Source of the DNA: Phycisphaerales bacterium
Lineage (GTDB): Bacteria > Planctomycetota > Phycisphaerae > Phycisphaerales > UBA1924
Direction: 5' to 3'
Assembly (NCBI GenBank): GCA_020853975.1
Contig: JADYXW010000050.1
Location: 1-64,000, forward strand
DNA: 64,000 bases
Part shown: in pieces, positions 1 through 64,000 of the stretch
Layout: the number at the start of each line of letters is the position of its first letter
Numbering within the stretch: position 1 is the stretch's first letter
Made by a program: the position numbers and the translations under genes
Notes under the pieces: model-generated
The model's database searches: none
Told to the model about the DNA's origin: nothing
Seen by the model: the letters and a program-made list of their open reading frames with translations, nothing else

Positions 1-25
1 CACCGACACCGCCTCAAAAAGCAAT

Positions 26-50
26 AAGCCTCGGCTTCACCGAGGCTTAC
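26..50 (-). terminator. Stranded terminator of the tRNA-Asp gene
   Basis: A 9-bp perfect stem (AAGCCTCGG / CCGAGGCTT) around a 5-nt loop. On the minus strand it is followed by a T-rich run near positions 12-20. It lies 5 bp beyond the left copy of the tRNA repeat (56-99), exactly where the minus-strand tRNA-Asp would need its terminator if the island were removed. Seen directly: hairpin, T-run and position. Inferred: it was separated from its tRNA by the insertion. Confidence 0.75.
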
Positions 51-55
51 GCAAA

Positions 56-99
<44 letters not shown>

Positions 100-302
100 A
101 ACGGGGCGAATGCCCGAACCCCCGACAAAACGCGGACTTGCGCGACATCCGGCCAACCCCAGCAGCGCCGGGAGCAGCGCCCGGGGCCGAACCCCCGCTG
201 CCGCCCGACCTGGCCGCCGTCGTCGCGGCCTGGCCGGCGCTCCCGCCAGCCGTTCGCGCTGGCATCGCGGCGATGGTGCAGGCGTCCGCCGCCACCCGCT
301 GA
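100..302 (+). CDS. Displaced C-terminal segment of the island integrase
   Basis: In the frame that would follow if 17501 were joined to 100 (the excised circle), 203 nt stay open and stop with TGA at 300-302. They would add about 67 residues. The last 35 or so have protein character: a Pro-rich lead, then a Leu/Ala/Val helix, a Trp-Pro turn and a second Ala/Val helix ending near Ala-Met-Val-Gln-Ala. From memory, tails of this style close planctomycete tyrosine recombinases, but that was not checked. In the integrated state the segment has no start codon or promoter of its own that I can see, so it is a partial coding region cut off by integration. Joined with 15926-17501 it gives exactly 593 codons including the stop. 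Confidence 0.65.
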
Positions 303-523
303 CCGCGGCGGATCGAGACGCACGCGGCAATGCCCACGAGGTCCGGGCGTCCCGGCGTCAACGTCTACAGAAACGCCGGTGATGCCGCGGGAACCGGGTA
401 TCTGTAGACGTATACGCCGTGGCGAACGCGTAGGTACTTGGAGAAAAACGGGTCGGACGCGATGCCTACGGGAACAGCCGCGAGCCTATTCAGAGTTTGT
501 TGCGGATGCCGTCGCGGGCTGGA
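303..523. other. Left-end non-coding segment with inverted boxes
   Basis: No convincing gene lies between the integrase tail and the OLD-family gene. The segment carries an inverted pair of an 11-bp box (ACGTCTACAGA at 361-371 and its complement at 401-411) separated by 29 bp. The surrounding 20-mers resemble each other, and one of them recurs near 14270. In an excised circle this stretch would lie just downstream of the integrase, a usual place for accessory recombination or replication sites. Confidence 0.5.
355..374 (+). repeat. 20-bp box, copy A (inverted mate at 14263-14282)
   Basis: GCGTCAACGTCTACAGAAAC is matched perfectly, in inverted orientation, at 14263-14282. Its core GTCTACAG also occurs at 401-411 (inverted), 14227-14234 and 14282-14289 (inverted). 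The role is unknown: recombination directionality site, origin iteron or operator are all possible. Confidence 0.75.
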
Positions 524-2698
524 TTACGACTGCACCACCGCCTTCACGCCCACCGATCCCGCAACCGGCTTTAATTCGAGTTCTGGTGCCGCCTGTCCCG
601 CGAGTCGGGCGAACAGTCGTTCCCACGAGTCGAGCGAGTGCGCCCAGCCATTCCCCTGCGACACGGCCTCGGCCAGCCTGGCTTTCACGAGTCGGGCGAC
701 ATCGACTTTCCAGCCATCACCCAGCGTGATCCCGTGCTTCGCCGCGTAGGCCTTGACCTGAGGAATGATCGCACCGGCGGCGTCGGCCGCGACGAACGGA
801 TGATCGTGTGGTCCCCTGAGGTATCGGTCGATGATGGGCGCGAGGAATGACTTCGGAAACAGGTCCTCAATTTCCCCGTGCTGCGTGCCGTTGAACTCGC
901 TTGCCATCAAAACCCGGTCCGGCACCGCAGAATACATCTCGTCCTTCAGCGCCTTTGCCAGATTGACGCCCGCGCTGTCCCCGTCGCACAGCACGATGGG
1001 CAGGTCATCGTCCCGCCCGCCGAGAATGGCGGCAGAGACCTTGATGGCCTTCGCCCCAGAAGTCGGCACGAACACCACCTCGCGCGTCGGCTTGAATCGG
1101 CCCGCGGCGATGAGCACATTCTTGATCGCGCTCAAATAGAACTGGTCCGACTGCCCCTCCACCACCACCGCGCGGCAGCCCTGCAACAGCGAGTCGCACA
1201 TGCTCAGGCCCAGGGCAGCGTGCGCCGCGTACACGGACTTGGACTGTGCCGCGACCGGCCCCGCACGCAGGTCAGGCGAGGCGACCGTGTAGCCGTCATC
1301 CTCGAAGTAGACGTTTCGGGCGCGGTCCAGATGGTCCGCGTCGATGAGGAACGGAGAGTGCGTCGTGTAGACGATCTGATTCGACTGCCCCAGGTGATCG
1401 AAGAACTTCGACAACTCCTTCTGCGCCAGCGGGTGGAGTGAATGCCCAGGTTCATCGAGCAGCAGGATCGCGCCGTTGTGCGCCGCCTTGCTCTCGACCA
1501 GGAAGATCAGGTAGAAACTCAAAAACCACTGCAGGCCCGTGCTGCGTCCCTCGAGTTCGATTTCCTCCGGCCGCTTGTCGTCCGAGACCCAGATGCGGAA
1601 GTGGTTGCCGTCCGCTTCGAACCGAATACGGTACTCGCCCTGCTTCCACCAATCCCGGAACTTCTTGGTGAGTTCGGTTCCAGCCGACTGCATCAGGACG
1701 CTGCGCTCCTTCTTCTTCTCGTTGAGCGCCTGAATCTGCGTCTCGTTCGGCTTTCCCTGTTGCTCGTTCCAGTCCTTGCCCAGATCGAGAATCTCCTCGG
1801 GCTTGAGCCGCACGAAGTCGAACAGCACGCGCAGTGTCCGGGCGCGTGCCTCGGCCTTGCCCGAAAGGTCCGCCCGCTTCAAGTCTTCGATGACGTGCGG
1901 GAGGTAGATCTCGGAGTCGAGATTCCCGTAGGTCGTGTAGTACACGAACACGGGCAGGTTGTCCACGACCAGTTTGCGGGCCGGAGCCGAGTCGTTCGCG
2001 CCCGGTTTCCCTGCCTTCTGCGCCGCCTTTGCCAACGCCGCGGTGAGTTGGTTGTATCGAGCCGCGATCACCGATGCCGCACCGGCGTCCTTGGACACGG
2101 TGGGATCAATCGCCGCCTTCACCTGATCCAACTCCGCCGTCTTGAGACCGTCTGGCATCTTGGACATCAACCCCGCCGCCTTGTCGATCGCCGCGACGGC
2201 GTTCGTCTTTCGCGTTCCATCCGCGTCATCCGTCGGTTGAAGCCCGGCGATCTCGGTTTTCGCGGCATGAAGCAAACTGCTGACTTCCGACTTCGCCACG
2301 GTCGGTGACGACTTCGCCTTCGGGAAGTGCACATACCGCTGCCCGCCCAGGTCGCGGCTGACCTCGACCTCCTGGACCTCTTTGGCGGGCACGCCGGCCG
2401 TCGTCGCGACCTGCTGAGCGAGGGCGTCCGTCAACGTGAATCGAGCGGTGATAAAGACAGGTTTGCTCTTCGCTTGCCGGATCGCATTGTAGTCCTTGCG
2501 GGGCGCGTCCGCGATCAATTTGATCTCGCCCTCCTTGGCAGGGTTGAGTTTCCACAGCGGGACCACCAGATTCGTCTTGCCGGATTCGTTTGTGCCGATG
2601 AGCGCAGTGATCTCGGCGGCGTCGATCCAGCCGCTGTCCTTCACAGAGCGGAAGTTCGTGACTTTGAAGCCGGTCAGTTGCATTTGGGCTGTGGTCAT
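524..2698 (-). CDS. OLD-family ATPase/TOPRIM nuclease
   Basis: A 724-aa protein with an SMC/RecF-like ATPase domain fused to a TOPRIM nuclease domain, the layout of OLD-family (overcoming lysogenization defect) nucleases. The Walker A motif GTNESGKT is at residues 35-42, a signature-like STGLQW segment precedes the Walker B LLLDEPGHSLHP near 411-423, and TOPRIM acidic motifs follow: VEGQSD near 510 and CDGDSAG near 568. The start ATG at 2698 was chosen because AGGAGG lies just upstream; a longer frame to 2797 has no such support. It is transcribed away from the divergent hsdM operon. OLD proteins act in phage defence, sometimes with a Gabija-type or reverse-transcriptase partner. No GajB helicase is adjacent, so a stand-alone role is inferred. 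Confidence 0.85.
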   Translation of the reverse strand: MTTAQMQLTGFKVTNFRSVKDSGWIDAAEITALIGTNESGKTNLVVPLWKLNPAKEGEIKLIADAPRKDYNAIRQAKSKPVFITARFTLTDALAQQVATTAGVPAKEVQEVEVSRDLGGQRYVHFPKAKSSPTVAKSEVSSLLHAAKTEIAGLQPTDDADGTRKTNAVAAIDKAAGLMSKMPDGLKTAELDQVKAAIDPTVSKDAGAASVIAARYNQLTAALAKAAQKAGKPGANDSAPARKLVVDNLPVFVYYTTYGNLDSEIYLPHVIEDLKRADLSGKAEARARTLRVLFDFVRLKPEEILDLGKDWNEQQGKPNETQIQALNEKKKERSVLMQSAGTELTKKFRDWWKQGEYRIRFEADGNHFRIWVSDDKRPEEIELEGRSTGLQWFLSFYLIFLVESKAAHNGAILLLDEPGHSLHPLAQKELSKFFDHLGQSNQIVYTTHSPFLIDADHLDRARNVYFEDDGYTVASPDLRAGPVAAQSKSVYAAHAALGLSMCDSLLQGCRAVVVEGQSDQFYLSAIKNVLIAAGRFKPTREVVFVPTSGAKAIKVSAAILGGRDDDLPIVLCDGDSAGVNLAKALKDEMYSAVPDRVLMASEFNGTQHGEIEDLFPKSFLAPIIDRYLRGPHDHPFVAADAAGAIIPQVKAYAAKHGITLGDGWKVDVARLVKARLAEAVSQGNGWAHSLDSWERLFARLAGQAAPELELKPVAGSVGVKAVVQS

Positions 2699-2783
2699 GG
2701 GCCTCCTTGTCTGCATTTCACGTGCCGATGGCCACGTATCACGGCGCGTTCGAGGGCCCTCCGGGCGCTCGCCTGTCGCGAGA

Positions 2784-2789
2784 AGTATA
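2784..2789 (-). promoter_or_regulatory. Likely -10 of the OLD-family gene
   Basis: Minus-strand TATACT (5 of 6 to consensus) preceded by TGG, an extended -10. It lies 86 nt upstream of the ATG at 2698. No convincing -35 is visible. The 2699-2964 divergent region must also hold the hsdM promoter; I could not place that one. Confidence 0.4.
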
Positions 2790-2964
2790 CCAAACACAAC
2801 CCATTCCTCTCCATTGGCGTTTCGACCGACTCGGGCTCCCCGGTGCCGGTTTGGCAGTCAATCTGTTCCGATGACGGACGCACGCCGCGCCGGCGCCGGC
2901 CGCTGAGCAGACACGCACGAATCCCCTACGATGTCCTCGAATCCCTACCTCTCGCGGGAGCGCC

Positions 2965-5037
2965 ATGCCCAGGATCACTCAACAGCAACTCGAGGCCATG
3001 CTCTGGGGGGCGGCCAACGTCCTCCGCGGCCGCACCGCCGGGCAGGACTACAAGGGCTACGTCCTCAGCCTGCTCTTCTTCAAACGCCTGTCTGATCAGT
3101 GGGACCACGAGGCCGATGCCCTGGTCGCCCAGAAGGAGGCCGAGCGCGGCAAGCCGTTCACAGAGGCCCAGCGCAAGGCCCTGATCGCCCAGGGCGGCCA
3201 CCGCTTCACCATCCCCGACGGCTGCCACTGGGGTGACGTGCTCAAGCAGGCCACCAACATCGGCGAGGCCCTCGATCGGGCCCTCCAGGGCATCCAGTCC
3301 GCCAACCGCGAACTCAGCGGCGTGTTCACCGCCCGCTGGAATCTACCCGCCCCCGACGGCGACGGCAAACTCATCGGCAACGAGGTCGTCCACGAACTCG
3401 TTCAGCGCTTCAACGACATCCCCCTCTCGAATGCCCATGTCACCGCCGACATGCTCGGGCGCGCGTACGAGTACCTCATCAAGATGTTCGCTGACGATGC
3501 GGGCGCGAAGGCCGGCGAGTTCTTCACGCCACCCGAGGTGGTCGATTGCCTCGTTCGCATTCTGCGCCCCGCATCAGACCAGACCGTGTACGACCCCACC
3601 TGCGGCTCGGGCGGCATGCTCATCCATGCCCACGACTATCTGAAGGAGCAGGGCGAGAAGCCCGCCATGCAGATCCGCTATCACGGCCAGGAAATGGTTT
3701 GGACCACCTTCGCCATCGCCAAGATCAACTCCATCCTCCACGGCATGGAGGCCGACATCCGCGGCGGCAAGTCCACCATCACCGACCCACAGCACCTCAA
3801 CTCCGACGGAAGCCTGCGTCAGTTTGATGTCGTTCTCTCGAACTTCCCATTCTCCGACGAGATGTGGTGGCTCAGCGAAGACGCCCGCGCCCGGGCCGAG
3901 TCGCAGAAGGCCGAGGAGAAGGCCACCGGCAAGAAGAAGAGCGGGAAAAAGTCCGCGAAGGCCAGCCGCGATGACTTCACCGACAAGTTCAGCCGCTTCG
4001 TGTTCGGCACGCCCCCCGCCGGCTACGGCGACTACGCCTTCATTCAGCACATCATCGCCTCCCTGCTCCCTGGCGGGCGCGCCGGCGTCGTCTGTCCCCA
4101 GGGCGTCCTCTTCCGTGGCCAGCCCGAGATCGAGGAAGAAACTGGCGAGTTCGATGAGGATGGCAACCCCAAAATCCGCCGTCGCAAGGCGGACGATGAA
4201 TACCTCATCCGCAAGGGCCTGCTCGATGCCCGCCTCATCGACGCGGTGATTGCCCTGCCGCTGAACGTCTTCTATGGCGCGGGCGTTCCGGCCTGCCTCT
4301 TCATCATCGACAAGAACCGCCCCAAGGCCCGGCGAGACAAGGTGCTCCTGGTCTACGCCGCGCGGCACTACCGCGAACTCTCCAACAAGAACCAGTTGCG
4401 CCCGCAGGACGTGATGCGCATCCTCGTCCACTACCACGCTTACGGCGACGCGAAGAAGGCCGCGGCGCTGGTCAAGGAGCACAGCCAGCGCCTGCGCGAC
4501 GAGATCACGCGCGAGGAGCACGAGGAGATCGAGCGCATCACTGCCGAGTTTGAGGAAGATGCGAACAGACTCGCCTCGCTTCAAGCCGATCTGGCGAAGG
4601 AGCAGAAGGCCTTGGCCGCCGCCACGGCAGCGAAGACGAAGATGGCTGACCTGGCGAGGTTCGAGGCAACGGTCGCGAGGATCGAGAAGGCCATCGAGCG
4701 CCCGAAGGCGAAGGTGGCGCAGCGGGACGAGCGCATCGCCGAGCAGCGCAAGCGAGCAGAGGAGGATCGGCAGGCCGTCGTCACCGCGGGCAAGGAACTG
4801 GTGGCGATGTACGCCGACCCCGCCGAGTTGGCCAAGCACGCCCGCGTGGCGGAAATGAGCGAGATCGAGGAGAACGAGCACAACCTCAACATCCCGCGCT
4901 ACGTGGACACCTTCGAGCCCGAGGAGCCGATCGATGTGCGCGAGGCCCTCAAGGCGCTGGACGAGGCCGAGCGCCAGCGCGCCGCGGCGGACGGCGAACT
5001 GCGGCGGTTGCTCGCGGAGGTGGGGTATGCGCCTTGA
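2965..5037 (+). CDS. Type I restriction-modification methylase subunit HsdM
   Basis: N6-adenine DNA methyltransferase subunit, 690 aa, working with HsdS in the modification trimer and with HsdR for restriction. An N-terminal helical HsdM_N-type region is followed by the SAM-binding motif I DPTCGSGGM near residue 209 and the catalytic motif IV near residue 292. Motif IV here reads NFPF instead of the common NPPF/Y; the catalytic Asn and the aromatic are kept. Residues about 500-620 are a charged coiled coil with many Glu, Lys and Ala, longer than in short HsdM forms. First gene of a five-gene operon; its stop overlaps the hsdS start by 11 bp. Confidence 0.93.
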   Translation: MPRITQQQLEAMLWGAANVLRGRTAGQDYKGYVLSLLFFKRLSDQWDHEADALVAQKEAERGKPFTEAQRKALIAQGGHRFTIPDGCHWGDVLKQATNIGEALDRALQGIQSANRELSGVFTARWNLPAPDGDGKLIGNEVVHELVQRFNDIPLSNAHVTADMLGRAYEYLIKMFADDAGAKAGEFFTPPEVVDCLVRILRPASDQTVYDPTCGSGGMLIHAHDYLKEQGEKPAMQIRYHGQEMVWTTFAIAKINSILHGMEADIRGGKSTITDPQHLNSDGSLRQFDVVLSNFPFSDEMWWLSEDARARAESQKAEEKATGKKKSGKKSAKASRDDFTDKFSRFVFGTPPAGYGDYAFIQHIIASLLPGGRAGVVCPQGVLFRGQPEIEEETGEFDEDGNPKIRRRKADDEYLIRKGLLDARLIDAVIALPLNVFYGAGVPACLFIIDKNRPKARRDKVLLVYAARHYRELSNKNQLRPQDVMRILVHYHAYGDAKKAAALVKEHSQRLRDEITREEHEEIERITAEFEEDANRLASLQADLAKEQKALAAATAAKTKMADLARFEATVARIEKAIERPKAKVAQRDERIAEQRKRAEEDRQAVVTAGKELVAMYADPAELAKHARVAEMSEIEENEHNLNIPRYVDTFEPEEPIDVREALKALDEAERQRAAADGELRRLLAEVGYAP

Positions 5038-6403
5038 TTGCTTCCCGGATGCTCCGCCGCAGTGGGATCGGGTTGTTGTGGATGCCTTCGCAAAGGTCGC
5101 GCCTCGTTACCGGCTCGACAAGTCCAAGGAGTACCCGTTCGTCGAGATGGCCGCGGTCGCGGAGCAATTCGGCGGGATCACACGCTGGGAATGGCGGAAG
5201 CCGGAATCGTCGGGCTTGGCCCGATTCAAGAAGAACGACATCCTGTTCGGCAAGATCACACCATGCGCAGAGAATGGCAAGGTCGCCCTGGTCCGGGATT
5301 GGCCTACGGACTTTGGCCTCGGCTCAACCGAGTTCATCGTGCTTTCCCCCAGGGAACGCGTTGACCCTCGCTGGGCGTACGCAGTTCTGTGTGCGAACCC
5401 CGTGCTGGGTCGAGCGATCTCCCGGATGGAAGGGTCAACGGGTCGCCTGCGAGTGACCGAGGACACGTTCACAAAGTGGTTGTATGTGCCGCTTCCTAGC
5501 CCATCGGAGCAGGCCGGCATCGCCAAGATCCTCGATGCGACGGACACCGCCATCGAACGCACCCGCGCGGCGCTGGATGATGCGCGTCGTGTGGAGTCGG
5601 GAGTGCTCCATGCATTACTCACCTGCGGGATTGACCTCCGCCGAGGCATTCGCAAACGCGAGGAACGGCCCTCCGAGTTCACCGCCCTTCGCTGGGGCTG
5701 GTACCCGACGGCCTGGGAAGCGTCAAGCGTGGCGGAAGAGTTTGACCTTGCGACGGGATTCACGCTCGGTGAGCACCGGCGACCACGACTGAATCGTCGC
5801 CGCTACCTGCGCGTCGCCAACGTGCAGCGTGGGTACATCGTGCTCGATGACGTGGCCGAACTGGAGGCCAAGGACCGCGAGATGGTTGACCGTACTCTTG
5901 CGCTCGATGACATGCTGATCGTCGAGGGGCACGCGGACCCGTACCAGATTGGTCGGTGCGCACGCGTACCTGCCGAGGCCGTTGGCCTGACGTTCCAGAA
6001 TCACCTGTACCGCCTTCGGTGTCGTCGCCTCGATCCTCGCTTCGCCGAATTGTGGATGAACTCGCAGGAGAGCCGCCGCTATTGGCAGCGAATGTGCTCA
6101 ACGAGTTCGGGGCTCAACACGATCAACCAGCGCAAGCTCAAGGCAATGCCGATCTTCGTGCCGGAGCCCGACGAACAGAAGCGAATCGCCGACATCGCAC
6201 GTTGCCACCGCATCCATGTCGCCGCCTTGGAGTCGGAGGTGTCGCGGATGGAACGTCTTAGGCGTGGCCTGATGCAGGATTTGCTGACGGGCCGCGTCCG
6301 CACCGGCGTGGCGGGATCGGCGGTGCTCGATGCGGACGGCGCGCTGAGCGGGTCCGAACCGACTCGGCGACCCCGCGCGGCTGCAGGAGTCGCCGCCCGA
6401 TGA
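5027..6403 (+). CDS. hsdS: Type I restriction specificity subunit HsdS
   Basis: DNA-recognition subunit, 458 aa. It has two target-recognition domains, each followed by a conserved helical spacer: the first ends in the segment around KILDATDTAIERTR (near residues 165-180), the second in the region ending with LRRGLMQDLLTGRVR (near 415-430). The conserved PSPSEQAGIAKIL and PEPDEQKRIADIA turns precede each helix. The start ATG at 5027 has GGAGG 6 nt upstream and overlaps the hsdM stop; a longer frame from 4934 lies inside hsdM and has no ribosome site. Its stop overlaps the next start by 4 bp (ATGA), so translation is probably coupled to the SIR2-like gene. Confidence 0.92.
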   Translation: MRLDCFPDAPPQWDRVVVDAFAKVAPRYRLDKSKEYPFVEMAAVAEQFGGITRWEWRKPESSGLARFKKNDILFGKITPCAENGKVALVRDWPTDFGLGSTEFIVLSPRERVDPRWAYAVLCANPVLGRAISRMEGSTGRLRVTEDTFTKWLYVPLPSPSEQAGIAKILDATDTAIERTRAALDDARRVESGVLHALLTCGIDLRRGIRKREERPSEFTALRWGWYPTAWEASSVAEEFDLATGFTLGEHRRPRLNRRRYLRVANVQRGYIVLDDVAELEAKDREMVDRTLALDDMLIVEGHADPYQIGRCARVPAEAVGLTFQNHLYRLRCRRLDPRFAELWMNSQESRRYWQRMCSTSSGLNTINQRKLKAMPIFVPEPDEQKRIADIARCHRIHVAALESEVSRMERLRRGLMQDLLTGRVRTGVAGSAVLDADGALSGSEPTRRPRAAAGVAAR

Positions 6404-7464
6404 CCGATTCTGGAGACCGCATCCCAGACCCTCGCTTTGGCCGGCCGCACGTCGTGCTGCTCGGCGCGGGCGCGAGTCTCGCCGCATTTCCCAACGGTGA
6501 TAGGCGGGGCAAGCGCCTGCCGTTGATGAACAACCTGATCGACGTGCTCGAACTCGGATCACTGCTCGACCGGCATGGGATCGCCCACAAGGGAGTCAAC
6601 TTCGAGGCGCTCTATTCGGGCTTGGTCACGAGCGGGCAGCACCCGGATGTCATCCGGGCCATCGAGGCCTCCGTGTTCAGTTACTTCCACGGCATGAGGC
6701 TGCCGGACCATCCGACGATCTACGACCATCTGGTTCTGTCGCTGCGCCCAAAGGATTTCATCGCCACCTTCAACTGGGACCCATTCCTCGAGCAGGCCAT
6801 CCAGAGGAACTACGTGGACCGCCGCGTTCAGCCGCCGCACATCGCGTGCCTCCACGGGTGCGTGTCTCTCGGATACTGCGATCGGCACAAGCCCTTGACG
6901 TTCGGCAAGGCGAACATGAACTGCCTTCGCTGCGGTGAGGAAGTTAAGGGGATGCGCCTCCTCTATCCGGTGACGCAGAAGAACTACAACGCCGATCCCC
7001 ACACGATCGCGGCGTGGCAAGACACTCAGATGGTCATGCGCCACGCGTACCTGTTCACCGTGTTTGGCTACAGCGCCCCCACCACGGACGTTGAGGCGGT
7101 GCGCCTGCTCAAAGAGGCCTGGGGTGATCCCTCGAAGCGGGAACTGGAACAGGTCGAAGTCATCGACATTCGAGCCTTTGAGGACCTGGAGAAGACGTGG
7201 TCGCCTTTCGTCCTGCGCGAGCACTGGGAAGTGCACCATTCGTTCTATCACTCCTGGATCGCTCGTCACCCCAGACGATCATGCGAGGCGTTTTTCAACG
7301 CCACGATGATGTGCGCGCCGGAGTCTGAACGGCCAATTCCGCGGGAGTTGGGCTTTCCGGAGTTGTGGAAGTGGTATCAGCCCATGATCGACCAGGAGAA
7401 TGAGTACGAGGCGAAGCGAGCGGCTGAAGATCACCACCAAGGCGTCACGGAGGCAACACAATGA
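6400..7464 (+). CDS. SIR2-like NADase-type protein with zinc ribbon, inside the R-M operon
   Basis: A 354-aa protein with the marks of the defence-associated SIR2 fold. The nucleotide-binding LGAGAS is near residues 21-26, TFNWD near 124 (the Asn matches the catalytic Asn of TxNxD in SIR2 effectors), LHG near 150 (the catalytic His position) and FGYSAPTTD near 221-229. A four-ligand cluster, C-x2-H...C-x2-C at about 159-178, sits after the LHG, where sirtuins carry their zinc module. It lies between hsdS and hsdR with 4-bp overlaps on both sides, so it is co-translated with the restriction complex. Family knowledge: SIR2 domains in Thoeris, DSR and SIR2-HerA systems deplete NAD during infection. 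Inference: an abortive effector or guard tied to the R-M complex. It could also be a non-catalytic NAD- or ADP-ribose-binding accessory. Confidence 0.75.
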   Translation: MTDSGDRIPDPRFGRPHVVLLGAGASLAAFPNGDRRGKRLPLMNNLIDVLELGSLLDRHGIAHKGVNFEALYSGLVTSGQHPDVIRAIEASVFSYFHGMRLPDHPTIYDHLVLSLRPKDFIATFNWDPFLEQAIQRNYVDRRVQPPHIACLHGCVSLGYCDRHKPLTFGKANMNCLRCGEEVKGMRLLYPVTQKNYNADPHTIAAWQDTQMVMRHAYLFTVFGYSAPTTDVEAVRLLKEAWGDPSKRELEQVEVIDIRAFEDLEKTWSPFVLREHWEVHHSFYHSWIARHPRRSCEAFFNATMMCAPESERPIPRELGFPELWKWYQPMIDQENEYEAKRAAEDHHQGVTEATQ

Positions 7465-10400
7465 CCGAACTCGGCTACGTCGAGAACCCGGTCATCGAGT
7501 GGCTCAGCGGCAAGCCCGCCGACCCGAACGACCACGGCCTGGGCTGGACGTACCGCTCGCCGGAGGACATGGAGGCCTTCAACCGTCTCGAGGCCGACCC
7601 GATCGTCGAGGCTCTGCTGATCAAGGCGCTGATCGGGATCAATCACGCCAAGGGGATGCGGACAGAGGCGCAGGCACGCCAGGCTGTCGAGGTGCTCCGT
7701 CGGGTCATCACGCGCCCAGACCCGCTGGACGCCAACCGGGCCACGCTCGAACTGCTCCGCGAGGGCACGCCGATGGTGCTCACGCCCGGCGCGCCGCCCG
7801 TCACCGTGCGTTTCATCGAGTTCGACCCGAAGAAAGAGGACCTCAACGACTTCACCGTGACCCGCCAGTACAAGGTTCGCGGCACCGCCGGCGTGCGGGC
7901 TGACACGGCGCTGCTGATCAACGGCATCCCGCTGGTAGTCTGCGAGTTCAAGAACTTCACCACCAGCGGCGATTGGAAGGAGGGGCACAAGCAACTGCAC
8001 CGCTACCAGCGCGAAGCCCCGCTGCTGCTGGCCCCGAGCGTCTTCTGCGTCTCCAGCGACGACCAGGAGTTCCGGTACGGCACCGTGCTTTTCGATCAGA
8101 ACGCCGGCGCCGATGATGTTGCGCGCCACCGCGACAACTGGGGGCCGTGGTTGAGCAACTGGCCGGCGCAAGCGGGATATTGGAACCTACCCACCGACCA
8201 GCAGGATGACGACCGCGTGCGGGCGGCGGTGAACGGGCTGCTGCGCCCCTGCAATGTGCTGGACTTCCTCCGGCACTTCATCGTGTTCGAGACCAAGCGC
8301 GGGCGGACGGTGAAGAAGGTGGCCCGCTACCAGCAGTTCGAGGCCGCGAACCAGATCGTGGAGCGCGTGGCGTCACAGTACGGGCAGAAGGTGAAGGCTC
8401 AGGACCGCACGGGGCTTGTGTGGCACACGCAGGGCTCAGGCAAGAGCCTGACGATGATCTTCGCCGGGTACAAGATGCGCCGCGACCCGCGCCTGGACAA
8501 CCCGCTCGTGCTGATCGTGGTGGACCGGACGGACCTGAAAACCCAACTCGCCGACGACTTCCTCGACTGCGATTACCCCAGCGTCGCCAAAGCCCTGGGC
8601 GTGCGTGACCTGCGCGACAAGATCGCCAACGACCGGCGCGAGACCGTGGTCACGACCATCCAGTGCTTCCAGCGCATGGACGACCTGAAGCCCAACGAGC
8701 GCGACGGGATCATCTGCCTGGTGGACGAAGCCCACCGCGGTCAGAAGGGCAAGGGCGCGGGCTTCGCCATGACGATGCGGGCAAAACTGCCGCAGTCGTT
8801 CCGGTTCGGGTTCACGGGCACGCCGATCGACCGCACGCTCACCAACACGCACCGTGACTTCGGCCCTGTCCGCGACAACGTGCAGGAGCGCTACCTCAGC
8901 CGCTACGGCATCCGGCAGGCCATCCGTGACGGCGCGACGGTGCCAGTGCATTACCAGTTCCGCAAGGTGCCGCTCGCGGTCGCGGAGGACGCTGCGAGTG
9001 TGTCCTACGAGCAGATGTGCGATGAGCAGGAGGTCTACGACGAAGAGGAAAAGGACTTCTATCAGCGGCGCGAGGCCACCTGGAAGGCGCTGGTCATGCA
9101 TCCCGACCGCGTGCAGAAGGTCGTCCGGCACATGGTCAAGCACTTCCTGGAACACCCGGACCCGAACGGGTTCAAGGCTCAATTCGTCGCCATCGACCGC
9201 ATGGCCTGCGTCGAGTACAAGAAGGCGATCGACGCGGAGTTCGCACGGGTCGGCAGGCCAGAGGCCGCGGCGTGGTCGGACGCTGTGATCTCCGCAGCAC
9301 AGAACGACCCGCCCGAACTGGAGAAGTACCACTACAGCAAGGAGAAGACTGACGAGCTCATCGCGTGGTTCAAACTGACGCCGGCCAAGTGGGAGGCGGA
9401 GAACCGCAAGCGGCATGGCGATGACGCGTCGAAGTGGCGTCCGCCGCTGAAGATCATGATCGTGTGCGACCGCTTGTTGACAGGGTTCGATGCGCCGATC
9501 GAGCAGGTGATGTACCTCGACAAGCCGCTGCGGGATCACAACCTGCTTCAGGCGATGGCGCGGACCAACCGGCCCATGGTCGAGATGGGCAAGATCAACG
9601 GTGTGATCGTTGACTACTTCGGCGTCTTCGAGGACCTGCAGCGGGCGTTGAACTTCAAGGAGGATGAGCTCGAAGAGGCGGCGATCGACTGGGAGAAACT
9701 CAAGCAGTTGGTACCCGGTGAGATCGCCGCGTGCATGAAGTTCTTCGATGGGATCAAGATCGAGGACACGCGAGCCTGCCTGATGGCGAGCCTGCGGCGG
9801 TTGGCACAGCCGGAGGTCGCTCGCGAGTTCGAAACGCAGTTCAAGCGGACCGAGACGCTGTGGGAGGCGCTGTCGCCGGATGAGTGCCTGTATCCGCACC
9901 GACACCAGTACGCCTGGCTGTGCGGCATCTACATCGCCCACCGTCGGCGAAACCGCCGTCAACTGGCGACCGCCGAAGAACTCTCGGCAAAGACTCGCGA
10001 GTTGATCCGGCAGAACACGACGTTCTTCCAGATCGCCGAGGATGTCCCTGTCTACAAGATCGATGCGGACTACCTCACCAAAGTGCGCGAACTGCCGACC
10101 CCGGCGGACAAGGCCGCCGAGTTGGAGGCCGCGCTGACCCGCGAACTGACCGAGCAGCAGGGATTCCTGTACCGCCTGCTCGGCGAGCGCCTCCAACGCA
10201 TGAAGGAGCAGCGCGACGCGGCGGACACCGCGGCCGTGGAGTGGCTGCGGCAGATGGAGGAGTTGACCAGGCAGGTGCTCGAGACGAAGCAGGAGCCGGT
10301 TCGACTCGGGCTGACCGATCCGGCCGAGTACGGTTTGTTCACGGTGATCCGGACTCACGCGAAGGTGCAGGATGAGGCCGTGGCGGTGCGCGCCGCTAAG

Positions 10401-10616
10401 CACATGATCGGCGCGCTGCGGCGTAAAGGCCTGCTGCCTTCGGGGTGGTCCGGCAGCCGCGCCGGTACACAGCAGGTTCGGACCACGCTACAAGTGGAAT
10501 CGTGGGAGTCCGAGTTTGACGCACTAGCACTCGCGCCCGCCGAAACCGAGGAAGCCGCGAGCAGGTTCCTGAATGATGCCGTCGAGGAGTTGGCTCGGGC
10601 CACAGACCAGACATGA
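7461..10616 (+). CDS. hsdR: Type I restriction endonuclease/translocase subunit HsdR
   Basis: Motor and nuclease subunit, 1051 aa. The N-terminal PD-(D/E)XK nuclease shows the E-x-K signature VVCEFKN near residues 157-163. The superfamily 2 helicase has Walker A TQGSGKS near 322-328, a DEAH box (LVDEAHRG) near 419 and motif III FTGTPID near 451; the second RecA lobe includes CDRLLTGFD near 670 and the Q/R-rich ARTNRP motif near 700. The C-terminal helical region for HsdM/HsdS docking is complete. The ATG overlaps the stop of the SIR2-like gene by 4 bp and the TGA overlaps the next ATG by 4 bp. I see no frameshift, so the system looks intact. Confidence 0.94.
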   Translation: MTELGYVENPVIEWLSGKPADPNDHGLGWTYRSPEDMEAFNRLEADPIVEALLIKALIGINHAKGMRTEAQARQAVEVLRRVITRPDPLDANRATLELLREGTPMVLTPGAPPVTVRFIEFDPKKEDLNDFTVTRQYKVRGTAGVRADTALLINGIPLVVCEFKNFTTSGDWKEGHKQLHRYQREAPLLLAPSVFCVSSDDQEFRYGTVLFDQNAGADDVARHRDNWGPWLSNWPAQAGYWNLPTDQQDDDRVRAAVNGLLRPCNVLDFLRHFIVFETKRGRTVKKVARYQQFEAANQIVERVASQYGQKVKAQDRTGLVWHTQGSGKSLTMIFAGYKMRRDPRLDNPLVLIVVDRTDLKTQLADDFLDCDYPSVAKALGVRDLRDKIANDRRETVVTTIQCFQRMDDLKPNERDGIICLVDEAHRGQKGKGAGFAMTMRAKLPQSFRFGFTGTPIDRTLTNTHRDFGPVRDNVQERYLSRYGIRQAIRDGATVPVHYQFRKVPLAVAEDAASVSYEQMCDEQEVYDEEEKDFYQRREATWKALVMHPDRVQKVVRHMVKHFLEHPDPNGFKAQFVAIDRMACVEYKKAIDAEFARVGRPEAAAWSDAVISAAQNDPPELEKYHYSKEKTDELIAWFKLTPAKWEAENRKRHGDDASKWRPPLKIMIVCDRLLTGFDAPIEQVMYLDKPLRDHNLLQAMARTNRPMVEMGKINGVIVDYFGVFEDLQRALNFKEDELEEAAIDWEKLKQLVPGEIAACMKFFDGIKIEDTRACLMASLRRLAQPEVAREFETQFKRTETLWEALSPDECLYPHRHQYAWLCGIYIAHRRRNRRQLATAEELSAKTRELIRQNTTFFQIAEDVPVYKIDADYLTKVRELPTPADKAAELEAALTRELTEQQGFLYRLLGERLQRMKEQRDAADTAAVEWLRQMEELTRQVLETKQEPVRLGLTDPAEYGLFTVIRTHAKVQDEAVAVRAAKHMIGALRRKGLLPSGWSGSRAGTQQVRTTLQVESWESEFDALALAPAETEEAASRFLNDAVEELARATDQT

Positions 10617-11362
10617 ACGTCGCCACGACCAATGTGATCGCGATGGGTGACAAGAGCGTTGAGTACGCGGTGAAGATCTCCCCAACCGCGCGGCGAGCCA
10701 GAATCCGAGTGAGTCCGGCCGGTGTGCAGGTCACGGTGCCGAGGCGTTCGCCGGATTCGCGCGCGAGCTCTTTTCTGCGAGAGAACGCCGATTGGGTGCT
10801 GGAGCAACTGCGGTTCGTACAGAGGGCTGGGTCGCTTCGAACAGTGCGATCTGACGGACCTGCGGTGACGATCAATGGGCGTCGCATGACCGTGCGGATG
10901 GTTGAGGATCCTGGGTCATTGCGTTTTCCCAAGGTCTCGCTCGACGGGGACGTCATCACGATCAGATTGCCGGTGGCAGGCAAGCGGGATGCGTCCGCGG
11001 CCCTGGAGCGATGGATTCGCCGCCAGGCACGGTCAGCAATCCGCGCCCGCGTGGAGTTTCGAGCGCGTGAGATGCGTCGCCGGCCAGGCAAACTGTTCGT
11101 GATGGGCCAGCGGACGAAGTGGGGAAACTGCTCGCGGCATCGGAACATCTCGATCAACTGGCGGCTGATCATGGCCCCGCCAGAGGTGTTGGACTATGTG
11201 GTGGTCCACGAACTGGCGCATTTGATCGAGCCCTACCACTCACCGAAGTTCTGGCTGGTCGTTGCCTCATTCTGCGAGGGTTACGCCCGGCATCGGCAGT
11301 GGTTGAAGGAGAACGGCAGCGCTCTTTCCCATTTGCCGCATCCCCAATCAGCGATGCTGTGA
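10613..11362 (+). CDS. YgjP/DUF45-family metallopeptidase, coupled to hsdR
   Basis: A 249-aa protein of the YgjP-like (DUF45, M48-like) zinc metallopeptidase family. The zinc motif HELAH lies at residues 199-203, with a conserved WGNCS segment upstream near 166 and a distal His in the YHSPKFW region near 209-214 as the likely third ligand. It has no signal peptide or membrane segment. It is the last gene of the hsdMS-SIR2-hsdR operon and overlaps hsdR by 4 bp. From family knowledge, YgjP-like genes recur beside type I hsdR genes in many bacteria; what they cleave is not known to me. A role in turnover of HsdR or of the SIR2-like protein would be an inference. Confidence 0.85.
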   Translation: MNVATTNVIAMGDKSVEYAVKISPTARRARIRVSPAGVQVTVPRRSPDSRASSFLRENADWVLEQLRFVQRAGSLRTVRSDGPAVTINGRRMTVRMVEDPGSLRFPKVSLDGDVITIRLPVAGKRDASAALERWIRRQARSAIRARVEFRAREMRRRPGKLFVMGQRTKWGNCSRHRNISINWRLIMAPPEVLDYVVVHELAHLIEPYHSPKFWLVVASFCEGYARHRQWLKENGSALSHLPHPQSAML

Positions 11363-11959
11363 GGGCGTTGGGCATCGCATGGGCGCAGGTGCGTCTCCTC
11401 CAGGCGTCGAACGTGCGCGACGGAAGCGTGCCGCAAGTCATTGTCCTGCCGAGATTTATCCGGATTCCGCGCACAGCGGTCAGTCCGATTGCATAATTGA
11501 CCACTAGATGACCACGCATGGCAAGGCGAAGACCGGAATCTGCACAAGCCGTCCCTTCGGGTCGTCACCCGTCCTTGAAGCGAGCGAGATGCTTTGTAGG
11601 GGAACCGCGCAACAAGCCGGCGGGTTCGGCAGAGGGGTATAGGGACAGGGCTTGACAGGAGGTGACGGACACGCCGAAACGGCGCGACAGTTTTCCGGGC
11701 ACGCGCAGATATAGGGATCGCCGGGGTTCCACAGGTTCCTGGCAAGTCCCGCCCAGTCCCCGCCACACGGCGTGGGAAATGCGTAGTTGAGTAGGGGCTC
11801 GCCCCACCCCACCACGCACACAATCGATCCAGCCACCAGCCGATCCACCAATCGAACCACCCACTGAGCCGCCCCCGGCGCACGGTGCGTCGGGGTTTCC
11901 GTTGTCCTGCGCCCGCGGTTGGGCTGATCGCCGGCCGCGGCGGCACTCTGGGTGTATTC
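11363..11959. other. 597-bp gap without a recognised gene
   Basis: Between the YgjP-like gene and the HTH gene. Several frames are open on both strands, but none has a convincing start, ribosome site or family resemblance. The stretch is less GC-biased in codon position than neighbouring genes and may hold the promoter of the HTH/DUF3987 operon or decayed cargo. No clear terminator hairpin with a T-run was found. Confidence 0.4.
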
Positions 11960-12208
11960 ATGGATGAACTTCAGGTTCGAAAGACGGACGTCGCGGTGGT
12001 CAACGTGCGCGAGGTGGCGGAGCTCCTCGGTGTCTGTGTTCGCAGTGTTTGGAGAATGAGTCTGAAGGGCGAGATCCCCGCGCCGATCCGGTTGGGCGAA
12101 AGGGTGGTTCGCTGGCGGCTCTCCGACCTTCGCGAGCACCTCGACCGCAAGGCCGCAGGCAAAAACGTGGCTGGCGGCGCGCAAGGGGGGCGGGGGACGC
12201 GTCGATGA
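11960..12208 (+). CDS. AlpA/excisionase-like HTH protein
   Basis: An 82-aa protein with a MerR/AlpA-type winged helix: a NVREVAELLGV helix, a turn, a VRSVWRMSLKGEIP recognition segment, then a beta wing ending in WRLSDLREHL. This is the usual architecture of recombination directionality factors and of small island regulators (AlpA, Xis). The ATG at 11960 was chosen because the domain starts there; the frame is open further upstream but has no homology signal. The stop overlaps the next ATG by 4 bp. Either role (Xis or transcription activator of int/xis) fits. The GTCTACAG boxes are candidate targets. Confidence 0.7.
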   Translation: MDELQVRKTDVAVVNVREVAELLGVCVRSVWRMSLKGEIPAPIRLGERVVRWRLSDLREHLDRKAAGKNVAGGAQGGRGTRR

Positions 12209-14328
12209 GCGTGGCCCCCGACGAGAACAACCTGCCCCCGGGCACGGCTGCCCACGGCTGGCTCGCCATCGGCGGCGAGCGGATCGAGGGCGGCTGGCGC
12301 TACCCCGAGCGCAATGCCCAGGGCGAGCGGATCGGCATGATGACCCGGTGGGACGCGCCACCCGAGGGCGGGCCGCGCTACACGTCGGCCAAAGGGGCCA
12401 AACGCGGCCTGATCTTCCCCGCCGATGGCCTGCCTGCTTATGCGGGCACGAGTTCGCACGATCCGGTCCTCGTCGCCGAGGGAGCGAGCGATGCCGTGTG
12501 CCTCGTCTCGTTCGGATTCACAGCGGTCGGCGTGCCGATGGCTGGCCAGGCAGCGGGCGAACTTGCGGCCCTCGTGCAGCGCCGTCACGTCGTCCTCGTC
12601 GGCGACAACGACGCCGCCGGGCGGCGGAGCGTCGAGACACTGTGTGCGGCGCTGATCGACGTGTGCGCGTCGGTGCGGTTCGCATTCCCGCCCGAGGGGC
12701 ACAAGGACGTGCGCTCGTGGGTCGCCGACGGCGGCGCGGGCGACACGGACATTGCGAGGCTCATCGAAGAGGCCCAGCCGTACGCACCGGAAGGGACGAG
12801 GCCGGCGGAACGACCGTTCGCTCCCGCATTCTTGCCGTTCCCGACCGACGCGCTTCCCCGTGCAGCGGCCAACCTGGTCCGGACGGGTGCGGATGCGCTT
12901 CAGGTTGATGCGGCGATGCTGGCTCCGCTCGCCTTGGCATCGATGGCGGCCGCGATCGGCAACGCACGGGTCGCAGAACTCTCGGCGTCATGGCGCGAGC
13001 CCGCGGTCCTGTGGTCGGTGGTTGTCGCACCGTCGGGTACCGGGAAGTCGCCGGCCCTGGAACTCGTCACCCGCCCCGCCGAGCGCCGCGACGCCGAGGC
13101 GCTGCGCGAGCATCGGGAGGCCACGAAGGAACACGCCGTCGCGATGATCCTGCACGAGAAGGCGCTGCGCACCTGGGAGCGTGGGTCCGCCAAGGGCAAC
13201 CTTGCCGACACGCCGCCCACCGTACCCGAACCCCCGGTGTGCGAGAGATTCATCACCTCGGATGTCACCGTCGAAGCGCTCGCCGCGATGCTGGCCGCAA
13301 GCCCGCGCGGCCTGCTCCTGGCCTGCGATGAACTGGCGTCCTGGCTCGGCGGATTCACGCGGTACACCGGAAACACCGGGCGCCCTTCGAGCGAGGCCGC
13401 CCGCTGGCTGCCCATGCATAGGGCCGGCCCCCTGAAGGTTGACCGCCGTACGGCACCGCCTGTCCGTGTCGAGCGGGCGACGCTCAACATCGCGGGGCTC
13501 ATCCAGCCTGGCGTGCTCGCCGCCGCGCTGACAGGCACGGATTACGACTCGGGCCTCGTCGCCCGGCTGCTGCTGTCGATGCCCCCGACACCGACACGCC
13601 GATGGCGGCCCGGCGGTCTTTCACCCATGGTCGAGCGGGTGTTCAGCGCGATGATCGAAAAGCTCTACGCGCTCGACATGCCCGAGGATGAGCACGGCAC
13701 GCCCATGCCTCGGTCGGTCTCGCTCGACGAGCAGGCGGGCCGCTCCTGGGCCGAGTACTACAACGAGCTCAATCACGACATGGCGGGCCAGGACGAGCGG
13801 ACGCGTGCGATGCTCTCGAAACTCGAAGGGGGCGCGGCACGGCTGGCCCTGGTGGTCCATCTCGGCAGAGTCGCGAGCGGCGAGAATGTGCCTGGCGATG
13901 TGATCGACGGTGAGTCGATGCGCCGGGGCATCACGCTGGCAAAATGGTTCCGCCGCGAGGCCGAGCGGGTCTATCTGCGCCTGGCCGAGAGCGATGAAGA
14001 CCGCGAGGCAAGCCAACTGCTGGATCTGATCCGACGCAAGGGCGGCAGCATCAGCGGACGGGAGTTGGTGCAGTCATCGCGAGCGTTCCGCAGCGTGGCG
14101 GATGCGGAGTCCGGCCTCTCCCGCTTGGTTGATGCGGGCCACGGCTCGTGGGTGACGCCGCCACAGCGCGGCCGGGGCGGACCCAAGGCCCGCCGCTTCG
14201 TGCTGCCCGGAGAGTCCGGTGAGGGCGTCTACAGAAATCCCGCTGGAGTTGCTCAGAACAGGGTTTCTGTAGACGTTGACGCTGTAGACACCACCAGCAC
14301 CAGCACCGAGGGAGGTGCCGCGTGCTGA
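12205..14328 (+). CDS. TOPRIM primase-like / DUF3987 replication protein
   Basis: A 707-aa two-part protein. Residues about 1-200 form an N-terminal module ending in a TOPRIM domain (VLVAEGASDAV near 90, VVLVGDNDAAGRR near 130, catalytic Glu and Asp-x-Asp-like acids). Residues about 215-600 are a DUF3987 P-loop ATPase with VAPSGTGKSPALE near 273-285 and an acidic LLACDELASWLGG segment near 370. Such fusions serve as primase-helicase-like initiators in phages and integrative elements. The start ATG at 12205 overlaps the HTH stop. The last 35 codons (14220-14328) also contain three GTCTACAG boxes and a Ser/Thr-rich tail, so coding and a DNA site may overlap here. Confidence 0.8.
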   Translation: MSVAPDENNLPPGTAAHGWLAIGGERIEGGWRYPERNAQGERIGMMTRWDAPPEGGPRYTSAKGAKRGLIFPADGLPAYAGTSSHDPVLVAEGASDAVCLVSFGFTAVGVPMAGQAAGELAALVQRRHVVLVGDNDAAGRRSVETLCAALIDVCASVRFAFPPEGHKDVRSWVADGGAGDTDIARLIEEAQPYAPEGTRPAERPFAPAFLPFPTDALPRAAANLVRTGADALQVDAAMLAPLALASMAAAIGNARVAELSASWREPAVLWSVVVAPSGTGKSPALELVTRPAERRDAEALREHREATKEHAVAMILHEKALRTWERGSAKGNLADTPPTVPEPPVCERFITSDVTVEALAAMLAASPRGLLLACDELASWLGGFTRYTGNTGRPSSEAARWLPMHRAGPLKVDRRTAPPVRVERATLNIAGLIQPGVLAAALTGTDYDSGLVARLLLSMPPTPTRRWRPGGLSPMVERVFSAMIEKLYALDMPEDEHGTPMPRSVSLDEQAGRSWAEYYNELNHDMAGQDERTRAMLSKLEGGAARLALVVHLGRVASGENVPGDVIDGESMRRGITLAKWFRREAERVYLRLAESDEDREASQLLDLIRRKGGSISGRELVQSSRAFRSVADAESGLSRLVDAGHGSWVTPPQRGRGGPKARRFVLPGESGEGVYRNPAGVAQNRVSVDVDAVDTTSTSTEGGAAC
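14226..14289. repeat. Cluster of three GTCTACAG boxes inside the DUF3987 gene
   Basis: GTCTACAG at 14227-14234 and its inverse CTGTAGAC at 14267-14274 and 14282-14289. The first two, with flanking bases, form an 11-bp inverted repeat (GTCTACAGAAA at 14227-14237 / TTTCTGTAGAC at 14264-14274). Positions 14263-14282 match 355-374 perfectly in inverse over 20 bp. Seen directly; function unknown. Confidence 0.75.
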
Positions 14329-14588
14329 AGTGGGATCGCTGCTGGATCTCGTCGTTCGCGGAGGGCCGGCACATCGATGGCCGGTGCAGCGGTGACATCG
14401 TCGCCCGCGTCGTTGCCTTGCGGCAGATCTCGGACATCCCGGTGATGTCGCACCCCAGCGGCCGCCAGCGCTGTCTTTACCTGGCGATGGCCAACCGCGG
14501 GAAGGGCTGGGAGGCCGTGGGCATTTTCGGCACGGCGAACAAGGCCATACGCGAAGCCGAGTGGTCGCTCCGAGAGGTGGCGCAATGA
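14322..14588 (+). CDS. Small island protein of unknown function
   Basis: An 88-aa protein starting at GTG (14322) with GGAGG 6 nt upstream, overlapping the stop of the DUF3987 gene. No family recognised. It is basic, has three Trp and four Cys, and shows an alternating beta/alpha pattern without membrane segments. The stop overlaps the next start by 4 bp, so it is part of the same operon as the replication protein. The overlap pattern and ribosome site support it as a real gene. Confidence 0.65.
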   Translation: MLKWDRCWISSFAEGRHIDGRCSGDIVARVVALRQISDIPVMSHPSGRQRCLYLAMANRGKGWEAVGIFGTANKAIREAEWSLREVAQ

Positions 14589-15103
14589 ACCGATGGATCG
14601 TCTCCCTCCACGAGGCCGCTCACGCCGTCGCCGCGTGCGTACTGACTGGCACGCGCGTCGTGGCGACGCTCCACCAGAATGGCGGTGGCGCGGCGTGGCC
14701 GCTCGATGATCTGGCCCCGACCGACAACGCAATCATGGCCGCGGCGGGACCGCTGGCCGAGGCTCTCGCCGAACGCTACTCCGCGCCGGAACATCCATCG
14801 CTCGTAGCCTGCGACACGACCCCGCCGCCGCTGCCGACCGTCGAGACGGTCGCCACCGTCAGGACGGCCGCCGAACTCCGAAGCATCGTCGTGCGTGGCA
14901 TCCCCGACCACGTCGTGATCGCGCGGTGGTGCATCGCCGGCGTCGAGAAGCAGCCCGAGCGATGGGCCCACCGGCATGCATGGATTCAGTCCTTGGCCAA
15001 GCGGCTCATCCGCTCGCACGAGAAGTCGATCGTTGAAGCCGCGCGGGTGCTGTACCTGCGCGGCGTGGTATCTGTCCCCGTTGAAGAAAGGAACGCCTCA
15101 TGA
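14585..15103 (+). CDS. HEAAH-motif protein (M41-like metalloprotease fold)
   Basis: A 172-aa protein with SLHEAAHAV at residues 7-15, the zinc motif HExxH in the form seen in the FtsH/M41 peptidase unit, followed by a small beta region and an AAAGPLAEALAE helix near 55-66 that matches the post-motif helix of that fold. There is no AAA domain and no membrane segment. Stand-alone M41-like proteins of this size occur on plasmids and phages with unknown substrates. It is translationally coupled (4-bp overlaps) to both neighbours. The zinc-protein call is good; the function is open. Confidence 0.6.
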   Translation: MNRWIVSLHEAAHAVAACVLTGTRVVATLHQNGGGAAWPLDDLAPTDNAIMAAAGPLAEALAERYSAPEHPSLVACDTTPPPLPTVETVATVRTAAELRSIVVRGIPDHVVIARWCIAGVEKQPERWAHRHAWIQSLAKRLIRSHEKSIVEAARVLYLRGVVSVPVEERNAS

Positions 15104-15789
15104 CAACGCTCAGTCAGATCGCCCGGGAGAAGAAGCAGCACGCCCGCGCCGCGTTCATCGACGCGGTCTGGTCGGACGAAGCCCCTGACCACCTGGCCGC
15201 GTTGGCGCGCGAAGCCGAGATGGATCTCGCCGACGCCGACTCGCTCATCGCCCGTGTCGCGGAAGCCAAGGGCGACATCCAGGTAGCCTCGGACGTCCTG
15301 CGGCTGCGTCGCGTCGCTTCGAAGGCCAAGGCCCACTCCGACGCGACCCACGCCCAAGCCGAGGCTGCGATCGAGAAACTCGAGTCCGAAGCCGAGGCGG
15401 CGGCGCAGGAAGCCGACAGCGCTCGGCGGGAGTTGAGCACCGCCGAATCGGCCGCACAGCGAGTACTCGCGATGTACGACGAGGGCTTTCTCCCCGCGTT
15501 ACGGCTGCCCAATGACGTGGTCGCGATGATCGAGCGACGCGAGCAGGAGGACAAGGCCACCAAGGCCCACGCGGCGATGATCGCGGTAATCAACGAACGC
15601 AACCGCGTGCGCGATGACGTGGAGCGGATCGAACGGCGACTCTGGAAACTCCCCTTGTCTCGTGAGCGCAAGGAGCAGGAGGCGCTGGTGCGAGAGGAAC
15701 TTGAGCGGGCGAAGGCCGCCCTGACCGCGGCAGAGGCCCGGCTGGCCGACGCCGAACGGGCGCACGCGACGGCCCGCAAGGGGCTGTAG
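15100..15789 (+). CDS. Coiled-coil island protein
   Basis: A 229-aa protein, almost wholly helical and rich in Ala, Glu and Arg, with heptad-like runs at about 75-120 and 150-225. No signal peptide, no membrane segment, no recognised domain. The start ATG overlaps the upstream stop by 4 bp and it ends the HTH-DUF3987 operon. The next gene, the integrase, begins 136 bp later. It could be a scaffold, a mobilisation accessory or a partner of the HEAAH protein; nothing in the sequence decides. Confidence 0.65.
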   Translation: MTTLSQIAREKKQHARAAFIDAVWSDEAPDHLAALAREAEMDLADADSLIARVAEAKGDIQVASDVLRLRRVASKAKAHSDATHAQAEAAIEKLESEAEAAAQEADSARRELSTAESAAQRVLAMYDEGFLPALRLPNDVVAMIERREQEDKATKAHAAMIAVINERNRVRDDVERIERRLWKLPLSRERKEQEALVREELERAKAALTAAEARLADAERAHATARKGL

Positions 15790-15925
15790 CCCCGCGTCCT
15801 GGCCCACATCTTCGCCTGCATCGCCCCCTGGCCCACCGGCCGGGGGGCGACTTGACCCGTGCCCAGTGCCGCCCCTCACTGTGGTGCCGCCGTCGCCCCG
15901 GATGGCCCGCACGAACGGAGTTCCC

Positions 15926-17531
<1,606 letters not shown>

Positions 17532-17582
17532 TGATTGTCTGCCCGGGAGTCAATCCCCAAGCCAATCTCGAACAGGACAGGG

Positions 17583-17610
17583 AATGTAGGAGCCCCCGCA
17601 GCGTTGTCAA
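17583..17610 (-). promoter_or_regulatory. Promoter of tRNA-Asp
   Basis: Minus-strand TTGACA (17605-17610, perfect -35), a 16-bp spacer and TACATT (17583-17588, 4 of 6 to the -10). The expected transcription start is about 45 nt before the tRNA. From 17611 to the terminator at 17930 nothing else is recognised: open frames there have no start or homology support. Confidence 0.6.
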
Positions 17611-17929
17611 GTCCCCCGCCGTTCTCCCGCGCGCTGCACCAACCCCGTCCGGCCCACGCCGTCCCCCATTCCATCCACCCGCGTGGTCCACCCAAGTTCG
17701 ATCACGCCGTCTCTCCAGCCGCCCGCGGCTGCCCGTCCCGCCGCTGCCGAGCGCCCGAGCGACTGCGGAGAAGGGCCTGCTGCCCCGGTTCGCCCGCGGA
17801 CGCGTCCCGTGACCACTGGCCGCCGAGCGGTTCCCCACCATGCGCCCCCGCGCAATCGCCGGCCCCCGTCCCGGGTTCCTCCCGCGGCCCCGAGAAGCAT
17901 CGGCGACGATGGCCGCCATGCGTCGTCGC

Positions 17930-17969
17930 GACCAAAGAATAAGGGCCCAGCCTTCTCCGGCCGGGCCCT
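17930..17969 (-). terminator. Terminator after the small membrane-protein gene
   Basis: Stem AGGGCCC / GGGCCCT (17942-17948 with 17963-17969). On the minus strand it is followed by TTATTCTTT. It lies 41 bp beyond the stop of the 18010-18222 gene and closes that minus-strand unit. Confidence 0.7.
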
Positions 17970-18009
17970 CGATCGTTCCATTCACATCCCGCGACGCCGC
18001 GGGCAAATC

Positions 18010-18222
18010 TCACTTCGCGGCCGGCAGCTTCACCTGATTCGGCCCGGACTGCTGGATCCCGAAGGGGTTCCCATCCACGCCGACCTTGCTCGCGGCCCGG
18101 TACATCACCGCACACGCGACCACCAGAAACACCGTCGCGATCACCGCGAGGCCCGTGTACACGTCCGGCCCGCTCGCCCGGCGACGCTGCGCCCCGGTCA
18201 TTTGCATTCCAAACTGGCTCAT
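18010..18222 (-). CDS. Small single-pass membrane protein
   Basis: A 70-aa protein: basic cytoplasmic start, one strong hydrophobic segment (about residues 24-44) and a short polar exterior tail. The ATG at 18222 has AGGAG upstream. It follows the coiled-coil membrane protein gene by 59 bp on the same strand and shares its terminator. No family recognised. Its size, membrane segment and position suggest a subunit or helper of the larger coiled-coil protein; this is an inference from context only. Confidence 0.75.
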   Translation of the reverse strand: MSQFGMQMTGAQRRRASGPDVYTGLAVIATVFLVVACAVMYRAASKVGVDGNPFGIQQSGPNQVKLPAAK

Positions 18223-18281
18223 GGCGTTGCTCCTTGCTCCCCGACGGGGCTTCCCCCGCGGGGCTACAGACTCCGAGCGGA

Positions 18282-19145
18282 CTACTCGAGGCGGCTGACA
18301 ATCTGGTCACCGGGCTGCACGCTCACGTCCTTGCCCAGCGTCTGCACCGTCGCCAGAGCCCACTTCATGTCCGCCTGTACCACGACCAGGTTGCACAGGA
18401 ACGCGTTGTTGCGCACCACCGCGAACTTCATGTTCTTCGCCACGCGGTCGTTGCTCCCCACAGAGATCCGGGCGATCTGCCCGCGGCTCGCCGGGTCGGT
18501 CGAAACTTCTTCAACCGAGCCACGGATCACGGGCCCGCGATACTCGAAGGGCTGCTCCGTCAGGCCAGCCGCGGAGGCCACGGCACCGGACAGTGTCGCA
18601 TCAGATTGCCGCTTCAACTCCGCGAGTTGCTCGCTCAGCGCCCGATAGCGCTGCTCCAGCACTTCCTTCTGGGCCTCCAGGTCCACCACGCGGTTGTCCA
18701 TGTCGAGCGCCTGCTTCCGGAAGGTCAGCTCGTTGGTCCGCAGGGTGCTGTTCTCGCCACGCAGCGCCTCGATGATCGAGGCCTGCACCTTGGCGGTCTC
18801 GCCCAGTTCGGCGATCTTCGCCTCGATGGACTGGCGGGCCGCCTCGGCCTTGTTCTTGTCCGCGAGCAGGGTCGCGCGCTCGGCCTGAAGGGTGCCGAGC
18901 TGGTTCTGGAGCGCCTGGTTCGCATTCTCCAGGTCCTGGACGCGGGCCAGGTCGTTGGTCCGCCTCGCCTCGCTCTGAGAGGTCAGAGACGCCATCGCAC
19001 CGGCGGTCGCCGTGTTCTGGGCCTGGACGTTGTGATAGTCCGCCGCGATCCGGTCGGTGTTCACCGCATACGCGACCACCAGGGCGGACAGTGCCGCGCA
19101 CAGGACAGCGGCGATCACGACAAAGACTTTGGTCAAGAAGTGCAC
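18282..19145 (-). CDS. Membrane-anchored coiled-coil protein
   Basis: A 287-aa protein: an N-terminal membrane anchor (about 5-28), a long coiled coil (about 65-190) rich in Gln, Glu, Ala and Leu, then a compact C-terminal beta domain (about 200-285) with hydrophobic strands. This resembles periplasmic adaptor or MreC-like layouts, but I do not recognise the family; the C-terminal domain speaks of surface- or ligand-binding rather than catalysis. The start is GTG at 19145 with AGGAG 8 nt upstream. It has its own promoter (19244-19273). Confidence 0.8.
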   Translation of the reverse strand: MHFLTKVFVVIAAVLCAALSALVVAYAVNTDRIAADYHNVQAQNTATAGAMASLTSQSEARRTNDLARVQDLENANQALQNQLGTLQAERATLLADKNKAEAARQSIEAKIAELGETAKVQASIIEALRGENSTLRTNELTFRKQALDMDNRVVDLEAQKEVLEQRYRALSEQLAELKRQSDATLSGAVASAAGLTEQPFEYRGPVIRGSVEEVSTDPASRGQIARISVGSNDRVAKNMKFAVVRNNAFLCNLVVVQADMKWALATVQTLGKDVSVQPGDQIVSRLE

Positions 19146-19243
19146 GGCTGACTCCTACTCACGCCCCTACGGGCTCCTGCCCTTGGGGTGCTCCACACTG
19201 GCTCGGTTCACGTTCGCCGCCCGTCGGGGCGGACACCAGCCAT

Positions 19244-19273
19244 TTGATACCCGATCCGCGCTCCCACTGTCAA
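19244..19273 (-). promoter_or_regulatory. Promoter of the coiled-coil membrane-protein unit
   Basis: Minus-strand TTGACA (19268-19273), an 18-bp spacer and TATCAA (19244-19249). The expected start of transcription is about 95 nt before the GTG at 19145. Confidence 0.5.
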
Positions 19274-19350
19274 ACCGGCCCCAAACAGGGCCCGCCCGCA
19301 GCGGTCGCTGCCGCAAATATAGCACCTCCGGCCCCCCACCGCAGCCCGGA

Positions 19351-20442
19351 CTAGTGCCTGCCCCCAGCCCGCAGCACGGCACCCGCCGCCGCCACCCGCA
19401 CCGCCTCCTCGGAATCCTGCAGGAGCCCGGCCAACCGGGAGGCAGACTCCGCATCCCCCGCGTCCGCGTACACAAACGCCGCCTGGGCCCGCTGGGCCGC
19501 CACCGTGGATGCCGCAAAGGGGTCTGCAAGCCTTGCCAGCGATGGGTCTCCCAGGCCGGCCAGAGCCGCAGCGACCGCCAGGCGAATCTCCGCGGGATAC
19601 GGATTCCCGTCCCGATCCTTGTACTTGGCCAGCGGCGCAACCTGCTCGTAGGACTCGCGATCCTTGAACTGGGCGATCATCCCCACCGCCACCGCGACCG
19701 CTTCCAGCTCCTCGGGCTGAGACGGGTACAGCGCACCGCGCAGCGACTGCCTCGCCTTCGCGTCACCCAGCTTCGCCATCGCCTCTGCGACGTGCAACTG
19801 AAACAGCTTTGCCTGCGCCCTCGTCGCCGACGGCAGCGGGTCCACCGCCGCGGATCGCAGAAGTGGCAGGGCCGAGTTGTCGCGGATCTCACCGAGCACC
19901 CACGCCGCGTGACGCCTCACCCACGGGGACGAGTCCTCCAGGAGCATGGGGGCGAGGGGCGAGCGGTCAACGTCCCGCCCGGTCCGCACCAGCGCGAGGA
20001 TCGCCGACGCCCGCACGTGCGGCTCCGCATCTCCTAGCAGCGGGTACACGCTATCCGCCAGGTCGTTCAGCCCCGCCCGCGCCACCGTCATCGCAGCGAC
20101 GGACCGCACCGCCGGGCTCGGGTCCGTCAGGCCTATCGCCACGATGTCGCGCAGGCGGGTCGCGGAATACCCCGAAGCCTCGACCGCGTTCGCCCTCACC
20201 TGCGGGTCGGCGCTCTTTGACGCCTGCTCGACGATCGAGATCGCCAGTTCGCGCGTCTTGGACTTGGACAGCGCGGGTGTGGATGCCGCCGTCGCTGGCG
20301 CGGGCTGGGGCTGCGCCCCGCTCGCCCCCGCCGCCTGGCTCCGCGAGGGTTGGTTCTGTGGCCCGGCCGCGCATCCTCCCAGCGAAACTACCCAAGCCGC
20401 GCACAGAACCAGCTTCAGACCTCGGCATGCAAAACTACCCAT
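19351..20442 (-). CDS. HEAT-repeat lipoprotein
   Basis: A 363-aa exported protein. The N-terminus has a lipoprotein signal with lipobox SLGGC near residue 25, then an Ala/Pro/Gln-rich linker, then about seven to eight HEAT/PBS-lyase-type helical repeats of 30-35 residues (segments such as VRSVAAMTVARAGL, VRASAILALVRTG, VRRHAAWVLGEI). Such repeats form protein-binding solenoids. The ATG at 20442 was chosen over the in-frame ATG at 20466 because it begins the signal peptide and has GGAAGGA 6 nt upstream. It follows lnt, the lipoprotein N-acyltransferase, on the same strand, a fitting neighbour. Confidence 0.85.
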   Translation of the reverse strand: MGSFACRGLKLVLCAAWVVSLGGCAAGPQNQPSRSQAAGASGAQPQPAPATAASTPALSKSKTRELAISIVEQASKSADPQVRANAVEASGYSATRLRDIVAIGLTDPSPAVRSVAAMTVARAGLNDLADSVYPLLGDAEPHVRASAILALVRTGRDVDRSPLAPMLLEDSSPWVRRHAAWVLGEIRDNSALPLLRSAAVDPLPSATRAQAKLFQLHVAEAMAKLGDAKARQSLRGALYPSQPEELEAVAVAVGMIAQFKDRESYEQVAPLAKYKDRDGNPYPAEIRLAVAAALAGLGDPSLARLADPFAASTVAAQRAQAAFVYADAGDAESASRLAGLLQDSEEAVRVAAAGAVLRAGGRH

Positions 20443-20465
20443 CGTCTGTCCTTCCGGTGTGTCCA

Positions 20466-22166
20466 TCACCGCTTATCGGCCCTGCGCCCCCGCCCTGTGG
20501 AGTTTGCAAGTCGCCCCTTCGCCAACCCCGTCACCACCAGAACCCCGACCACCCCGAGGGCCCCCCAACCCACCGCATCCCCCACGCTGGCGTACGCCGT
20601 GGCCCCCCGGGGCAGTTCGATCTCGGCCGTCAGGGCCCCGTCCAGCCACGCCGCGCCAGGCGCCCCGTCAACTCCCGCCGCGACGATCGCCCCCCGCCGG
20701 TCGATCACCGCGCTCACCCCGGTGTTCGCCGCCCGGAGCGTGGGCGTGCCTGTCTCCAGGCTTCGCCACCTCGCCATCTGCAGGTGCTGCATTCTCCCGG
20801 CGCGGCTGGCCCCGAACCAGCCGTCGTTCGTCACGTTCACGATCAGGTCCGCCCGCCTCACACCCCCCGCGTACACCATCCGCCGGCACAGCGATGCTTC
20901 GGTGCTTTCAAAGCACACAGGCGTCACGGCCCTCAGCGTGCCGCCCGCGTGCGCGACCTCAAAGACCGTGAGCTCAGAGCCCGCACTCAGGTCAAACGTC
21001 ATGCCCCCGGCGCCCACGTTCAGCATCTGCTGCTGCAGCCAGGGCCACGCCCTGATGTAGGGCATCGTCTCGCCGAAGGGCGTGAGCCTCACCTTGTCGT
21101 ACCGCACCGCACCGATCCGGCCCCCGCTCACCAAGTACACGCTGTTGTAGTGGCGGTCGCAGGGAACACGGATCATCCCGTCCGCCGTCCGCTCCACCCG
21201 CGTCCCCACCCGCGCCTCTTCTCCCACGAGCATCGGAATGCCGAGTTCTCTCTGCAGCCCCGCCAGACGCTCCGCGAACGCATCGCCCGGCAGGCTGCTC
21301 CCGTCCTCCAGCTTCCACTCCAACCCCGCGAGCGCCCGCACCGCGTCCGGCTCCAGCGACAGCCCCGGCATCATCGTCTCGGGCCACGCGATGAGCACCG
21401 GCCCGCCCCGCGCCGCCTGCCGGGTGAGCTCCTCGAACCGCGACATGTCGCGGACCTCGTCCTCCAGCGTCCAGTCCAGCTTGTTGTTCTGGGGCAGGTT
21501 CGTCTGCACCGCCGCCACCTTCACCACCTCGCCGGCGGGAGTATCCCTCCCCGCCCACCATGCCGCGCCGCACAGGGCAAGCACCCCGGCGCACACAGCG
21601 GCGGCCCGCGCCGGCCTCGCCCATGCTTCGACCAACGCCACGCCCAGCGTCGCCACCAGCAGCGACACGAGGTAGAACCCGCCCCACCCCGCCGGCGCCG
21701 CCAGCACCGGCGCATCGATCAATGGATGGGCCGCGAACCCCCACGCGTACCCATCCATGATGATCTCGCCCCGAGCAAACTCGAGCCCCGTCCACACGCT
21801 CGTCCCGAGCACCAGCAGCGGCACCGACGGCACCGCCCGACGCAGCCACGCAACCCCCGGCACGTAGGCACCGACCACCAGCGACACGATCACGGCGAGG
21901 GGCACCATGCCCAGTTCCGACACGTCCAGCACCCACCACTCCCACGCCAGCCACAGGGGAAGAACCCCAGCCGTCGTGAGCAACCACGCGCGCCACCACG
22001 GCTGGTTGGTTTTCGCCGCAGCCCACATGAGGGGCACCGCCGCCACCAGCGCGAGCCACCACCAGCCCACGCCCGGACCCGCGGCGTACATCAGCGCCGC
22101 GTGAGCCAGGCCCGCGGCCGGGCACGCCCACCATCGTCCCTGCTTGTGCTGTGTGTCGGTGCTCAC
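20466..22166 (-). CDS. lnt: Apolipoprotein N-acyltransferase
   Basis: Inner-membrane enzyme that adds the third acyl chain to lipoproteins, 566 aa. Several membrane helices occupy the first 210 residues, then a carbon-nitrogen hydrolase domain with the triad Glu (WPETMMP, near 260), Lys (YDKVRLTPFGE, near 355) and Cys (PVCFES, near 415), followed by NVTNDGWFG. A last membrane helix (VGWGALGVVGVLVVTG) closes it. The start is GTG at 22166, where the membrane domain begins. The frame runs open far upstream, to 23381, antisense to the aminotransferase gene, but that part has no support. The stop overlaps an in-frame ATG of the HEAT lipoprotein. Confidence 0.92.
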   Translation of the reverse strand: MSTDTQHKQGRWWACPAAGLAHAALMYAAGPGVGWWWLALVAAVPLMWAAAKTNQPWWRAWLLTTAGVLPLWLAWEWWVLDVSELGMVPLAVIVSLVVGAYVPGVAWLRRAVPSVPLLVLGTSVWTGLEFARGEIIMDGYAWGFAAHPLIDAPVLAAPAGWGGFYLVSLLVATLGVALVEAWARPARAAAVCAGVLALCGAAWWAGRDTPAGEVVKVAAVQTNLPQNNKLDWTLEDEVRDMSRFEELTRQAARGGPVLIAWPETMMPGLSLEPDAVRALAGLEWKLEDGSSLPGDAFAERLAGLQRELGIPMLVGEEARVGTRVERTADGMIRVPCDRHYNSVYLVSGGRIGAVRYDKVRLTPFGETMPYIRAWPWLQQQMLNVGAGGMTFDLSAGSELTVFEVAHAGGTLRAVTPVCFESTEASLCRRMVYAGGVRRADLIVNVTNDGWFGASRAGRMQHLQMARWRSLETGTPTLRAANTGVSAVIDRRGAIVAAGVDGAPGAAWLDGALTAEIELPRGATAYASVGDAVGWGALGVVGVLVVTGLAKGRLANSTGRGRRADKR

Positions 22167-22198
22167 GCCTCGCCGCCAGCGTATCCCCCCAGCCGGAC

Positions 22199-22204
22199 TA
22201 CCCT
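22199..22204 (+). promoter_or_regulatory. TANNNT box before the aminotransferase gene (leaderless)
   Basis: TACCCT ends 7 nt before the ATG at 22212. No Shine-Dalgarno is present. One of the recurring close -10 boxes described in the findings. Confidence 0.5.
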
Positions 22205-22211
22205 TTTCGTC

Positions 22212-23465
22212 ATGCCAACCATCGCCCGACGAGTGACCACCCTGAAGCCCTCGATGACCATCGCGTTCATGAACCGCGCGAAGGCCTTGCAGCGGGCCGG
22301 GAAGGACGTGCTCTCCTTCGCCGCGGGCGAGCCCGACTTCGACACCCCTCAGGTGGTCAAGGACGCCGCCACCCGCGCCCTCGCCGCCGGCATGACCAAG
22401 TACATGCCCACCCTGGGCGACCCCGACGCCCGCGCGGCCATTGCCCAGAAGCTCACCACCGAGAACGCCATTCCCAACTGCACCGCCGACCACGTCGCCA
22501 TCGGCGCGGGGGGCAAGCACCAGCTCTACGTCGCCCTGCACTGCCTGCTCGACCCGCCCCCGCCTGGCCAGGCGCCCCAGGAGGTCGTCCTGCCGGTCCC
22601 CGCCTGGGTCTCCTACGCGCCGCTCTCCGAGCTTGCGGGCGGCAAAGTGGTCGAGGTCCCTACCACGCCCGCCTCCGGGTTTCTCGCCACGCCCGAGCAG
22701 ATCGAGCGCGCCATCACCCCCCGCTCCAGAATCCTGCTCCTCAACTCCCCCAGCAACCCCTGCGGCACGATGTACCCGCCCGACCAGCTCCGCGCCATCG
22801 CCCGCGTCGTCGAGCGCGCGGCACGGACCATCGCCCCCGATCTGGTCATCCTCTCGGATGAGATCTACGAGAAGATCGCCTACGCCGGCATCCCCCACTT
22901 CTCCATCGGCTCGGTGCCCGAGGTCGCGGAGCGAACGATCACGCTCAACGGCCTCTCCAAGGCCTACGCCATGACCGGCTGGCGGATCGGCTACACAGGA
23001 ACCTCGGGCGACTGGGGCAAGAAGTTCATCGCCGCGATGGGCACCCTGCAGGGGCAGATCTCCACAAACATCACCTCGTTCACGTACCCCGCCATCCCGG
23101 TCGCGCTCCGCCAGTGCGCCCCGGAGGTCGAGCGCATGCGACTGGCCTTCGCGAACCGTGCCAAGGTCATCAACGCCCGCCTCGCCGCCATCCCGGGCCT
23201 GAAGACCTACCCCGCCACCGGCGCCTTCTACGCCTTCCCGGACGTCTCCGCGTACTTCGGCAAGACCACCCCCGCCGGCACACGCATCGACACCTCCCTC
23301 GACTTCGCAAACGCGCTCCTCGACGAGGCCCTCCTCGCGTTCGTCCCGGGCGAGGACTTCGGCGGCTGCGGCTGCAACCACCTTCGCATTTCCTTTGCCT
23401 GCTCCGAAGATCAGATCAACAAGGGGATGGACCGCTTCGCGGCGTTTCTCGCGTCGCTCCGATAG
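22212..23465 (+). CDS. Class I PLP-dependent aminotransferase (aspartate aminotransferase-like)
   Basis: A 417-aa cytoplasmic fold-type I aminotransferase. The PLP lysine is in NGLSKAYAMTGWRIGY near residues 247-262. The NSPSNPCGTMY loop (PLP-binding Asn) and the SDEIYEKIAYAG strand (Asp of the pyridine N) precede it, and the substrate-carboxylate Arg is in NHLRISFA near 394. The family AspC/AspB-like converts aspartate or aromatic amino acids with 2-oxoglutarate; the exact substrate cannot be read from sequence. The start ATG was taken at the domain start; a frame reaching 19809 is open only because it lies antisense to lnt. It is divergent from lnt. Confidence 0.92.
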   Translation: MPTIARRVTTLKPSMTIAFMNRAKALQRAGKDVLSFAAGEPDFDTPQVVKDAATRALAAGMTKYMPTLGDPDARAAIAQKLTTENAIPNCTADHVAIGAGGKHQLYVALHCLLDPPPPGQAPQEVVLPVPAWVSYAPLSELAGGKVVEVPTTPASGFLATPEQIERAITPRSRILLLNSPSNPCGTMYPPDQLRAIARVVERAARTIAPDLVILSDEIYEKIAYAGIPHFSIGSVPEVAERTITLNGLSKAYAMTGWRIGYTGTSGDWGKKFIAAMGTLQGQISTNITSFTYPAIPVALRQCAPEVERMRLAFANRAKVINARLAAIPGLKTYPATGAFYAFPDVSAYFGKTTPAGTRIDTSLDFANALLDEALLAFVPGEDFGGCGCNHLRISFACSEDQINKGMDRFAAFLASLR

Positions 23466-23490
23466 AACAATCCCCGATTGGGAATGAGCC

Positions 23491-24264
23491 TTGGACTACG
23501 CACTCGTCTGCGCCGTCGCGCTCATCGCCTCCAGCCTCACCTTCTTCTCCGGCTTCGGGCTGGGCACGCTGCTCATGCCCGCGTTCGCGGCCTTCTTCCC
23601 TCTTGAGATCGCCATCGCCGCGACCGCCGTCGTTCACTTCGCCAACAACCTCTTCAAGCTCGTCCTCACGGTGAAGTCGGCGCACGCCCGCACGCTCCTG
23701 GGCTTTCTGCCCGCCGCGGTCGTCGCCGCACTTTTTGGCGCCTGGTTCCTGTCCTCTCTGGGCCACGCCCCGCCCCTCACGACCTACACGCTCGGCGACA
23801 CCGAGCGCACCGTCTCGCCCGTCAAGGCCGCCATTGCCCTCGTCATCCTCTTCTTCTCCATCATCGAGTTCCTGCCCGCCTTCGACCGCCTCGCCTTCGA
23901 CAAGAAGTGGCTCCCCGCCGGCGGGGCCATCTCCGGGTTCTTCGGCGGGCTCTCCGGCCATCAGGGCGCACTCCGCGCGGCGTTCCTCATCCGCTGCGGC
24001 CTCACGAAAGAACAGTTCATCGCCACCGGCGTCGTCTGCTCCTGCGTTGTGGACTTTTCCCGCCTCGGGGTCTACTCACTCCAGGTCCGCTCCTCGCACG
24101 AGCACATCCCCTGGGGGCTCGTCGCCGCCGCGAGCGCCGCGGCCCTCATCGGCACGCTCGCGGGAAGCCGCCTAGTGCACAAGGTCACCATCCGAACCGT
24201 CCGGGTTGTGGTCGCGGTCGGGCTGGGCCTGTTCGCCCTGGCGCTCGGCGCCGGGCTTGTCTGA
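23491..24264 (+). CDS. TauE/SafE-family membrane permease
   Basis: A 257-aa integral membrane protein with about seven to eight hydrophobic segments and the internal pseudo-repeat of the TauE/SafE (DUF81) family. Marks are SGFGLGTLLMPAF near the N-terminus and SGFFGGLSGHQGALRAAFLI in the second half (near 145-165). The family exports or imports sulfite, sulfoacetate or other organic anions; the substrate here is unknown. The start is TTG at 23491; the only nearby ATG (23484) is out of frame. It follows the aminotransferase by 25 bp and is probably co-transcribed. Confidence 0.85.
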   Translation: MDYALVCAVALIASSLTFFSGFGLGTLLMPAFAAFFPLEIAIAATAVVHFANNLFKLVLTVKSAHARTLLGFLPAAVVAALFGAWFLSSLGHAPPLTTYTLGDTERTVSPVKAAIALVILFFSIIEFLPAFDRLAFDKKWLPAGGAISGFFGGLSGHQGALRAAFLIRCGLTKEQFIATGVVCSCVVDFSRLGVYSLQVRSSHEHIPWGLVAAASAAALIGTLAGSRLVHKVTIRTVRVVVAVGLGLFALALGAGLV

Positions 24265-24290
24265 CAGCCCCCCACAGCATCCGGTATGCT
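24261..24290 (+). promoter_or_regulatory. Promoter of the glycosylasparaginase gene (leaderless)
   Basis: CTGACA (24261-24266, 5 of 6 to -35), an 18-bp spacer and TATGCT (24285-24290), ending 6 nt before the ATG at 24297. No ribosome-binding site is visible. Confidence 0.6.
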
Positions 24291-24296
24291 CTGCGA

Positions 24297-25472
24297 ATGG
24301 ACCACCCCTCCCGCCGGTCGTTCCTCGCCACATCCGCCGCCCTCGCCGCCGCGGGCGTCATCCCCTCTCATGTCCGGGCGCACCAGCTTCAGCCCGATCC
24401 CAAGCCCTCGGGAGGCCGCAGCGCCCGCGGGCCCGTCGTCATCGCCTCCCTTAACGGCAGACCGGCCTGCGACCGAGCCGCCGAACTCCTCGCCGAGGGC
24501 TACGACCCCGCGGATGCCGTCGTGCAGGGCGTCCGCATCGTCGAGGACGACCCCAACGACGACTCGGTCGGGCTCGGAGGCCTCCCCAACGCCGACGGCG
24601 TGGTCGAGCTCGATTCTTGCGTGATGCACGGCCCCACACACAAGTCCGGCGCTGTCGCCGGCATCCGCAACATCAAGAACCCCGCCATGGTCGCGCTCCG
24701 TGTCCTCCGCGAGACCGACCACTGCCTGCTCGTGGGTGAGGGCGCGTACCTCTTCGCCCGCTCCAAGGGTTTCCTCCACGAGGACCTTCTCACCGAGCAC
24801 GCTCGCCGCGAGTGGCTCAACTGGAAGCACAACATGAGCCACGACGACGACTGGCTCAACGACGACGAGCGAGACGCTCCATCGGGCAAGACCTGGGACC
24901 TGCTCCCGTGGCAGTCGGCGCCGGGAGAGGACAACACACCGCGCACCAACGACGGGCCCGACTTCCGCAAGAAGACCTCGGCGCGGCCATACATCATGGA
25001 AGTCACCGGCACCGTCCACTGCTCCGCCCTCACCGCCAAGGGAGACATCGCCAGCGTCACCTCCACCAGCGGCCTCAACTGGAAAATCCCAGGCCGTGTA
25101 GGCGACTCCCCAATCATCGGCGCCGGCAACTACTGCGACAACGACATCGGGGCCGCGGGCAGCACCGGGCGTGGCGAGGCCAACATCACCACCTGCGCTT
25201 CCGCACGAATCGTCGACTTCATGGAGCGGGGCATGTCTCCCACCGAGGCCTGCCTCGCCATGTGCGACTACATCGTGAAGCACACCAGGGAAAAACGCCT
25301 TCTCCGGCCCCACGGCACCCCCACCTTCGACCTCAAGTTCTACGCCCTCCGAAAGGACGGGGCCTACGGCGCCGCCTCGCTCTTCTCGGGAGGCCAGTTC
25401 AGCGCGTTCGAAGGCAGCGGCCCGGCCAAGGTCCTCCCCATGGCCTTCCGCCTCCAGCGCCCCAAGGACTGA
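24297..25472 (+). CDS. Tat-exported N4-glycosylasparaginase (Ntn hydrolase)
   Basis: A 391-aa Ntn hydrolase of the asparaginase 2 / glycosylasparaginase family, which hydrolyses the GlcNAc-Asn bond or related amides. The N-terminus carries a twin-arginine signal (SRRSFLATSAALAAAG), so it is exported folded. The family segments GGLPNADGVVELDSCVMHG (near 98-116) and TGTVHCSA (near 237-244) are present; the Thr in TGTVHC is the likely autocleavage nucleophile, though the usual HDTIG form is replaced. STSGLNWKIPGRVGDSPIIG and GAAGSTGRGE follow, as in the family. The start is at the ATG in front of the Tat signal; the longer open frame has no support. Confidence 0.9.
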   Translation: MDHPSRRSFLATSAALAAAGVIPSHVRAHQLQPDPKPSGGRSARGPVVIASLNGRPACDRAAELLAEGYDPADAVVQGVRIVEDDPNDDSVGLGGLPNADGVVELDSCVMHGPTHKSGAVAGIRNIKNPAMVALRVLRETDHCLLVGEGAYLFARSKGFLHEDLLTEHARREWLNWKHNMSHDDDWLNDDERDAPSGKTWDLLPWQSAPGEDNTPRTNDGPDFRKKTSARPYIMEVTGTVHCSALTAKGDIASVTSTSGLNWKIPGRVGDSPIIGAGNYCDNDIGAAGSTGRGEANITTCASARIVDFMERGMSPTEACLAMCDYIVKHTREKRLLRPHGTPTFDLKFYALRKDGAYGAASLFSGGQFSAFEGSGPAKVLPMAFRLQRPKD

Positions 25473-25487
25473 CGCAACCCCAACCGC

Positions 25488-26906
25488 CTACCAGCCCGGT
25501 CGGCGCGGAGTCTTCGCCACCGGCTCCAACTCCACCGGCTTCCCGGATTCGTCCGCGAGTTCGAGCCTCGCGCCGAGCGAACGCAACTGAGCCAGTTGCC
25601 TCCTGCCGATCCTCGCCCGCAGCGTCACCACGCCCTCGCCGTAGGTCCGGTCCAGGACCTGCCCGCGGGTCTCGATCAGGTGCACGGTCTTGCTCTCTGC
25701 GAGCGGCACGGTTACGTCAAAGACCCCGACGTCCCCCGTCGCGGTCCCCCGCACCCGCGCCCGCAGCGCCTCGATCCCAAGCCCGGGCGTGCCGTCGTCC
25801 TTCGCGAGCGCCGAGATCGCCATCGCTCCCGGAACCGCCCCCTGCCACGCCAGCACAGAGGCGTTGTCCTTCAGGAGGTCGCACTTGTTGAGCAGCAGGA
25901 TCCGCTCGGGCCTGGCCCACAGCCGATCCTCCTCGTGCCCGGAGCGCTCGATCTGCTCGAACAGCTCGTCCAGCACCACGTTCACAGTGCCATACTGCAT
26001 CTCCGCCGCCTCATCCGACACGTCCAGCACGATCAGCAGCACGTCGGCGTGCGTCGCCTCTTCGAGCGTCGCCCGGAACGACGCCACCAGGTGGTGCGGG
26101 ATATCCCGCACGAACCCCACCGTGTCCGACAGCATCACCTCCAGCCCGCCGCCAAGGTCCCACGCCCTCGTGCGGCTCACCAGCGTCGCGAACAGCCGAT
26201 CGTCCGCGTACGCGCCCCCCGCGGTCAGCGCGTTGAAGAGCGTGCTCTTGCCCGCGTTGGTGTACCCGACGATGCCGACCGTGAAGTGCTCCCGCTTTCG
26301 CGCCGCGACCTCACGCCGCCTCCTGGACTGGATCTCGGCGAGCTCCCTCTGCAGCGCGAGCTTGCGCCGCTGGACCAGCCGCCGGTCGATCTCGAGCTGC
26401 TGCTCGCCCGGACCGCGCGTGCCGATGCCGGTCAGCCCGCCGCCTCCCACGATGCGCTCCAGGTGGTCCCACATGGCCCGCAGCCGGGGAAACGTGTACT
26501 CGAGCTGCGCCAGCTCCACCTGCAACTGCGCCTCGCGCGTGGTGGCGCGCCCCGCGAAGATGTCGAGGATCAGCTCGGACCTGTCCACGATCTTCCGCCC
26601 CGTCTCCTTCTCGATGTTCGCGATCTGCCGGGGCGACAGATCATGGTCAAAGATCACGCTGCTGGCGCCAAGCTCCTCGCACAGCGCCTTCAGCTCCGCC
26701 ACCTTCCCGACGCCCATGTATGTCCCGGCGACCGGCCGCTCCAGCTTCTGCGTGCACTCCCCCACGACGATCGCGCCCGCCTGCTCGGCGAGCGCCCGCA
26801 GCTCCCCGAAGGGATCGCGCTGGTCGTACTTCGAGTCGGGAAGCCTCACCGCCGCGAGCACCGCCCGCTCCGACGCGACATCAAGTTCCGTGCGTTCTTT
26901 AGCCAT
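25488..26906 (-). CDS. hflX: GTPase HflX
   Basis: Ribosome-associated GTPase that splits or rescues stalled ribosomes, 472 aa. The N-terminal HflX domain ends in SPRQIANIEKETGRKIVDR; the glycine-rich linker VGGGGLTGIGTRGPGE (near 170-185) and a long helix lead to the G domain with G1 GYTNAGKST near 213, G2 in FATLVSRTR, G3 DTVGF and G4 NKCD near 352. The start is ATG at 26906, where the domain begins. On the divergent side lies the S41 protease gene. Convergent with the glycosylasparaginase gene, with 15 bp between the stops. Confidence 0.93.
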   Translation of the reverse strand: MAKERTELDVASERAVLAAVRLPDSKYDQRDPFGELRALAEQAGAIVVGECTQKLERPVAGTYMGVGKVAELKALCEELGASSVIFDHDLSPRQIANIEKETGRKIVDRSELILDIFAGRATTREAQLQVELAQLEYTFPRLRAMWDHLERIVGGGGLTGIGTRGPGEQQLEIDRRLVQRRKLALQRELAEIQSRRRREVAARKREHFTVGIVGYTNAGKSTLFNALTAGGAYADDRLFATLVSRTRAWDLGGGLEVMLSDTVGFVRDIPHHLVASFRATLEEATHADVLLIVLDVSDEAAEMQYGTVNVVLDELFEQIERSGHEEDRLWARPERILLLNKCDLLKDNASVLAWQGAVPGAMAISALAKDDGTPGLGIEALRARVRGTATGDVGVFDVTVPLAESKTVHLIETRGQVLDRTYGEGVVTLRARIGRRQLAQLRSLGARLELADESGKPVELEPVAKTPRRPGW

Positions 26907-27046
26907 GATTTGCGGGCGGATGGTATGGCCCGAGGCCCAGCCGCACGCCCCCCGGGTTGGCCATACGATCCATGAGCGCCGCGAGACGGACACACGCACC
27001 TCGCCCGCCCGACAGGGCCGAAGGAACGGCCCGCAGGAGCACCGCC

Positions 27047-28687
27047 GTGACCAAGAGCCGCGCGATCATCGACCTCTCCCTGGTGGGCGTTCTGGGCATC
27101 GCCGTCGTAGGCTCGACCCTCGCGCTGGGCCGCAGGGGAGACGACTACTCCTTCTTCGACGAGCTCATCGAGGTCCGCCAGGAACTCGCCCGACGCTACG
27201 TCGAGCCCGTCGACGACACCCGCCTCCGCGCGGGCGCCATCAAGGGCATGATCGAGTCCCTCGACGACCCGTACACGGTCTACGTCCCCGCCTCCGAGAA
27301 GCGGGACTTCAACAAGGACCTCACGGGCGAGTACGTGGGCATCGGCGCCCAGGTCAACCAGCTCGAGGGCTGGCTCACCATCGTCTCTCCGCTCGAGGAC
27401 TCCCCCGCCTTCCGCGCCGGCATCATGCCCGACGACCGCATCGTCGAGATCGAGGGCAAGTCCACCTACAACGTCAGCGTCGACGACTGCATCGACATGC
27501 TCCTGGGAGAGCCGGGCACGCTCGTCCGCTTCATCGTCGAGCGCAAGGGCGAACGCCTCCCCTTCGAGATCACCCGCGACCGCATCAAGACCCGCTCGGT
27601 CAAGGGGGTGCACCGCGCCTCCTCCGATCCCAACGCGTGGGACTACACCATCGACCCCGCCTCGGGCATCGCCTACGTGCGCCTGGTGCAGTTCACCCCG
27701 CGCTGCTCCGACGAGGTTCTCGCCGCCCTCCGCGCCGCCGGAGCCGAGTCCGGCTCGCTCAAGGGCCTGGTTCTGGACCTGCGCTTCAATCCCGGGGGCC
27801 TCCTCGAGGAGGCCGAGGCCATCGCCGACCTCTTCCTCTCTGAGGGCGTCATCGTCTCCACCAGGGGCCGCTCCTTCCCGGAGGTTGTCCGCCGCGCGCA
27901 GCAGCCCGGCACCCTCCCGGACTTCCCCATCGCCCTCCTCCTCAACGCCCAGTCCGCCTCCGCCAGCGAGGTCCTCGCCGGGGCGCTCACCGAGAACAAC
28001 CGCGCCATCGCCATCGGCACCCGCTCCTTCGGCAAGGGCAGCGTGCAGTCCGTCCTCGAGCTCTCCTCAGGCCAGGGGTCCGAGCTCAAGATCACCGAGC
28101 AGGGCTACTACCTGCCCAGCGGCAGGAGCATCACCCGCAAGGACGACTCCGCCTCCTGGGGCGTCGACCCGACCGATGGCTTCTACGTCCCCATGACCGA
28201 CGAAGAGACCCTCGCCATGCTCGAGGTCCGCCGCAAGCAGGAACTCCTGATGTCCGGCGCCGCCTCGGGCGACGCCGCCCCGAAATGGTCCGAGGCGGAC
28301 TCCGTCCTTGATTACCTGAAGGACCCCCAACTGCTCGCCGCCGTCCGCGCCGTGCGCACCCGCATCACAACCGGCGCCTGGTCGCCCACGGGGCAGCCCG
28401 GGCCGCAATCCACCGCCATCGCCTCCAGCGAGCTCACCAAGCTCGCCAAGTACCGCGAACGCCTGCTCCACGAGCTCGATCGCACCGAGCGACGCGCCAG
28501 CGCCATCGAGGCCGGCGAGTCCGGCGCGCAGGCGCAGCTCCCCGACCTCTGGCCCGACGACGCCGATCTCGTCGGGGGCCAGCTCGAGCTCCGCGACAAG
28601 TCGGGCAAGGTGATCTCGGTCCTGGAGATCACCGGCCGCAACCTCGAGCGGGTGCTGCAGGATGCGGACGTCCGCAAGAAGCCATGA
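27047..28687 (+). CDS. S41 carboxyl-terminal processing protease
   Basis: A 546-aa membrane-anchored peptidase of the CtpA/Prc family. An N-terminal signal anchor (about 8-30) is followed by an S41 N-terminal helical part, a PDZ domain (about 95-175, with LTIVSPLEDSPAFRAGI) and the catalytic domain with the Ser in NAQSASASEV near 303 and the Lys in RSFGKGSVQ near 329. About 150 residues of extra charged helix follow the catalytic domain. The start is GTG at 27047 with AGGAG 8 nt upstream; the longer frame from 26957 has no such signal. First of the run with tsaD and the RF-like gene. Confidence 0.9.
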   Translation: MTKSRAIIDLSLVGVLGIAVVGSTLALGRRGDDYSFFDELIEVRQELARRYVEPVDDTRLRAGAIKGMIESLDDPYTVYVPASEKRDFNKDLTGEYVGIGAQVNQLEGWLTIVSPLEDSPAFRAGIMPDDRIVEIEGKSTYNVSVDDCIDMLLGEPGTLVRFIVERKGERLPFEITRDRIKTRSVKGVHRASSDPNAWDYTIDPASGIAYVRLVQFTPRCSDEVLAALRAAGAESGSLKGLVLDLRFNPGGLLEEAEAIADLFLSEGVIVSTRGRSFPEVVRRAQQPGTLPDFPIALLLNAQSASASEVLAGALTENNRAIAIGTRSFGKGSVQSVLELSSGQGSELKITEQGYYLPSGRSITRKDDSASWGVDPTDGFYVPMTDEETLAMLEVRRKQELLMSGAASGDAAPKWSEADSVLDYLKDPQLLAAVRAVRTRITTGAWSPTGQPGPQSTAIASSELTKLAKYRERLLHELDRTERRASAIEAGESGAQAQLPDLWPDDADLVGGQLELRDKSGKVISVLEITGRNLERVLQDADVRKKP

Positions 28688-28691
28688 GCCC

Positions 28692-29735
28692 ATGCTGATC
28701 TTGGGCCTGGAAACTTCCTGCGACGAGACCGCCGCCGCCATCGTCGACGCCCGCCGCCGCGTTCTCTCCAGCGTGGTCGCCTCGCAGACAGACCTCCACG
28801 CGGAGTACGCGGGCGTGGTGCCCGAGATCGCCAGCCGCGCCCACGCCGAGCGCATCCTTCCCGTCGTCCGAGAGGCTCTCGCAGAGGCCGGGGTCGGCCT
28901 GGGCATGCTCTCCGCCATCGCCGTCGGCCACCGCCCGGGACTCATCGGCTCTCTGGTAGTCGGCGTCTCGGCCGCCAAGGCCCTCGCCTGGTCCCTCTCC
29001 CTGCCGCTCATCGGCGTCGACCACGTGCACGCCCACCTCTACGCCGGCGCCCTCGACTCGGACGACGCGCCGCTCTTTCCCGCCCTCGGCCTGGTCGTCA
29101 GCGGCGGGCACACCAGCCTCTACGAACTCCCCGACTGGCTCTGCCCACGCCGACTCGGGGGCACCATCGACGACGCCATGGGCGAGGCCTACGACAAGGC
29201 CGCCGCCATCCTCGACGTGCCCTTCCCGGGCGGCCCGAATCTCGACCGCCTCGCCGCGACCGGCAACGACCGCGCCATCGACCTCCCCGTGAGCCGCCTC
29301 GGAAGAGACTCGCTGGACTTCTCATTCTCCGGCCTCAAGACGGCGCTCCTCTACGCCGCCCGTGGCGTGCCCGGCGAGCGAGCCCCCGCACCCCCGCCCC
29401 CCCTCGACGATCGCCGCCGCGCCGACCTCGCAGCGTCCTTCCAGCGGGCCGCCAGCCGTGCCATCACCATCAAGCTCGAACGCGCCCTGGAGCACGCCTC
29501 CCAGCGGGGCGTGCGCTACACCTCGCTCCTCACAGGAGGCGGCGTCACCGCGAACTCTCGCCTCCGCGCCGAGCTCGCCACGTTCGCCGCCACCCGCGGC
29601 CTGCGCCTGGTCCTGCCCCCGGTGCACCTGTGCGTGGACAACGCCGCCATGATCGCCGGCCTCGCCCACGAAGCGCTCCGCGCCGGGGCCACGAGCGATC
29701 TCACGCTCCGCGCCGTGCCCACCGCGGGGGTCTGA
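28692..29735 (+). CDS. tsaD: tRNA N6-adenosine threonylcarbamoyltransferase
   Basis: Catalytic subunit for t6A37 formation on ANN-decoding tRNAs, 347 aa, cytoplasmic. It has the ASKHA fold with LGLETSCDET at residues 4-13, the metal-binding HVHAHLYAG near 111-119, the VSGGHTSLY phosphate loop near 136, DDAMGEAYDK near 160 and the second GGGV loop near 282. The length is normal. It starts 4 nt after the protease stop. No TsaB, TsaC or TsaE is in the window. Confidence 0.95.
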   Translation: MLILGLETSCDETAAAIVDARRRVLSSVVASQTDLHAEYAGVVPEIASRAHAERILPVVREALAEAGVGLGMLSAIAVGHRPGLIGSLVVGVSAAKALAWSLSLPLIGVDHVHAHLYAGALDSDDAPLFPALGLVVSGGHTSLYELPDWLCPRRLGGTIDDAMGEAYDKAAAILDVPFPGGPNLDRLAATGNDRAIDLPVSRLGRDSLDFSFSGLKTALLYAARGVPGERAPAPPPPLDDRRRADLAASFQRAASRAITIKLERALEHASQRGVRYTSLLTGGGVTANSRLRAELATFAATRGLRLVLPPVHLCVDNAAMIAGLAHEALRAGATSDLTLRAVPTAGV

Positions 29736-29738
29736 GCC

Positions 29739-30269
29739 ATGTCTCCGCCGATCACTGTTCCCCCCCCACACCCCGCCTCCCTCGACGCTGAGACACTCCT
29801 CCGTTCATGCGAGATCGGAAAGGGCCGCTCAGGCGGCCCGGGCGGCCAGCACCGCAACAAGGTCGAAACGCTCGTCACCATCCATCACCTCCCGACCGGG
29901 CTCGAAGCCCATGCCGGCGAACGCCGCAGCGCCGAAGAGAACCGGCGCCGCGCCCTGTTCCGGCTCCGGCTCCGCCTCGCGGTAGAAGCCAGGGCTCCCG
30001 TTCCCCTGGGCGAAGTCCGTTCGGAACTCTGGATGTCGCGCTGCGACCGTCGGGGCCGCCTGGCCTGCAACCCCGAGCACGACGACTACCCGTCCATGCT
30101 CGCCGAGGCCCTCGACGTGATCTGGGCCGGCGCCCTCGACGTGAAAAAGGCCTCGCTCCGCCTCTGCTGCACGTCCAGCCAGCTCGTGGGCCTGATCGCG
30201 AACCACCACGCCGCGCTCGCTCACCTCAACCAGGCCCGCGCAGACGCGGGCCTCGGCGCCCTGCGTTAG
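29739..30269 (+). CDS. RF-1 domain peptidyl-tRNA hydrolase-like protein
   Basis: A 176-aa protein with the release-factor catalytic GGQ loop (GPGGQHRNK near residues 33-41), but no stop-codon recognition domains. The GGQ loop is preceded by a short N-terminal part with CEIGKGRSG and followed by basic helices. This is the ArfB/YaeJ or PrfH-like group that frees peptides from stalled ribosomes. The C-terminal tail is not as basic as in ArfB, so a distinct target is possible. It follows tsaD by 3 nt and ends the operon; hflX, another rescue factor, lies nearby. Confidence 0.8.
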   Translation: MSPPITVPPPHPASLDAETLLRSCEIGKGRSGGPGGQHRNKVETLVTIHHLPTGLEAHAGERRSAEENRRRALFRLRLRLAVEARAPVPLGEVRSELWMSRCDRRGRLACNPEHDDYPSMLAEALDVIWAGALDVKKASLRLCCTSSQLVGLIANHHAALAHLNQARADAGLGALR

Positions 30270-30278
30270 CCTCGCCCC

Positions 30279-30316
30279 CAAAAAACGACCCGCCCTGCAC
30301 CACGAGGCGCAGGGCG
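30279..30316 (-). terminator. Terminator of the PEP-CTERM-like gene
   Basis: Stem CGCCCTGC (30291-30298) with GCAGGGCG (30309-30316). On the minus strand it is followed within 5 nt by TTTTTT. It sits 53 bp after the stop of the gene at 30369-30965 and just after the end of the convergent RF-like gene. Confidence 0.75.
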
Positions 30317-30368
30317 AGTTCGTTCAGGGAAAACACTGTTGCGAGAACGAAACGAATCGACAGAGAAC

Positions 30369-30965
30369 TCAGCGACGGCGGCGGCCGGCAACCAGCCCGC
30401 CCAGGCCCAGCAGAGCCAGCGAACCCGGAGCGGGCACGGTCAGCTCGAAGCGGTGAGAGTGCGTGGTCGTATCACCCAGCGCGCGGCTCTCGGTACCGAC
30501 CGTGGGCAGTGAAGTGGACAAGTACCACTGACCGGTCACGCCCGCGCGGGTCGAGAGCTGCAGGAAGCCCTGATCGTGGATCACGACGGGAGCGCCCAGG
30601 GTGATCGTCCAGATGAAGTTGCCCGCCTGCGGGAACTGCACCGCGAACGCGCTCACCGGCGCCGACCCGACATCGAAGAAGTTGAAGTCGATGATGCCGC
30701 CAACCTGCGACACGCCGCCCACGAAGCGCAGCACCGTGAGGTTGTCCTGCCCGCCGGGCAGAACCGTGTCGTAGTCGTCAAAGCCAAGATTGCCCGCGGC
30801 CGCCGCAAACGCCTGGAACGGGCCGGTCATCGCGGAGTAGATCACGCCGGGGCCGCGCTCCACGTACATGCCCTCCGGGATCGGATCGGCATGCAGGGTA
30901 TAGGACTGGGCCATGGCGGTCCCGGCGAACATCGCCACCGCCGCACACGAAACAAACTTGAGCAT
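30369..30965 (-). CDS. Secreted protein with PEP-CTERM-like sorting tail
   Basis: A 198-aa exported protein. The signal peptide ends near AMAQ (about 20); the body is beta-rich without a recognised domain. The tail reads P-A-P-G-S, then an LALLGLGGLVAG hydrophobic helix, then four Arg. This is the planctomycete form of the PEP-CTERM sorting signal that targets proteins to exosortase processing. The ATG at 30965 has GGAGGAG upstream, a good ribosome site. No exosortase gene is visible in the window. From 30966 to 31373 (408 bp) I recognise nothing but the upstream region of this gene. Confidence 0.85.
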   Translation of the reverse strand: MLKFVSCAAVAMFAGTAMAQSYTLHADPIPEGMYVERGPGVIYSAMTGPFQAFAAAAGNLGFDDYDTVLPGGQDNLTVLRFVGGVSQVGGIIDFNFFDVGSAPVSAFAVQFPQAGNFIWTITLGAPVVIHDQGFLQLSTRAGVTGQWYLSTSLPTVGTESRALGDTTTHSHRFELTVPAPGSLALLGLGGLVAGRRRR

Positions 30966-31373
30966 GTCTAGCTCCTCCAAGCACATGTCCACGCCTGGAC
31001 AACGACCGTCAGCGGCGGCAACGTACCGACGCCCGCGCAACGAACGCGCGACCTGAGCCCGGGGAACAAGAGTGTCTTGTCTCTCTATCTCGCTCCCGAG
31101 CAGCCGCCAGTATCCACGGTCGAGGCCAACCTGTCAAGCCAGTCTGCCGGTTCTTGCGCGGCCCACGTCCCCGCACCGGCTCCACACGGCCGCTCGGACA
31201 GGTTTTCGGACCTCCCGGCCTCGGGACCATCCACCCCTACCCCGCTCGCCTCCATCTCCACCCGGTCTTGAGAACTCCTCAGGAAGGCTGATCAGCCTGC
31301 CACCCCCCCCAGCCTCCCGATTGGCCCCGCACAAGGCCGGAAACCGCACGAGCAATCCTCGGATATCTATGGC

Positions 31374-31843
31374 ATGTATTGGCGCCAGACTTGCATGCTG
31401 CTTGCTGCCGACAGCCGCGAGTCCCCCCTCTGGGGACCAGGTGCGCTCCCCATCCTGTGCTCGGTTACCGTCCTTTTGACCGGCATGGTCCTGGGCAAGC
31501 ACTTCTGGGGGTACTCGTGGACGTGGCGCCCGGGTCTCACCCTCATCCTCTGCGGGCTCTTCGGCGCGATCGCGCTCCTGACGCCGTTCCTCCACCCTTG
31601 GAGCAGGCGCGCGACCGTCTGCGCCGCCATCGCGTTCCTCGACGTTCCCCTGATCTGCCTCTCCGTGCGGCTGCTGCCGGACGCCCACCCTGCGTACATC
31701 CCCCTCACGCGGGAGATGCGCAACACCCTGGGAGAGACTGGTTCGTGCTGTTCTCCCTGGTGAGCGTGATGCTCGCGCGGATGCCAGCCCTCCCCGCCCC
31801 CGCGTGGACCGGCCGCTCGCACGGCGCGATCCGGGGGGACTGA
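31374..31843 (+). pseudogene. Frameshifted CcmC-like heme-handling fragment
   Basis: The frame from 31374 (129 aa) shows a TM segment, then KHFWGYSWTWRPGLT, the place of the WWD-type heme motif in the cytochrome c assembly (CcmC/CcsA) superfamily. Next come a second TM, FLDVPLICLSVRLLPDAHP (as in CcmC, where ...DVPI..FSV... is typical) and MRNTLG. At about 31733 the CcmC-like continuation (RDWFVLFSLVSVMLARM) moves to another frame and runs to 31843, consistent with a 1-nt deletion. The N-terminal TM helices of CcmC are missing and the heme-motif Asp is replaced. I read it as a decayed ccmC-like gene. A short active membrane protein is less likely. Confidence 0.55.
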
Positions 31844-31864
31844 GCCCTCCGGCCGCTGCCGCCC

Positions 31865-32494
31865 TCAGGGCTTCGCGATGCTCCGAACCATGGCGTGGAA
31901 CGCATCCCGCTGGCCCTCCATCGCCGCCTTCGGGCCCGTCATCTTGATGAAGAGCAATCCCGCGGGTGTTTCCACGATGGAGCCCCTCAGCATCCAGCCT
32001 TCCTTTGCCGGCCCCTCTCCCATCCCGGCATAGGTGCCCACGAACTCCGCCGTTGTAACCTTCATCCCACCAATCTGCTGCTCGACGCGCTCACCAGCAG
32101 TCCCCCCCTTCACCTGCCCCTGCCAGCGGTCCATGTTCAACTGCACCGTGCCGCCCGCCGAAGAGAAGGCGACCAGACACGCTTGGGCAGCGTCCCCCCC
32201 CGCGCCCGGCACGTGAATCTCCGCGAGCCGCATGCTGTTCGAAGGCGGCGCCACCGTCCAACCGTCGGGCACCGACAGCTTCAGCCCGAGCACCTCCACG
32301 CTGGAAGCGCCCTCGGTCGAGGGCTTAGCCGCCTCCGGCTGCGCCGGCGCCGCCGGCGCGGGCGTCGCCTGGGCGGGTACCGAATGCGCCTGGGGTAGGG
32401 GCACCTCTGTCACGGTCTTCGCCTCGGGCTGCTTCTCGCACCCACCCACCGCCGCCATCACGCCCGCAACGCACACAATCAGTTGTGTCTTCAT
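31865..32494 (-). CDS. Exported lipoprotein of unknown function
   Basis: A 209-aa protein: lipoprotein signal with lipobox VGGC near residue 19, a Pro/Ala/Gln-rich linker (about 25-65), then a compact alpha/beta domain of about 140 residues with LKLSVPDGWTV at its start. This domain start resembles the DcrB/PsbP-like fold found in small bacterial lipoproteins, but the match is by pattern only. A TAGGAT box (32501-32506) ends 6 nt before the ATG. No Shine-Dalgarno. No clear partner next to it. Confidence 0.75.
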   Translation of the reverse strand: MKTQLIVCVAGVMAAVGGCEKQPEAKTVTEVPLPQAHSVPAQATPAPAAPAQPEAAKPSTEGASSVEVLGLKLSVPDGWTVAPPSNSMRLAEIHVPGAGGDAAQACLVAFSSAGGTVQLNMDRWQGQVKGGTAGERVEQQIGGMKVTTAEFVGTYAGMGEGPAKEGWMLRGSIVETPAGLLFIKMTGPKAAMEGQRDAFHAMVRSIAKP

Positions 32495-32933
32495 GAGGGC
32501 ATCCTAAGGCACCGCGCGGTGGGTCGGGCCGCCAGCGGGGCCGCGCTCGCTCGCGTCGCTCGCAGCGTTGACGCATGCCTCCAGCGGCAGACGATCAGAA
32601 ACACGATCTCGGCGACCGCCCACAGCCCCTCCCAGGCCTCCCCGCCCGAGCCGAATCCGTAGCTATGCAGCCCGGTCGCCATGACGTAGTTCACGCCGTA
32701 GAACGTCCACACGATGACCACAAAGCCGAGCACCTCCGCCGCCGCGAGCCCGAAGTCGCACGGCCATAGCACCCGACCTCTCCATACCCCAGATCGTCCG
32801 TGATGGCCAGCACGATGTTGGGCCGCTCGCGTCTCTCGGGCCCCGCGGGCTTCGACGCGCAGGCACGGAGCTGCAGCGCCGCCGCCATGACCGCCACGAA
32901 CCAACCGAGCCTGATGCGCTGCGGGAGCGTCAT
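32491..32933 (-). pseudogene. Chimeric remnant: sulfatase N-terminus joined to CcsA-like C-terminus
   Basis: From the ATG at 32933 the frame encodes a signal segment and then RPNIVLAITDDLGYGEVGCYG, the unmistakable start of an arylsulfatase. Homology ends at about 32763. Within about 6 bp, in a different frame, it continues as FGLAAAEVLGFVVIVWTFYG and a GLHSYGFGSG motif (from about 32757), typical of the last membrane part of CcsA-type cytochrome c biogenesis proteins, then runs to a stop at 32491. The middle of both genes is gone. The simplest reading is a deletion that fused two unrelated genes, followed by decay. The sulfatase Cys/Ser formylglycine site is lost, so no activity is expected. 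Confidence 0.7.
32501..32506 (-). promoter_or_regulatory. TANNNT box before the lipoprotein gene (leaderless)
   Basis: Minus-strand TAGGAT, 6 nt before the ATG at 32494. See the leaderless-promoter finding. Confidence 0.5.
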
Positions 32934-33008
32934 GGCAGAACACAGGACCGCCGCGCGAGTCCGTGTCACGCGCGCCGAGCGACTCTCCCAGAGCCCCACC
33001 CCCGCCGG

Positions 33009-33014
33009 TACACT
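33009..33014 (+). promoter_or_regulatory. TANNNT box before the NHL-protein gene (leaderless)
   Basis: TACACT, ending 6 nt before the ATG at 33021. No Shine-Dalgarno is present. Confidence 0.45.
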
Positions 33015-33020
33015 GCCCTC

Positions 33021-34106
33021 ATGCCGCTCTCCCCGCTCTCCCGCCGTCGCGCCCTCTTCGCCATCGCAGCAGCGCCCGTGCTCCTGGCGGCACCCCTCGC
33101 GCTCGGAGCCCCACGGGTGCGCACCTCGCCCAAGTCCGGCCTCGAGCCCGTGATCCTCGGCGCGGGCGAGCATCGCTACGAGTGCCTCCACGACTGCCTC
33201 ACCCCGCCCCCGCACATCGCCTTCGGCAATACGCACGGCGTGTGCACCGACGCGTCGGGCCATATCTACATCAAGCACACGGTCCACGCCACCAGCAGCA
33301 CCCCCGACGCGATCGCCGTCTTCGACCCGCGTGGAACGTTCGTCCGCTCCTTCGCACCGCGGCACAAGGGCGGCGCCCACGGCCTGCACTACGCGAAGGA
33401 GCCGGCAGGGGAGTTTCTCTACCTCTGCGACCAGGCCCGGGGAATCGTCGAGAAGACCACGCTCACCGGCGAGGTCGTCTGGTCCAGGGGCTGCCCGCTC
33501 GAATCAGGCGTCTACAACAATCCCGGTGAGTACCACCCCACCAACATCGCCGTCGTTCCCTGGGGCCTGCCCGGCCCCGCCGCCTCCCGCGCCGGGGAGT
33601 TCTACGTCGCCGACGGCTACGGCAAGTCGTGGATCCACCACTTCTCCGCCAAGGCGGACTTGCTCCGCACCTGGGGCGGGCCCGGCAAGGAACGGGGCCA
33701 GCTCTCCTGCCCCCACGGCCTGATGATCGACGCACGCGACCCCGCGGCGCCCCGCCTCGTCGTCGCGGACAGGTCCAACCGCCGCCTCCAGTACTTCACA
33801 CTCGATGGCGTGCACGAATCCTTCGTCACCGACGAACTCAAGGCCCCTTGCCACTTCGACACACGCGGCGAGGTGCTGCTGGTCCCGGACCTGCAGGCCC
33901 GGGTCACGCTCCTGGACAAGTCAAACCGGCTGATCACGCACCTTGGCGATGACAACGACTTCCGCCTGCGCGACAAACCCCGCGACCAGTTTCTGCCCGG
34001 CAAGTTCATCGCGCCGCACGGAGCGTGCTTCGACGCCGCCGGCGACATTCTGGTGGTCGAGTGGGTGGAGGTCGGCCGCGTGACGCGCCTGCGCCGGGTG
34101 GGCTGA
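33021..34106 (+). CDS. Exported NHL-repeat protein
   Basis: A 361-aa secreted protein. The N-terminus has SRRRALFAIAAAPVLLAAPLA, close to a Tat signal. The rest is a six-bladed NHL-type beta propeller with blade marks such as GNTHGVCTDASGHIYI, CPHGLMIDARD, VVADRSNRRLQYF and APHGACFDAAGDILV. Family members include peptidylglycine-amidating lyase-like and oligosaccharide-binding proteins; I see no catalytic signature that decides. Planctomycetes carry many such propellers in secreted hydrolases. No partner gene is evident, but it is next to the ABC unit in the opposite direction. Confidence 0.85.
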   Translation: MPLSPLSRRRALFAIAAAPVLLAAPLALGAPRVRTSPKSGLEPVILGAGEHRYECLHDCLTPPPHIAFGNTHGVCTDASGHIYIKHTVHATSSTPDAIAVFDPRGTFVRSFAPRHKGGAHGLHYAKEPAGEFLYLCDQARGIVEKTTLTGEVVWSRGCPLESGVYNNPGEYHPTNIAVVPWGLPGPAASRAGEFYVADGYGKSWIHHFSAKADLLRTWGGPGKERGQLSCPHGLMIDARDPAAPRLVVADRSNRRLQYFTLDGVHESFVTDELKAPCHFDTRGEVLLVPDLQARVTLLDKSNRLITHLGDDNDFRLRDKPRDQFLPGKFIAPHGACFDAAGDILVVEWVEVGRVTRLRRVG

Positions 34107-34132
34107 ACGCCGCCCACTCCCGCGCGGCCCGC

Positions 34133-35095
34133 CTACTGCACGAGGCCCTTCGTCAGCCTCATGAAGGCGGTCTCGAGGTTCACCGGCTCCTCGGAGAACT
34201 TCGTGATCCTGAAGCCATGGTTGACCAGCACATTGGGGATATCAGTGAACGCCATCCCGGTGCCGTCCTCGATCGTGACGTGCAGCACCCTCCCACCCTT
34301 GCCGTTCACCACGGTCGCGTCGTCGGCGGCCACCTTCACGCCCTTCACACCGGGCAGCTTGCCGAGGATGGCCCCCGCCTCCTCCACGCGGTCTGTCACA
34401 CCCACGTGCAGGACGTGGCCGAGCTTGGCCCTCCTGAGAATCTCGTCGACGGTGCCGTTGAACACGAGCTGTCCTCGCTCGATGATCCCCACCACGTTGC
34501 ACAGCTCCGCGAGCTCTGGGAGGATGTGAGACGAGATCAGGATCGTCTTGCCCATGCGGCGCAGCTCCTTGAGGAGCTCCCGCATCTCGATCCGGGCACG
34601 TGGGTCCAGGCCGCTCGCGGGCTCGTCCATCAGCAGCACCTTCGGGTCGTGCAGCAGCACGCGCGCCACGCTCAGCCGCTGCTGCATGCCCCGCGACAGG
34701 CTGTTCACCTCGGCGGTGGCCTTGTACGTCAGGTCGGTCAGCTCGAGCACATCCGCGACAACCTTGCGGCGTTGCGGGCCGTGAATCCCGTATGCCGCCG
34801 CGAAAAACTCCAGATACTCCGTGACGACCATGTCCTCGTACGCGCCCATGAAGTCCGGGACGTAGCCCACCATCGGGCGGATCTGACGGTTCTGGTAGCC
34901 GATGGTGAGCCCGGCGATGTTCGCCTGCCCGCTGCTGGGCTTCAGCAGTGTCGCCAGGATCTTGATCGTTGTGGTTTTTCCCGCCCCGTTGGGTCCGATG
35001 AACCCGAAGCAGTCACCCTCGTTGATCGTCAGGTTGAGGTTGTTGAGCGCCACGAGGTCCCCGTAGCGTTTGGTGAGGTTGATCGTTTCGATCAT
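34133..35095 (-). CDS. ABC transporter ATP-binding protein
   Basis: ATPase of an ABC-2 or GldA-like transporter, 320 aa. It has Walker A GPNGAGKTTT near 38-47, the Q loop with MVGYVPDFMGAYEDM, signature LSRGMQQRLSVAR near 135-147, Walker B LLMDEPASGLDPRA near 155-168 and H loop SSH near 190. A C-terminal domain of about 95 residues with VLHVGVTD follows. The ATG is at 35095; a GTG two codons upstream (35101) with AGGAGG 9 nt before it is an equally good start. It follows the 831-aa exported-domain protein by 43 bp. No permease gene is adjacent. Confidence 0.9.
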   Translation of the reverse strand: MIETINLTKRYGDLVALNNLNLTINEGDCFGFIGPNGAGKTTTIKILATLLKPSSGQANIAGLTIGYQNRQIRPMVGYVPDFMGAYEDMVVTEYLEFFAAAYGIHGPQRRKVVADVLELTDLTYKATAEVNSLSRGMQQRLSVARVLLHDPKVLLMDEPASGLDPRARIEMRELLKELRRMGKTILISSHILPELAELCNVVGIIERGQLVFNGTVDEILRRAKLGHVLHVGVTDRVEEAGAILGKLPGVKGVKVAADDATVVNGKGGRVLHVTIEDGTGMAFTDIPNVLVNHGFRITKFSEEPVNLETAFMRLTKGLVQ

Positions 35096-35138
35096 CGGCA
35101 CGGCGGTCGGCCTCCTGCTCTCTGTCGGCCCTGTCTCT

Positions 35139-37634
35139 CTAACGACCCGGGCTCTCCGCGGGGAACGAAGGGGGATTCGTCCCAAGCGGATAGACCCAGC
35201 GCACCACGGTCCGCCCACGCGTCGGCACCGCTTCTCCATCCACGATCAGCGGCACCGGAGAGGGCGCGTCCACCCCGTCCCCCCCCAGATGCCCGATCAC
35301 CATCACCGAGGGCTGCGTCGCCCACCTCGAAAGGTCCCAGCCGTGCGTCGCCCTGCGGAGCGCCGCGTACTGGCTCACCGTGTTGTCCTGCAGGTTCGGG
35401 GGCGGCAGCAGGTGCAGCAGCGCCAGCCCGGTCAGCCGGTTCACGCGTGAACTGCGGTCGTTCGGTATGGGCGCCGCGATCGTGTACGCCGCCGGAGGCC
35501 GGGGGATGATGTCCCCGAGCACCTGCGATAGGTCGACGCTGCCCGCCCCACCATCGGCGATCCCCGCGGGCCGACCGGTCACGATGCCCAGATCGAGCGA
35601 GTTGGCCGTGCCCGGCGCCCAGTCGGAGGTCACGCGGAACGCCGTCGCGCGAACGATGGGCTGGTCCAGCGCCGCGTTCACGCCGTCCCCGCCGCTTGCC
35701 CTCAGTGTGTCCTGCCTGCGGAAGACGACGATGAGCACATCGTGCAGGGGCCCGGGGAGGTCGTGCGTCAGCACGCCGCTGAGCACCGGCGCGGTGCCCG
35801 CGGGCCAGGCATCTGGATTGAGCGTGATCGCGCCGGGTCGGCCATCCTCCCCCGCGACCGGCATGGGCATCTTCCACGCTGGGCCGCCGGCCCAATCCGC
35901 CTGGATGTGCTTGGACGTGGCGCGAGTCGGCACGAGCACCGTGCCCGGGTCCGCGTTCTCGATGGCATACTCGCGCGCATCCGGGAACTTCGCCCACGAC
36001 TCATCGTCACCCGGCGTGTCCCACGCCGTCACCGCGTTGGGCCCCAGGCCCGAGGGCGCGCCCACCGACACCCGGCTCTCGCCGTAACCGGGCAGAAACA
36101 CGCTCGCCCACAGCCTCGCACGCTGGACGGGCTGGCCGTACACGTGGTCCAGCAGCGTGAAGTGCCTCGCCTCCAGCCGCTGGGGCCTCAGCCCCGCGGC
36201 GCCACCCCACGCCAGCGCCGTGAAGACGATCGTGGCGCCGACGAACCCTACCCACGCATGGCGCTGCAGGCCCCGCGCCTTGAGCACCGTGTAGCCCACC
36301 GGCCCCGCCACCAGCCAGTACGCCAGGAACACGAAAAACCCCGCGATCACGCCCACCGCCGTCTTGCCCGTCTGCGCGATCTCCGACGGGATGTCCCCAT
36401 CCATGTAATAGGGCGTGCGGCTGGTGCCGAAGATGCTCGCCGCGTTCGGCCCCGCATTGTTCTGGTCGTCGGGCGTCAGCTTCCCCCGCCAGCCCAGCAC
36501 CCTGTGCCAGAATACCTCCGCGTCGAGGGCGCCCCCCTGCGAAAACCCCGTCTCGTTGAGGTCCAGCCCCACCAGCGTGACCGCCCCCGCCCCGACGAGT
36601 CGGCGCACGACCACGCAACGCCCGTCCGGCCCGTTCAAGACCTCCATCGCGTCCTGGGGCTCGGCGTCCGGTGGCACGCGGAACGTGTGCACCGTGATTC
36701 CCTTGGTCGGATACCGCAGCGTCGGGCGGATGTTCAGGAGGGGCCGATACGGCGCGGGGTCCACGCTCTCGTTCCGCTGCACAGCGACCGACGGCATGAT
36801 GTCCTTCAGCCTGTTGCTCTCTCGGTTCGTCCACACCTGCCCCACCGCCGGCAGCACGATCACCAGGTGCCCGCCCCGCGCCACATAGTCGCGGATCGCC
36901 TCGGCCTGCCTTGGGTCAAGCTTGTTCGGCTCGTGCAACTCCAGGGGCTCCCCACCCGCCCACACGATCGTCTCATACTGCGTGAGCCCCAACCATGAGT
37001 CCGGGAGCGACGCCGGAGTGAGCCCCGGCACCGCTTCCACGTTCTCGTGCAGCCTCAGGTGATACGCGTCGCTCAGCGTCCCCGCGGCGGGTCGCTCGGA
37101 ATACCCCGAGAGACCCAGCGTCCGGGGGCCGATCACCCCCGTCAGTCCCATCTGCGAGTCCATCACCTTGTTCGGCGTCGGCGTCAGCGTCGCGCGGCCC
37201 AGCAGATCACCGGGCGCAAACCACGGCTCGCCGCTGGGCTTTCGCCCACCCTCCCGCGCTTCATACACCGAGAGCGTCAGATCATCGCCCCCCTTGAAGT
37301 TGAACGGCAGCCGCACGTACATCCACACAAACTGATCCACACCCGGGTTGAGCGTGAGGTCGCGCGTCGAGACCGGGACGTCCCCGTCCGGGTCCAGCCC
37401 GTGCAGCCTCACCAGCACCTCACGCGACGTGCTGGCCGAGTCCCGCAGCCTGACCCGCACGCCCGTCCACTCCCCGGACCTCGCGATATCCCCCGCGCCA
37501 AACTGATCCAAGACCACCTGCACGGGCAGGTTGGGGTCAGAGGCCAGCGCGCCCTGACCGCGCGCGCCCAAGGCCGGAACGAGCAGGGCCACAAGGCACA
37601 CCACGGCACGCACGTAATCGGACGCCCATCGCAT
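35139..37634 (-). CDS. Large membrane protein with glutamine-amidotransferase-like domain
   Basis: An 831-aa exported/membrane protein. Signal peptide at 1-26, an N-terminal beta-rich region, then a GATase1-like Rossmann region (about 210-310, with DYVARGGHLVIVLP), then two membrane helices around 410-465 and a large C-terminal region ending near a Pro-rich tail. The GATase-like Cys nucleophile is not evident. In planctomycetes and Bacteroidetes such proteins neighbour ABC ATPases and act in export or gliding-type complexes (GldG-like); whether this is so here is an inference. A TAGAAT box (37642-37647) ends 7 nt before the ATG at 37634. Confidence 0.75.
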   Translation of the reverse strand: MRWASDYVRAVVCLVALLVPALGARGQGALASDPNLPVQVVLDQFGAGDIARSGEWTGVRVRLRDSASTSREVLVRLHGLDPDGDVPVSTRDLTLNPGVDQFVWMYVRLPFNFKGGDDLTLSVYEAREGGRKPSGEPWFAPGDLLGRATLTPTPNKVMDSQMGLTGVIGPRTLGLSGYSERPAAGTLSDAYHLRLHENVEAVPGLTPASLPDSWLGLTQYETIVWAGGEPLELHEPNKLDPRQAEAIRDYVARGGHLVIVLPAVGQVWTNRESNRLKDIMPSVAVQRNESVDPAPYRPLLNIRPTLRYPTKGITVHTFRVPPDAEPQDAMEVLNGPDGRCVVVRRLVGAGAVTLVGLDLNETGFSQGGALDAEVFWHRVLGWRGKLTPDDQNNAGPNAASIFGTSRTPYYMDGDIPSEIAQTGKTAVGVIAGFFVFLAYWLVAGPVGYTVLKARGLQRHAWVGFVGATIVFTALAWGGAAGLRPQRLEARHFTLLDHVYGQPVQRARLWASVFLPGYGESRVSVGAPSGLGPNAVTAWDTPGDDESWAKFPDAREYAIENADPGTVLVPTRATSKHIQADWAGGPAWKMPMPVAGEDGRPGAITLNPDAWPAGTAPVLSGVLTHDLPGPLHDVLIVVFRRQDTLRASGGDGVNAALDQPIVRATAFRVTSDWAPGTANSLDLGIVTGRPAGIADGGAGSVDLSQVLGDIIPRPPAAYTIAAPIPNDRSSRVNRLTGLALLHLLPPPNLQDNTVSQYAALRRATHGWDLSRWATQPSVMVIGHLGGDGVDAPSPVPLIVDGEAVPTRGRTVVRWVYPLGTNPPSFPAESPGR

Positions 37635-37641
37635 GGTTTGG

Positions 37642-37647
37642 ATTCTA
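37642..37647 (-). promoter_or_regulatory. TANNNT box before the 831-aa membrane-protein gene (leaderless)
   Basis: Minus-strand TAGAAT, 7 nt before the ATG at 37634, no Shine-Dalgarno. Confidence 0.55.
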
Positions 37648-37689
37648 CAGGGGATCAAGCGGAAGGGTTCAGAACCCGATGCAGGGGGA

Positions 37690-37905
37690 ATGAACGTCTG
37701 GCTCATGTTGGCAAGCACGGCGGGGGTTATCCTGGCGGGCGCCTGGGGGGTCGCCAAGGCGATCCAGACGGGCCTGGGGGATGTTGACCGCCTCCAGACC
37801 CTGCGAACGGAGGTCGAGCGCCGCAAGGAAGCTCGCCTCGAACGCCTGCGCGAAATGGCCGCGAAGAACCCCCTGATGAAACTGCCCCCTACGCCCAACG
37901 CGTGA
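37690..37905 (+). CDS. Small membrane-anchored protein
   Basis: A 71-aa protein: one hydrophobic N-terminal segment (about 3-22) followed by a charged helix with Leu/Arg/Glu heptads. The ATG at 37690 is preceded by AGGGGG. It runs divergent from the 831-aa gene and convergent into tyrS, whose stop region it overlaps by 17 bp. No family recognised. The membrane helix plus coiled-coil pattern supports a real gene, but the evidence is modest. Confidence 0.55.
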   Translation: MNVWLMLASTAGVILAGAWGVAKAIQTGLGDVDRLQTLRTEVERRKEARLERLREMAAKNPLMKLPPTPNA

Positions 37906-39193
37906 CGTGCCAGTTCTTCTTGCCCCGCCTCAGGGCGATGACCCGACCATGGAGCAGGTCCGACGTCGCGACCCGGTCCTCAGGACCGACCTTTCGCCCG
38001 TTGACCGTGACCGACCCCGACGCGAGGAACTCCTTGGCCTCCCGCTTCGACTGCGCGAGCTGAACCGTGACGAGCAGATCGACCACCGGCACCCCCGCGC
38101 CCAGCGAGGCCTTGTCATGCGTGCTGCTCGGCGCCGAGGCCAGAGCCTCTTCCAGCACCGCCGGGGGCAGCGCCGCGATGTCGCCCGCGAAGAGCGCCCC
38201 GGCCGCCGCCTCCGCCGCGTCGGCCTCCGTCGGCCCGTGCAGCAGCTCGGTCATGTGCCGAGCGAGCTTCCGGTTGGCCTCTCTCGCCGCCGGGTTCGCC
38301 GCGTGCGCCGCGATCACCGCCTCGGTCTCCCCGCGGCTCCAGAGCGTGTAGGTCAGGATGAACTTCGGGATGTCCGCGTCCGCCGCGTTCAGCCAGAACT
38401 GGTAGAACGCGTACGGGCTGGTCCGATCGGGTGACAGCCACACCGCGCCGGACTCGGACTTGCCGAACTTTCCCCCGTCCGCCTTCGTGATGAGAGGTGT
38501 GGTGAGGCCGAAGGCCGCAGCGGGCGCCGCCGGATTCCGCCTCGATATCAGATCCAGCCCCGCAACGATGTTCCCCCACTGGTCGCTGGCGCCCATCTGG
38601 AGCGTGACGCCCCCCTTCTCGAACAGGTGCAGGAAGTCGTACGCCTGCAGGATCATGTACGAGAACTCGGTGTACGAGATGCCCTGATCGCGGTTGTGCA
38701 GGCGGTCCCTCACCGAGTCCCGCTGGATCATCGCGTTGACGGAGAAGTGCTTGCCCACGTCGCGGAGCGCATCCAGGAACGTCAGGGGTCCCAGCCAGTC
38801 GAGGTTGTTCACGAGTTCCGCACGGCCACCCCCAAAGTCGATCACGCGCGAAAAGATCTTCTTCTGCGCTTCCACGTTCGCCGCGACTCGCTCCCGGGTC
38901 ATCAGTTGCCGCTCGGCGAACTTGCCCGAGGGGTCGCCGATCAGCCCCGTGCCCCCACCCATCAGCACCACCGGCGTGTGCCCACACCGCTGGAACCGCG
39001 CGAGCAGCATGATGGGCACGAGGTTCCCGACAGTCAGCGAGTCCGCCGTCGGGTCAAACCCGATATAGGCTTTCCGCCGCCCGCCCGCGAGGTGCGCGAT
39101 GAGCCCGGCCTCGTCGGTCGCCTGGTGGATCAGGTTCCGCCGGCGCAGTTCGGCGAGAAAGTCGGTCTCTGGGTGCCGGGCCTCGTGTGACAT
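37889..39193 (-). CDS. tyrS: Tyrosyl-tRNA synthetase
   Basis: Class Ic aminoacyl-tRNA synthetase charging tRNA-Tyr, 434 aa. It has the HIGH-like region in GFDPTADSLTVGNL near 44-57, GDPSGK near 88, the Tyr-binding SYTEFSYMILQAYDF near 170-184, QMGASDQWGN near 197-206 and KFGKS (the KMSKS loop) near 240-244. A C-terminal S4 domain follows (near 365-430). The TACGGT box (39200-39205) ends 6 nt before the ATG at 39193. Its promoter overlaps the divergent promoter of the RluA gene. Confidence 0.95.
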   Translation of the reverse strand: MSHEARHPETDFLAELRRRNLIHQATDEAGLIAHLAGGRRKAYIGFDPTADSLTVGNLVPIMLLARFQRCGHTPVVLMGGGTGLIGDPSGKFAERQLMTRERVAANVEAQKKIFSRVIDFGGGRAELVNNLDWLGPLTFLDALRDVGKHFSVNAMIQRDSVRDRLHNRDQGISYTEFSYMILQAYDFLHLFEKGGVTLQMGASDQWGNIVAGLDLISRRNPAAPAAAFGLTTPLITKADGGKFGKSESGAVWLSPDRTSPYAFYQFWLNAADADIPKFILTYTLWSRGETEAVIAAHAANPAAREANRKLARHMTELLHGPTEADAAEAAAGALFAGDIAALPPAVLEEALASAPSSTHDKASLGAGVPVVDLLVTVQLAQSKREAKEFLASGSVTVNGRKVGPEDRVATSDLLHGRVIALRRGKKNWHVTRWA

Positions 39194-39199
39194 GGGCGA

Positions 39200-39224
39200 A
39201 CCGTAGGTGCGTGCTCCCTACGCT
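39200..39224. promoter_or_regulatory. Overlapping divergent promoters of tyrS and the RluA fusion gene
   Basis: Minus-strand TACGGT (39200-39205) lies 6 nt before the tyrS ATG; plus-strand TACGCT (39219-39224) lies 7 nt before the RluA ATG at 39232. With only 13 bp between the two -10 boxes, each promoter's -35 would fall on the other's -10, so the two promoters should compete. Confidence 0.55.
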
Positions 39225-39231
39225 AGGGCCC

Positions 39232-40923
39232 ATGTCCTCCCGTGCCATCTATCTCCCGGGCAAGGTCCGCCTCGTGCACGAGGACGAGCACGTGCTCGTG
39301 GTCGACAAGCCCGCCGGCATTGTCACAGCCGGCCTCGCGCACCAGCGCGTGCCCAGCGTCTTTGACGCCGTCAAGACCTACGTCCGCGACAAGTCCAAGC
39401 GCCGCGGCACACGCGTCTGGATCATCCATCGCCTCGACAAGGAAGTCTCCGGCCTGCTCGTCTTCGCCAAGACAGAGACCGCCTTCGGCGTGCTCAAGGA
39501 CGAGTTCCGCTCGAAGCGTGCCGGCCGTATCTACGCCGCCATTGTCGAGGGCGCCCCCCCCAGCCCCGAGGGCGTCATCCAGAACTTCCTCTGGGAAGAC
39601 CCAAAGGGCAAGATGCACTGCAGCCAGACTCCGCGCGGCAGCGACCCCTCCGACGAGGACGAGGGCAAGCTCGCCGTCACGCGCTACCGCGTGGCCCGGC
39701 GCGGTGGAACGCGCACCCTCATGGACGTGAAGCTCGACACAGGCCGCAAGAACCAGATCCGCGTGCACATGGCGGAGCTCGGCTGCCCCATCGTGGGCGA
39801 CCGACGCTACGGCGCGACGTCCGATCCGCTCGACCGTGTCTGCCTGCACGGCGCATCGCTCTCGTTCTCCCACCCCGCAACAGGTCGTCCCCTCACCTTC
39901 GAGAGCCCCGTGCCGGGCAGCTTCGCCGGTCTGCTCGGGAGGGCGTCGATCCCCGCGCCCGACGCGCCAGCCGCTCCGGCGTCCGCCCCCGCAACTTCCC
40001 CCCCCTCGCAGCAGGACAGTCCGCCCCGTGAGGAGCCCGCCATGGTCAGCCGCGTCCCGGACCGCGCCCCCCGCTCCGACACCCGTAGCGGCGCCCGCCA
40101 ACAGTCGTGGGATCACGTCGCCTCCTGGTACGAAGCCCTCATCGAGGAGCGTGGCAGCGACCATCACGAGCAGATCATCCTGCCCGGCACCCTCCGCCTG
40201 CTCAGCACAAAGCCGGGCCAGCGCGTGCTCGACGTGGCCTGCGGCGAGGGCGTGCTCTGCCGCCGCCTCGGAGCCCTCGGGGTGCATGCCTTTGGCGTAG
40301 ACGCCTCGGAGCGTCTGATCGAGGCCGCCCGGCGCGCCCGCGGCGCCCGCGTGGAATACGCCGTGGGCGACGCCCGTTCTCTCGCGAGCGCCGCGCGTGG
40401 CCCCTTCGACGCAGCCGCATGCGTCATGGCCCTCATGAACATCGAGCCCTTGTCACCCGTCCTGTCGGGCGTGGCCTCCCTCCTCAAGCCGGGGGGAGCG
40501 TTCGTCGGCGTGATCCTGCATCCCGCATTCCGCGCGCCGGGCCAGACGAGCTGGGCCTGGGACCCGCCCCAAGGGGCCGGGCACGCGACCAAGGGCCCGC
40601 CGCGTCGAGACCAGGGTGCCAGGCCGGGCCGCCCCGTCAGGCAGTACCGGCGCGTGGATGGCTACCTCTCTCCCGGCCAGAAGGAGATCGTGATGAACCC
40701 CGGCGCCGCCTCGGAGGGCCGCGACCGCGTTGTCACCATCACCTACCACCGCCCCGTGCAGACCTATGTCAGGGCGATGGCGGAGGCAGGCCTGCTGGTG
40801 GACGCGCTCGAGGAATGGGCGAGCCGGCGCGTGAGCCAGCCCGGCCCTCGCGCCGCGGAGGAAAACCGCGCGAGGCAGGAGATCCCCATGTTCCTCGCGA
40901 TCCGCGGGCGCAAGCTTCAGTAG
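39232..40923 (+). CDS. RluA-type pseudouridine synthase fused to a class I methyltransferase
   Basis: A 563-aa cytoplasmic fusion. Residues about 1-245 are an RluA-family pseudouridine synthase with the catalytic Asp in HRLDKEVSG near 64-72 and the family motif GRKNQIRVHM near 172-181. A Pro/Ala/Ser-rich linker (about 245-300) leads to a SAM-dependent class I methyltransferase with motif I VLDVACGEG near 330-338, the acidic turn GVDASERL near 351 and motif IV-like AAACVMALMNIE near 390-401. The frame is continuous with no internal stop. The substrates are unknown; a joint action on one rRNA or tRNA is an inference. Confidence 0.88.
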   Translation: MSSRAIYLPGKVRLVHEDEHVLVVDKPAGIVTAGLAHQRVPSVFDAVKTYVRDKSKRRGTRVWIIHRLDKEVSGLLVFAKTETAFGVLKDEFRSKRAGRIYAAIVEGAPPSPEGVIQNFLWEDPKGKMHCSQTPRGSDPSDEDEGKLAVTRYRVARRGGTRTLMDVKLDTGRKNQIRVHMAELGCPIVGDRRYGATSDPLDRVCLHGASLSFSHPATGRPLTFESPVPGSFAGLLGRASIPAPDAPAAPASAPATSPPSQQDSPPREEPAMVSRVPDRAPRSDTRSGARQQSWDHVASWYEALIEERGSDHHEQIILPGTLRLLSTKPGQRVLDVACGEGVLCRRLGALGVHAFGVDASERLIEAARRARGARVEYAVGDARSLASAARGPFDAAACVMALMNIEPLSPVLSGVASLLKPGGAFVGVILHPAFRAPGQTSWAWDPPQGAGHATKGPPRRDQGARPGRPVRQYRRVDGYLSPGQKEIVMNPGAASEGRDRVVTITYHRPVQTYVRAMAEAGLLVDALEEWASRRVSQPGPRAAEENRARQEIPMFLAIRGRKLQ

Positions 40924-42092
40924 AACCCGTTCCGCCGGCTGCCGGTGAAGGGCGTCGCGGTCGGCGCGGGTGCCGCCTGCGTCCTCGGTTCGCCGCCCCG
41001 TGCCGCCGCCAGCGCGGGCATGCAGGTGGCGCCGATCGTGAGCAGCTTCTCCCACTCGCCCGAATGCCCGTAGGGTTCGCCGTACAGCGTTCCGAGTTCG
41101 TGCATGAGCGTGTCGTAGTACGCCGCGTCGCTCGGCCGGTTGTCCTTGGTCGTGTAGAACTCGACGATCCTCGCCGCGCGCCGTTCGAGGATGCTCTTGA
41201 CGCTCCCCCGCACCGTCGCGTCGTACAGGCTGGGATTGAGCGCCTCGTTCCAGTGGTCCGACACGAAGTCCCCGAACCACCCGGACTCTGGCCTCACCCG
41301 CGTCGAGAGCCTCCAGTACACGCCGCACCGCATCACCAGCGGCTCGACCTCGCGCCCCTTGAGCTGCATCGGCTCCGTGAGATTCCGGTAGAACTTGAAC
41401 CCCGCGTAGTTCGCCGCGAGGTCCGCGTTCGAGTACACCCCGGTCGCGAAGAAGCCCAACAGCGACGACTCGCCGATCGGGCCGCCCTTCGAGTACGTGT
41501 GCAGCAGCGCATTCACCGCCTGCTGTTCTTCCATTCCCTCACGCCGGTGCCCGCGGTAGGCGTCGTAGTAGTACATCCCCATGTGGTGAAAGTGGGACAG
41601 CTTGTCGGTCCCGAAGTACACGCCATAGGCCTTGACCGTGGAAGACTGAAAGAGCAGCACCAGTCGCCTCGGGTCCAGCGGGAAGTGGACGTAGGTGTAC
41701 ATCCAGTTCGCGTCCCAGTTCGCCGTGACCTTGCCCGGGTACATCGCCCGCGCCCAGGGGCCCCGGATCGCGTCCTCGATGTCCAGCACTTCGGTGAACG
41801 CGTCGGAGAACGCCCCGTGCACGCCCCGCACGATGTTCTCCGGGTCGTGCAACTCCGCCAGCCGTCGGGCCCGCCGATCCTGGTCCCGGATCCGGAGCGC
41901 CGCGTCGATCTGCGCATTGAGCCTCTGCACCGTCCGCTCGATCGCCCGCGTGTGCGCCGCGTCAAAGAACGCGCCCACGTCGGCAAACGCCCGGTCAAGG
42001 GGCAGGTAGAAGTTGTCCGTCTCGTGCGCCCTCGCCGCAGGTCCGCACAGCGCAAGAACAAGCGACGCGATGGCAAGTGGTCTGCAGTTCAT
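40917..42092 (-). CDS. Exported protein of unknown function
   Basis: A 391-aa protein with a signal peptide ending at AARAHE (about 22). The mature part is mostly helical with many Tyr, Trp and His, including HFHHMGMYYYDAYRGHRREG near 170-189. I recognise no domain. The His/Tyr-rich helix could bind metal. The start ATG at 42092 leads straight into the signal peptide; the longer frame from 42182 has no signal. It is convergent with the RluA fusion, overlapping its stop by 7 bp, and divergent from the next lipoprotein gene with only 40 bp between the starts. Confidence 0.75.
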   Translation of the reverse strand: MNCRPLAIASLVLALCGPAARAHETDNFYLPLDRAFADVGAFFDAAHTRAIERTVQRLNAQIDAALRIRDQDRRARRLAELHDPENIVRGVHGAFSDAFTEVLDIEDAIRGPWARAMYPGKVTANWDANWMYTYVHFPLDPRRLVLLFQSSTVKAYGVYFGTDKLSHFHHMGMYYYDAYRGHRREGMEEQQAVNALLHTYSKGGPIGESSLLGFFATGVYSNADLAANYAGFKFYRNLTEPMQLKGREVEPLVMRCGVYWRLSTRVRPESGWFGDFVSDHWNEALNPSLYDATVRGSVKSILERRAARIVEFYTTKDNRPSDAAYYDTLMHELGTLYGEPYGHSGEWEKLLTIGATCMPALAAARGGEPRTQAAPAPTATPFTGSRRNGFY

Positions 42093-42121
42093 GCGTAAGC
42101 CTCGAATCTGTCTTCTGCCGA

Positions 42122-42127
42122 TAGAAT
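42122..42127 (+). promoter_or_regulatory. TANNNT box before the 152-aa lipoprotein gene (leaderless)
   Basis: TAGAAT, 5 nt before the ATG at 42133, no Shine-Dalgarno. Confidence 0.5.
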
Positions 42128-42132
42128 CCCGC

Positions 42133-42591
42133 ATGACTCTATCGATCAGAAGGCCCGTCCTTCTTTGCCTCCCCGCCCTCATCCCGCTCCTCTCCGCCTG
42201 CGGCTCGGTCTATCACAAGGGCCGCGAGGACCTGCCTCCCCAGCCACAGGCCCGCGTCGAGCAACGCGCAAAGACCGCCGAAGAAATGAAGTCCGATCTC
42301 ATCGCAAGCCTGGCCGAGATGCGGGCCCTTCTCGCCGCCATGGAGCCGGGCTGGATGGACCGACTTCCCGAGGTCGGCGACCGGCTCGAGCTCCGGTCGT
42401 TCGAGCTCGAGCGCACCGCCAAGTCCGTTCAGGATGCCGGCGCGGAGGGCCCCGCCGCCGAAGAGGTGAAAAAGCAGGTTACCTTCGCCCGCACCTCCCG
42501 CTCCGCTCTCTCCGTCTGCCGGATGGGCCCCCCGGAGCGAGGCGTCGCCGCCATCGACGAGGTCTACCGCATGTTCGGGATCAAGCCCTGA
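42133..42591 (+). CDS. Small exported lipoprotein
   Basis: A 152-aa protein: signal peptide with lipobox LSAC near residue 23, then a helical, charged mature part with Arg/Glu-rich helices. No family recognised. It is divergent from the exported His/Tyr-rich protein gene and followed by the thioredoxin-like gene, which has its own promoter. The lipobox and the close promoter box support the start. Confidence 0.75.
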   Translation: MTLSIRRPVLLCLPALIPLLSACGSVYHKGREDLPPQPQARVEQRAKTAEEMKSDLIASLAEMRALLAAMEPGWMDRLPEVGDRLELRSFELERTAKSVQDAGAEGPAAEEVKKQVTFARTSRSALSVCRMGPPERGVAAIDEVYRMFGIKP

Positions 42592-42616
42592 GGCGCGGCG
42601 CGGGCTCAGAGTCGGG

Positions 42617-42646
42617 TTGGCACCCGCCCGTCCGATCTGGCATAAT
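42617..42646 (+). promoter_or_regulatory. Promoter of the thioredoxin-like gene (leaderless)
   Basis: TTGGCA (42617-42622, 5 of 6 to -35), an 18-bp spacer and CATAAT (42641-42646, 5 of 6 to -10). The -10 box ends 6 nt before the ATG at 42653, so transcription should begin at or next to the start codon. The clearest of the close promoter boxes in this window. Confidence 0.7.
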
Positions 42647-42652
42647 GAGGCG

Positions 42653-43705
42653 ATGATGAACTCCAAACTGGCGGGGGCGGCCTGGGCGTGCGTGCTTTCG
42701 CTTCCGGTTGGGTCTGTCTTCGGCGCGGACGGCTCCATCCCCGACGCCTGGTTTTTCGACGGGGCCAACCGCCCCGCCGGCCTCAAGGGCCTGGAGGGCA
42801 AGCCCGCCGCAGCCATCGAGGGCGAGGGCTGGATCGGCGACGAGGTGTCTCTCTCCAAGCAGCGTGGCAAGGTCGTCGTGATCGACTTCTGGGCCACCTG
42901 GTGCGGGCCCTGCATGGCCTCCGTCCCCGAGAACATCAAGATGGTCAAGGACTACGCCGACAAGGGGCTCGTCTTTGTGGGCGTGCACGACGCGAACTCC
43001 GGCTGGGAGAACGCCGCCGCCGCCGTCAAGGAACACAAGATCAACTACCCCGTCTGCAAGGACAAGGGCGGCACCTCCGCCACCACCTATAAGGTGCAGT
43101 TCCTCCCGACCTACGTGGTCGTGGACCGAAAGGGCGTGGTCCGGGCCGCGGGCCTCATGCCCCAGCACGTCGAGGGCGTCGTCAAGATGCTTCTCGCAGA
43201 GGACGGCCCGAGCGTTGAGGAAGCCGCGGGCCCCTTCGGGCCGGACTGCTACTACGGCGGGGTCAAGCGCCCCGAATCCCTCCAGAAGCTCGAAGGCAAG
43301 CCCTGGCCCGGCATCAAGGGCGACGAGTGGGCAGGCGAAAAGCCCGGCGAGGGCCTGCTCAAGGGCAGCGTCGTCGTCGTCCACTTCACCAGCCCCGGAC
43401 GGGCCATGGCCTCCAAAGAACTCGCCGCTCTCTCCAAGACCGAGGCGGAGTACGCGGGCCGGGGCGTCACTTGGGTTGGCGTCTGCGAGGGCTCCGGGTG
43501 GGAGGGGATGAAGTCCGCCGCCGACGCCGCAAAGGTCAAGATGCCGGTCGTGAAGGACGGCGAGGGCGAAGCCGCGAACGCCTCGGCCTGGGGCGTGAAG
43601 CACTGGCCCGCGACGATCGTCGTCGATCGCAAGGGAATCGTGAGGGCCGCGGGCGTCCGGGCGGACAAGCTGAGTGATGTCATCAAGACGCTGCTGGCTG
43701 AGTAG
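42653..43705 (+). CDS. Exported double thioredoxin-like protein, second domain without CxxC
   Basis: A 350-aa secreted protein: signal peptide (about 1-25) and two thioredoxin/TlpA-like domains. The first has WATWCGPCMAS near residues 82-92, a full CxxC redox site. The second is a clear duplicate (GSVVVVHFTSP...) in which the CxxC place reads SPGRAMAS, so it cannot do dithiol chemistry. Each domain ends with the same VVDRKGIVRAAG-type strand. The family reduces or isomerises disulfides outside the membrane, often for cytochrome c. The start is the first of two adjacent ATG codons at 42653/42656. Confidence 0.85.
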   Translation: MMNSKLAGAAWACVLSLPVGSVFGADGSIPDAWFFDGANRPAGLKGLEGKPAAAIEGEGWIGDEVSLSKQRGKVVVIDFWATWCGPCMASVPENIKMVKDYADKGLVFVGVHDANSGWENAAAAVKEHKINYPVCKDKGGTSATTYKVQFLPTYVVVDRKGVVRAAGLMPQHVEGVVKMLLAEDGPSVEEAAGPFGPDCYYGGVKRPESLQKLEGKPWPGIKGDEWAGEKPGEGLLKGSVVVVHFTSPGRAMASKELAALSKTEAEYAGRGVTWVGVCEGSGWEGMKSAADAAKVKMPVVKDGEGEAANASAWGVKHWPATIVVDRKGIVRAAGVRADKLSDVIKTLLAE

Positions 43706-43717
43706 CGGGAGGCGTGC

Positions 43718-44716
43718 ATGGGCAGTGCGAACGGCGTTGGAAGTGTCGAAGCGGCCCGCTGCGAGTTCGCGGACCGAGTCCGCGAGCAGGTCGCCAAGAC
43801 CGTCGTCGGGCAGGAGACCGTGGTCGAGCGCGTCCTCATCGCGCTCCTCACGGGCGGACACCTGCTCCTCGAAGGCGTGCCGGGCATCGCCAAGACCCTC
43901 ATGGTGCAGGCCGTCGCAAAGGCCATCCACCTCCAGTTTGCGAGAGTTCAGTTCACCATCGACCTGCTCCCAGGCGACATCCTGGGCTCCGAAGTGCTCG
44001 ACCAGAAGAGCGGCGAGTTCAGGGTCCACAAGGGCCCCATCTTCACCAACCTCTTCCTCGCGGACGAGATCAACCGCGCCTCTCCAAAGGTCCAGTCCGC
44101 GCTCCTCGAGGCCATGCAGGAGCGTCGCGTCTCGATCGGCACCGTCACCCACGACCTGCCCGCCCCCTTCCTCGTCATCGCCACCCAGAACCCCGTCGAG
44201 CAGGCGGGCACCTTCGAACTCCCCGAGGCCCAGCTCGACCGCTTCATGCTCCGCCACCGCCTCACCTACCCCACCCCCGAGGGCGAGGCCGAAGTCGTCC
44301 GCCGCAGCCTCACCCTGGGCCTCAAGCGCAAGGGCGACGGCGCCGTTCCCATGTCGGCCTTCGACGCGATCGACGACGGCCGAAAGCTGGGCCTGTCGGA
44401 CCTCACCTCGGCCATGGAGCGGGTGCAATCCGTCCACGTCAGCGAAGTCTTCATCCGCGATTGCGTGGAGCTCGTGAATCTCACCCGCAAGCACGAGGAC
44501 ATCGAGCTGGGCTGCAGCCCCCGCGCCGCCCTCGCCCTCGTGCACGCCTCGCGCGCCCGCGCCTACATCCACGGCCGGGCGTACACCATTCCCGAGGACC
44601 TCTTCGCCCTCGCGGAGGACGTCGTGCTCCACCGCATGAGGCTCAAGTACGCGGCCCTCGCCGAGGGCCGGTCCAGCGCGCAGGTGCTCCGCGAACTGCT
44701 CGACACCATGGCCTGA
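43718..44716 (+). CDS. MoxR-family AAA+ ATPase
   Basis: A 332-aa chaperone-type AAA+ ATPase. It has Walker A EGVPGIAKT near 52-60, Walker B LFLADEINRASPK near 110-122, sensor 1 ATQNP near 153-157 and the MoxR lid domain at the end. GGGAGG precedes the ATG. It heads the run MoxR-DUF58-exported-VWA-VWA, in which the ATPase is thought to remodel or insert metal into partner proteins together with VWA proteins. Starts 12 nt after the thioredoxin-like gene. Confidence 0.93.
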   Translation: MGSANGVGSVEAARCEFADRVREQVAKTVVGQETVVERVLIALLTGGHLLLEGVPGIAKTLMVQAVAKAIHLQFARVQFTIDLLPGDILGSEVLDQKSGEFRVHKGPIFTNLFLADEINRASPKVQSALLEAMQERRVSIGTVTHDLPAPFLVIATQNPVEQAGTFELPEAQLDRFMLRHRLTYPTPEGEAEVVRRSLTLGLKRKGDGAVPMSAFDAIDDGRKLGLSDLTSAMERVQSVHVSEVFIRDCVELVNLTRKHEDIELGCSPRAALALVHASRARAYIHGRAYTIPEDLFALAEDVVLHRMRLKYAALAEGRSSAQVLRELLDTMA

Positions 44717-44726
44717 GGGGGTTGCG

Positions 44727-45608
44727 ATGCGTGTGCAGCCCGGCTCAGAACCTCAGACGCTCCCCGCGCCCGACACCCTGGCGCGAGAGAACTTCGACAT
44801 GGTCGTCCGCCGTCTCGCCGACGATCTCGCCCTCGGCACCGACTCGTCGCTCTTCATGGGTGGCGGCCTCGAGTACGCCGGCTCCCGCGCCTACGAGGCA
44901 GGCGACTCGGTCCGCGCCATCCATTGGAGGCTCACCGCCCGCATGGGTCGCGCCTTCGTCAGGCAGTACGAAGCGCTCAAGCGCACCTGCGTGTACATCG
45001 TCGTGGACACCTCCGCCTCCATGGCGGTCTCCTCGACCTCCGTGAGCAAGCACGACCTTGGCGTCTGGGTCGCCGCGTCGATCGGTCTGGTCGCGCAGCG
45101 CCGCATGAGCCCCACCGCCGTCATCGGCGCCGGCAGCCGGGGTGGAGAGATGCCCGCGAGCCTGTCCCGAAGCGACCTGTGGGCGGGCGTCGAGCCCCTG
45201 CGTCGCCGTGACTACGCCGAGGGAACCTCGCTCTCAACGACCCTCGAGCGTGTCGCGGGCCGTGCCGTCAAGCGCAGCCTCATCGCCGTCGTCAGCGACC
45301 TCCACGACCCCGGCGCGGTCCGCGCCATCCGCCGCGCCGCGCAGCGCCACGACTGCATGGTCCTCCACACCCTTGACCCCATCGAGGTCGAGGGCGCCCG
45401 CGCCGGCTTCGTCCGCGCTCAGGAGGCCGAGACCGGCCGGGTCTGGTTCCTTTCCCGGCGGGGGGGCGACACCGACGACGGCACCCTCCGCTCTCAGTTG
45501 CTCCGCTGCGGCGCCGACTACGCGCGCCTGCGCACCGACACGCCCTTCGTCCCCGTCCTGCGCAGGTTCCTCAGCATGCGGGGCGCCGCCTCGCGGGGCC
45601 GCGGATGA
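44727..45608 (+). CDS. DUF58 / VWA-like protein
   Basis: A 293-aa cytoplasmic protein of the DUF58 family. The DUF58 hallmark YEAGDSVRAIHWRLTARMG lies near 55-73, followed by a VWA-like Rossmann fold with DTSASM near 94-99, which carries the D-x-S-x-S metal site of VWA domains. It is coupled to the MoxR ATPase by an 10-nt gap and overlaps the next gene by 4 bp. Role in the MoxR complex inferred from family and order. Confidence 0.92.
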   Translation: MRVQPGSEPQTLPAPDTLARENFDMVVRRLADDLALGTDSSLFMGGGLEYAGSRAYEAGDSVRAIHWRLTARMGRAFVRQYEALKRTCVYIVVDTSASMAVSSTSVSKHDLGVWVAASIGLVAQRRMSPTAVIGAGSRGGEMPASLSRSDLWAGVEPLRRRDYAEGTSLSTTLERVAGRAVKRSLIAVVSDLHDPGAVRAIRRAAQRHDCMVLHTLDPIEVEGARAGFVRAQEAETGRVWFLSRRGGDTDDGTLRSQLLRCGADYARLRTDTPFVPVLRRFLSMRGAASRGRG

Positions 45609-46441
45609 GCCCCCGCGCGCGCACCATCCTCGGCTGCTCCCTCGCAGCGCTCGCGACCCTCGTGGCCCATGCCCAGGTCGTGGAGGCCAACCGGGGCGTC
45701 GTCGGGGCCGTCGAGGTGCGCACCCCCGCGGGCGGGCTCAGGGCCAGAGCGCAGGAGCCCGGCTCGCCCGTCCTCGTCCGCGTCCGAGACAAGGGCGATG
45801 GCGTCTTCCGCGTCGAGTTCCTGGGCCTCCGCAGCGGCGAATACGACCTCGCCACCCTCCTCGAACGCGTCGACGGCCGGCCCGCGCAGCTCGGCGACCT
45901 CCGCGTCCGAGTTGTTTCTCAGTTGCCTCCCGGTGGAGGGACAGACGTCTTCGGACTCCGCGCACCCGCGGTCACCTTCGGGGCGTACTACCGCGAGTTC
46001 ATGTGGGCATTCGCCGCGGGCTGGGCGGCGGTTCCCCTCGTGGCCCTGACCCGCCGTGCCCTCCGTCGCAAGCACGCGACCCCGCCCCCACCCCCGGCCC
46101 CGGCGCCCACACCGGGCGAACTGCTGCTCGAACTCGCGCGCATGGGCCGCTCCCGCACGCTCTCCACCGCCGAGCAGGGCCGCCTCGAACTCCTCCTGCT
46201 CCGCTGCGTGCGCGAAGGGGCTGCCCCGGCCGGCTCCTCCCGCGACCTGGCCCGTGCCGTCGCCAGCGCCCGCCGCGAGGGCCAATGGCGCGACATCGTC
46301 CTTGAAGTGGAGCGCTGGCTCCACGCGGGCGCCGGCACCTCCGACTCGGCCCTCACGCAGCGCATCGAGGACGCGGCTCGGCGCGCCCCCGCCCCCGCCC
46401 CCGCCCCCGCCGCCGGCCCGGTCCCCGCGGAGGCACCATGA
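45605..46441 (+). CDS. Exported membrane protein of the MoxR/Bat cluster (DUF4381-like position)
   Basis: A 278-aa protein: signal peptide (about 1-24), a small beta domain, a membrane helix (about 125-145), then a Pro-rich stretch and a helical cytoplasmic part (about 165-265). The DUF4381-type membrane protein is usual at this place in Bat-like clusters and this fits in layout, but motifs are weak. The C-terminus is an Ala/Pro repeat. It overlaps both neighbours by 4 bp. Confidence 0.75.
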   Translation: MSPRARTILGCSLAALATLVAHAQVVEANRGVVGAVEVRTPAGGLRARAQEPGSPVLVRVRDKGDGVFRVEFLGLRSGEYDLATLLERVDGRPAQLGDLRVRVVSQLPPGGGTDVFGLRAPAVTFGAYYREFMWAFAAGWAAVPLVALTRRALRRKHATPPPPPAPAPTPGELLLELARMGRSRTLSTAEQGRLELLLLRCVREGAAPAGSSRDLARAVASARREGQWRDIVLEVERWLHAGAGTSDSALTQRIEDAARRAPAPAPAPAAGPVPAEAP

Positions 46442-47343
46442 CCTTCACCCATCCGTGGATCCTTCTCTTCCTGTGCCTCCCCGTCGTGCTGCTGTGGGCC
46501 GTCGCGGCCCGCGGCGCCGGCATCGTCGCCCCTCTCGACCACGCCGGCCCGCGCGCAAGGGACCACCGCTGGCTCCGCTGGACGCTCGGGGTCTTCGACA
46601 CCGCCCCTCTGGGGATCATGGCCATCGCGATCGTCGTGCTTGCGGGCCCGCAGACACTCCAGAAGCCCAGGCGGGAACGCCTCCTCACCAACATCGAGGT
46701 CTGCATCGACGTGTCGGGCAGCATGAGCGGCCGGAACTACCGCATCGCCAGCGAGGCCATCGAGGCGTTCACACGCGCCCGCGAGGGCGACGCCATGGGC
46801 CTCACCATGTTCGGCACCGCGCAGGTCAAGTGGCTCCCGCTCACCAAGGACCTCCAGGCCCTCCGCAACGCCATGCCCTTCGCCAACCCGGACAACCAGC
46901 CAAGCCACATGGGTGGCACCGCCATCGGCGCCGCGCTCCGCTTCTGCCGTGACAACATGGAGATCGAGGCGACCCAGGGCGACCGCCTCATCGTCCTCGT
47001 GTCCGACGGCTTCAGCTTCGACCTTGGCCAGGGCCAGGAGTACGAGATCGGCGAGGAGCTCAAGGCCGCGGGGATCATCGTCTACCACATCCACGTCGAT
47101 GAGTCCGAAGCGCCCGCCGAGATGGCCGAACTCACCCGCATTACCGGGGGCGAGTCGTTCCGCGCCGCCGACGCCGAAAGCCTCAAGAGCGTCTTTGCCC
47201 ACATCGACCGTATGAGGCCCGCCAGGTTCACCAGCGTCGGCACCGTTCCCATGGACTTCTTCGGCCCCTTCGGCTGGACGGCGCTCGCGCTTTGCGCCAT
47301 CCACACCCTGGGTCTCGCCTGGCTGAGGTACACGCCATGGTGA
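46438..47343 (+). CDS. VWA-domain membrane protein (BatA-like)
   Basis: A 301-aa protein with an N-terminal membrane helix (about 8-25), a second one (about 57-76), then a VWA domain with the MIDAS motif DVSGSMS near residues 96-102, the Thr in GGTAIG near 159 and the Asp in VSDGF near 185, and a C-terminal membrane helix. This is the BatA/aerotolerance-type layout; the MIDAS site is complete. It overlaps the next gene by 7 bp. Confidence 0.9.
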   Translation: MTFTHPWILLFLCLPVVLLWAVAARGAGIVAPLDHAGPRARDHRWLRWTLGVFDTAPLGIMAIAIVVLAGPQTLQKPRRERLLTNIEVCIDVSGSMSGRNYRIASEAIEAFTRAREGDAMGLTMFGTAQVKWLPLTKDLQALRNAMPFANPDNQPSHMGGTAIGAALRFCRDNMEIEATQGDRLIVLVSDGFSFDLGQGQEYEIGEELKAAGIIVYHIHVDESEAPAEMAELTRITGGESFRAADAESLKSVFAHIDRMRPARFTSVGTVPMDFFGPFGWTALALCAIHTLGLAWLRYTPW

Positions 47344-48338
47344 ACATCGCACTCCTTGCCGCGCTCTCGACCGCGCTCATCGCCTCCCTCGCCGAGTGGC
47401 GGCACGCGCGCCGCGTCGCCCGCGTCGCACGCCTGGCATTCGGCCCCGGCGGCGCCCCCGCATGGTGGGCCCGTGCGGCGCCGCTGGTGCGCGTCATCGG
47501 CCTCTCCGCCGCCGTCTGGGGTGCGATCATCCTTGCACACTGGGACCCGGTGGAGACCGATGTGAAGCCCTCGCCCCGCGCATCCCGCCAGTTGCTCGTG
47601 GTGCTCGACGTTTCCCCGAGCATGAACCTCAAGGACGCCGGGCCGGAGGTCGAGAAGGTCAGCCGAGGCGTCTGGGGAGGCCGCGTGCTCCAGGGCGTGC
47701 TCGACCGCCTGGACATGAAGGACACCCGCATCTCCCTGGTGGCGTTCTACACCAAGGCACTCCCCGTGCTGCAGGACACCACCGACAAGAACGTCGTCAG
47801 CATGGTCACGGGGGGCCTGCCCCTCTACGTCGCGTACGACGCGGGAGAGACCGACATGGCCTCCGGCTTGGAGCAGGCCTTCGAGCTCTCCAAGGGTTGG
47901 GCTCGGGGCTCCACCACGCTCGTAGTCATCAGCGATGGCGACCTCAAGGCCGCACCCCGCGTCCCGCGCAAGCCCCCCTCCATCGCGGACGTCATCGTCA
48001 TCGGCGTGGGCGACCCCTCCAAGGCCACGCTCATCTCCGGCCACACCTCCAAGCAGGACGAATGGACGCTCAAGCAGGTCGCCGCGTCGCTCGGCGGCTA
48101 TTACCACCAGGGCAACACGCGTCACCTGCCCACGGAGGTCGTCGAGAAGCTCGCGTCGATCTCGCCCCGCGTTGGGTCGCTCGTCGGACTCAGAGAGGCC
48201 GCCCTCGCGGCCCTCGGCTCGGGCGGCGCCCTGGTCGGCCTCATCGGCCCCATGCTCGCATGGTTCGGCGTGAAGCGTGACTGGAAGCGGGCCCGCGCCG
48301 GCTCGTTCCGCGCCGCGCCCGCGGGAGGTGCCGCGTGA
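47337..48338 (+). CDS. VWA-domain membrane protein (BatB-like)
   Basis: A 333-aa paralogue of the preceding protein. Two N-terminal hydrophobic segments, a VWA domain with the MIDAS variant DVSPSMN near 94-100 (last Ser of D-x-S-x-S kept), the Asp-Gly pair in ISDGDLK near 196, and a C-terminal membrane helix. ATG at 47337 overlaps the preceding stop. The pair of VWA proteins is the rule in Bat clusters. The stop overlaps the next GTG start by 4 bp. Confidence 0.88.
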   Translation: MVNIALLAALSTALIASLAEWRHARRVARVARLAFGPGGAPAWWARAAPLVRVIGLSAAVWGAIILAHWDPVETDVKPSPRASRQLLVVLDVSPSMNLKDAGPEVEKVSRGVWGGRVLQGVLDRLDMKDTRISLVAFYTKALPVLQDTTDKNVVSMVTGGLPLYVAYDAGETDMASGLEQAFELSKGWARGSTTLVVISDGDLKAAPRVPRKPPSIADVIVIGVGDPSKATLISGHTSKQDEWTLKQVAASLGGYYHQGNTRHLPTEVVEKLASISPRVGSLVGLREAALAALGSGGALVGLIGPMLAWFGVKRDWKRARAGSFRAAPAGGAA

Positions 48339-49207
48339 ACAAGACGTTGCTCTGGCGAGCCATGTGGACCCTTTGGGCCATCGCCCCAGTCGTCGCGGCG
48401 GCGTACCACTTCGGCCCGGGCCAGCGCCACTACCAGGCGGACCGCGCCGCCGGCGTGCTCGCCCGCGCCGAGCGTGAACAGCAGTACGCCGTGGCCTTGC
48501 AGGAGGCCGCCTACCAGTCGCACCTGCGCGCCCTCGAGGCCCGCGCCGCCGCGTTCGGCACCGACGATGCCACCCCGCACGAGATGGCCAGGCAGGCCGG
48601 CGCCGCCGAAGAGCAAGCCTACAGCGCCGCCGCGACCTCCTGGCAGCGTGTCGCCGACACGCTCGGCGGCGCCGAGGCCCTCATCGAGGATGGGGATCAG
48701 TCCCTCCGCCAGCGCGTGCGCGTCGCCCGCGGCCGCGCCCTGGTGCGCGCGGGCAGCGTGGGCTCGGGTGCCGAGGTACTCGAGGGTCTCCTGAAAGAGT
48801 TTTCCACCGCCGGCGCATCCGATCCCACGCTGGAGCGTCAGGTGCGGGAGGAACTCGCCACCGCGTACTACTACGGTGCGCGGCTCATGCGCATCGCGGG
48901 GCGGCCCGCCCCCGAGTGGAAGGAAATCTCCGGACGCGCCGCCCAGCAGTACCGCTACCTCGCCGAGGGCGCCCGCACGCGGGGCGAGGCCTCGGAAGCC
49001 CTCGACCAGGAAAAGAACGTCGAGCTCGTCCTCAACCTCGAGCAAAGCTCGCTGGACGAACTCTTCGCCAAGGCTCGCCCCAAGGACTCCCCCACCGGCA
49101 GTGGCCGCATCGGCACCGAACCCCGTCCGGGGGCTCGCGGCAGACGCCGGGGCGATCGCCCAGGGGGCGGCGCAGGGCTCGACGGCGAGATCGGACAAGG
49201 CTGGTAG
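48335..49207 (+). CDS. Membrane-anchored helical protein of the MoxR/Bat cluster
   Basis: A 290-aa protein starting at GTG: one N-terminal membrane helix (about 10-25), then an all-helical, TPR-like body (about 30-235), and a Gly/Arg-rich, basic tail. In Bat clusters this place is often taken by a TPR protein (BatC/BatE), which fits. Overlaps the VWA gene by 4 bp. No catalytic motif. Confidence 0.75.
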   Translation: MNKTLLWRAMWTLWAIAPVVAAAYHFGPGQRHYQADRAAGVLARAEREQQYAVALQEAAYQSHLRALEARAAAFGTDDATPHEMARQAGAAEEQAYSAAATSWQRVADTLGGAEALIEDGDQSLRQRVRVARGRALVRAGSVGSGAEVLEGLLKEFSTAGASDPTLERQVREELATAYYYGARLMRIAGRPAPEWKEISGRAAQQYRYLAEGARTRGEASEALDQEKNVELVLNLEQSSLDELFAKARPKDSPTGSGRIGTEPRPGARGRRRGDRPGGGAGLDGEIGQGW

Positions 49208-49231
49208 ATCGCGTTCGCAGGAAGCACAGTC

Positions 49232-52200
49232 ATGAACACCAACGCATCGCTCTCCCTCTCCACCCTCGTGCTCCTCGCGTGCGCGGGCGCCGCGCTCGCG
49301 CAGACACCGGCCGTAACCCTCCAGCCCGCCCTGGCCCGGCCCGCCGCCGCCACGCCCGCCACGCCCGCCACGCCCGCCACGCCCGCGCAACCAGAGTCAG
49401 CCGCGAGTGACGAGGGCGAGCCCGCTGCGGCCGACGCGCAGCCCGGTACGCCCGGCGGCGCAGCCAAGCCCGCCGGCGACACGCCCACCAAGGCCCAGCT
49501 CGATCAGCTCCGCAAGGAGTACGACGCACTCTCGCCCGACGACCGGGAACGCATGCTCGCGTACTACGCCGACATGGGCCTGAACCTCGACGAGGCCCTG
49601 GGCCTCGCCGCGGAGCGCGGGGCGCAGGCAACCCGGGGCCAGCAGATCACGATGGCGATGCAGCCGATGGACTTCACCCGTTCTCCCGCGGCAGTGCTCG
49701 GAGCCCGCGCGCGGCTCGGCTTCGGGCAGGTCGCGCAGCCCAACGCCGACGTCGCCCCGCCCCCGGACGTCGCGAAGTGGGTTCATACCAACGTCCTCGC
49801 GGGCGAGTGGGGTGTGCTCGGGAGGTTCCTCGCCTCCCGCCCTGCCCCGGAGGCCGAGGCAGTCTTCGGCTTCATCGTGCAGACACTCGGACGGGGCGAC
49901 GCGGGTCTCCTCCCCGAGGAGGTCCTCGCCTTCGCCGAGGCCTCACCCGGAGAGTTCAAGCCGTGGCAGATGGAAGCGCTGGGGAATATGCTCCAGAAGG
50001 CCTCGTCCAAGAGCAGCACCGGCGCGATGATGGAACGTCTGCGCGCGGGGACCACGTTCTTCGGTTCCGCCGACGCCGCCCGCCGCGCCCGCACCGTTGA
50101 GTTCCTCGCCAACGCGGGCCTCGTACGCGAGGCGTACGAGTTCCTGCCCTCGCTGGAAGAGGCACGGGCCGGGGGCCGCGCCGAAGACCTGCTCGTGCAC
50201 TCCCGCTACAAGTCCGCGCTCGCCGCGGACGCGGGCCAAGGCCTCGCCGCCGAGTCTCTCAGGCGAGAGGCCTGGGAGCTCGCCTCGCAGACAGCCCTCG
50301 TCGAAGGTGCGAAGTTCGAGACCCGCCGCGAGGCGCTCAGGCTCGGCATCGAGGGGCTGAACACCGTCCCCCGCACCAGCACCACCTCGTGGCTGCGTCA
50401 GGTCTTCGCGAGCGACTCGCTGGGCCCCGTCGCCCTCGAGCTCATGGCCCTCCGAGCCGCCAACATCGGGGACGCCAAGCAGGACGTCGCGGAGCGTGCC
50501 CAGGCCATCCTCACCCTCAAGGAAGGCATCGACGTCCTTCTCGAACGCGAGAGCGTGGACACCTCCGCCCTCCGCGTCCCGCTCCGCGTGCTCACCTCGG
50601 CCCTGGTCAACGAAATGGAGCAGACCGCCCAGGCCCGTGGCCAGCAGCGCGTCGTCGCGCGCGAGGCCCAGCTCCTGCTCCGCGCCATCCCCAGCGAGAA
50701 GTGGCTCTCCTCGCTCGAACCGAGCCTCGCCATCCGCGCGCGGCGCGCCTCCATCGCCATCGCCACCACCGCAGACGAGATCGACCTGGCCCTGGCCCTC
50801 ACGCGCGCCGCGAACCAGGCCCTCCCCTCCGAGGCCGCCGGCACCGCCAACCACTTCCTCGAGTGCTGGGAAAAGCGCCTGAACCCCGCCCCCGACGAGA
50901 ACGATCAGCAGTTCATGTTCTACTTCTACTACCGCGAGTTCCTCCCCATGGCGCCCCTCACGCGTGGACGTCAGCAGCGCAACCTCGACCGGCTCGCCGC
51001 CCTGATGAGCGACCTCCAGAGCCTCGGTGCGGACCCCGCCAAGCTCCCCGGCGTCGTCGCCACCTTCAGGGCCTGCCACGCCAAGACCGAGGTCTACCAG
51101 CGCGCCGACATCGAGCGCGTCCTGGGCCCGCTCCCCTCCCTCCCGGCACCCACCGCCATGGGCCTGGCCCGGACCATGGCCGCCGGCCTCAACGGCGACT
51201 GGCGCAGCCGCCAGGCACAGCGCTCCACGGGCGCCAAACGCACCGACACCGAGATCGCCGCCATGGTCGACAAGGGCTATGGCCTGGCGCTCGAGCTCGC
51301 CGACGCCGCCATCGCGCGAGAGCCCGGCGAGTGGAAGAACGCCGCCACCCGCGCCGCCATCGCCTACGACCGGATGCAGTACCTCCAGTCGCAGGGCCGG
51401 GTCACAGACCCCGCGAAGCAGAATGAGTACCGCAAGGAGGCCTTCGAGGCGTTTGCACGCGCCGCCGATCGCTACGGCACCGCCATCTCCGAAGGCCTGG
51501 AGCGCGACGACCCCTCGATCTATCGACGCTGGTTCGGCGCCGCCATGGGCACCGCGGAGCTCAACTTCCTCCGCGTCGACGACCTCCCCAAGGAGGGGAC
51601 GCTGCAGGACGACCAGGTGGACCTTGTCCGCAAGGCCATGACCGGCCTCCCGCAGGAGGCCGCCGACCGACACCTCGCCGCCTTCGCCGCCGACATCCAG
51701 GCCGCCGTCGAACGCGCCGAGCCGGAGGTCAAGCCCCGCCTCGTGAGGCACGCGCTCCGGGTCATCGGCGACCACCCCGCCGGCGCCAGCCTCCGCTCCA
51801 TGGACGAGCTCTACCAGGACCTCGTGAAGAACGAGCTCCGCCTCCGCCTCACCATCGATGGCGACGACCGTGTGGGCGTTGACAGCCCCTTCGGCGTCCT
51901 GGTTTCCCTCCGATACACCAACAGCGTCGACCGCGAGACCGGAGGCTTCTCCAAGTATCTCCAGAACAACGTCTGGGGCCGCGTCGGCAGCCAATACCGC
52001 GAGATCAACTACCGCGATCAGCTCCAGAAGGAGATCGAAAGCTCTCTCTCGAAGAGCTTCGCCGTCGAGTCCCTCGGCTTCTTTGACCCCTTCATGCCCG
52101 CCCGCGGCGTCGTCGAGGACGGCCAGGACGGCTGGAAGGAAAAGCCGATGGCCTACGTCATCCTCCGCCGAAAGGACGCCAGCGTCGACCGCCTCCCCCA

Positions 52201-53113
52201 GCTTGTCGTCGACATGCAGTTCACCGATCAGACCGGCCCCGTCACGCTCGCCGTTCAGAGCAACACTCCTCTGCTCGCTCAGGGTGAGGCCCGCGAGCGC
52301 CGGCCCGTCAACGCCCTCAAGGTTTCCCAGATCGTCGACGTTCGATCCGTTGAGTCCGGCGACGGCACCGTCACCCTCGAGGTCCGCATGGTCGGCGAGG
52401 GGGTCCTCCCCGATGTCCGCGATGTCCTCGCCGGGCTTGACACGCCGCTCGACGGCTACGCCCTCGGCAAGGAGGGCGTCGAGGCACGACCCGCCCTCGT
52501 CCTCCAGGAGGGCTCCGTCGCCACGGGCCGCTTCGGGTGGAGCAACAACGACCCACCCAAGGAGGGCTACCCGGAGCCCGACGACAACGGCATGTACCGG
52601 CTCAAGGTCGAGCGCACCTTCCTGCTGACGTACTCGCGCGGCTCAGGGCCCGTCGGCGCCTCGTTCGCGCTGCCCACGCTCCGGCCCGACCACAAGGCAG
52701 AGCTCGAATCCAGGGCCTACTCAGACCTCGACATCGTCCCCGTGTCCGGCGCCGCGGTCGCCGTCGACGGCGCGTGGTGGACGCCGGCCCGCGCCACGCT
52801 CGCCGCGCTCTTCGCCCTCGTGGCGGCTGCCTTCGCCCGGTGGCTATGGAAGCGCAGGCCCGCGCACGAGCCGCAGGGCGCCTCCTGGCTCGCCCCGGCG
52901 CGCGTCACCCCGCTGGGTGTCGTCACCTCGCTCCGCCGCCTGCGCACCTCCGCGGGCGGCTCCCTGGGTCCGGACCGCGTGATCGAGCTCGACAGGGAGA
53001 TCGCCGCCCTCGAGCTCAAGTACTTCGGCCCCGGCGCCGCCGACGATGGCGGGGCCAGCCTTCGCGAGGTCATCCAGCGCTGGGCGCACGCCTCCGACCC
53101 CCCCAAGCGCTAG
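49232..53113 (+). CDS. 1293-aa exported, C-terminally anchored protein of the MoxR/Bat cluster
   Basis: A very large exported protein: signal peptide ending at ALAQ (about 24), an Ala/Pro/Thr repeat (ATP units, about 40-51), long helical solenoid-like regions up to about 840, then beta-rich domains (about 860-1150) and a single membrane helix near 1180-1200, with a short basic cytoplasmic tail of about 90 residues. The layout (signal, large outer part, late TM) recalls BatD, but the size is much larger and I recognise no domain in the helical part. A Shine-Dalgarno AGGAAG precedes the ATG. It ends the operon, convergent with the NagB fusion (4-bp overlap). Confidence 0.8.
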   Translation: MNTNASLSLSTLVLLACAGAALAQTPAVTLQPALARPAAATPATPATPATPAQPESAASDEGEPAAADAQPGTPGGAAKPAGDTPTKAQLDQLRKEYDALSPDDRERMLAYYADMGLNLDEALGLAAERGAQATRGQQITMAMQPMDFTRSPAAVLGARARLGFGQVAQPNADVAPPPDVAKWVHTNVLAGEWGVLGRFLASRPAPEAEAVFGFIVQTLGRGDAGLLPEEVLAFAEASPGEFKPWQMEALGNMLQKASSKSSTGAMMERLRAGTTFFGSADAARRARTVEFLANAGLVREAYEFLPSLEEARAGGRAEDLLVHSRYKSALAADAGQGLAAESLRREAWELASQTALVEGAKFETRREALRLGIEGLNTVPRTSTTSWLRQVFASDSLGPVALELMALRAANIGDAKQDVAERAQAILTLKEGIDVLLERESVDTSALRVPLRVLTSALVNEMEQTAQARGQQRVVAREAQLLLRAIPSEKWLSSLEPSLAIRARRASIAIATTADEIDLALALTRAANQALPSEAAGTANHFLECWEKRLNPAPDENDQQFMFYFYYREFLPMAPLTRGRQQRNLDRLAALMSDLQSLGADPAKLPGVVATFRACHAKTEVYQRADIERVLGPLPSLPAPTAMGLARTMAAGLNGDWRSRQAQRSTGAKRTDTEIAAMVDKGYGLALELADAAIAREPGEWKNAATRAAIAYDRMQYLQSQGRVTDPAKQNEYRKEAFEAFARAADRYGTAISEGLERDDPSIYRRWFGAAMGTAELNFLRVDDLPKEGTLQDDQVDLVRKAMTGLPQEAADRHLAAFAADIQAAVERAEPEVKPRLVRHALRVIGDHPAGASLRSMDELYQDLVKNELRLRLTIDGDDRVGVDSPFGVLVSLRYTNSVDRETGGFSKYLQNNVWGRVGSQYREINYRDQLQKEIESSLSKSFAVESLGFFDPFMPARGVVEDGQDGWKEKPMAYVILRRKDASVDRLPQLVVDMQFTDQTGPVTLAVQSNTPLLAQGEARERRPVNALKVSQIVDVRSVESGDGTVTLEVRMVGEGVLPDVRDVLAGLDTPLDGYALGKEGVEARPALVLQEGSVATGRFGWSNNDPPKEGYPEPDDNGMYRLKVERTFLLTYSRGSGPVGASFALPTLRPDHKAELESRAYSDLDIVPVSGAAVAVDGAWWTPARATLAALFALVAAAFARWLWKRRPAHEPQGASWLAPARVTPLGVVTSLRRLRTSAGGSLGPDRVIELDREIAALELKYFGPGAADDGGASLREVIQRWAHASDPPKR
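49349..49384. repeat. Four tandem 9-bp units in the 1293-aa protein gene
   Basis: GCCACGCCC repeated four times, coding for repeated Ala-Thr-Pro. A copy-number change would keep the frame. Confidence 0.8.
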
Positions 53114-55914
53114 GCCCCGGGCCTGCCGGCCTGGTCGTCCAGCAGCGAAGCCAGCAGCGCACCCGCGCTCCGCACATCCGCCACGCGCTCTTCACCGCCC
53201 TCGCGCTCGATCACGAGCGCGCCGACCCCCGGCGCACCCGCGAGCAGGTCCAGGAACTCCGACCAGGGAACGCCGCCCTTGCCCGCCGGCGTTTCGGTCC
53301 CCCAGACCCCAGGCCTCGGGGGCGGGCTCGCGTCCTTGATGTGTGCCTGCACGACGTGGGGCAACAGCGCCGCGAGCGCGTCCAGAGGTCTCCCGGTGCC
53401 GTACAGGATCATGTTGGCCGGGTCAAAGTTCACGCCGATCCGCTGCGCTGCGCTCTTCCCCTCGTTCAGCTCCGCCAGGAACGTCAGCAGGTTGGTCGCG
53501 CTCTCCTGCCCCGTCTCGAGCGCCACCCGTACGCCCCGCGCGTTGAACGCGTCCGCAATGGCCCTTGTCCTCCGCACGATCGCCGCCCTCTCCGGGTCCT
53601 TCGCGTCGTGGGGCACGAACCCCGCGTGGAACGTCACGAGCCCGATGTCCAGCGACGACGCGACGCCCGCATTCGCGTGCGCCGCCGCCAGGTTCCTCTC
53701 CCAGGTCGCGTCCGGCCTCACCCCCCCGGTGCGTGCGATCGACTCCAGCGTCGCGTAGTCCTCACCTTCCATCGCCATCATCCCGGACACGACCGCCAGC
53801 CCCGCATCCGCGAGCGCGCGGCGCGTCGCCGAAAGGTCCCACGCCCCCGCGCGGATCGGGTCCAGGTGAAGTTGCACCCCGCCCACCCCGCATTCCTTCG
53901 CCTTCGCCGCCAGGTCCGCCGGCGATGCCGCCCGCAGCGACCACGAGCACACCGCGCGGGGCAGCCTCGCCAGCACCCGCCGGGGCGACGCCGGCTGCGG
54001 CGCCTCCCGGTTCCACATCACAAAGCCCTCGATCGCCTCGTACTCCGCCAGCCCCAGCGCGTCGAACAGCTTCGCCGTCGCCTTGTTCCGGTCCTCCGCA
54101 CGCTGCCAGAACTCCCGCGGGTCGTTCGGCCCCGGGAACAGCGCCCGGTCCTTCTGGCTCTCGTGCTTGAAGATCGCCATCCGCTTCCGCGCCACCTCGT
54201 CCGGCGCCAGCGGCACCGCCATCTGGATCTCCTCCGGCCCCCACTCCTGCCACGCCCCGCGGTACAGCCACACGCGACAGTGCTTCATCCAGTCACGACC
54301 CGCGAGCCGTCTCACGGCCTCCTGCACGATCGCCAGGCACACCCGGTGCGTCCCGTGCGGGTCAGACAGGTCCCCCGCCGCGTACACCTGGTGGGGCTTC
54401 ACCCGCTCCAGGAGCTGCATCGTCACCGCCACGTCCGCCTCGCCCATCGGGTTCTTCCGCACCCGCCCGGTCTGATAGAAGGGCAGGTCCAGGAAGTGGA
54501 TTCTGTCCTCGTGCACCCCGCTGTACCTCGCCGCGGCCCGCGCCTCAGAACGCCTGATCAGCCCCTTCACGCGCTGCAGTTCCGACGCGTCCGCCTGCCC
54601 CGGGGCCTTGCGCCTCAGGAACCCCGAGACCGACTGCTCCATCGACTCCGCGAACTCCCGCCCCAGCGCCGGGAACGCGAGCGCCAGCTCACGCACGAAG
54701 TCCAGGTGCCTCAGCGCGGACTCATCCCACACCGCGATGTCGCCGCTGGTCTGGTACGCCACGTGCACCTCATGCCCCTGGTCGCACAGGCGGATCAGCG
54801 TCCCACCCATCGAGATCACGTCGTCGTCCGGGTGCGGACTGAACACCACCACCCGCTTCGGAAACTCCGCGTCACTCCCGCCCTCGCTCCGGGGCTTGCC
54901 CCCGGGCCACCCCGTGATCGTCCGCGACAGCGTGCGGAACACCTCGATGTTGATGTCATACGCCCCGCCCCGCGCCGACAGCAGGTCCTGCAGCCCGTGC
55001 TCGTTGTAGTCCTCGTCCGTCAGCCTCAGGATCGGCTTGTCCAGCGCCCGCGCCAGCCAGATCGCCGCCCGCATCGTCGTCGCATGGTCCCAGGTGAGCC
55101 CCAGCGGCTCGATCGGTCCCAGCAGCCAGGGCGTCTTGAAGCGCGTCAGCTCCGCCGCCGCCGACTGGTCCAGCAGCACCGTCGCGTTCGGATGCTGCTG
55201 CAGGAACGACGCCGCCACCGACGCCGTCACCTCTCCCTCCACCGCACGCCGGATGATCCCGGCCTTGTGCTCCCCGAACGCCAGCAGCAGCACCCGTTTC
55301 GCGTCAAGGATCGTTCCAACCCCCATCGTGATCGCCTTCCGGGGCACGTTCCACTCGCCGAAGAAGTCGCTCGCCGCGTCCATCCGCGTCACGCGATCGA
55401 GCGTGATCAGTCTCGTGCGGCTGTCACGCGCCGAACCCGGCTCGTTGAACCCCACGTGCCCGGTCCGCCCGATCCCAAGGATCTGGAGATCGATCCCCCC
55501 CGCCTCGCGGATCATCCGCTCATACCGCTGGCACTCCGCCTGCACACTCGCGGGCTCCGCGCCCCCGTTGGGCAGGTGCGCGTGCGCCGGCGAGATGTCC
55601 ACATGGTCGAACAGGTGCTCGTGCATGAACCGGCGATAGCTCTGCGGGCTCTCCGCCGACATCGGGAAATACTCATCCAGGTTGAAGCTCGTCACATTCG
55701 CGAACGACAGCCCGTCCGCCTGGTGCAGCCTCACCAGTTCCTGGTACACGCCCTGAGGGGTGGACCCCGTCGCCAGCCCCAGCACCGCGCGCCTGCCCTC
55801 CGACGCCCGCTCGCGGATCAACTCCGCGATCTGCCTCGCGGCGGACCGGCTGGCGTCCCCGGGGGACGCGAACACGCGGACGGGAACTCGCTCTGTGGAA
55901 TGCGCGGATGCCAT
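53110..55914 (-). CDS. NagB - PIG-L deacetylase - TIM-barrel triple fusion
   Basis: A 934-aa cytoplasmic fusion. Residues 1-265: NagB-type glucosamine-6-phosphate deaminase/isomerase fold (LATGSTP near 48-54, FNLDEY near 77-82, GRTGHVGFNEPGS near 150-162). The catalytic Asp of the usual GxDGHxxFNEP motif is Thr here; the His and Glu stay. Residues about 350-600: PIG-L family N-acetylglucosaminyl deacetylase with SPHPDDD near 353 and the zinc His in DPHGTH. Residues about 650-934: a xylose-isomerase/AP-endonuclease-2 type TIM barrel (GVGGVQLHLDP, LETGQESA, GVNFDPANM). Together they suggest stepwise processing of amino sugars in one chain. A TACTCT box (55922-55927) ends 7 nt before the ATG. 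Confidence 0.9.
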   Translation of the reverse strand: MASAHSTERVPVRVFASPGDASRSAARQIAELIRERASEGRRAVLGLATGSTPQGVYQELVRLHQADGLSFANVTSFNLDEYFPMSAESPQSYRRFMHEHLFDHVDISPAHAHLPNGGAEPASVQAECQRYERMIREAGGIDLQILGIGRTGHVGFNEPGSARDSRTRLITLDRVTRMDAASDFFGEWNVPRKAITMGVGTILDAKRVLLLAFGEHKAGIIRRAVEGEVTASVAASFLQQHPNATVLLDQSAAAELTRFKTPWLLGPIEPLGLTWDHATTMRAAIWLARALDKPILRLTDEDYNEHGLQDLLSARGGAYDINIEVFRTLSRTITGWPGGKPRSEGGSDAEFPKRVVVFSPHPDDDVISMGGTLIRLCDQGHEVHVAYQTSGDIAVWDESALRHLDFVRELALAFPALGREFAESMEQSVSGFLRRKAPGQADASELQRVKGLIRRSEARAAARYSGVHEDRIHFLDLPFYQTGRVRKNPMGEADVAVTMQLLERVKPHQVYAAGDLSDPHGTHRVCLAIVQEAVRRLAGRDWMKHCRVWLYRGAWQEWGPEEIQMAVPLAPDEVARKRMAIFKHESQKDRALFPGPNDPREFWQRAEDRNKATAKLFDALGLAEYEAIEGFVMWNREAPQPASPRRVLARLPRAVCSWSLRAASPADLAAKAKECGVGGVQLHLDPIRAGAWDLSATRRALADAGLAVVSGMMAMEGEDYATLESIARTGGVRPDATWERNLAAAHANAGVASSLDIGLVTFHAGFVPHDAKDPERAAIVRRTRAIADAFNARGVRVALETGQESATNLLTFLAELNEGKSAAQRIGVNFDPANMILYGTGRPLDALAALLPHVVQAHIKDASPPPRPGVWGTETPAGKGGVPWSEFLDLLAGAPGVGALVIEREGGEERVADVRSAGALLASLLDDQAGRPGA

Positions 55915-55921
55915 AATCGAC

Positions 55922-55927
55922 AGAGTA
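55922..55927 (-). promoter_or_regulatory. TANNNT box before the NagB fusion gene (leaderless)
   Basis: Minus-strand TACTCT, 7 nt before the ATG at 55914, no Shine-Dalgarno. Confidence 0.5.
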
Positions 55928-55969
55928 CCGGCGCGCCGCACGTCCGGCGCGGCCGCACCCCCGTCCTAC

Positions 55970-55998
55970 TTGACGTTGGCGCTTGTGAGGGCTTTACT
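55970..55998 (+). promoter_or_regulatory. Promoter of rpsD
   Basis: TTGACG (55970-55975, 5 of 6 to -35), a 17-bp spacer and TTTACT (55993-55998, 4 of 6 to -10). The expected transcription start, near 56005, leaves a leader of about 140 nt before rpsD. Confidence 0.6.
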
Positions 55999-56004
55999 TG
56001 GGGC

Positions 56005-56147
56005 TCATTGAACCGGCCGCCCGGGCGACGTGCCCGCGCGGATTGACCGGATCAGCCCCCGCCGGCCCGAAGTCTCGGCACCCGGCACTGATCGCCGCTC
56101 CACGCGGTACCCCGCGGGATACACCCACGCGGGCGACGGAGGTACGA
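56005..56147 (+). promoter_or_regulatory. Structured leader of rpsD
   Basis: The leader has a small hairpin (CGGGC 56022-56026 / GCCCG 56032-56036) and two mutually exclusive helices near the ribosome site. CGCGG/CCGCG (56103-56107 / 56112-56116) shares its right arm with CCCGCG/CGCGGG (56111-56116 / 56128-56133), which ends just before GGAGG (56138-56142). Ribosomal protein S4 represses its own operon in other bacteria, so this is a candidate S4-binding control element. Inference only. Confidence 0.4.
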
Positions 56148-56747
56148 ATGGCTCGTTACACAGGCCCCAAGCTCAAGCTCTCCCGTCGTGTCGGCGTCCC
56201 CATCGCCGACACCCCCAAGCACACGTCCAAGCGCCAGCTCACGTTCCCCGGCATGCACGGGTACCGCGGCCGCCGCCTCCGCGACTACGGCGTGCGCATG
56301 AACGAGAAGCAGAAGCTCAAGTACCACTACGGCGTGCTCGAGAAGCAGTTCCGCCGCTTCATGGCCGAGGCCAACGGCATGAAGGGCAACTCGGGCGACA
56401 TGCTCCTCCAGCTCCTCGAACGCCGCCTCGACAACGTCATCCGTCGCGCCGGCCTCGCACGCACCATCTGGGGCGCACGCCAGATGGTCGCCCACGGCCA
56501 CGTCTTCATCAACGGCCGCAAGACCGACCGCCCCAGCGCCCGCCTCGGCGTGGGCGATGTCATCACCCTCAAGCCCAAGGCCCAGAAGCTCGCCAAGGAC
56601 GCCATGGAATCCCTCGCCGGCTTCGAAGTCCCGGGCTGGATCGAGCTCAACCCCGCGGAACACAAGGTCCGCGTCGTAGCGCTCCCCACCACCGACCAGA
56701 TCCCCTTCGACGTCAACACCAACCTCATCATCGAGTTCTACCGCTAA
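56148..56747 (+). CDS. rpsD: 30S ribosomal protein S4
   Basis: Primary 16S rRNA-binding protein, 199 aa. It has the N-terminal S4 domain (ARYTGPKLKLSRR at the start, RRLRDYGVRMNEKQKLKYHYGV near 43-64) and the S4 RNA-binding motif near 90-150 (RLDNVIRRAGLA, ARQMVAHGHVFINGR). The N-terminal zinc-cysteine knot found in some S4 proteins is absent (Cys-less form). ATG at 56148 with GGAGG upstream. Monocistronic by its promoter and by the hairpins after its stop; not next to rpoA or rpsK as in many other bacteria. Confidence 0.96.
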   Translation: MARYTGPKLKLSRRVGVPIADTPKHTSKRQLTFPGMHGYRGRRLRDYGVRMNEKQKLKYHYGVLEKQFRRFMAEANGMKGNSGDMLLQLLERRLDNVIRRAGLARTIWGARQMVAHGHVFINGRKTDRPSARLGVGDVITLKPKAQKLAKDAMESLAGFEVPGWIELNPAEHKVRVVALPTTDQIPFDVNTNLIIEFYR

Positions 56748-56802
56748 GTCCACCTCCCGCCCCGCGCCTCAAACGCGGGGAGCGGGACCGACGAACCGCA
56801 CC

Positions 56803-56833
56803 ACGGCCGATCGGTCACCCCGGTCGGCCGTTT
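56803..56833 (+). terminator. Probable terminator after rpsD
   Basis: Stem ACGGCCGA (56803-56810) with TCGGCCGT (56824-56831), loop of 13 nt, followed by a short TT. A second hairpin, CCCCGCG/CGCGGGG (56760-56766 / 56774-56780), lies closer to the stop. The T-run is short, so efficiency is uncertain. Confidence 0.5.
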
Positions 56834-56876
56834 GCACTTCCGCCCCGCAACGCCTCGCGCTCTCACGAGATCCACC

Positions 56877-58883
56877 ATGGTCAAGGTCATCCGCAAGTAC
56901 CGCAAGTGGGCGATGGGCATCTTCGGCGTCGTCCTCATCGTCACCTTCCTCTTCACGGGCGCAGGCAACAGCCTCATGGGGGGTGACCCCATGAAGGTCA
57001 CCGTCGCCGAGGTCGGCGGCCAGAAGATCAAGCGCAAACGCCTGCTCGAATCCGAACGCGAGCTCGAAACCCTCAAGTCCCTCGTCCCCGACATCCTCGG
57101 CGCCATCCCAGACCTCAAGTCCGGCGTCCACTGGATGCTCCTCGTCCACGAGGCAGACAAGGCCGGTCTCGTCGGCGAGGCCGGCGATGGCGAGGCCTGG
57201 ACCGAAGAGCTCGCCCAGGCCCGCCTCCTCTACTACGCCGAGAACGAGGTCATGACGGAGTACGCCTCCCTCGCGGACCTGCTCCGCAACAACCCCCAAC
57301 TCCTCCGCAACCTCGCCCTCCAGAAGCTCAACAACTCGCAGTGGCTCTTCTCCACCACCACCAGGGCCGCCGACGACCTCCGCGCCAACAAGGACCTGGT
57401 CTGCCGTCGCATGGGCATCGCGCCCGAAGAGCTCAACCTCGCCCTCGCCCGCCTTCGGGGCGTCCTCCGCCTCGTCACCAGCTACACCGGCGCCTCCGCC
57501 CGCGTCTCCGACGCCTACCTCATCCACCATGCGCGGCGGCTTGTCGAGCCCGCCACCATCGACGCCATCATCATCGAGGCCGATCGCATCCTCGACGAGG
57601 CGCCCACGCCCAGCGACGCCGAGATCACCGCCCAGTACGAGGCGCTCCGCAGCGTCACGCCCGGCACCCCGCCCCACGGCCTGGGATACATCCAGCCCCG
57701 CCGCGTCAAGCTCGAGTGGATGCGACTGAGCCGCGAGGCCATCTCCAAGGCCATCGAGCTCGACCCCGTCGCCGTCCAGAAGCACTACCTCCAGAACCGT
57801 GCCAAGTTCGTCGGCGAGTTCGCCGCAGAGCGTGCCGCGGTCGAAGCAGAGCTCAAGGACGCCCGCATCAAGACCGTTCTTGATCAGTTCGACGCCATCT
57901 ACAAGGCCCGCATCAAGGCCGCCACGCGCCGCCTGCCCGTCGAGGGCAACGTCCGCACCCTCGACGCAACCTGGGCCGCCTCCCAGCCCCGCATGGAAGG
58001 CCTCGCGGCCGATGTCGCCCAGGCCGTCCGCGAAGCCACGGGCGTCAACATGCCCCTTCCCGAGGTTCGCGTCGCCTCAAACTCGTGGACCCGCCTCGAC
58101 CGCGCGGGCTCACTCGAGGGCATCGGCGCCGCGCAGTTCTCCAGCGGCACCCGCGCCGGCAGTTTCCCGGAACTTCTCTCCGGCCTGCACGAGTTCATGC
58201 CCACCGCCAACCTCGGCCTCCAGTCCCGCGTCCCCTTCGACACCATGGTCGCGGGCCGCGAGGGCGACCGCTACTACTTCTGCGTGCTCGACTGGCGCGA
58301 GCAGTCCTCCCCGGACTCGCTCGACGAAGTGCGCGACGACGTCGTGACCGACCTCAAGCGGCTCTGGGCCTACCGCAAGCTCGCCGCCGACCTCCCCAAG
58401 TTCGAGGCCCTGGCCTCTACGAGCGGCCTTGAAGCCGTCGGCAAGCTCTTCGAAACGCCGGCGCAGGGAACCATCCCCGGCAAGCCCGCGATCGACGTCC
58501 AGAAAAACGTCCGCATCACCCGCACCGTCGCGACCACCCAGGACCCGCGCTTCCAGGATGACGCCTTCCGCGCCAAGGTCATGGACCTTGCCGCCAAGGT
58601 TGGCTGGACCACCGCACCCACCCCAGAGAACGCCGCACAGCGCACTCTCAGCGCAGAGCTCCCCGCCGGCCTCTCCGTCGTCGTCTGCCAGCTCTCCTAC
58701 CCCACGCCCCTCACCGAAGAGACCATGCGCATCCTCCGCAACGAGCTGATCAGGGAACTCACCGTCGAAGAGATGCGCCGCACCGGCGGCGCCGACTCCC
58801 CCTTCTCCTTCGAGTCCCTCAAGGCCAGAACCGGCTTCAAGGACCTCGAAGCGCCCAAGGCAGCACCCGCGCCCGCCGCCTAG
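56877..58883 (+). CDS. PpiD/SurA-like membrane-anchored protein
   Basis: A 668-aa protein with one N-terminal membrane helix (about 12-30) and a large helical outer part. The layout (short cytoplasmic start, single TM, SurA_N-type helical region with VAEVGGQKIKRKRLLESER near 42-60) is that of PpiD. I do not see a clear parvulin PPIase domain in the middle, so it may be a chaperone-only form. Long charged helices at about 290-360. The start ATG at 56877 is taken at the membrane anchor. It is followed closely by the C39-like peptidase gene. Confidence 0.75.
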   Translation: MVKVIRKYRKWAMGIFGVVLIVTFLFTGAGNSLMGGDPMKVTVAEVGGQKIKRKRLLESERELETLKSLVPDILGAIPDLKSGVHWMLLVHEADKAGLVGEAGDGEAWTEELAQARLLYYAENEVMTEYASLADLLRNNPQLLRNLALQKLNNSQWLFSTTTRAADDLRANKDLVCRRMGIAPEELNLALARLRGVLRLVTSYTGASARVSDAYLIHHARRLVEPATIDAIIIEADRILDEAPTPSDAEITAQYEALRSVTPGTPPHGLGYIQPRRVKLEWMRLSREAISKAIELDPVAVQKHYLQNRAKFVGEFAAERAAVEAELKDARIKTVLDQFDAIYKARIKAATRRLPVEGNVRTLDATWAASQPRMEGLAADVAQAVREATGVNMPLPEVRVASNSWTRLDRAGSLEGIGAAQFSSGTRAGSFPELLSGLHEFMPTANLGLQSRVPFDTMVAGREGDRYYFCVLDWREQSSPDSLDEVRDDVVTDLKRLWAYRKLAADLPKFEALASTSGLEAVGKLFETPAQGTIPGKPAIDVQKNVRITRTVATTQDPRFQDDAFRAKVMDLAAKVGWTTAPTPENAAQRTLSAELPAGLSVVVCQLSYPTPLTEETMRILRNELIRELTVEEMRRTGGADSPFSFESLKARTGFKDLEAPKAAPAPAA

Positions 58884-58896
58884 CCGCTGCTCCGCC

Positions 58897-59685
58897 ATGC
58901 AGATCAAGCTCGCCATCCAGGCCCAGCCGGACGAGTTCACCTGCGGCCCCGCGTGCCTCTACTCCCTCTACCGCCACTATGGCGACACCGACCTCTCGCT
59001 CCGCCAGGTCATCGAGCAGATCGAACGGCTCGACCATGGCGGCACCCTCATCGAAGTCCTCGCCTGCCACGCCCTCCAGCGAGGATTCCGCGCCACCATC
59101 TACTCCTACCACATCGACCTCCTCGACCCCACCTGGTTCGCGCAGGACGGCGGCGTGCACGACCCCGCCGACGTCATCGCTCGCCTCGCCCAACAGGTCG
59201 CCCACAAGAAGCCCGACCCGCGCTACCGCCTCGCCACCAGGGCCATGCAGCAGTTCCTCCGCCTGGGAGGCGAGCTCCGCATGCAGGACCTCACCCCCGC
59301 ACTCATCAGCGGGCACATCGCGGCCGGCAGGCCCATCCTCGCGGGCCTCAGCGCCACATACCTCCTCCGCACCGCCCGCGAACGCAACGAGACCATGACC
59401 GACGACGACGTGTGCGGCGAACCGCAGGGCCACTTCGTCATGCTCGTCGGCTACACCCCCCGCACCCGCGAAGTCCTCGTCGCGGATCCCCTCGACCCCG
59501 CGCCCCCCTACCACACCGCGACCTACCGCGTGAACGTCGACCGACTCATCAGCTCCGTCATGCTGGGCATCATCACCCACGACGCCAACCTCCTCGTCAT
59601 CACGCCAAGCGGCGCCGACGACCCTCCGCCCGCGCCGCGCGACAAGCCCCGCGCGACCCGCCGCCGCAGGCCCACGCCCAAATAG
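58897..59685 (+). CDS. C39-like cysteine peptidase
   Basis: A 262-aa soluble protein of the C39/papain-like fold. The catalytic Cys is in DEFTCGPACLYS near residue 16, the His in GHFVMLVGY near 180 and the Asp in VADPLDP near 196; order and spacing fit a C39-like peptidase. There is no membrane or ABC domain, so it is the free form. It starts 13 nt after the PpiD-like gene and precedes an ATP-grasp ligase and a GCS2 ligase. In such clusters a C39-like peptidase trims or transfers the ligated peptide. Confidence 0.85.
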   Translation: MQIKLAIQAQPDEFTCGPACLYSLYRHYGDTDLSLRQVIEQIERLDHGGTLIEVLACHALQRGFRATIYSYHIDLLDPTWFAQDGGVHDPADVIARLAQQVAHKKPDPRYRLATRAMQQFLRLGGELRMQDLTPALISGHIAAGRPILAGLSATYLLRTARERNETMTDDDVCGEPQGHFVMLVGYTPRTREVLVADPLDPAPPYHTATYRVNVDRLISSVMLGIITHDANLLVITPSGADDPPPAPRDKPRATRRRRPTPK

Positions 59686-59780
59686 CCCCACCCCGTCGGA
59701 TGCGTCCGCCGACGCGAGACCCACCATCCGGCGTACCGTTCGCCCATCGCACGGCGTGCGTGCAAGCGGCGGGCTCCCCG

Positions 59781-61235
59781 GTGTCGATCCTCCTGATCCT
59801 CGACAACCCCAAGGACTGGCCCCTCAACATCGAGGGCCTCGAGGTCATTTCCTCCCGGAAGTACCTCGCCGACCCCGCCTTCTCCGAGCGCACGCCCCGC
59901 CGCATCTTCAACCTCTGCAAGAGCTACCGCTACCAGACGCTCGGCTACTACGTCTCTCTCCTCGCCAGCGCCCGTGGCCACAAGGCCCTCCCCGACATCA
60001 CCACCATCCAGGACCTCAAGCTCCCGGAGCTCGTCCGCGTCGCCAGCGAAGAGCTCGAGGACGTCATCGCTTCATCCCTCGCCGACGAGCCGGGCGACGA
60101 GTTCACCCTCTCCATCTACTTCGGCCGCAACGTCGAAGAGCGCTTCAACCGCCTCGCGCTCGCCGTCTTCAACCAGTTCCCCGCGCCCCTCCTCCGCGCC
60201 GAGTTCGAAAAGACCGCCGGCAAGTGGCGGCTCGGCAGCGTAAAAACGATCTCCGCCAGCGACGTTCCCCCCGACCATTTCCTCGACGTGCTGAACTTCG
60301 CGACGCAGTACTTCAACCGCCCCCACCGCCGCGCCAAGCAGGAATCCTCCCGCTACGACCTCGCGATCCTCCGCGACCCCTCCGAGCCCAACCCCGCATC
60401 GGACGACAAGGCCATCCGCCGCTTCGTGAAGGCCGCCGAGTCCATGGGCATCGAGGCCGAGATCGTCACCCGCGACGACTACGGCCGCATCGCCGAGTTC
60501 GACGCGCTCTTCATCCGCGACACCACCTCCGTCAACTCCTACACCTTCCGCTTCGCTCGCCGCGCCGCCGCCGAGGGCCTCGTCGTCATCGACGACCCGG
60601 AGTCCATCGTCCGCTGCTCCAACAAGGTCTACCTCGCCGAGCTCCTCCAACGCCACCGAATCACCACCCCCGCCACCCTCATCCTGCACCGCGACAACTG
60701 GGAGAGCGCGCCCGATATCCTGGGCCTGCCCCTGGTCCTCAAGCAGCCCGACAGCGCGTTCTCCCTCGGCGTCGTCAAAGTCAAGACCCGCGAGGAGTTC
60801 GAGCGCGAGGTCGAGCGCCTCTTCAAGGTCTCCGACCTCCTCATCGCCCAGGCCTTCATGCCCAGCGAGTTCGACTGGCGCATCGGCGTCCTCGACAAAG
60901 AGCCCTTCTTCGCCTGCAAGTACTTCATGGCCGGTGGGCACTGGCAGATCCGCGACAAGGACCAGGCCGGCGACGCCGCCTTCGGCGAAACCGAGACCTG
61001 GCCCGTCGCCGCCGCCCCTCCGGACGTCGTCCGCGCCGCTGTCAAGGCCGCCAACCTCATAGGCGACGGGCTCTACGGCGTGGACGTCAAGGAAATCGAT
61101 GGCAAGGCCCACGTCATCGAAATCAACGACAACCCCAACATCGACGCCGGGCACGAGGACAAGGTCCTGGGCGACGAGGCCTACGCCCGCGTCATGCGCT
61201 CCTTCCTCCGCAGGCTCGAAGGCCGAGGCCGCTAG
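59781..61235 (+). CDS. RimK-like ATP-grasp ligase
   Basis: A 484-aa protein: an N-terminal region of about 170 residues (RimK-like pre-domain, ILLILDNPKDWPLNIEGLEV at the start), then a RimK-type ATP-grasp fold with KVYLAELLQRH near 288, LVLKQPDSAFSLGVVKV near 326-342 (glycine-poor loop), a metal-binding EINDNPNID near 449-457 and the ADP-site Lys in VKVKT. The family ligates an amino acid to a carboxyl group using ATP. GTG at 59781 begins the conserved part; an in-frame ATG at 59700 is possible. It is 4 nt from the GCS2 gene and so in one operon with it. Confidence 0.85.
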   Translation: MSILLILDNPKDWPLNIEGLEVISSRKYLADPAFSERTPRRIFNLCKSYRYQTLGYYVSLLASARGHKALPDITTIQDLKLPELVRVASEELEDVIASSLADEPGDEFTLSIYFGRNVEERFNRLALAVFNQFPAPLLRAEFEKTAGKWRLGSVKTISASDVPPDHFLDVLNFATQYFNRPHRRAKQESSRYDLAILRDPSEPNPASDDKAIRRFVKAAESMGIEAEIVTRDDYGRIAEFDALFIRDTTSVNSYTFRFARRAAAEGLVVIDDPESIVRCSNKVYLAELLQRHRITTPATLILHRDNWESAPDILGLPLVLKQPDSAFSLGVVKVKTREEFEREVERLFKVSDLLIAQAFMPSEFDWRIGVLDKEPFFACKYFMAGGHWQIRDKDQAGDAAFGETETWPVAAAPPDVVRAAVKAANLIGDGLYGVDVKEIDGKAHVIEINDNPNIDAGHEDKVLGDEAYARVMRSFLRRLEGRGR

Positions 61236-61238
61236 CCC

Positions 61239-62492
61239 ATGACCTTCCACCTCTTCGAACGCTTCGGCATCGAGATCGAGTTCGCCGTCGTCGATCGCTC
61301 CGCACTCCGTGCCGCGCCCGTCGTCGACCGCCTGCTCCGCGAGGCCGCCTCCCTCCCCAGCGCCCGCGTCGAGTCCGAGAGCGTTCCGGGCTGGCCCGAC
61401 GAGATCTCGCTCGGCCCCATCACCATCGGCAACGAGCTCACCGCTCACGTGCTGGAGTTGAAGGTCTCAGAGCCCGCGCCGACCCTCGACGGCCTCGCCG
61501 ACCACTTCGCCGCCGCCCTCGCCTCCCTCCGCCCCACCCTCGACCACCTTGGCGTCATGCTCCTCCCATCGGGCATGCACCCCACCATGGACCCCGACCG
61601 CGAGATGGTCCTCTGGCCCCACGGCAACTCCGATGTCTACGCCGCCTTCGACCGCATCTTCGGCTGCAAGGGCCACGGCTGGGCCAACCTCCAGTCCTGC
61701 CACCTCAACCTCCCCTTCGCCACCGACGAAGAGTTCGGCCGCCTCCACGCCGCCATCCGCTCGCTCCTCCCCATCATGCCCGCGCTCTCCGCGTCCACGC
61801 CCTTCATGGATGGCAGGGCAACCGGCCTTCTGGACAACCGGCTGGAGGTCTACCGGCTCAACAGCCGCCGAGTCCCGCAGGCCGCGGGGCTGGTCATCCC
61901 GGAACGCGTCTACACCCGCGCCGACTACGAGCGTGTGATCCTGGGCGAGGTCTACGCCGGATACGCCCCCCACGACCCCGATGGCCTCCTCCGCGATGAG
62001 TGGGCCAACGCCCGCGGCGCCATCGCCCGCTTCGGCCGGGGCACGATCGAGATCCGCGTGCTGGACTCGCAGGAGTGCCCCCGCGCCGACCTGGCCATCG
62101 CCTCCACAATCGCCGCCGTCACTCGCGCCATCACCGAGGGGCGTCTGGGCAACGCGCCCGCACTCCGCGCGTGGGCCGTGGAACCGCTCCACCAGGTTCT
62201 CCTCTCCGTCATCCGCGACGCAGACCAGGCTCCCCTCACGCTCACTTCCTACCTCCGCGACCTCGGCTACGCCGGCGCCTGCCCCGCGCCCGCCTCCGCC
62301 GTGTGGGCCGAACTGCTCGACCGCGCACTCGCGGGCAGCCACCCCGCCTGGCGAGCCGACGCCGAGCGCATCCTCGCCTCCGGCTGCCTCGCGCGCCGAA
62401 TCTCCCGTGCCACCCCAACTCCCGCCGACATCCCCGCCACCTATCGCGCACTCGCCGCGTGCCTCGATCGAAACGCCCTCTTCGGCGTCTGA
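61239..62492 (+). CDS. GCS2-family carboxylate-amine ligase
   Basis: A 417-aa protein of the glutamate-cysteine ligase 2 family (glutamine-synthetase-like amidoligases). FGIEIEFAVVD at residues 8-18 carries the metal-binding Glu pair, NELTAHVLELKV near 66-77, SGMHPTMDPDREM near 110-122, and an acidic IEIRVLDSQECPRADLA near 270-286. The family joins two amino acids or amines with ATP; the substrate cannot be read from sequence, so glutathione synthesis is not implied. It starts 4 nt after the ATP-grasp gene. Confidence 0.88.
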   Translation: MTFHLFERFGIEIEFAVVDRSALRAAPVVDRLLREAASLPSARVESESVPGWPDEISLGPITIGNELTAHVLELKVSEPAPTLDGLADHFAAALASLRPTLDHLGVMLLPSGMHPTMDPDREMVLWPHGNSDVYAAFDRIFGCKGHGWANLQSCHLNLPFATDEEFGRLHAAIRSLLPIMPALSASTPFMDGRATGLLDNRLEVYRLNSRRVPQAAGLVIPERVYTRADYERVILGEVYAGYAPHDPDGLLRDEWANARGAIARFGRGTIEIRVLDSQECPRADLAIASTIAAVTRAITEGRLGNAPALRAWAVEPLHQVLLSVIRDADQAPLTLTSYLRDLGYAGACPAPASAVWAELLDRALAGSHPAWRADAERILASGCLARRISRATPTPADIPATYRALAACLDRNALFGV

Positions 62493-62509
62493 CTCCGCCG
62501 GCCCCTCGC

Positions 62510-62515
62510 TACGCT
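62510..62515 (+). promoter_or_regulatory. TANNNT box before the 2-hydroxyacid dehydrogenase gene (leaderless)
   Basis: TACGCT, 6 nt before the ATG at 62522, no Shine-Dalgarno. Confidence 0.5.
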
Positions 62516-62521
62516 CCGCTC

Positions 62522-63496
62522 ATGCCACACGCAGACCCGCCCCTCGTCGCCGTCACGCGGGCCCTTCCAATGCCGCTGGACCTTGGCCCCGCCCGCGTCC
62601 GCCTCGTCGAGGGCATGCGCTCCCTCGCCCGCCCCGCGCTCCTCGATCACGTCCGCGGCGCCACCGTCGTCATCACCTGGGTCTCCGAGCGCGTAGACAA
62701 GGAGTTCCTCGACGCCGCCGGCCCCACCCTGCGAGGGGTCTGCAACTTCGCCGTCGGCACCGACAACATCGACCTCGCCGAGTGCCGCGCCCGCGGCATC
62801 AAGGTCACCAACACGCCCGGAGCGGTAACCGAAGGCACCGCCAACCTCGCCTGGGCGCTCCTCCTCGCCGTCGCTCGCCGCATCGCGGAGGGCGACCGCT
62901 ACGTCCGCAGCGGCCGGTTCGCCTCCGAGGGCCCCCTCGCGCCCGCCGAGTTCCTAGGGACCGACATCACCGGCCGCACGCTCCTCATCGTCGGTGCGGG
63001 CCGCATCGGCTACGCCACCGCGGTCCGGGGTCTGGGCTTCGGCCTCCGCACCCTCTACACCGCCCGCTCCCAGCACCTCGACTTCGAGCTCGCCCCGCTC
63101 TCCGCGCAGCGCGTGCGCCTCGAAGACGGCCTCGCCCGCGCGGACATCGTGAGCCTCCACACACCGCTCACCCCAGAGACCCGCGGGCTCATCAACGCCC
63201 AGCGTCTCGCTCTCATGAAGCCTGGCGCCATCCTCATCAACACCGCGAGAGGTCCCGTCGTCGACGAGGCCGCCCTCGCCGCCGCCCTCCGCGGCGGCCG
63301 CCTCTTCGGCGCGGGCCTCGACGTCTTCGAGAAAGAGCCCGCAGTCCACCCCGACCTGCTGACCCTCGACAACGTCGTCATGACGCCCCACGTCGGCAGC
63401 GGCGAGGCCAAGTACCGCGCCCTCATGGCCTCCATGGCCTGCGCCAGCGCCCGCGCCATCATCGAGGGCACCGAGCCCCCCAACCGCGTCGCCTGA
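62522..63496 (+). CDS. D-isomer-specific 2-hydroxyacid dehydrogenase
   Basis: A 324-aa NAD(P)-dependent oxidoreductase that interconverts 2-oxo and D-2-hydroxy acids (glyoxylate/hydroxypyruvate reductase type). The catalytic Arg is in NTARGPVVDE near 239-248, the Glu in DVFEKEP near 266-272 and the His in TPHVGSGE near 288-295; the nucleotide fold is LLIVGAGRIG near 156-165. Its own promoter box suggests separate expression from the ligase genes, although it lies 29 bp after them. Confidence 0.93.
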   Translation: MPHADPPLVAVTRALPMPLDLGPARVRLVEGMRSLARPALLDHVRGATVVITWVSERVDKEFLDAAGPTLRGVCNFAVGTDNIDLAECRARGIKVTNTPGAVTEGTANLAWALLLAVARRIAEGDRYVRSGRFASEGPLAPAEFLGTDITGRTLLIVGAGRIGYATAVRGLGFGLRTLYTARSQHLDFELAPLSAQRVRLEDGLARADIVSLHTPLTPETRGLINAQRLALMKPGAILINTARGPVVDEAALAAALRGGRLFGAGLDVFEKEPAVHPDLLTLDNVVMTPHVGSGEAKYRALMASMACASARAIIEGTEPPNRVA

Positions 63497-63506
63497 CCCC
63501 CGCCGC

Positions 63507-64000
63507 TCAATCAAACCACAACCCCGACGGGATCGAGATCAGCGCCCCCGTCTCCGGGTCAAACTCCCCGCTGTTCCAGTTCCGAAGCAAGTTGTTCGAG
63601 TTCGACGTCGCCCCGCTCCGCACCTCGTTCGTGCCGTCCTTCTGCCTCGTCGCGTCGTTCTCATCGACGAAGATGTTGTCAAACTGCGTGCGGCTCCCCG
63701 CCGGCAACCCGGAAAACGTGAACGGCACCGACTCCGGGTCCGGGCGAGTCTCAAAGTTCACGTGCATGTCGTTGTACGCGATGTTGCCCTCCCAGACGTT
63801 CGACTTGCCGTGAATCCCCAGCGTGTACGACCCTGTCCCGATCTCGCTGTTCCCAGGCCCCGTCCCGCCCGGCGTCAGCAGCAGCGACCACGCGCCCTTG
63901 GCGTCCAGCACATACGCCGGCCCGCGATTGCCCAGAATCGCGTCGGTTGCGTTGAACGTGCTGCTCCACTTCGCGCGCCTGTTCCCCACAGGAGGCATGA
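63507..64000 (-). CDS. Prepilin-like (H-X-DG type) protein, 5' end beyond the window
   Basis: The last 163 or so residues of a minus-strand gene that continues past 64000; the ATG at 63998 may be an internal Met, since no upstream sequence is available. The segment HGKSNVWEGNIAYNDMHVNFET recalls the C-terminal H-x-DG-type signature of the DUF1559/planctomycete prepilin-like proteins (here with Asp-Met). No N-terminal methylation motif is in view. It is convergent with the dehydrogenase gene, 10 bp between the stops. Confidence 0.7.
   Translation of the reverse strand, partial: MPPVGNRRAKWSSTFNATDAILGNRGPAYVLDAKGAWSLLLTPGGTGPGNSEIGTGSYTLGIHGKSNVWEGNIAYNDMHVNFETRPDPESVPFTFSGLPAGSRTQFDNIFVDENDATRQKDGTNEVRSGATSNSNNLLRNWNSGEFDPETGALISIPSGLWFD

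Follow-up and report, generated by a model that had tools for sequence, protein, structure and literature searches.

A conserved bacterial cassette of a C39-like peptidase and two amide ligases that may build a small glutamyl peptide or conjugate

Why should two amide-forming ligases of different folds stand beside a cysteine peptidase in a planctomycete genome, and what could the three enzymes make together? The question was raised by an earlier note on the window, that is, the whole 64,000-nucleotide stretch of Phycisphaerales DNA analysed here, in which a peptide or amino-acid conjugate pathway was proposed. The RLAN domain of one of the ligases defines an established Pfam family, and the idea of a RimK-like ligase working with a partner peptidase is already known. 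The amidoligase survey by Iyer et al. in 2009 is said to have placed RimK-like ligases, GCS2 proteins and papain-like peptidases in predicted peptide-synthesis operons. In the open-access literature searched, no experimental work on the cassette or on a bench-tested relative was found. What is added here is the association with an N-formylglutamate-amidohydrolase-like (FGase) gene, the fusion of the two ligases and the statistics of co-occurrence.

The arrangement described earlier, a C39-like gene, an ATP-grasp gene and a GCS2 gene followed by a dehydrogenase, was recovered as four adjacent ORFs in, or close to, the places reported, with Pfam support. Together with the gene upstream, the features are as follows:

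56832-58883, upstream of the C39-like gene: PpiD-like gene (SurA_N_3 match, E 6e-7)
58897-59685, + strand: C39-like (papain-fold) cysteine peptidase, 262 aa, no fused transporter
58942-58944, + strand: codon of catalytic C16 of the C39-like protein
59431-59433, + strand: codon of catalytic H179
59485-59487, + strand: codon of catalytic D197
59781-61235, + strand: RLAN-type RimK-like ATP-grasp ligase, 484 aa, GTG start at 59781
about 59856-60278, + strand: RLAN domain of the ATP-grasp ligase
about 60618-61148, + strand: ATP-grasp domain of the same ligase
61239-62492, + strand: GCS2-family carboxylate-amine ligase (YbdK / plant glutamate-cysteine ligase fold), 417 aa
62522-63496, + strand: 2-hydroxyacid dehydrogenase (family match E 2e-57)

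From the PpiD-like gene to the dehydrogenase the gaps are 13, 95, 3 and 29 bp, the GCS2 start lying 3 bp past the ATP-grasp stop. The contig measures 68.8 kb in a genome of 3.1 Mb. The convergent gene formerly called prepilin-like encodes a 462-aa protein and extends past the window edge; beyond it lies an apparent prolyl-tRNA synthetase gene, named by eye.

Are the three proteins likely to be active enzymes? The ATP-grasp protein matches both RLAN (PF14401, E 7e-45, 152.8 bits against a cut-off of 25) and RimK (PF08443, E 3e-6, 27.4 bits against 21), and profile comparison to structures ranks RimK-type alpha-L-glutamate ligases and LysX first. Residues K282, K321, R367, D435, E447 and N449 are invariant in 81 sequences including that of the window; with K282, K321, D435, E447 and N449 the protein keeps the ATP/Mg-binding residues expected of an active ATP-grasp enzyme, and ATP-dependent amide-bond formation is predicted. 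The GCS2 protein (PF04107, E 8e-29, 101 bits against 21) has E12, E14, E66, H70, E73, N157, R201, R259, R267, E271 and D276 invariant in 70 sequences and retains the GxExE, ELK, HxN and EIRxxD motifs, of which GxExE, ELK and EIRxxD align with YbdK. Its AF2 model (pLDDT 92.5) superimposes on a YbdK orthologue (1tt4, Z 39.8), on YbdK (Z 39.4) and on plant glutamate-cysteine ligase (GCL; Z 35.4), and at Z about 20 on Dop/PafA, which have the same fold; the sequence scores 54.5, under the cut-off of 176.4 for the YbdK subfamily TIGR02050. The third protein matches Peptidase_C39_2 (PF13529, E 2e-9, 38.4 bits against 24), and Pfam and alignment together reveal a complete papain-like Gln-Cys-His-Asp site, in which Q10, C16, H179 and D197 are invariant across 65 relatives. 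The top structural match of its AF2 model (pLDDT 91.8) is phytochelatin synthase Alr0975 (Z 15.8, 2.4 Å over 161 residues), with which C39 peptidase domains are tied at Z 15.5; the phytochelatin Pfam domain gave no match at E <= 1. It does not look like a double-glycine leader peptidase, being a stand-alone protein of 262 aa near which no small ORF recurs beyond close relatives.

Is the neighbourhood an accident? Among 61 related genomes, RLAN was found in 28, GCS2 in 26 and the C39-like gene in 26, all three being present in 25 and none of them in 32. RLAN and GCS2 occur together in 26 of these genomes, RLAN without GCS2 in two, GCS2 without RLAN in none and neither in 33, a weak GCS2 match in G198 (E 4e-4) having been left out of the counts. 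The corresponding Fisher p-values (3e-15 for RLAN with GCS2, 9e-13 for RLAN with C39, and also 7e-15) assume independence between genomes, which does not hold for relatives. Of 294 Planctomycetota genomes sampled, 75 carry RLAN. The patchy presence of the cassette inside one family suggests that it has been gained or lost as a block.

The same arrangement extends well beyond the planctomycetes. When named genomes were scanned with the RLAN alignment, 80 loci came up, spanning about 15 phyla, among them Planctomycetota, Pseudomonadota, Bacteroidota, Spirochaetota, Verrucomicrobiota, Nitrospirota, Ignavibacteriota and Omnitrophota; cultured carriers include Rhodopirellula baltica, Blastopirellula marina, Thiobacillus thioparus, Nitrosomonas communis, Pontibacter and Marivirga. 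A quick RLAN tree, which counts 15 phylum-level groups, together with the named relatives places the window among Phycisphaerales-type Planctomycetota, adjoining a Tepidisphaera bin. The C39-like gene is present at 64 and GCS2 at 69 of the 80 loci, and at 61 the order C39-RLAN-GCS2 is kept on one strand, often with overlaps of a few bases, several of the departures from it sitting on short contigs. Conservation of the triplet across Planctomycetota and Proteobacteria had been set as a check beforehand, and it holds in both, in Bacteroidota and in others. Pairwise distances among the three proteins are correlated (r 0.48-0.72 against a permuted maximum of 0.19), which partly reflects shared species history, and comparison with the nearest relative, G295, shows each of the three genes to be under purifying selection (dN/dS 0.022 for RLAN, 0.117 for C39 and 0.170 for GCS2). 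C39-RLAN-GCS2 is a conserved unit, beyond chance neighbourhood. At eight of the 80 loci, some with full-length flanks, RLAN lacks both partners, so that a separate role of RLAN is possible. The lone RLAN gene of one relative (L142) adjoins an apparent IS transposase and may therefore be the remnant of a broken cassette.

The strongest single argument that both ligases serve one pathway comes from some divergent Planctomycetota, in which RLAN, ATP-grasp and GCS2 are joined in a single chain of about 1000 aa. Such fused ligases were recognized by Pfam at three loci (L162, L163 and L165) and by profile at a fourth (L161); a C39-like gene lies directly upstream of the fused gene in L163 and L165, and an FGase gene directly downstream of it in L165.

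Clustering of neighbouring genes revealed FGase as one more recurrent family, directly 3' of GCS2, and no other family at a fixed position next to the cassette beyond close relatives. FGase (PF05013; the examples scanned gave E 3e-18 to 1e-24) adjoins the cassette at 38 of the 80 loci and is present in 17 of 28 related genomes with RLAN against 3 of 33 without it (p 2e-5); two of these three, at E ~1e-51, match far more strongly and probably represent genuine HutG-type enzymes. A search of the window's own genome found no FGase, so the cassette here represents a minimal form. A fusion of GNAT with a carbon-nitrogen hydrolase occurs by the cassette at three loci, between GCS2 and FGase (L116), adjacent (L139) or convergent (L135).

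The other neighbours of the window's cassette were considered as pathway members and rejected. None of the 80 loci has a homologue of the dehydrogenase or of the PpiD-like gene alongside. Of 20 planctomycete regions, one alone, that of the nearest relative (L145, G295), shows the dehydrogenase next to the cassette, and the PpiD-like gene is seen in that same region and, 1.8 kb off, in L146 (G308) only. The flanking genes to which the earlier note drew attention do exist, the PpiD-like one with its SurA_N_3 match and the convergent, pilin-like one likewise, but they stand beside the cassette incidentally, as does the dehydrogenase, and none of the three belongs to it.

What, then, might the cassette do? 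The reading that we favour, with a little more confidence than doubt, is that the three genes are inherited as one cassette in which both ligases would build a small, probably glutamyl, peptide or conjugate and the C39-like enzyme would process it. One amide, probably at the carboxyl of a glutamate, would be made by GCS2 and a second by the RLAN ATP-grasp ligase on the same small molecule, so that a short peptide of non-ribosomal origin or an amino-acid conjugate, probably with glutamate in it, would result. Trimming, recycling or rearranging this product would fall to the C39-like enzyme as its dedicated peptidase or transpeptidase, in the way that phytochelatin synthase acts on glutathione; where FGase is present, it would cleave an N-acyl-glutamate bond of the pathway by hydrolysis. 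Co-occurrence, gene order, ligase fusion, folds and intact active sites are what the sequences show; that the ligases share one substrate, that this is a small molecule of glutamyl type, and what the peptidase does to it are our inference. The pathway proposed in the earlier note is accordingly kept for the three genes, which co-occur widely and whose ligases are sometimes fused, and is given up for the dehydrogenase, PpiD-like and pilin-like genes. The structural nearest neighbours of the models include glutathione-pathway enzymes, which speaks for the favoured reading. A bolder version of that reading is tentative and rather doubtful: a second glutathione-like system over about 15 phyla, with a new glutamyl peptide, its own peptidase, often an FGase, and the C39-like enzyme as a phytochelatin-synthase-like transpeptidase. 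The parallel with glutathione and phytochelatin lies in logic and fold and does not extend to membership: GCS2 and the ATP-grasp protein score below the glutathione equivalog cut-offs, and the C39-like protein has no phytochelatin-synthase match in Pfam.

The main rival to a small-molecule pathway is reversible protein modification, in which RLAN would recruit a protein, the ligases would add amino acids and the C39-like enzyme would remove them. RimK itself recruits the ribosomal protein S6. A ligase/protease pair of this kind has been described in Pseudomonas, where RimK works with the partner protease RimB (PMC12239564). The ATP-grasp core is nearest to RimK-type glutamate ligases by profile, and since PafA and Dop lie within the GCS2 fold, substrates of the cassette could also be proteins. 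Nevertheless, the whole length of GCS2 matches the small-molecule enzymes YbdK and plant GCL much better (39.8 and 35.4 against about 20 for Dop/PafA), no conserved target gene lies inside the operon, and two ligase folds together with a member of an N-acyl-amino-acid hydrolase family would suit a small molecule better; we regard protein modification as unlikely. It is less probable still that the enzymes handle amines catabolically, GCS2 protecting an amine or amino acid by gamma-glutamylation, the ATP-grasp enzyme extending it and hydrolases releasing the product. C39-like and FGase-like hydrolases do stand alongside the two ligases at many loci, and the GNAT-carbon-nitrogen hydrolase fusion lies in or beside three, but such a role finds no further family fixed beside the cassette beyond close relatives, and the window's own dehydrogenase is not a conserved companion of the cassette.

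Could the product simply be glutathione or gamma-glutamylcysteine, with an unusual ATP-grasp enzyme in the place of GshB? GCS2 plus ATP-grasp follows the logic of GshA/GshB, the fused forms recall bifunctional GshF, and this GCS2 and this RLAN ligase are the sole GCS2 and the sole RimK-domain protein found in the genome. However, every NCBIfam gshA equivalog cut-off is far above the GCS2 score (for example, 23 bits against 249 for gshA_cyano), the ATP-grasp protein scores 27.6 bits against a cut-off of 408 for a glutathione synthetase model, and glutathione synthesis involves no dedicated peptidase. Hosts such as Thiobacillus and Nitrosomonas are, moreover, expected to make glutathione already, and an ordinary glutathione pathway is very improbable. 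Last in probability, and scarcely credible, is a graspetide, a ribosomal peptide modified by the ATP-grasp enzyme and freed of its leader by the C39 peptidase. Both types of enzyme are known in graspetide biology (PMC8939145), but within 1.5 kb of the cassettes the conservation of small ORFs does not reach past close relatives, the peptidase has no fused ABC transporter, and the intergenic gaps of the window leave scant space for a precursor. The RiPP/graspetide reading was rejected because no conserved precursor ORF was found within that distance.

For the favoured small glutamyl product, the breadth of the cassette has practical consequences. Because genomes from Planctomycetota through Bacteroidota to Spirochaetota keep it whole and in the same order, and sometimes fuse the ligases, a specific product is very probable, and because cultured bacteria carry it, that product can be looked for directly. 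The fused ligase offers a single protein for purification, and the FGase partner points the chemistry towards N-acyl-glutamates.

How does the cassette compare with systems already described? The primitive phytochelatin synthase Alr0975 (PDB 2bu3, 6tho) shares with its peptidase the papain fold and the catalytic Cys-His-Asp and ranks first among the structural matches, but identity is 12%, C39 peptidase domains match equally well, and the phytochelatin Pfam domain is not matched. To our knowledge, RimK lacks an RLAN domain and the RimK/RimB operon lacks GCS2. RimK/RimB resembles the cassette in combining an ATP-grasp glutamate-ligase core with a dedicated protease at one locus, whereas RimB is an aspartic retropepsin and the partner here is a cysteine peptidase. 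GshF and GshA/GshB likewise unite GCS-fold and ATP-grasp ligases in one pathway, sometimes in one polypeptide; in contrast, the fusions here put ATP-grasp first, a peptidase is added and the glutathione-model scores fall well below cut-off. A related papain-like group, the DUF3335 (PF11814) C39-like proteins, which are fused to GNAT, has been associated with peptide ligases (PMC10318531); the protein here is without the GNAT fusion and matches PF11814 weakly, below threshold (E 0.026). In the RLAN (PF14401) RimK-like ATP-grasp family, finally, the window's ATP-grasp protein is itself a full-length member.

Between this genome and that of the nearest relative (G295), the ATP-grasp protein of the cassette (59781-61235) shows 98.6% identity, whereas the neighbouring C39, GCS2, dehydrogenase and PpiD-like proteins show 88-92%. 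For the ATP-grasp gene, dN/dS in this comparison is 0.022.

Three further ORFs of the window were considered:

49232-53113, plus strand: 1293-aa protein
53110-55941, minus strand: three-domain ORF of 943 aa
63507-63998, minus strand, running out of the window (L169:108-1496): gene labelled 'prepilin-like' by the earlier note

A scan of the 1293-aa protein against Pfam and NCBIfam returned zero matches. The 943-aa ORF carries glucosamine-6-phosphate deaminase-like, PIG-L/LmbE deacetylase-like and xylose-isomerase-like TIM-barrel domains in one chain. The 'prepilin-like' ORF is the C-terminal portion of a 462-aa protein. Judged by eye, the N-terminus of this protein resembles a GYF_2-type domain, with a transmembrane segment after it.

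Elsewhere, a gene encoding a GNAT-carbon-nitrogen-hydrolase fusion lies inside or adjoining the cassette at three loci:

L116:10775-12340, fusion gene
L135:11387-12970, fusion gene (assigned by sequence resemblance only)
L139:10976-12520, fusion gene

Cassette genes also occur alone. At L142:5966-9191, a solitary RLAN gene adjoins an ORF resembling an IS transposase, and a search of that genome for C39 and GCS2 relatives found none. A cassette-type C39-like gene stands on its own at L141:5677-6891, in a genome where a search for RLAN and GCS2 relatives found none. Members of one planctomycete family, with loci L167:4250-5947 and L168:3748-6347, have the RLAN/ATP-grasp match divided between two ORFs, with RLAN matching over short stretches only. 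In divergent Planctomycetota (loci L161-L163 and L165), single ORFs of about 1000 aa encode an RLAN-ATP-grasp-GCS2 fusion.
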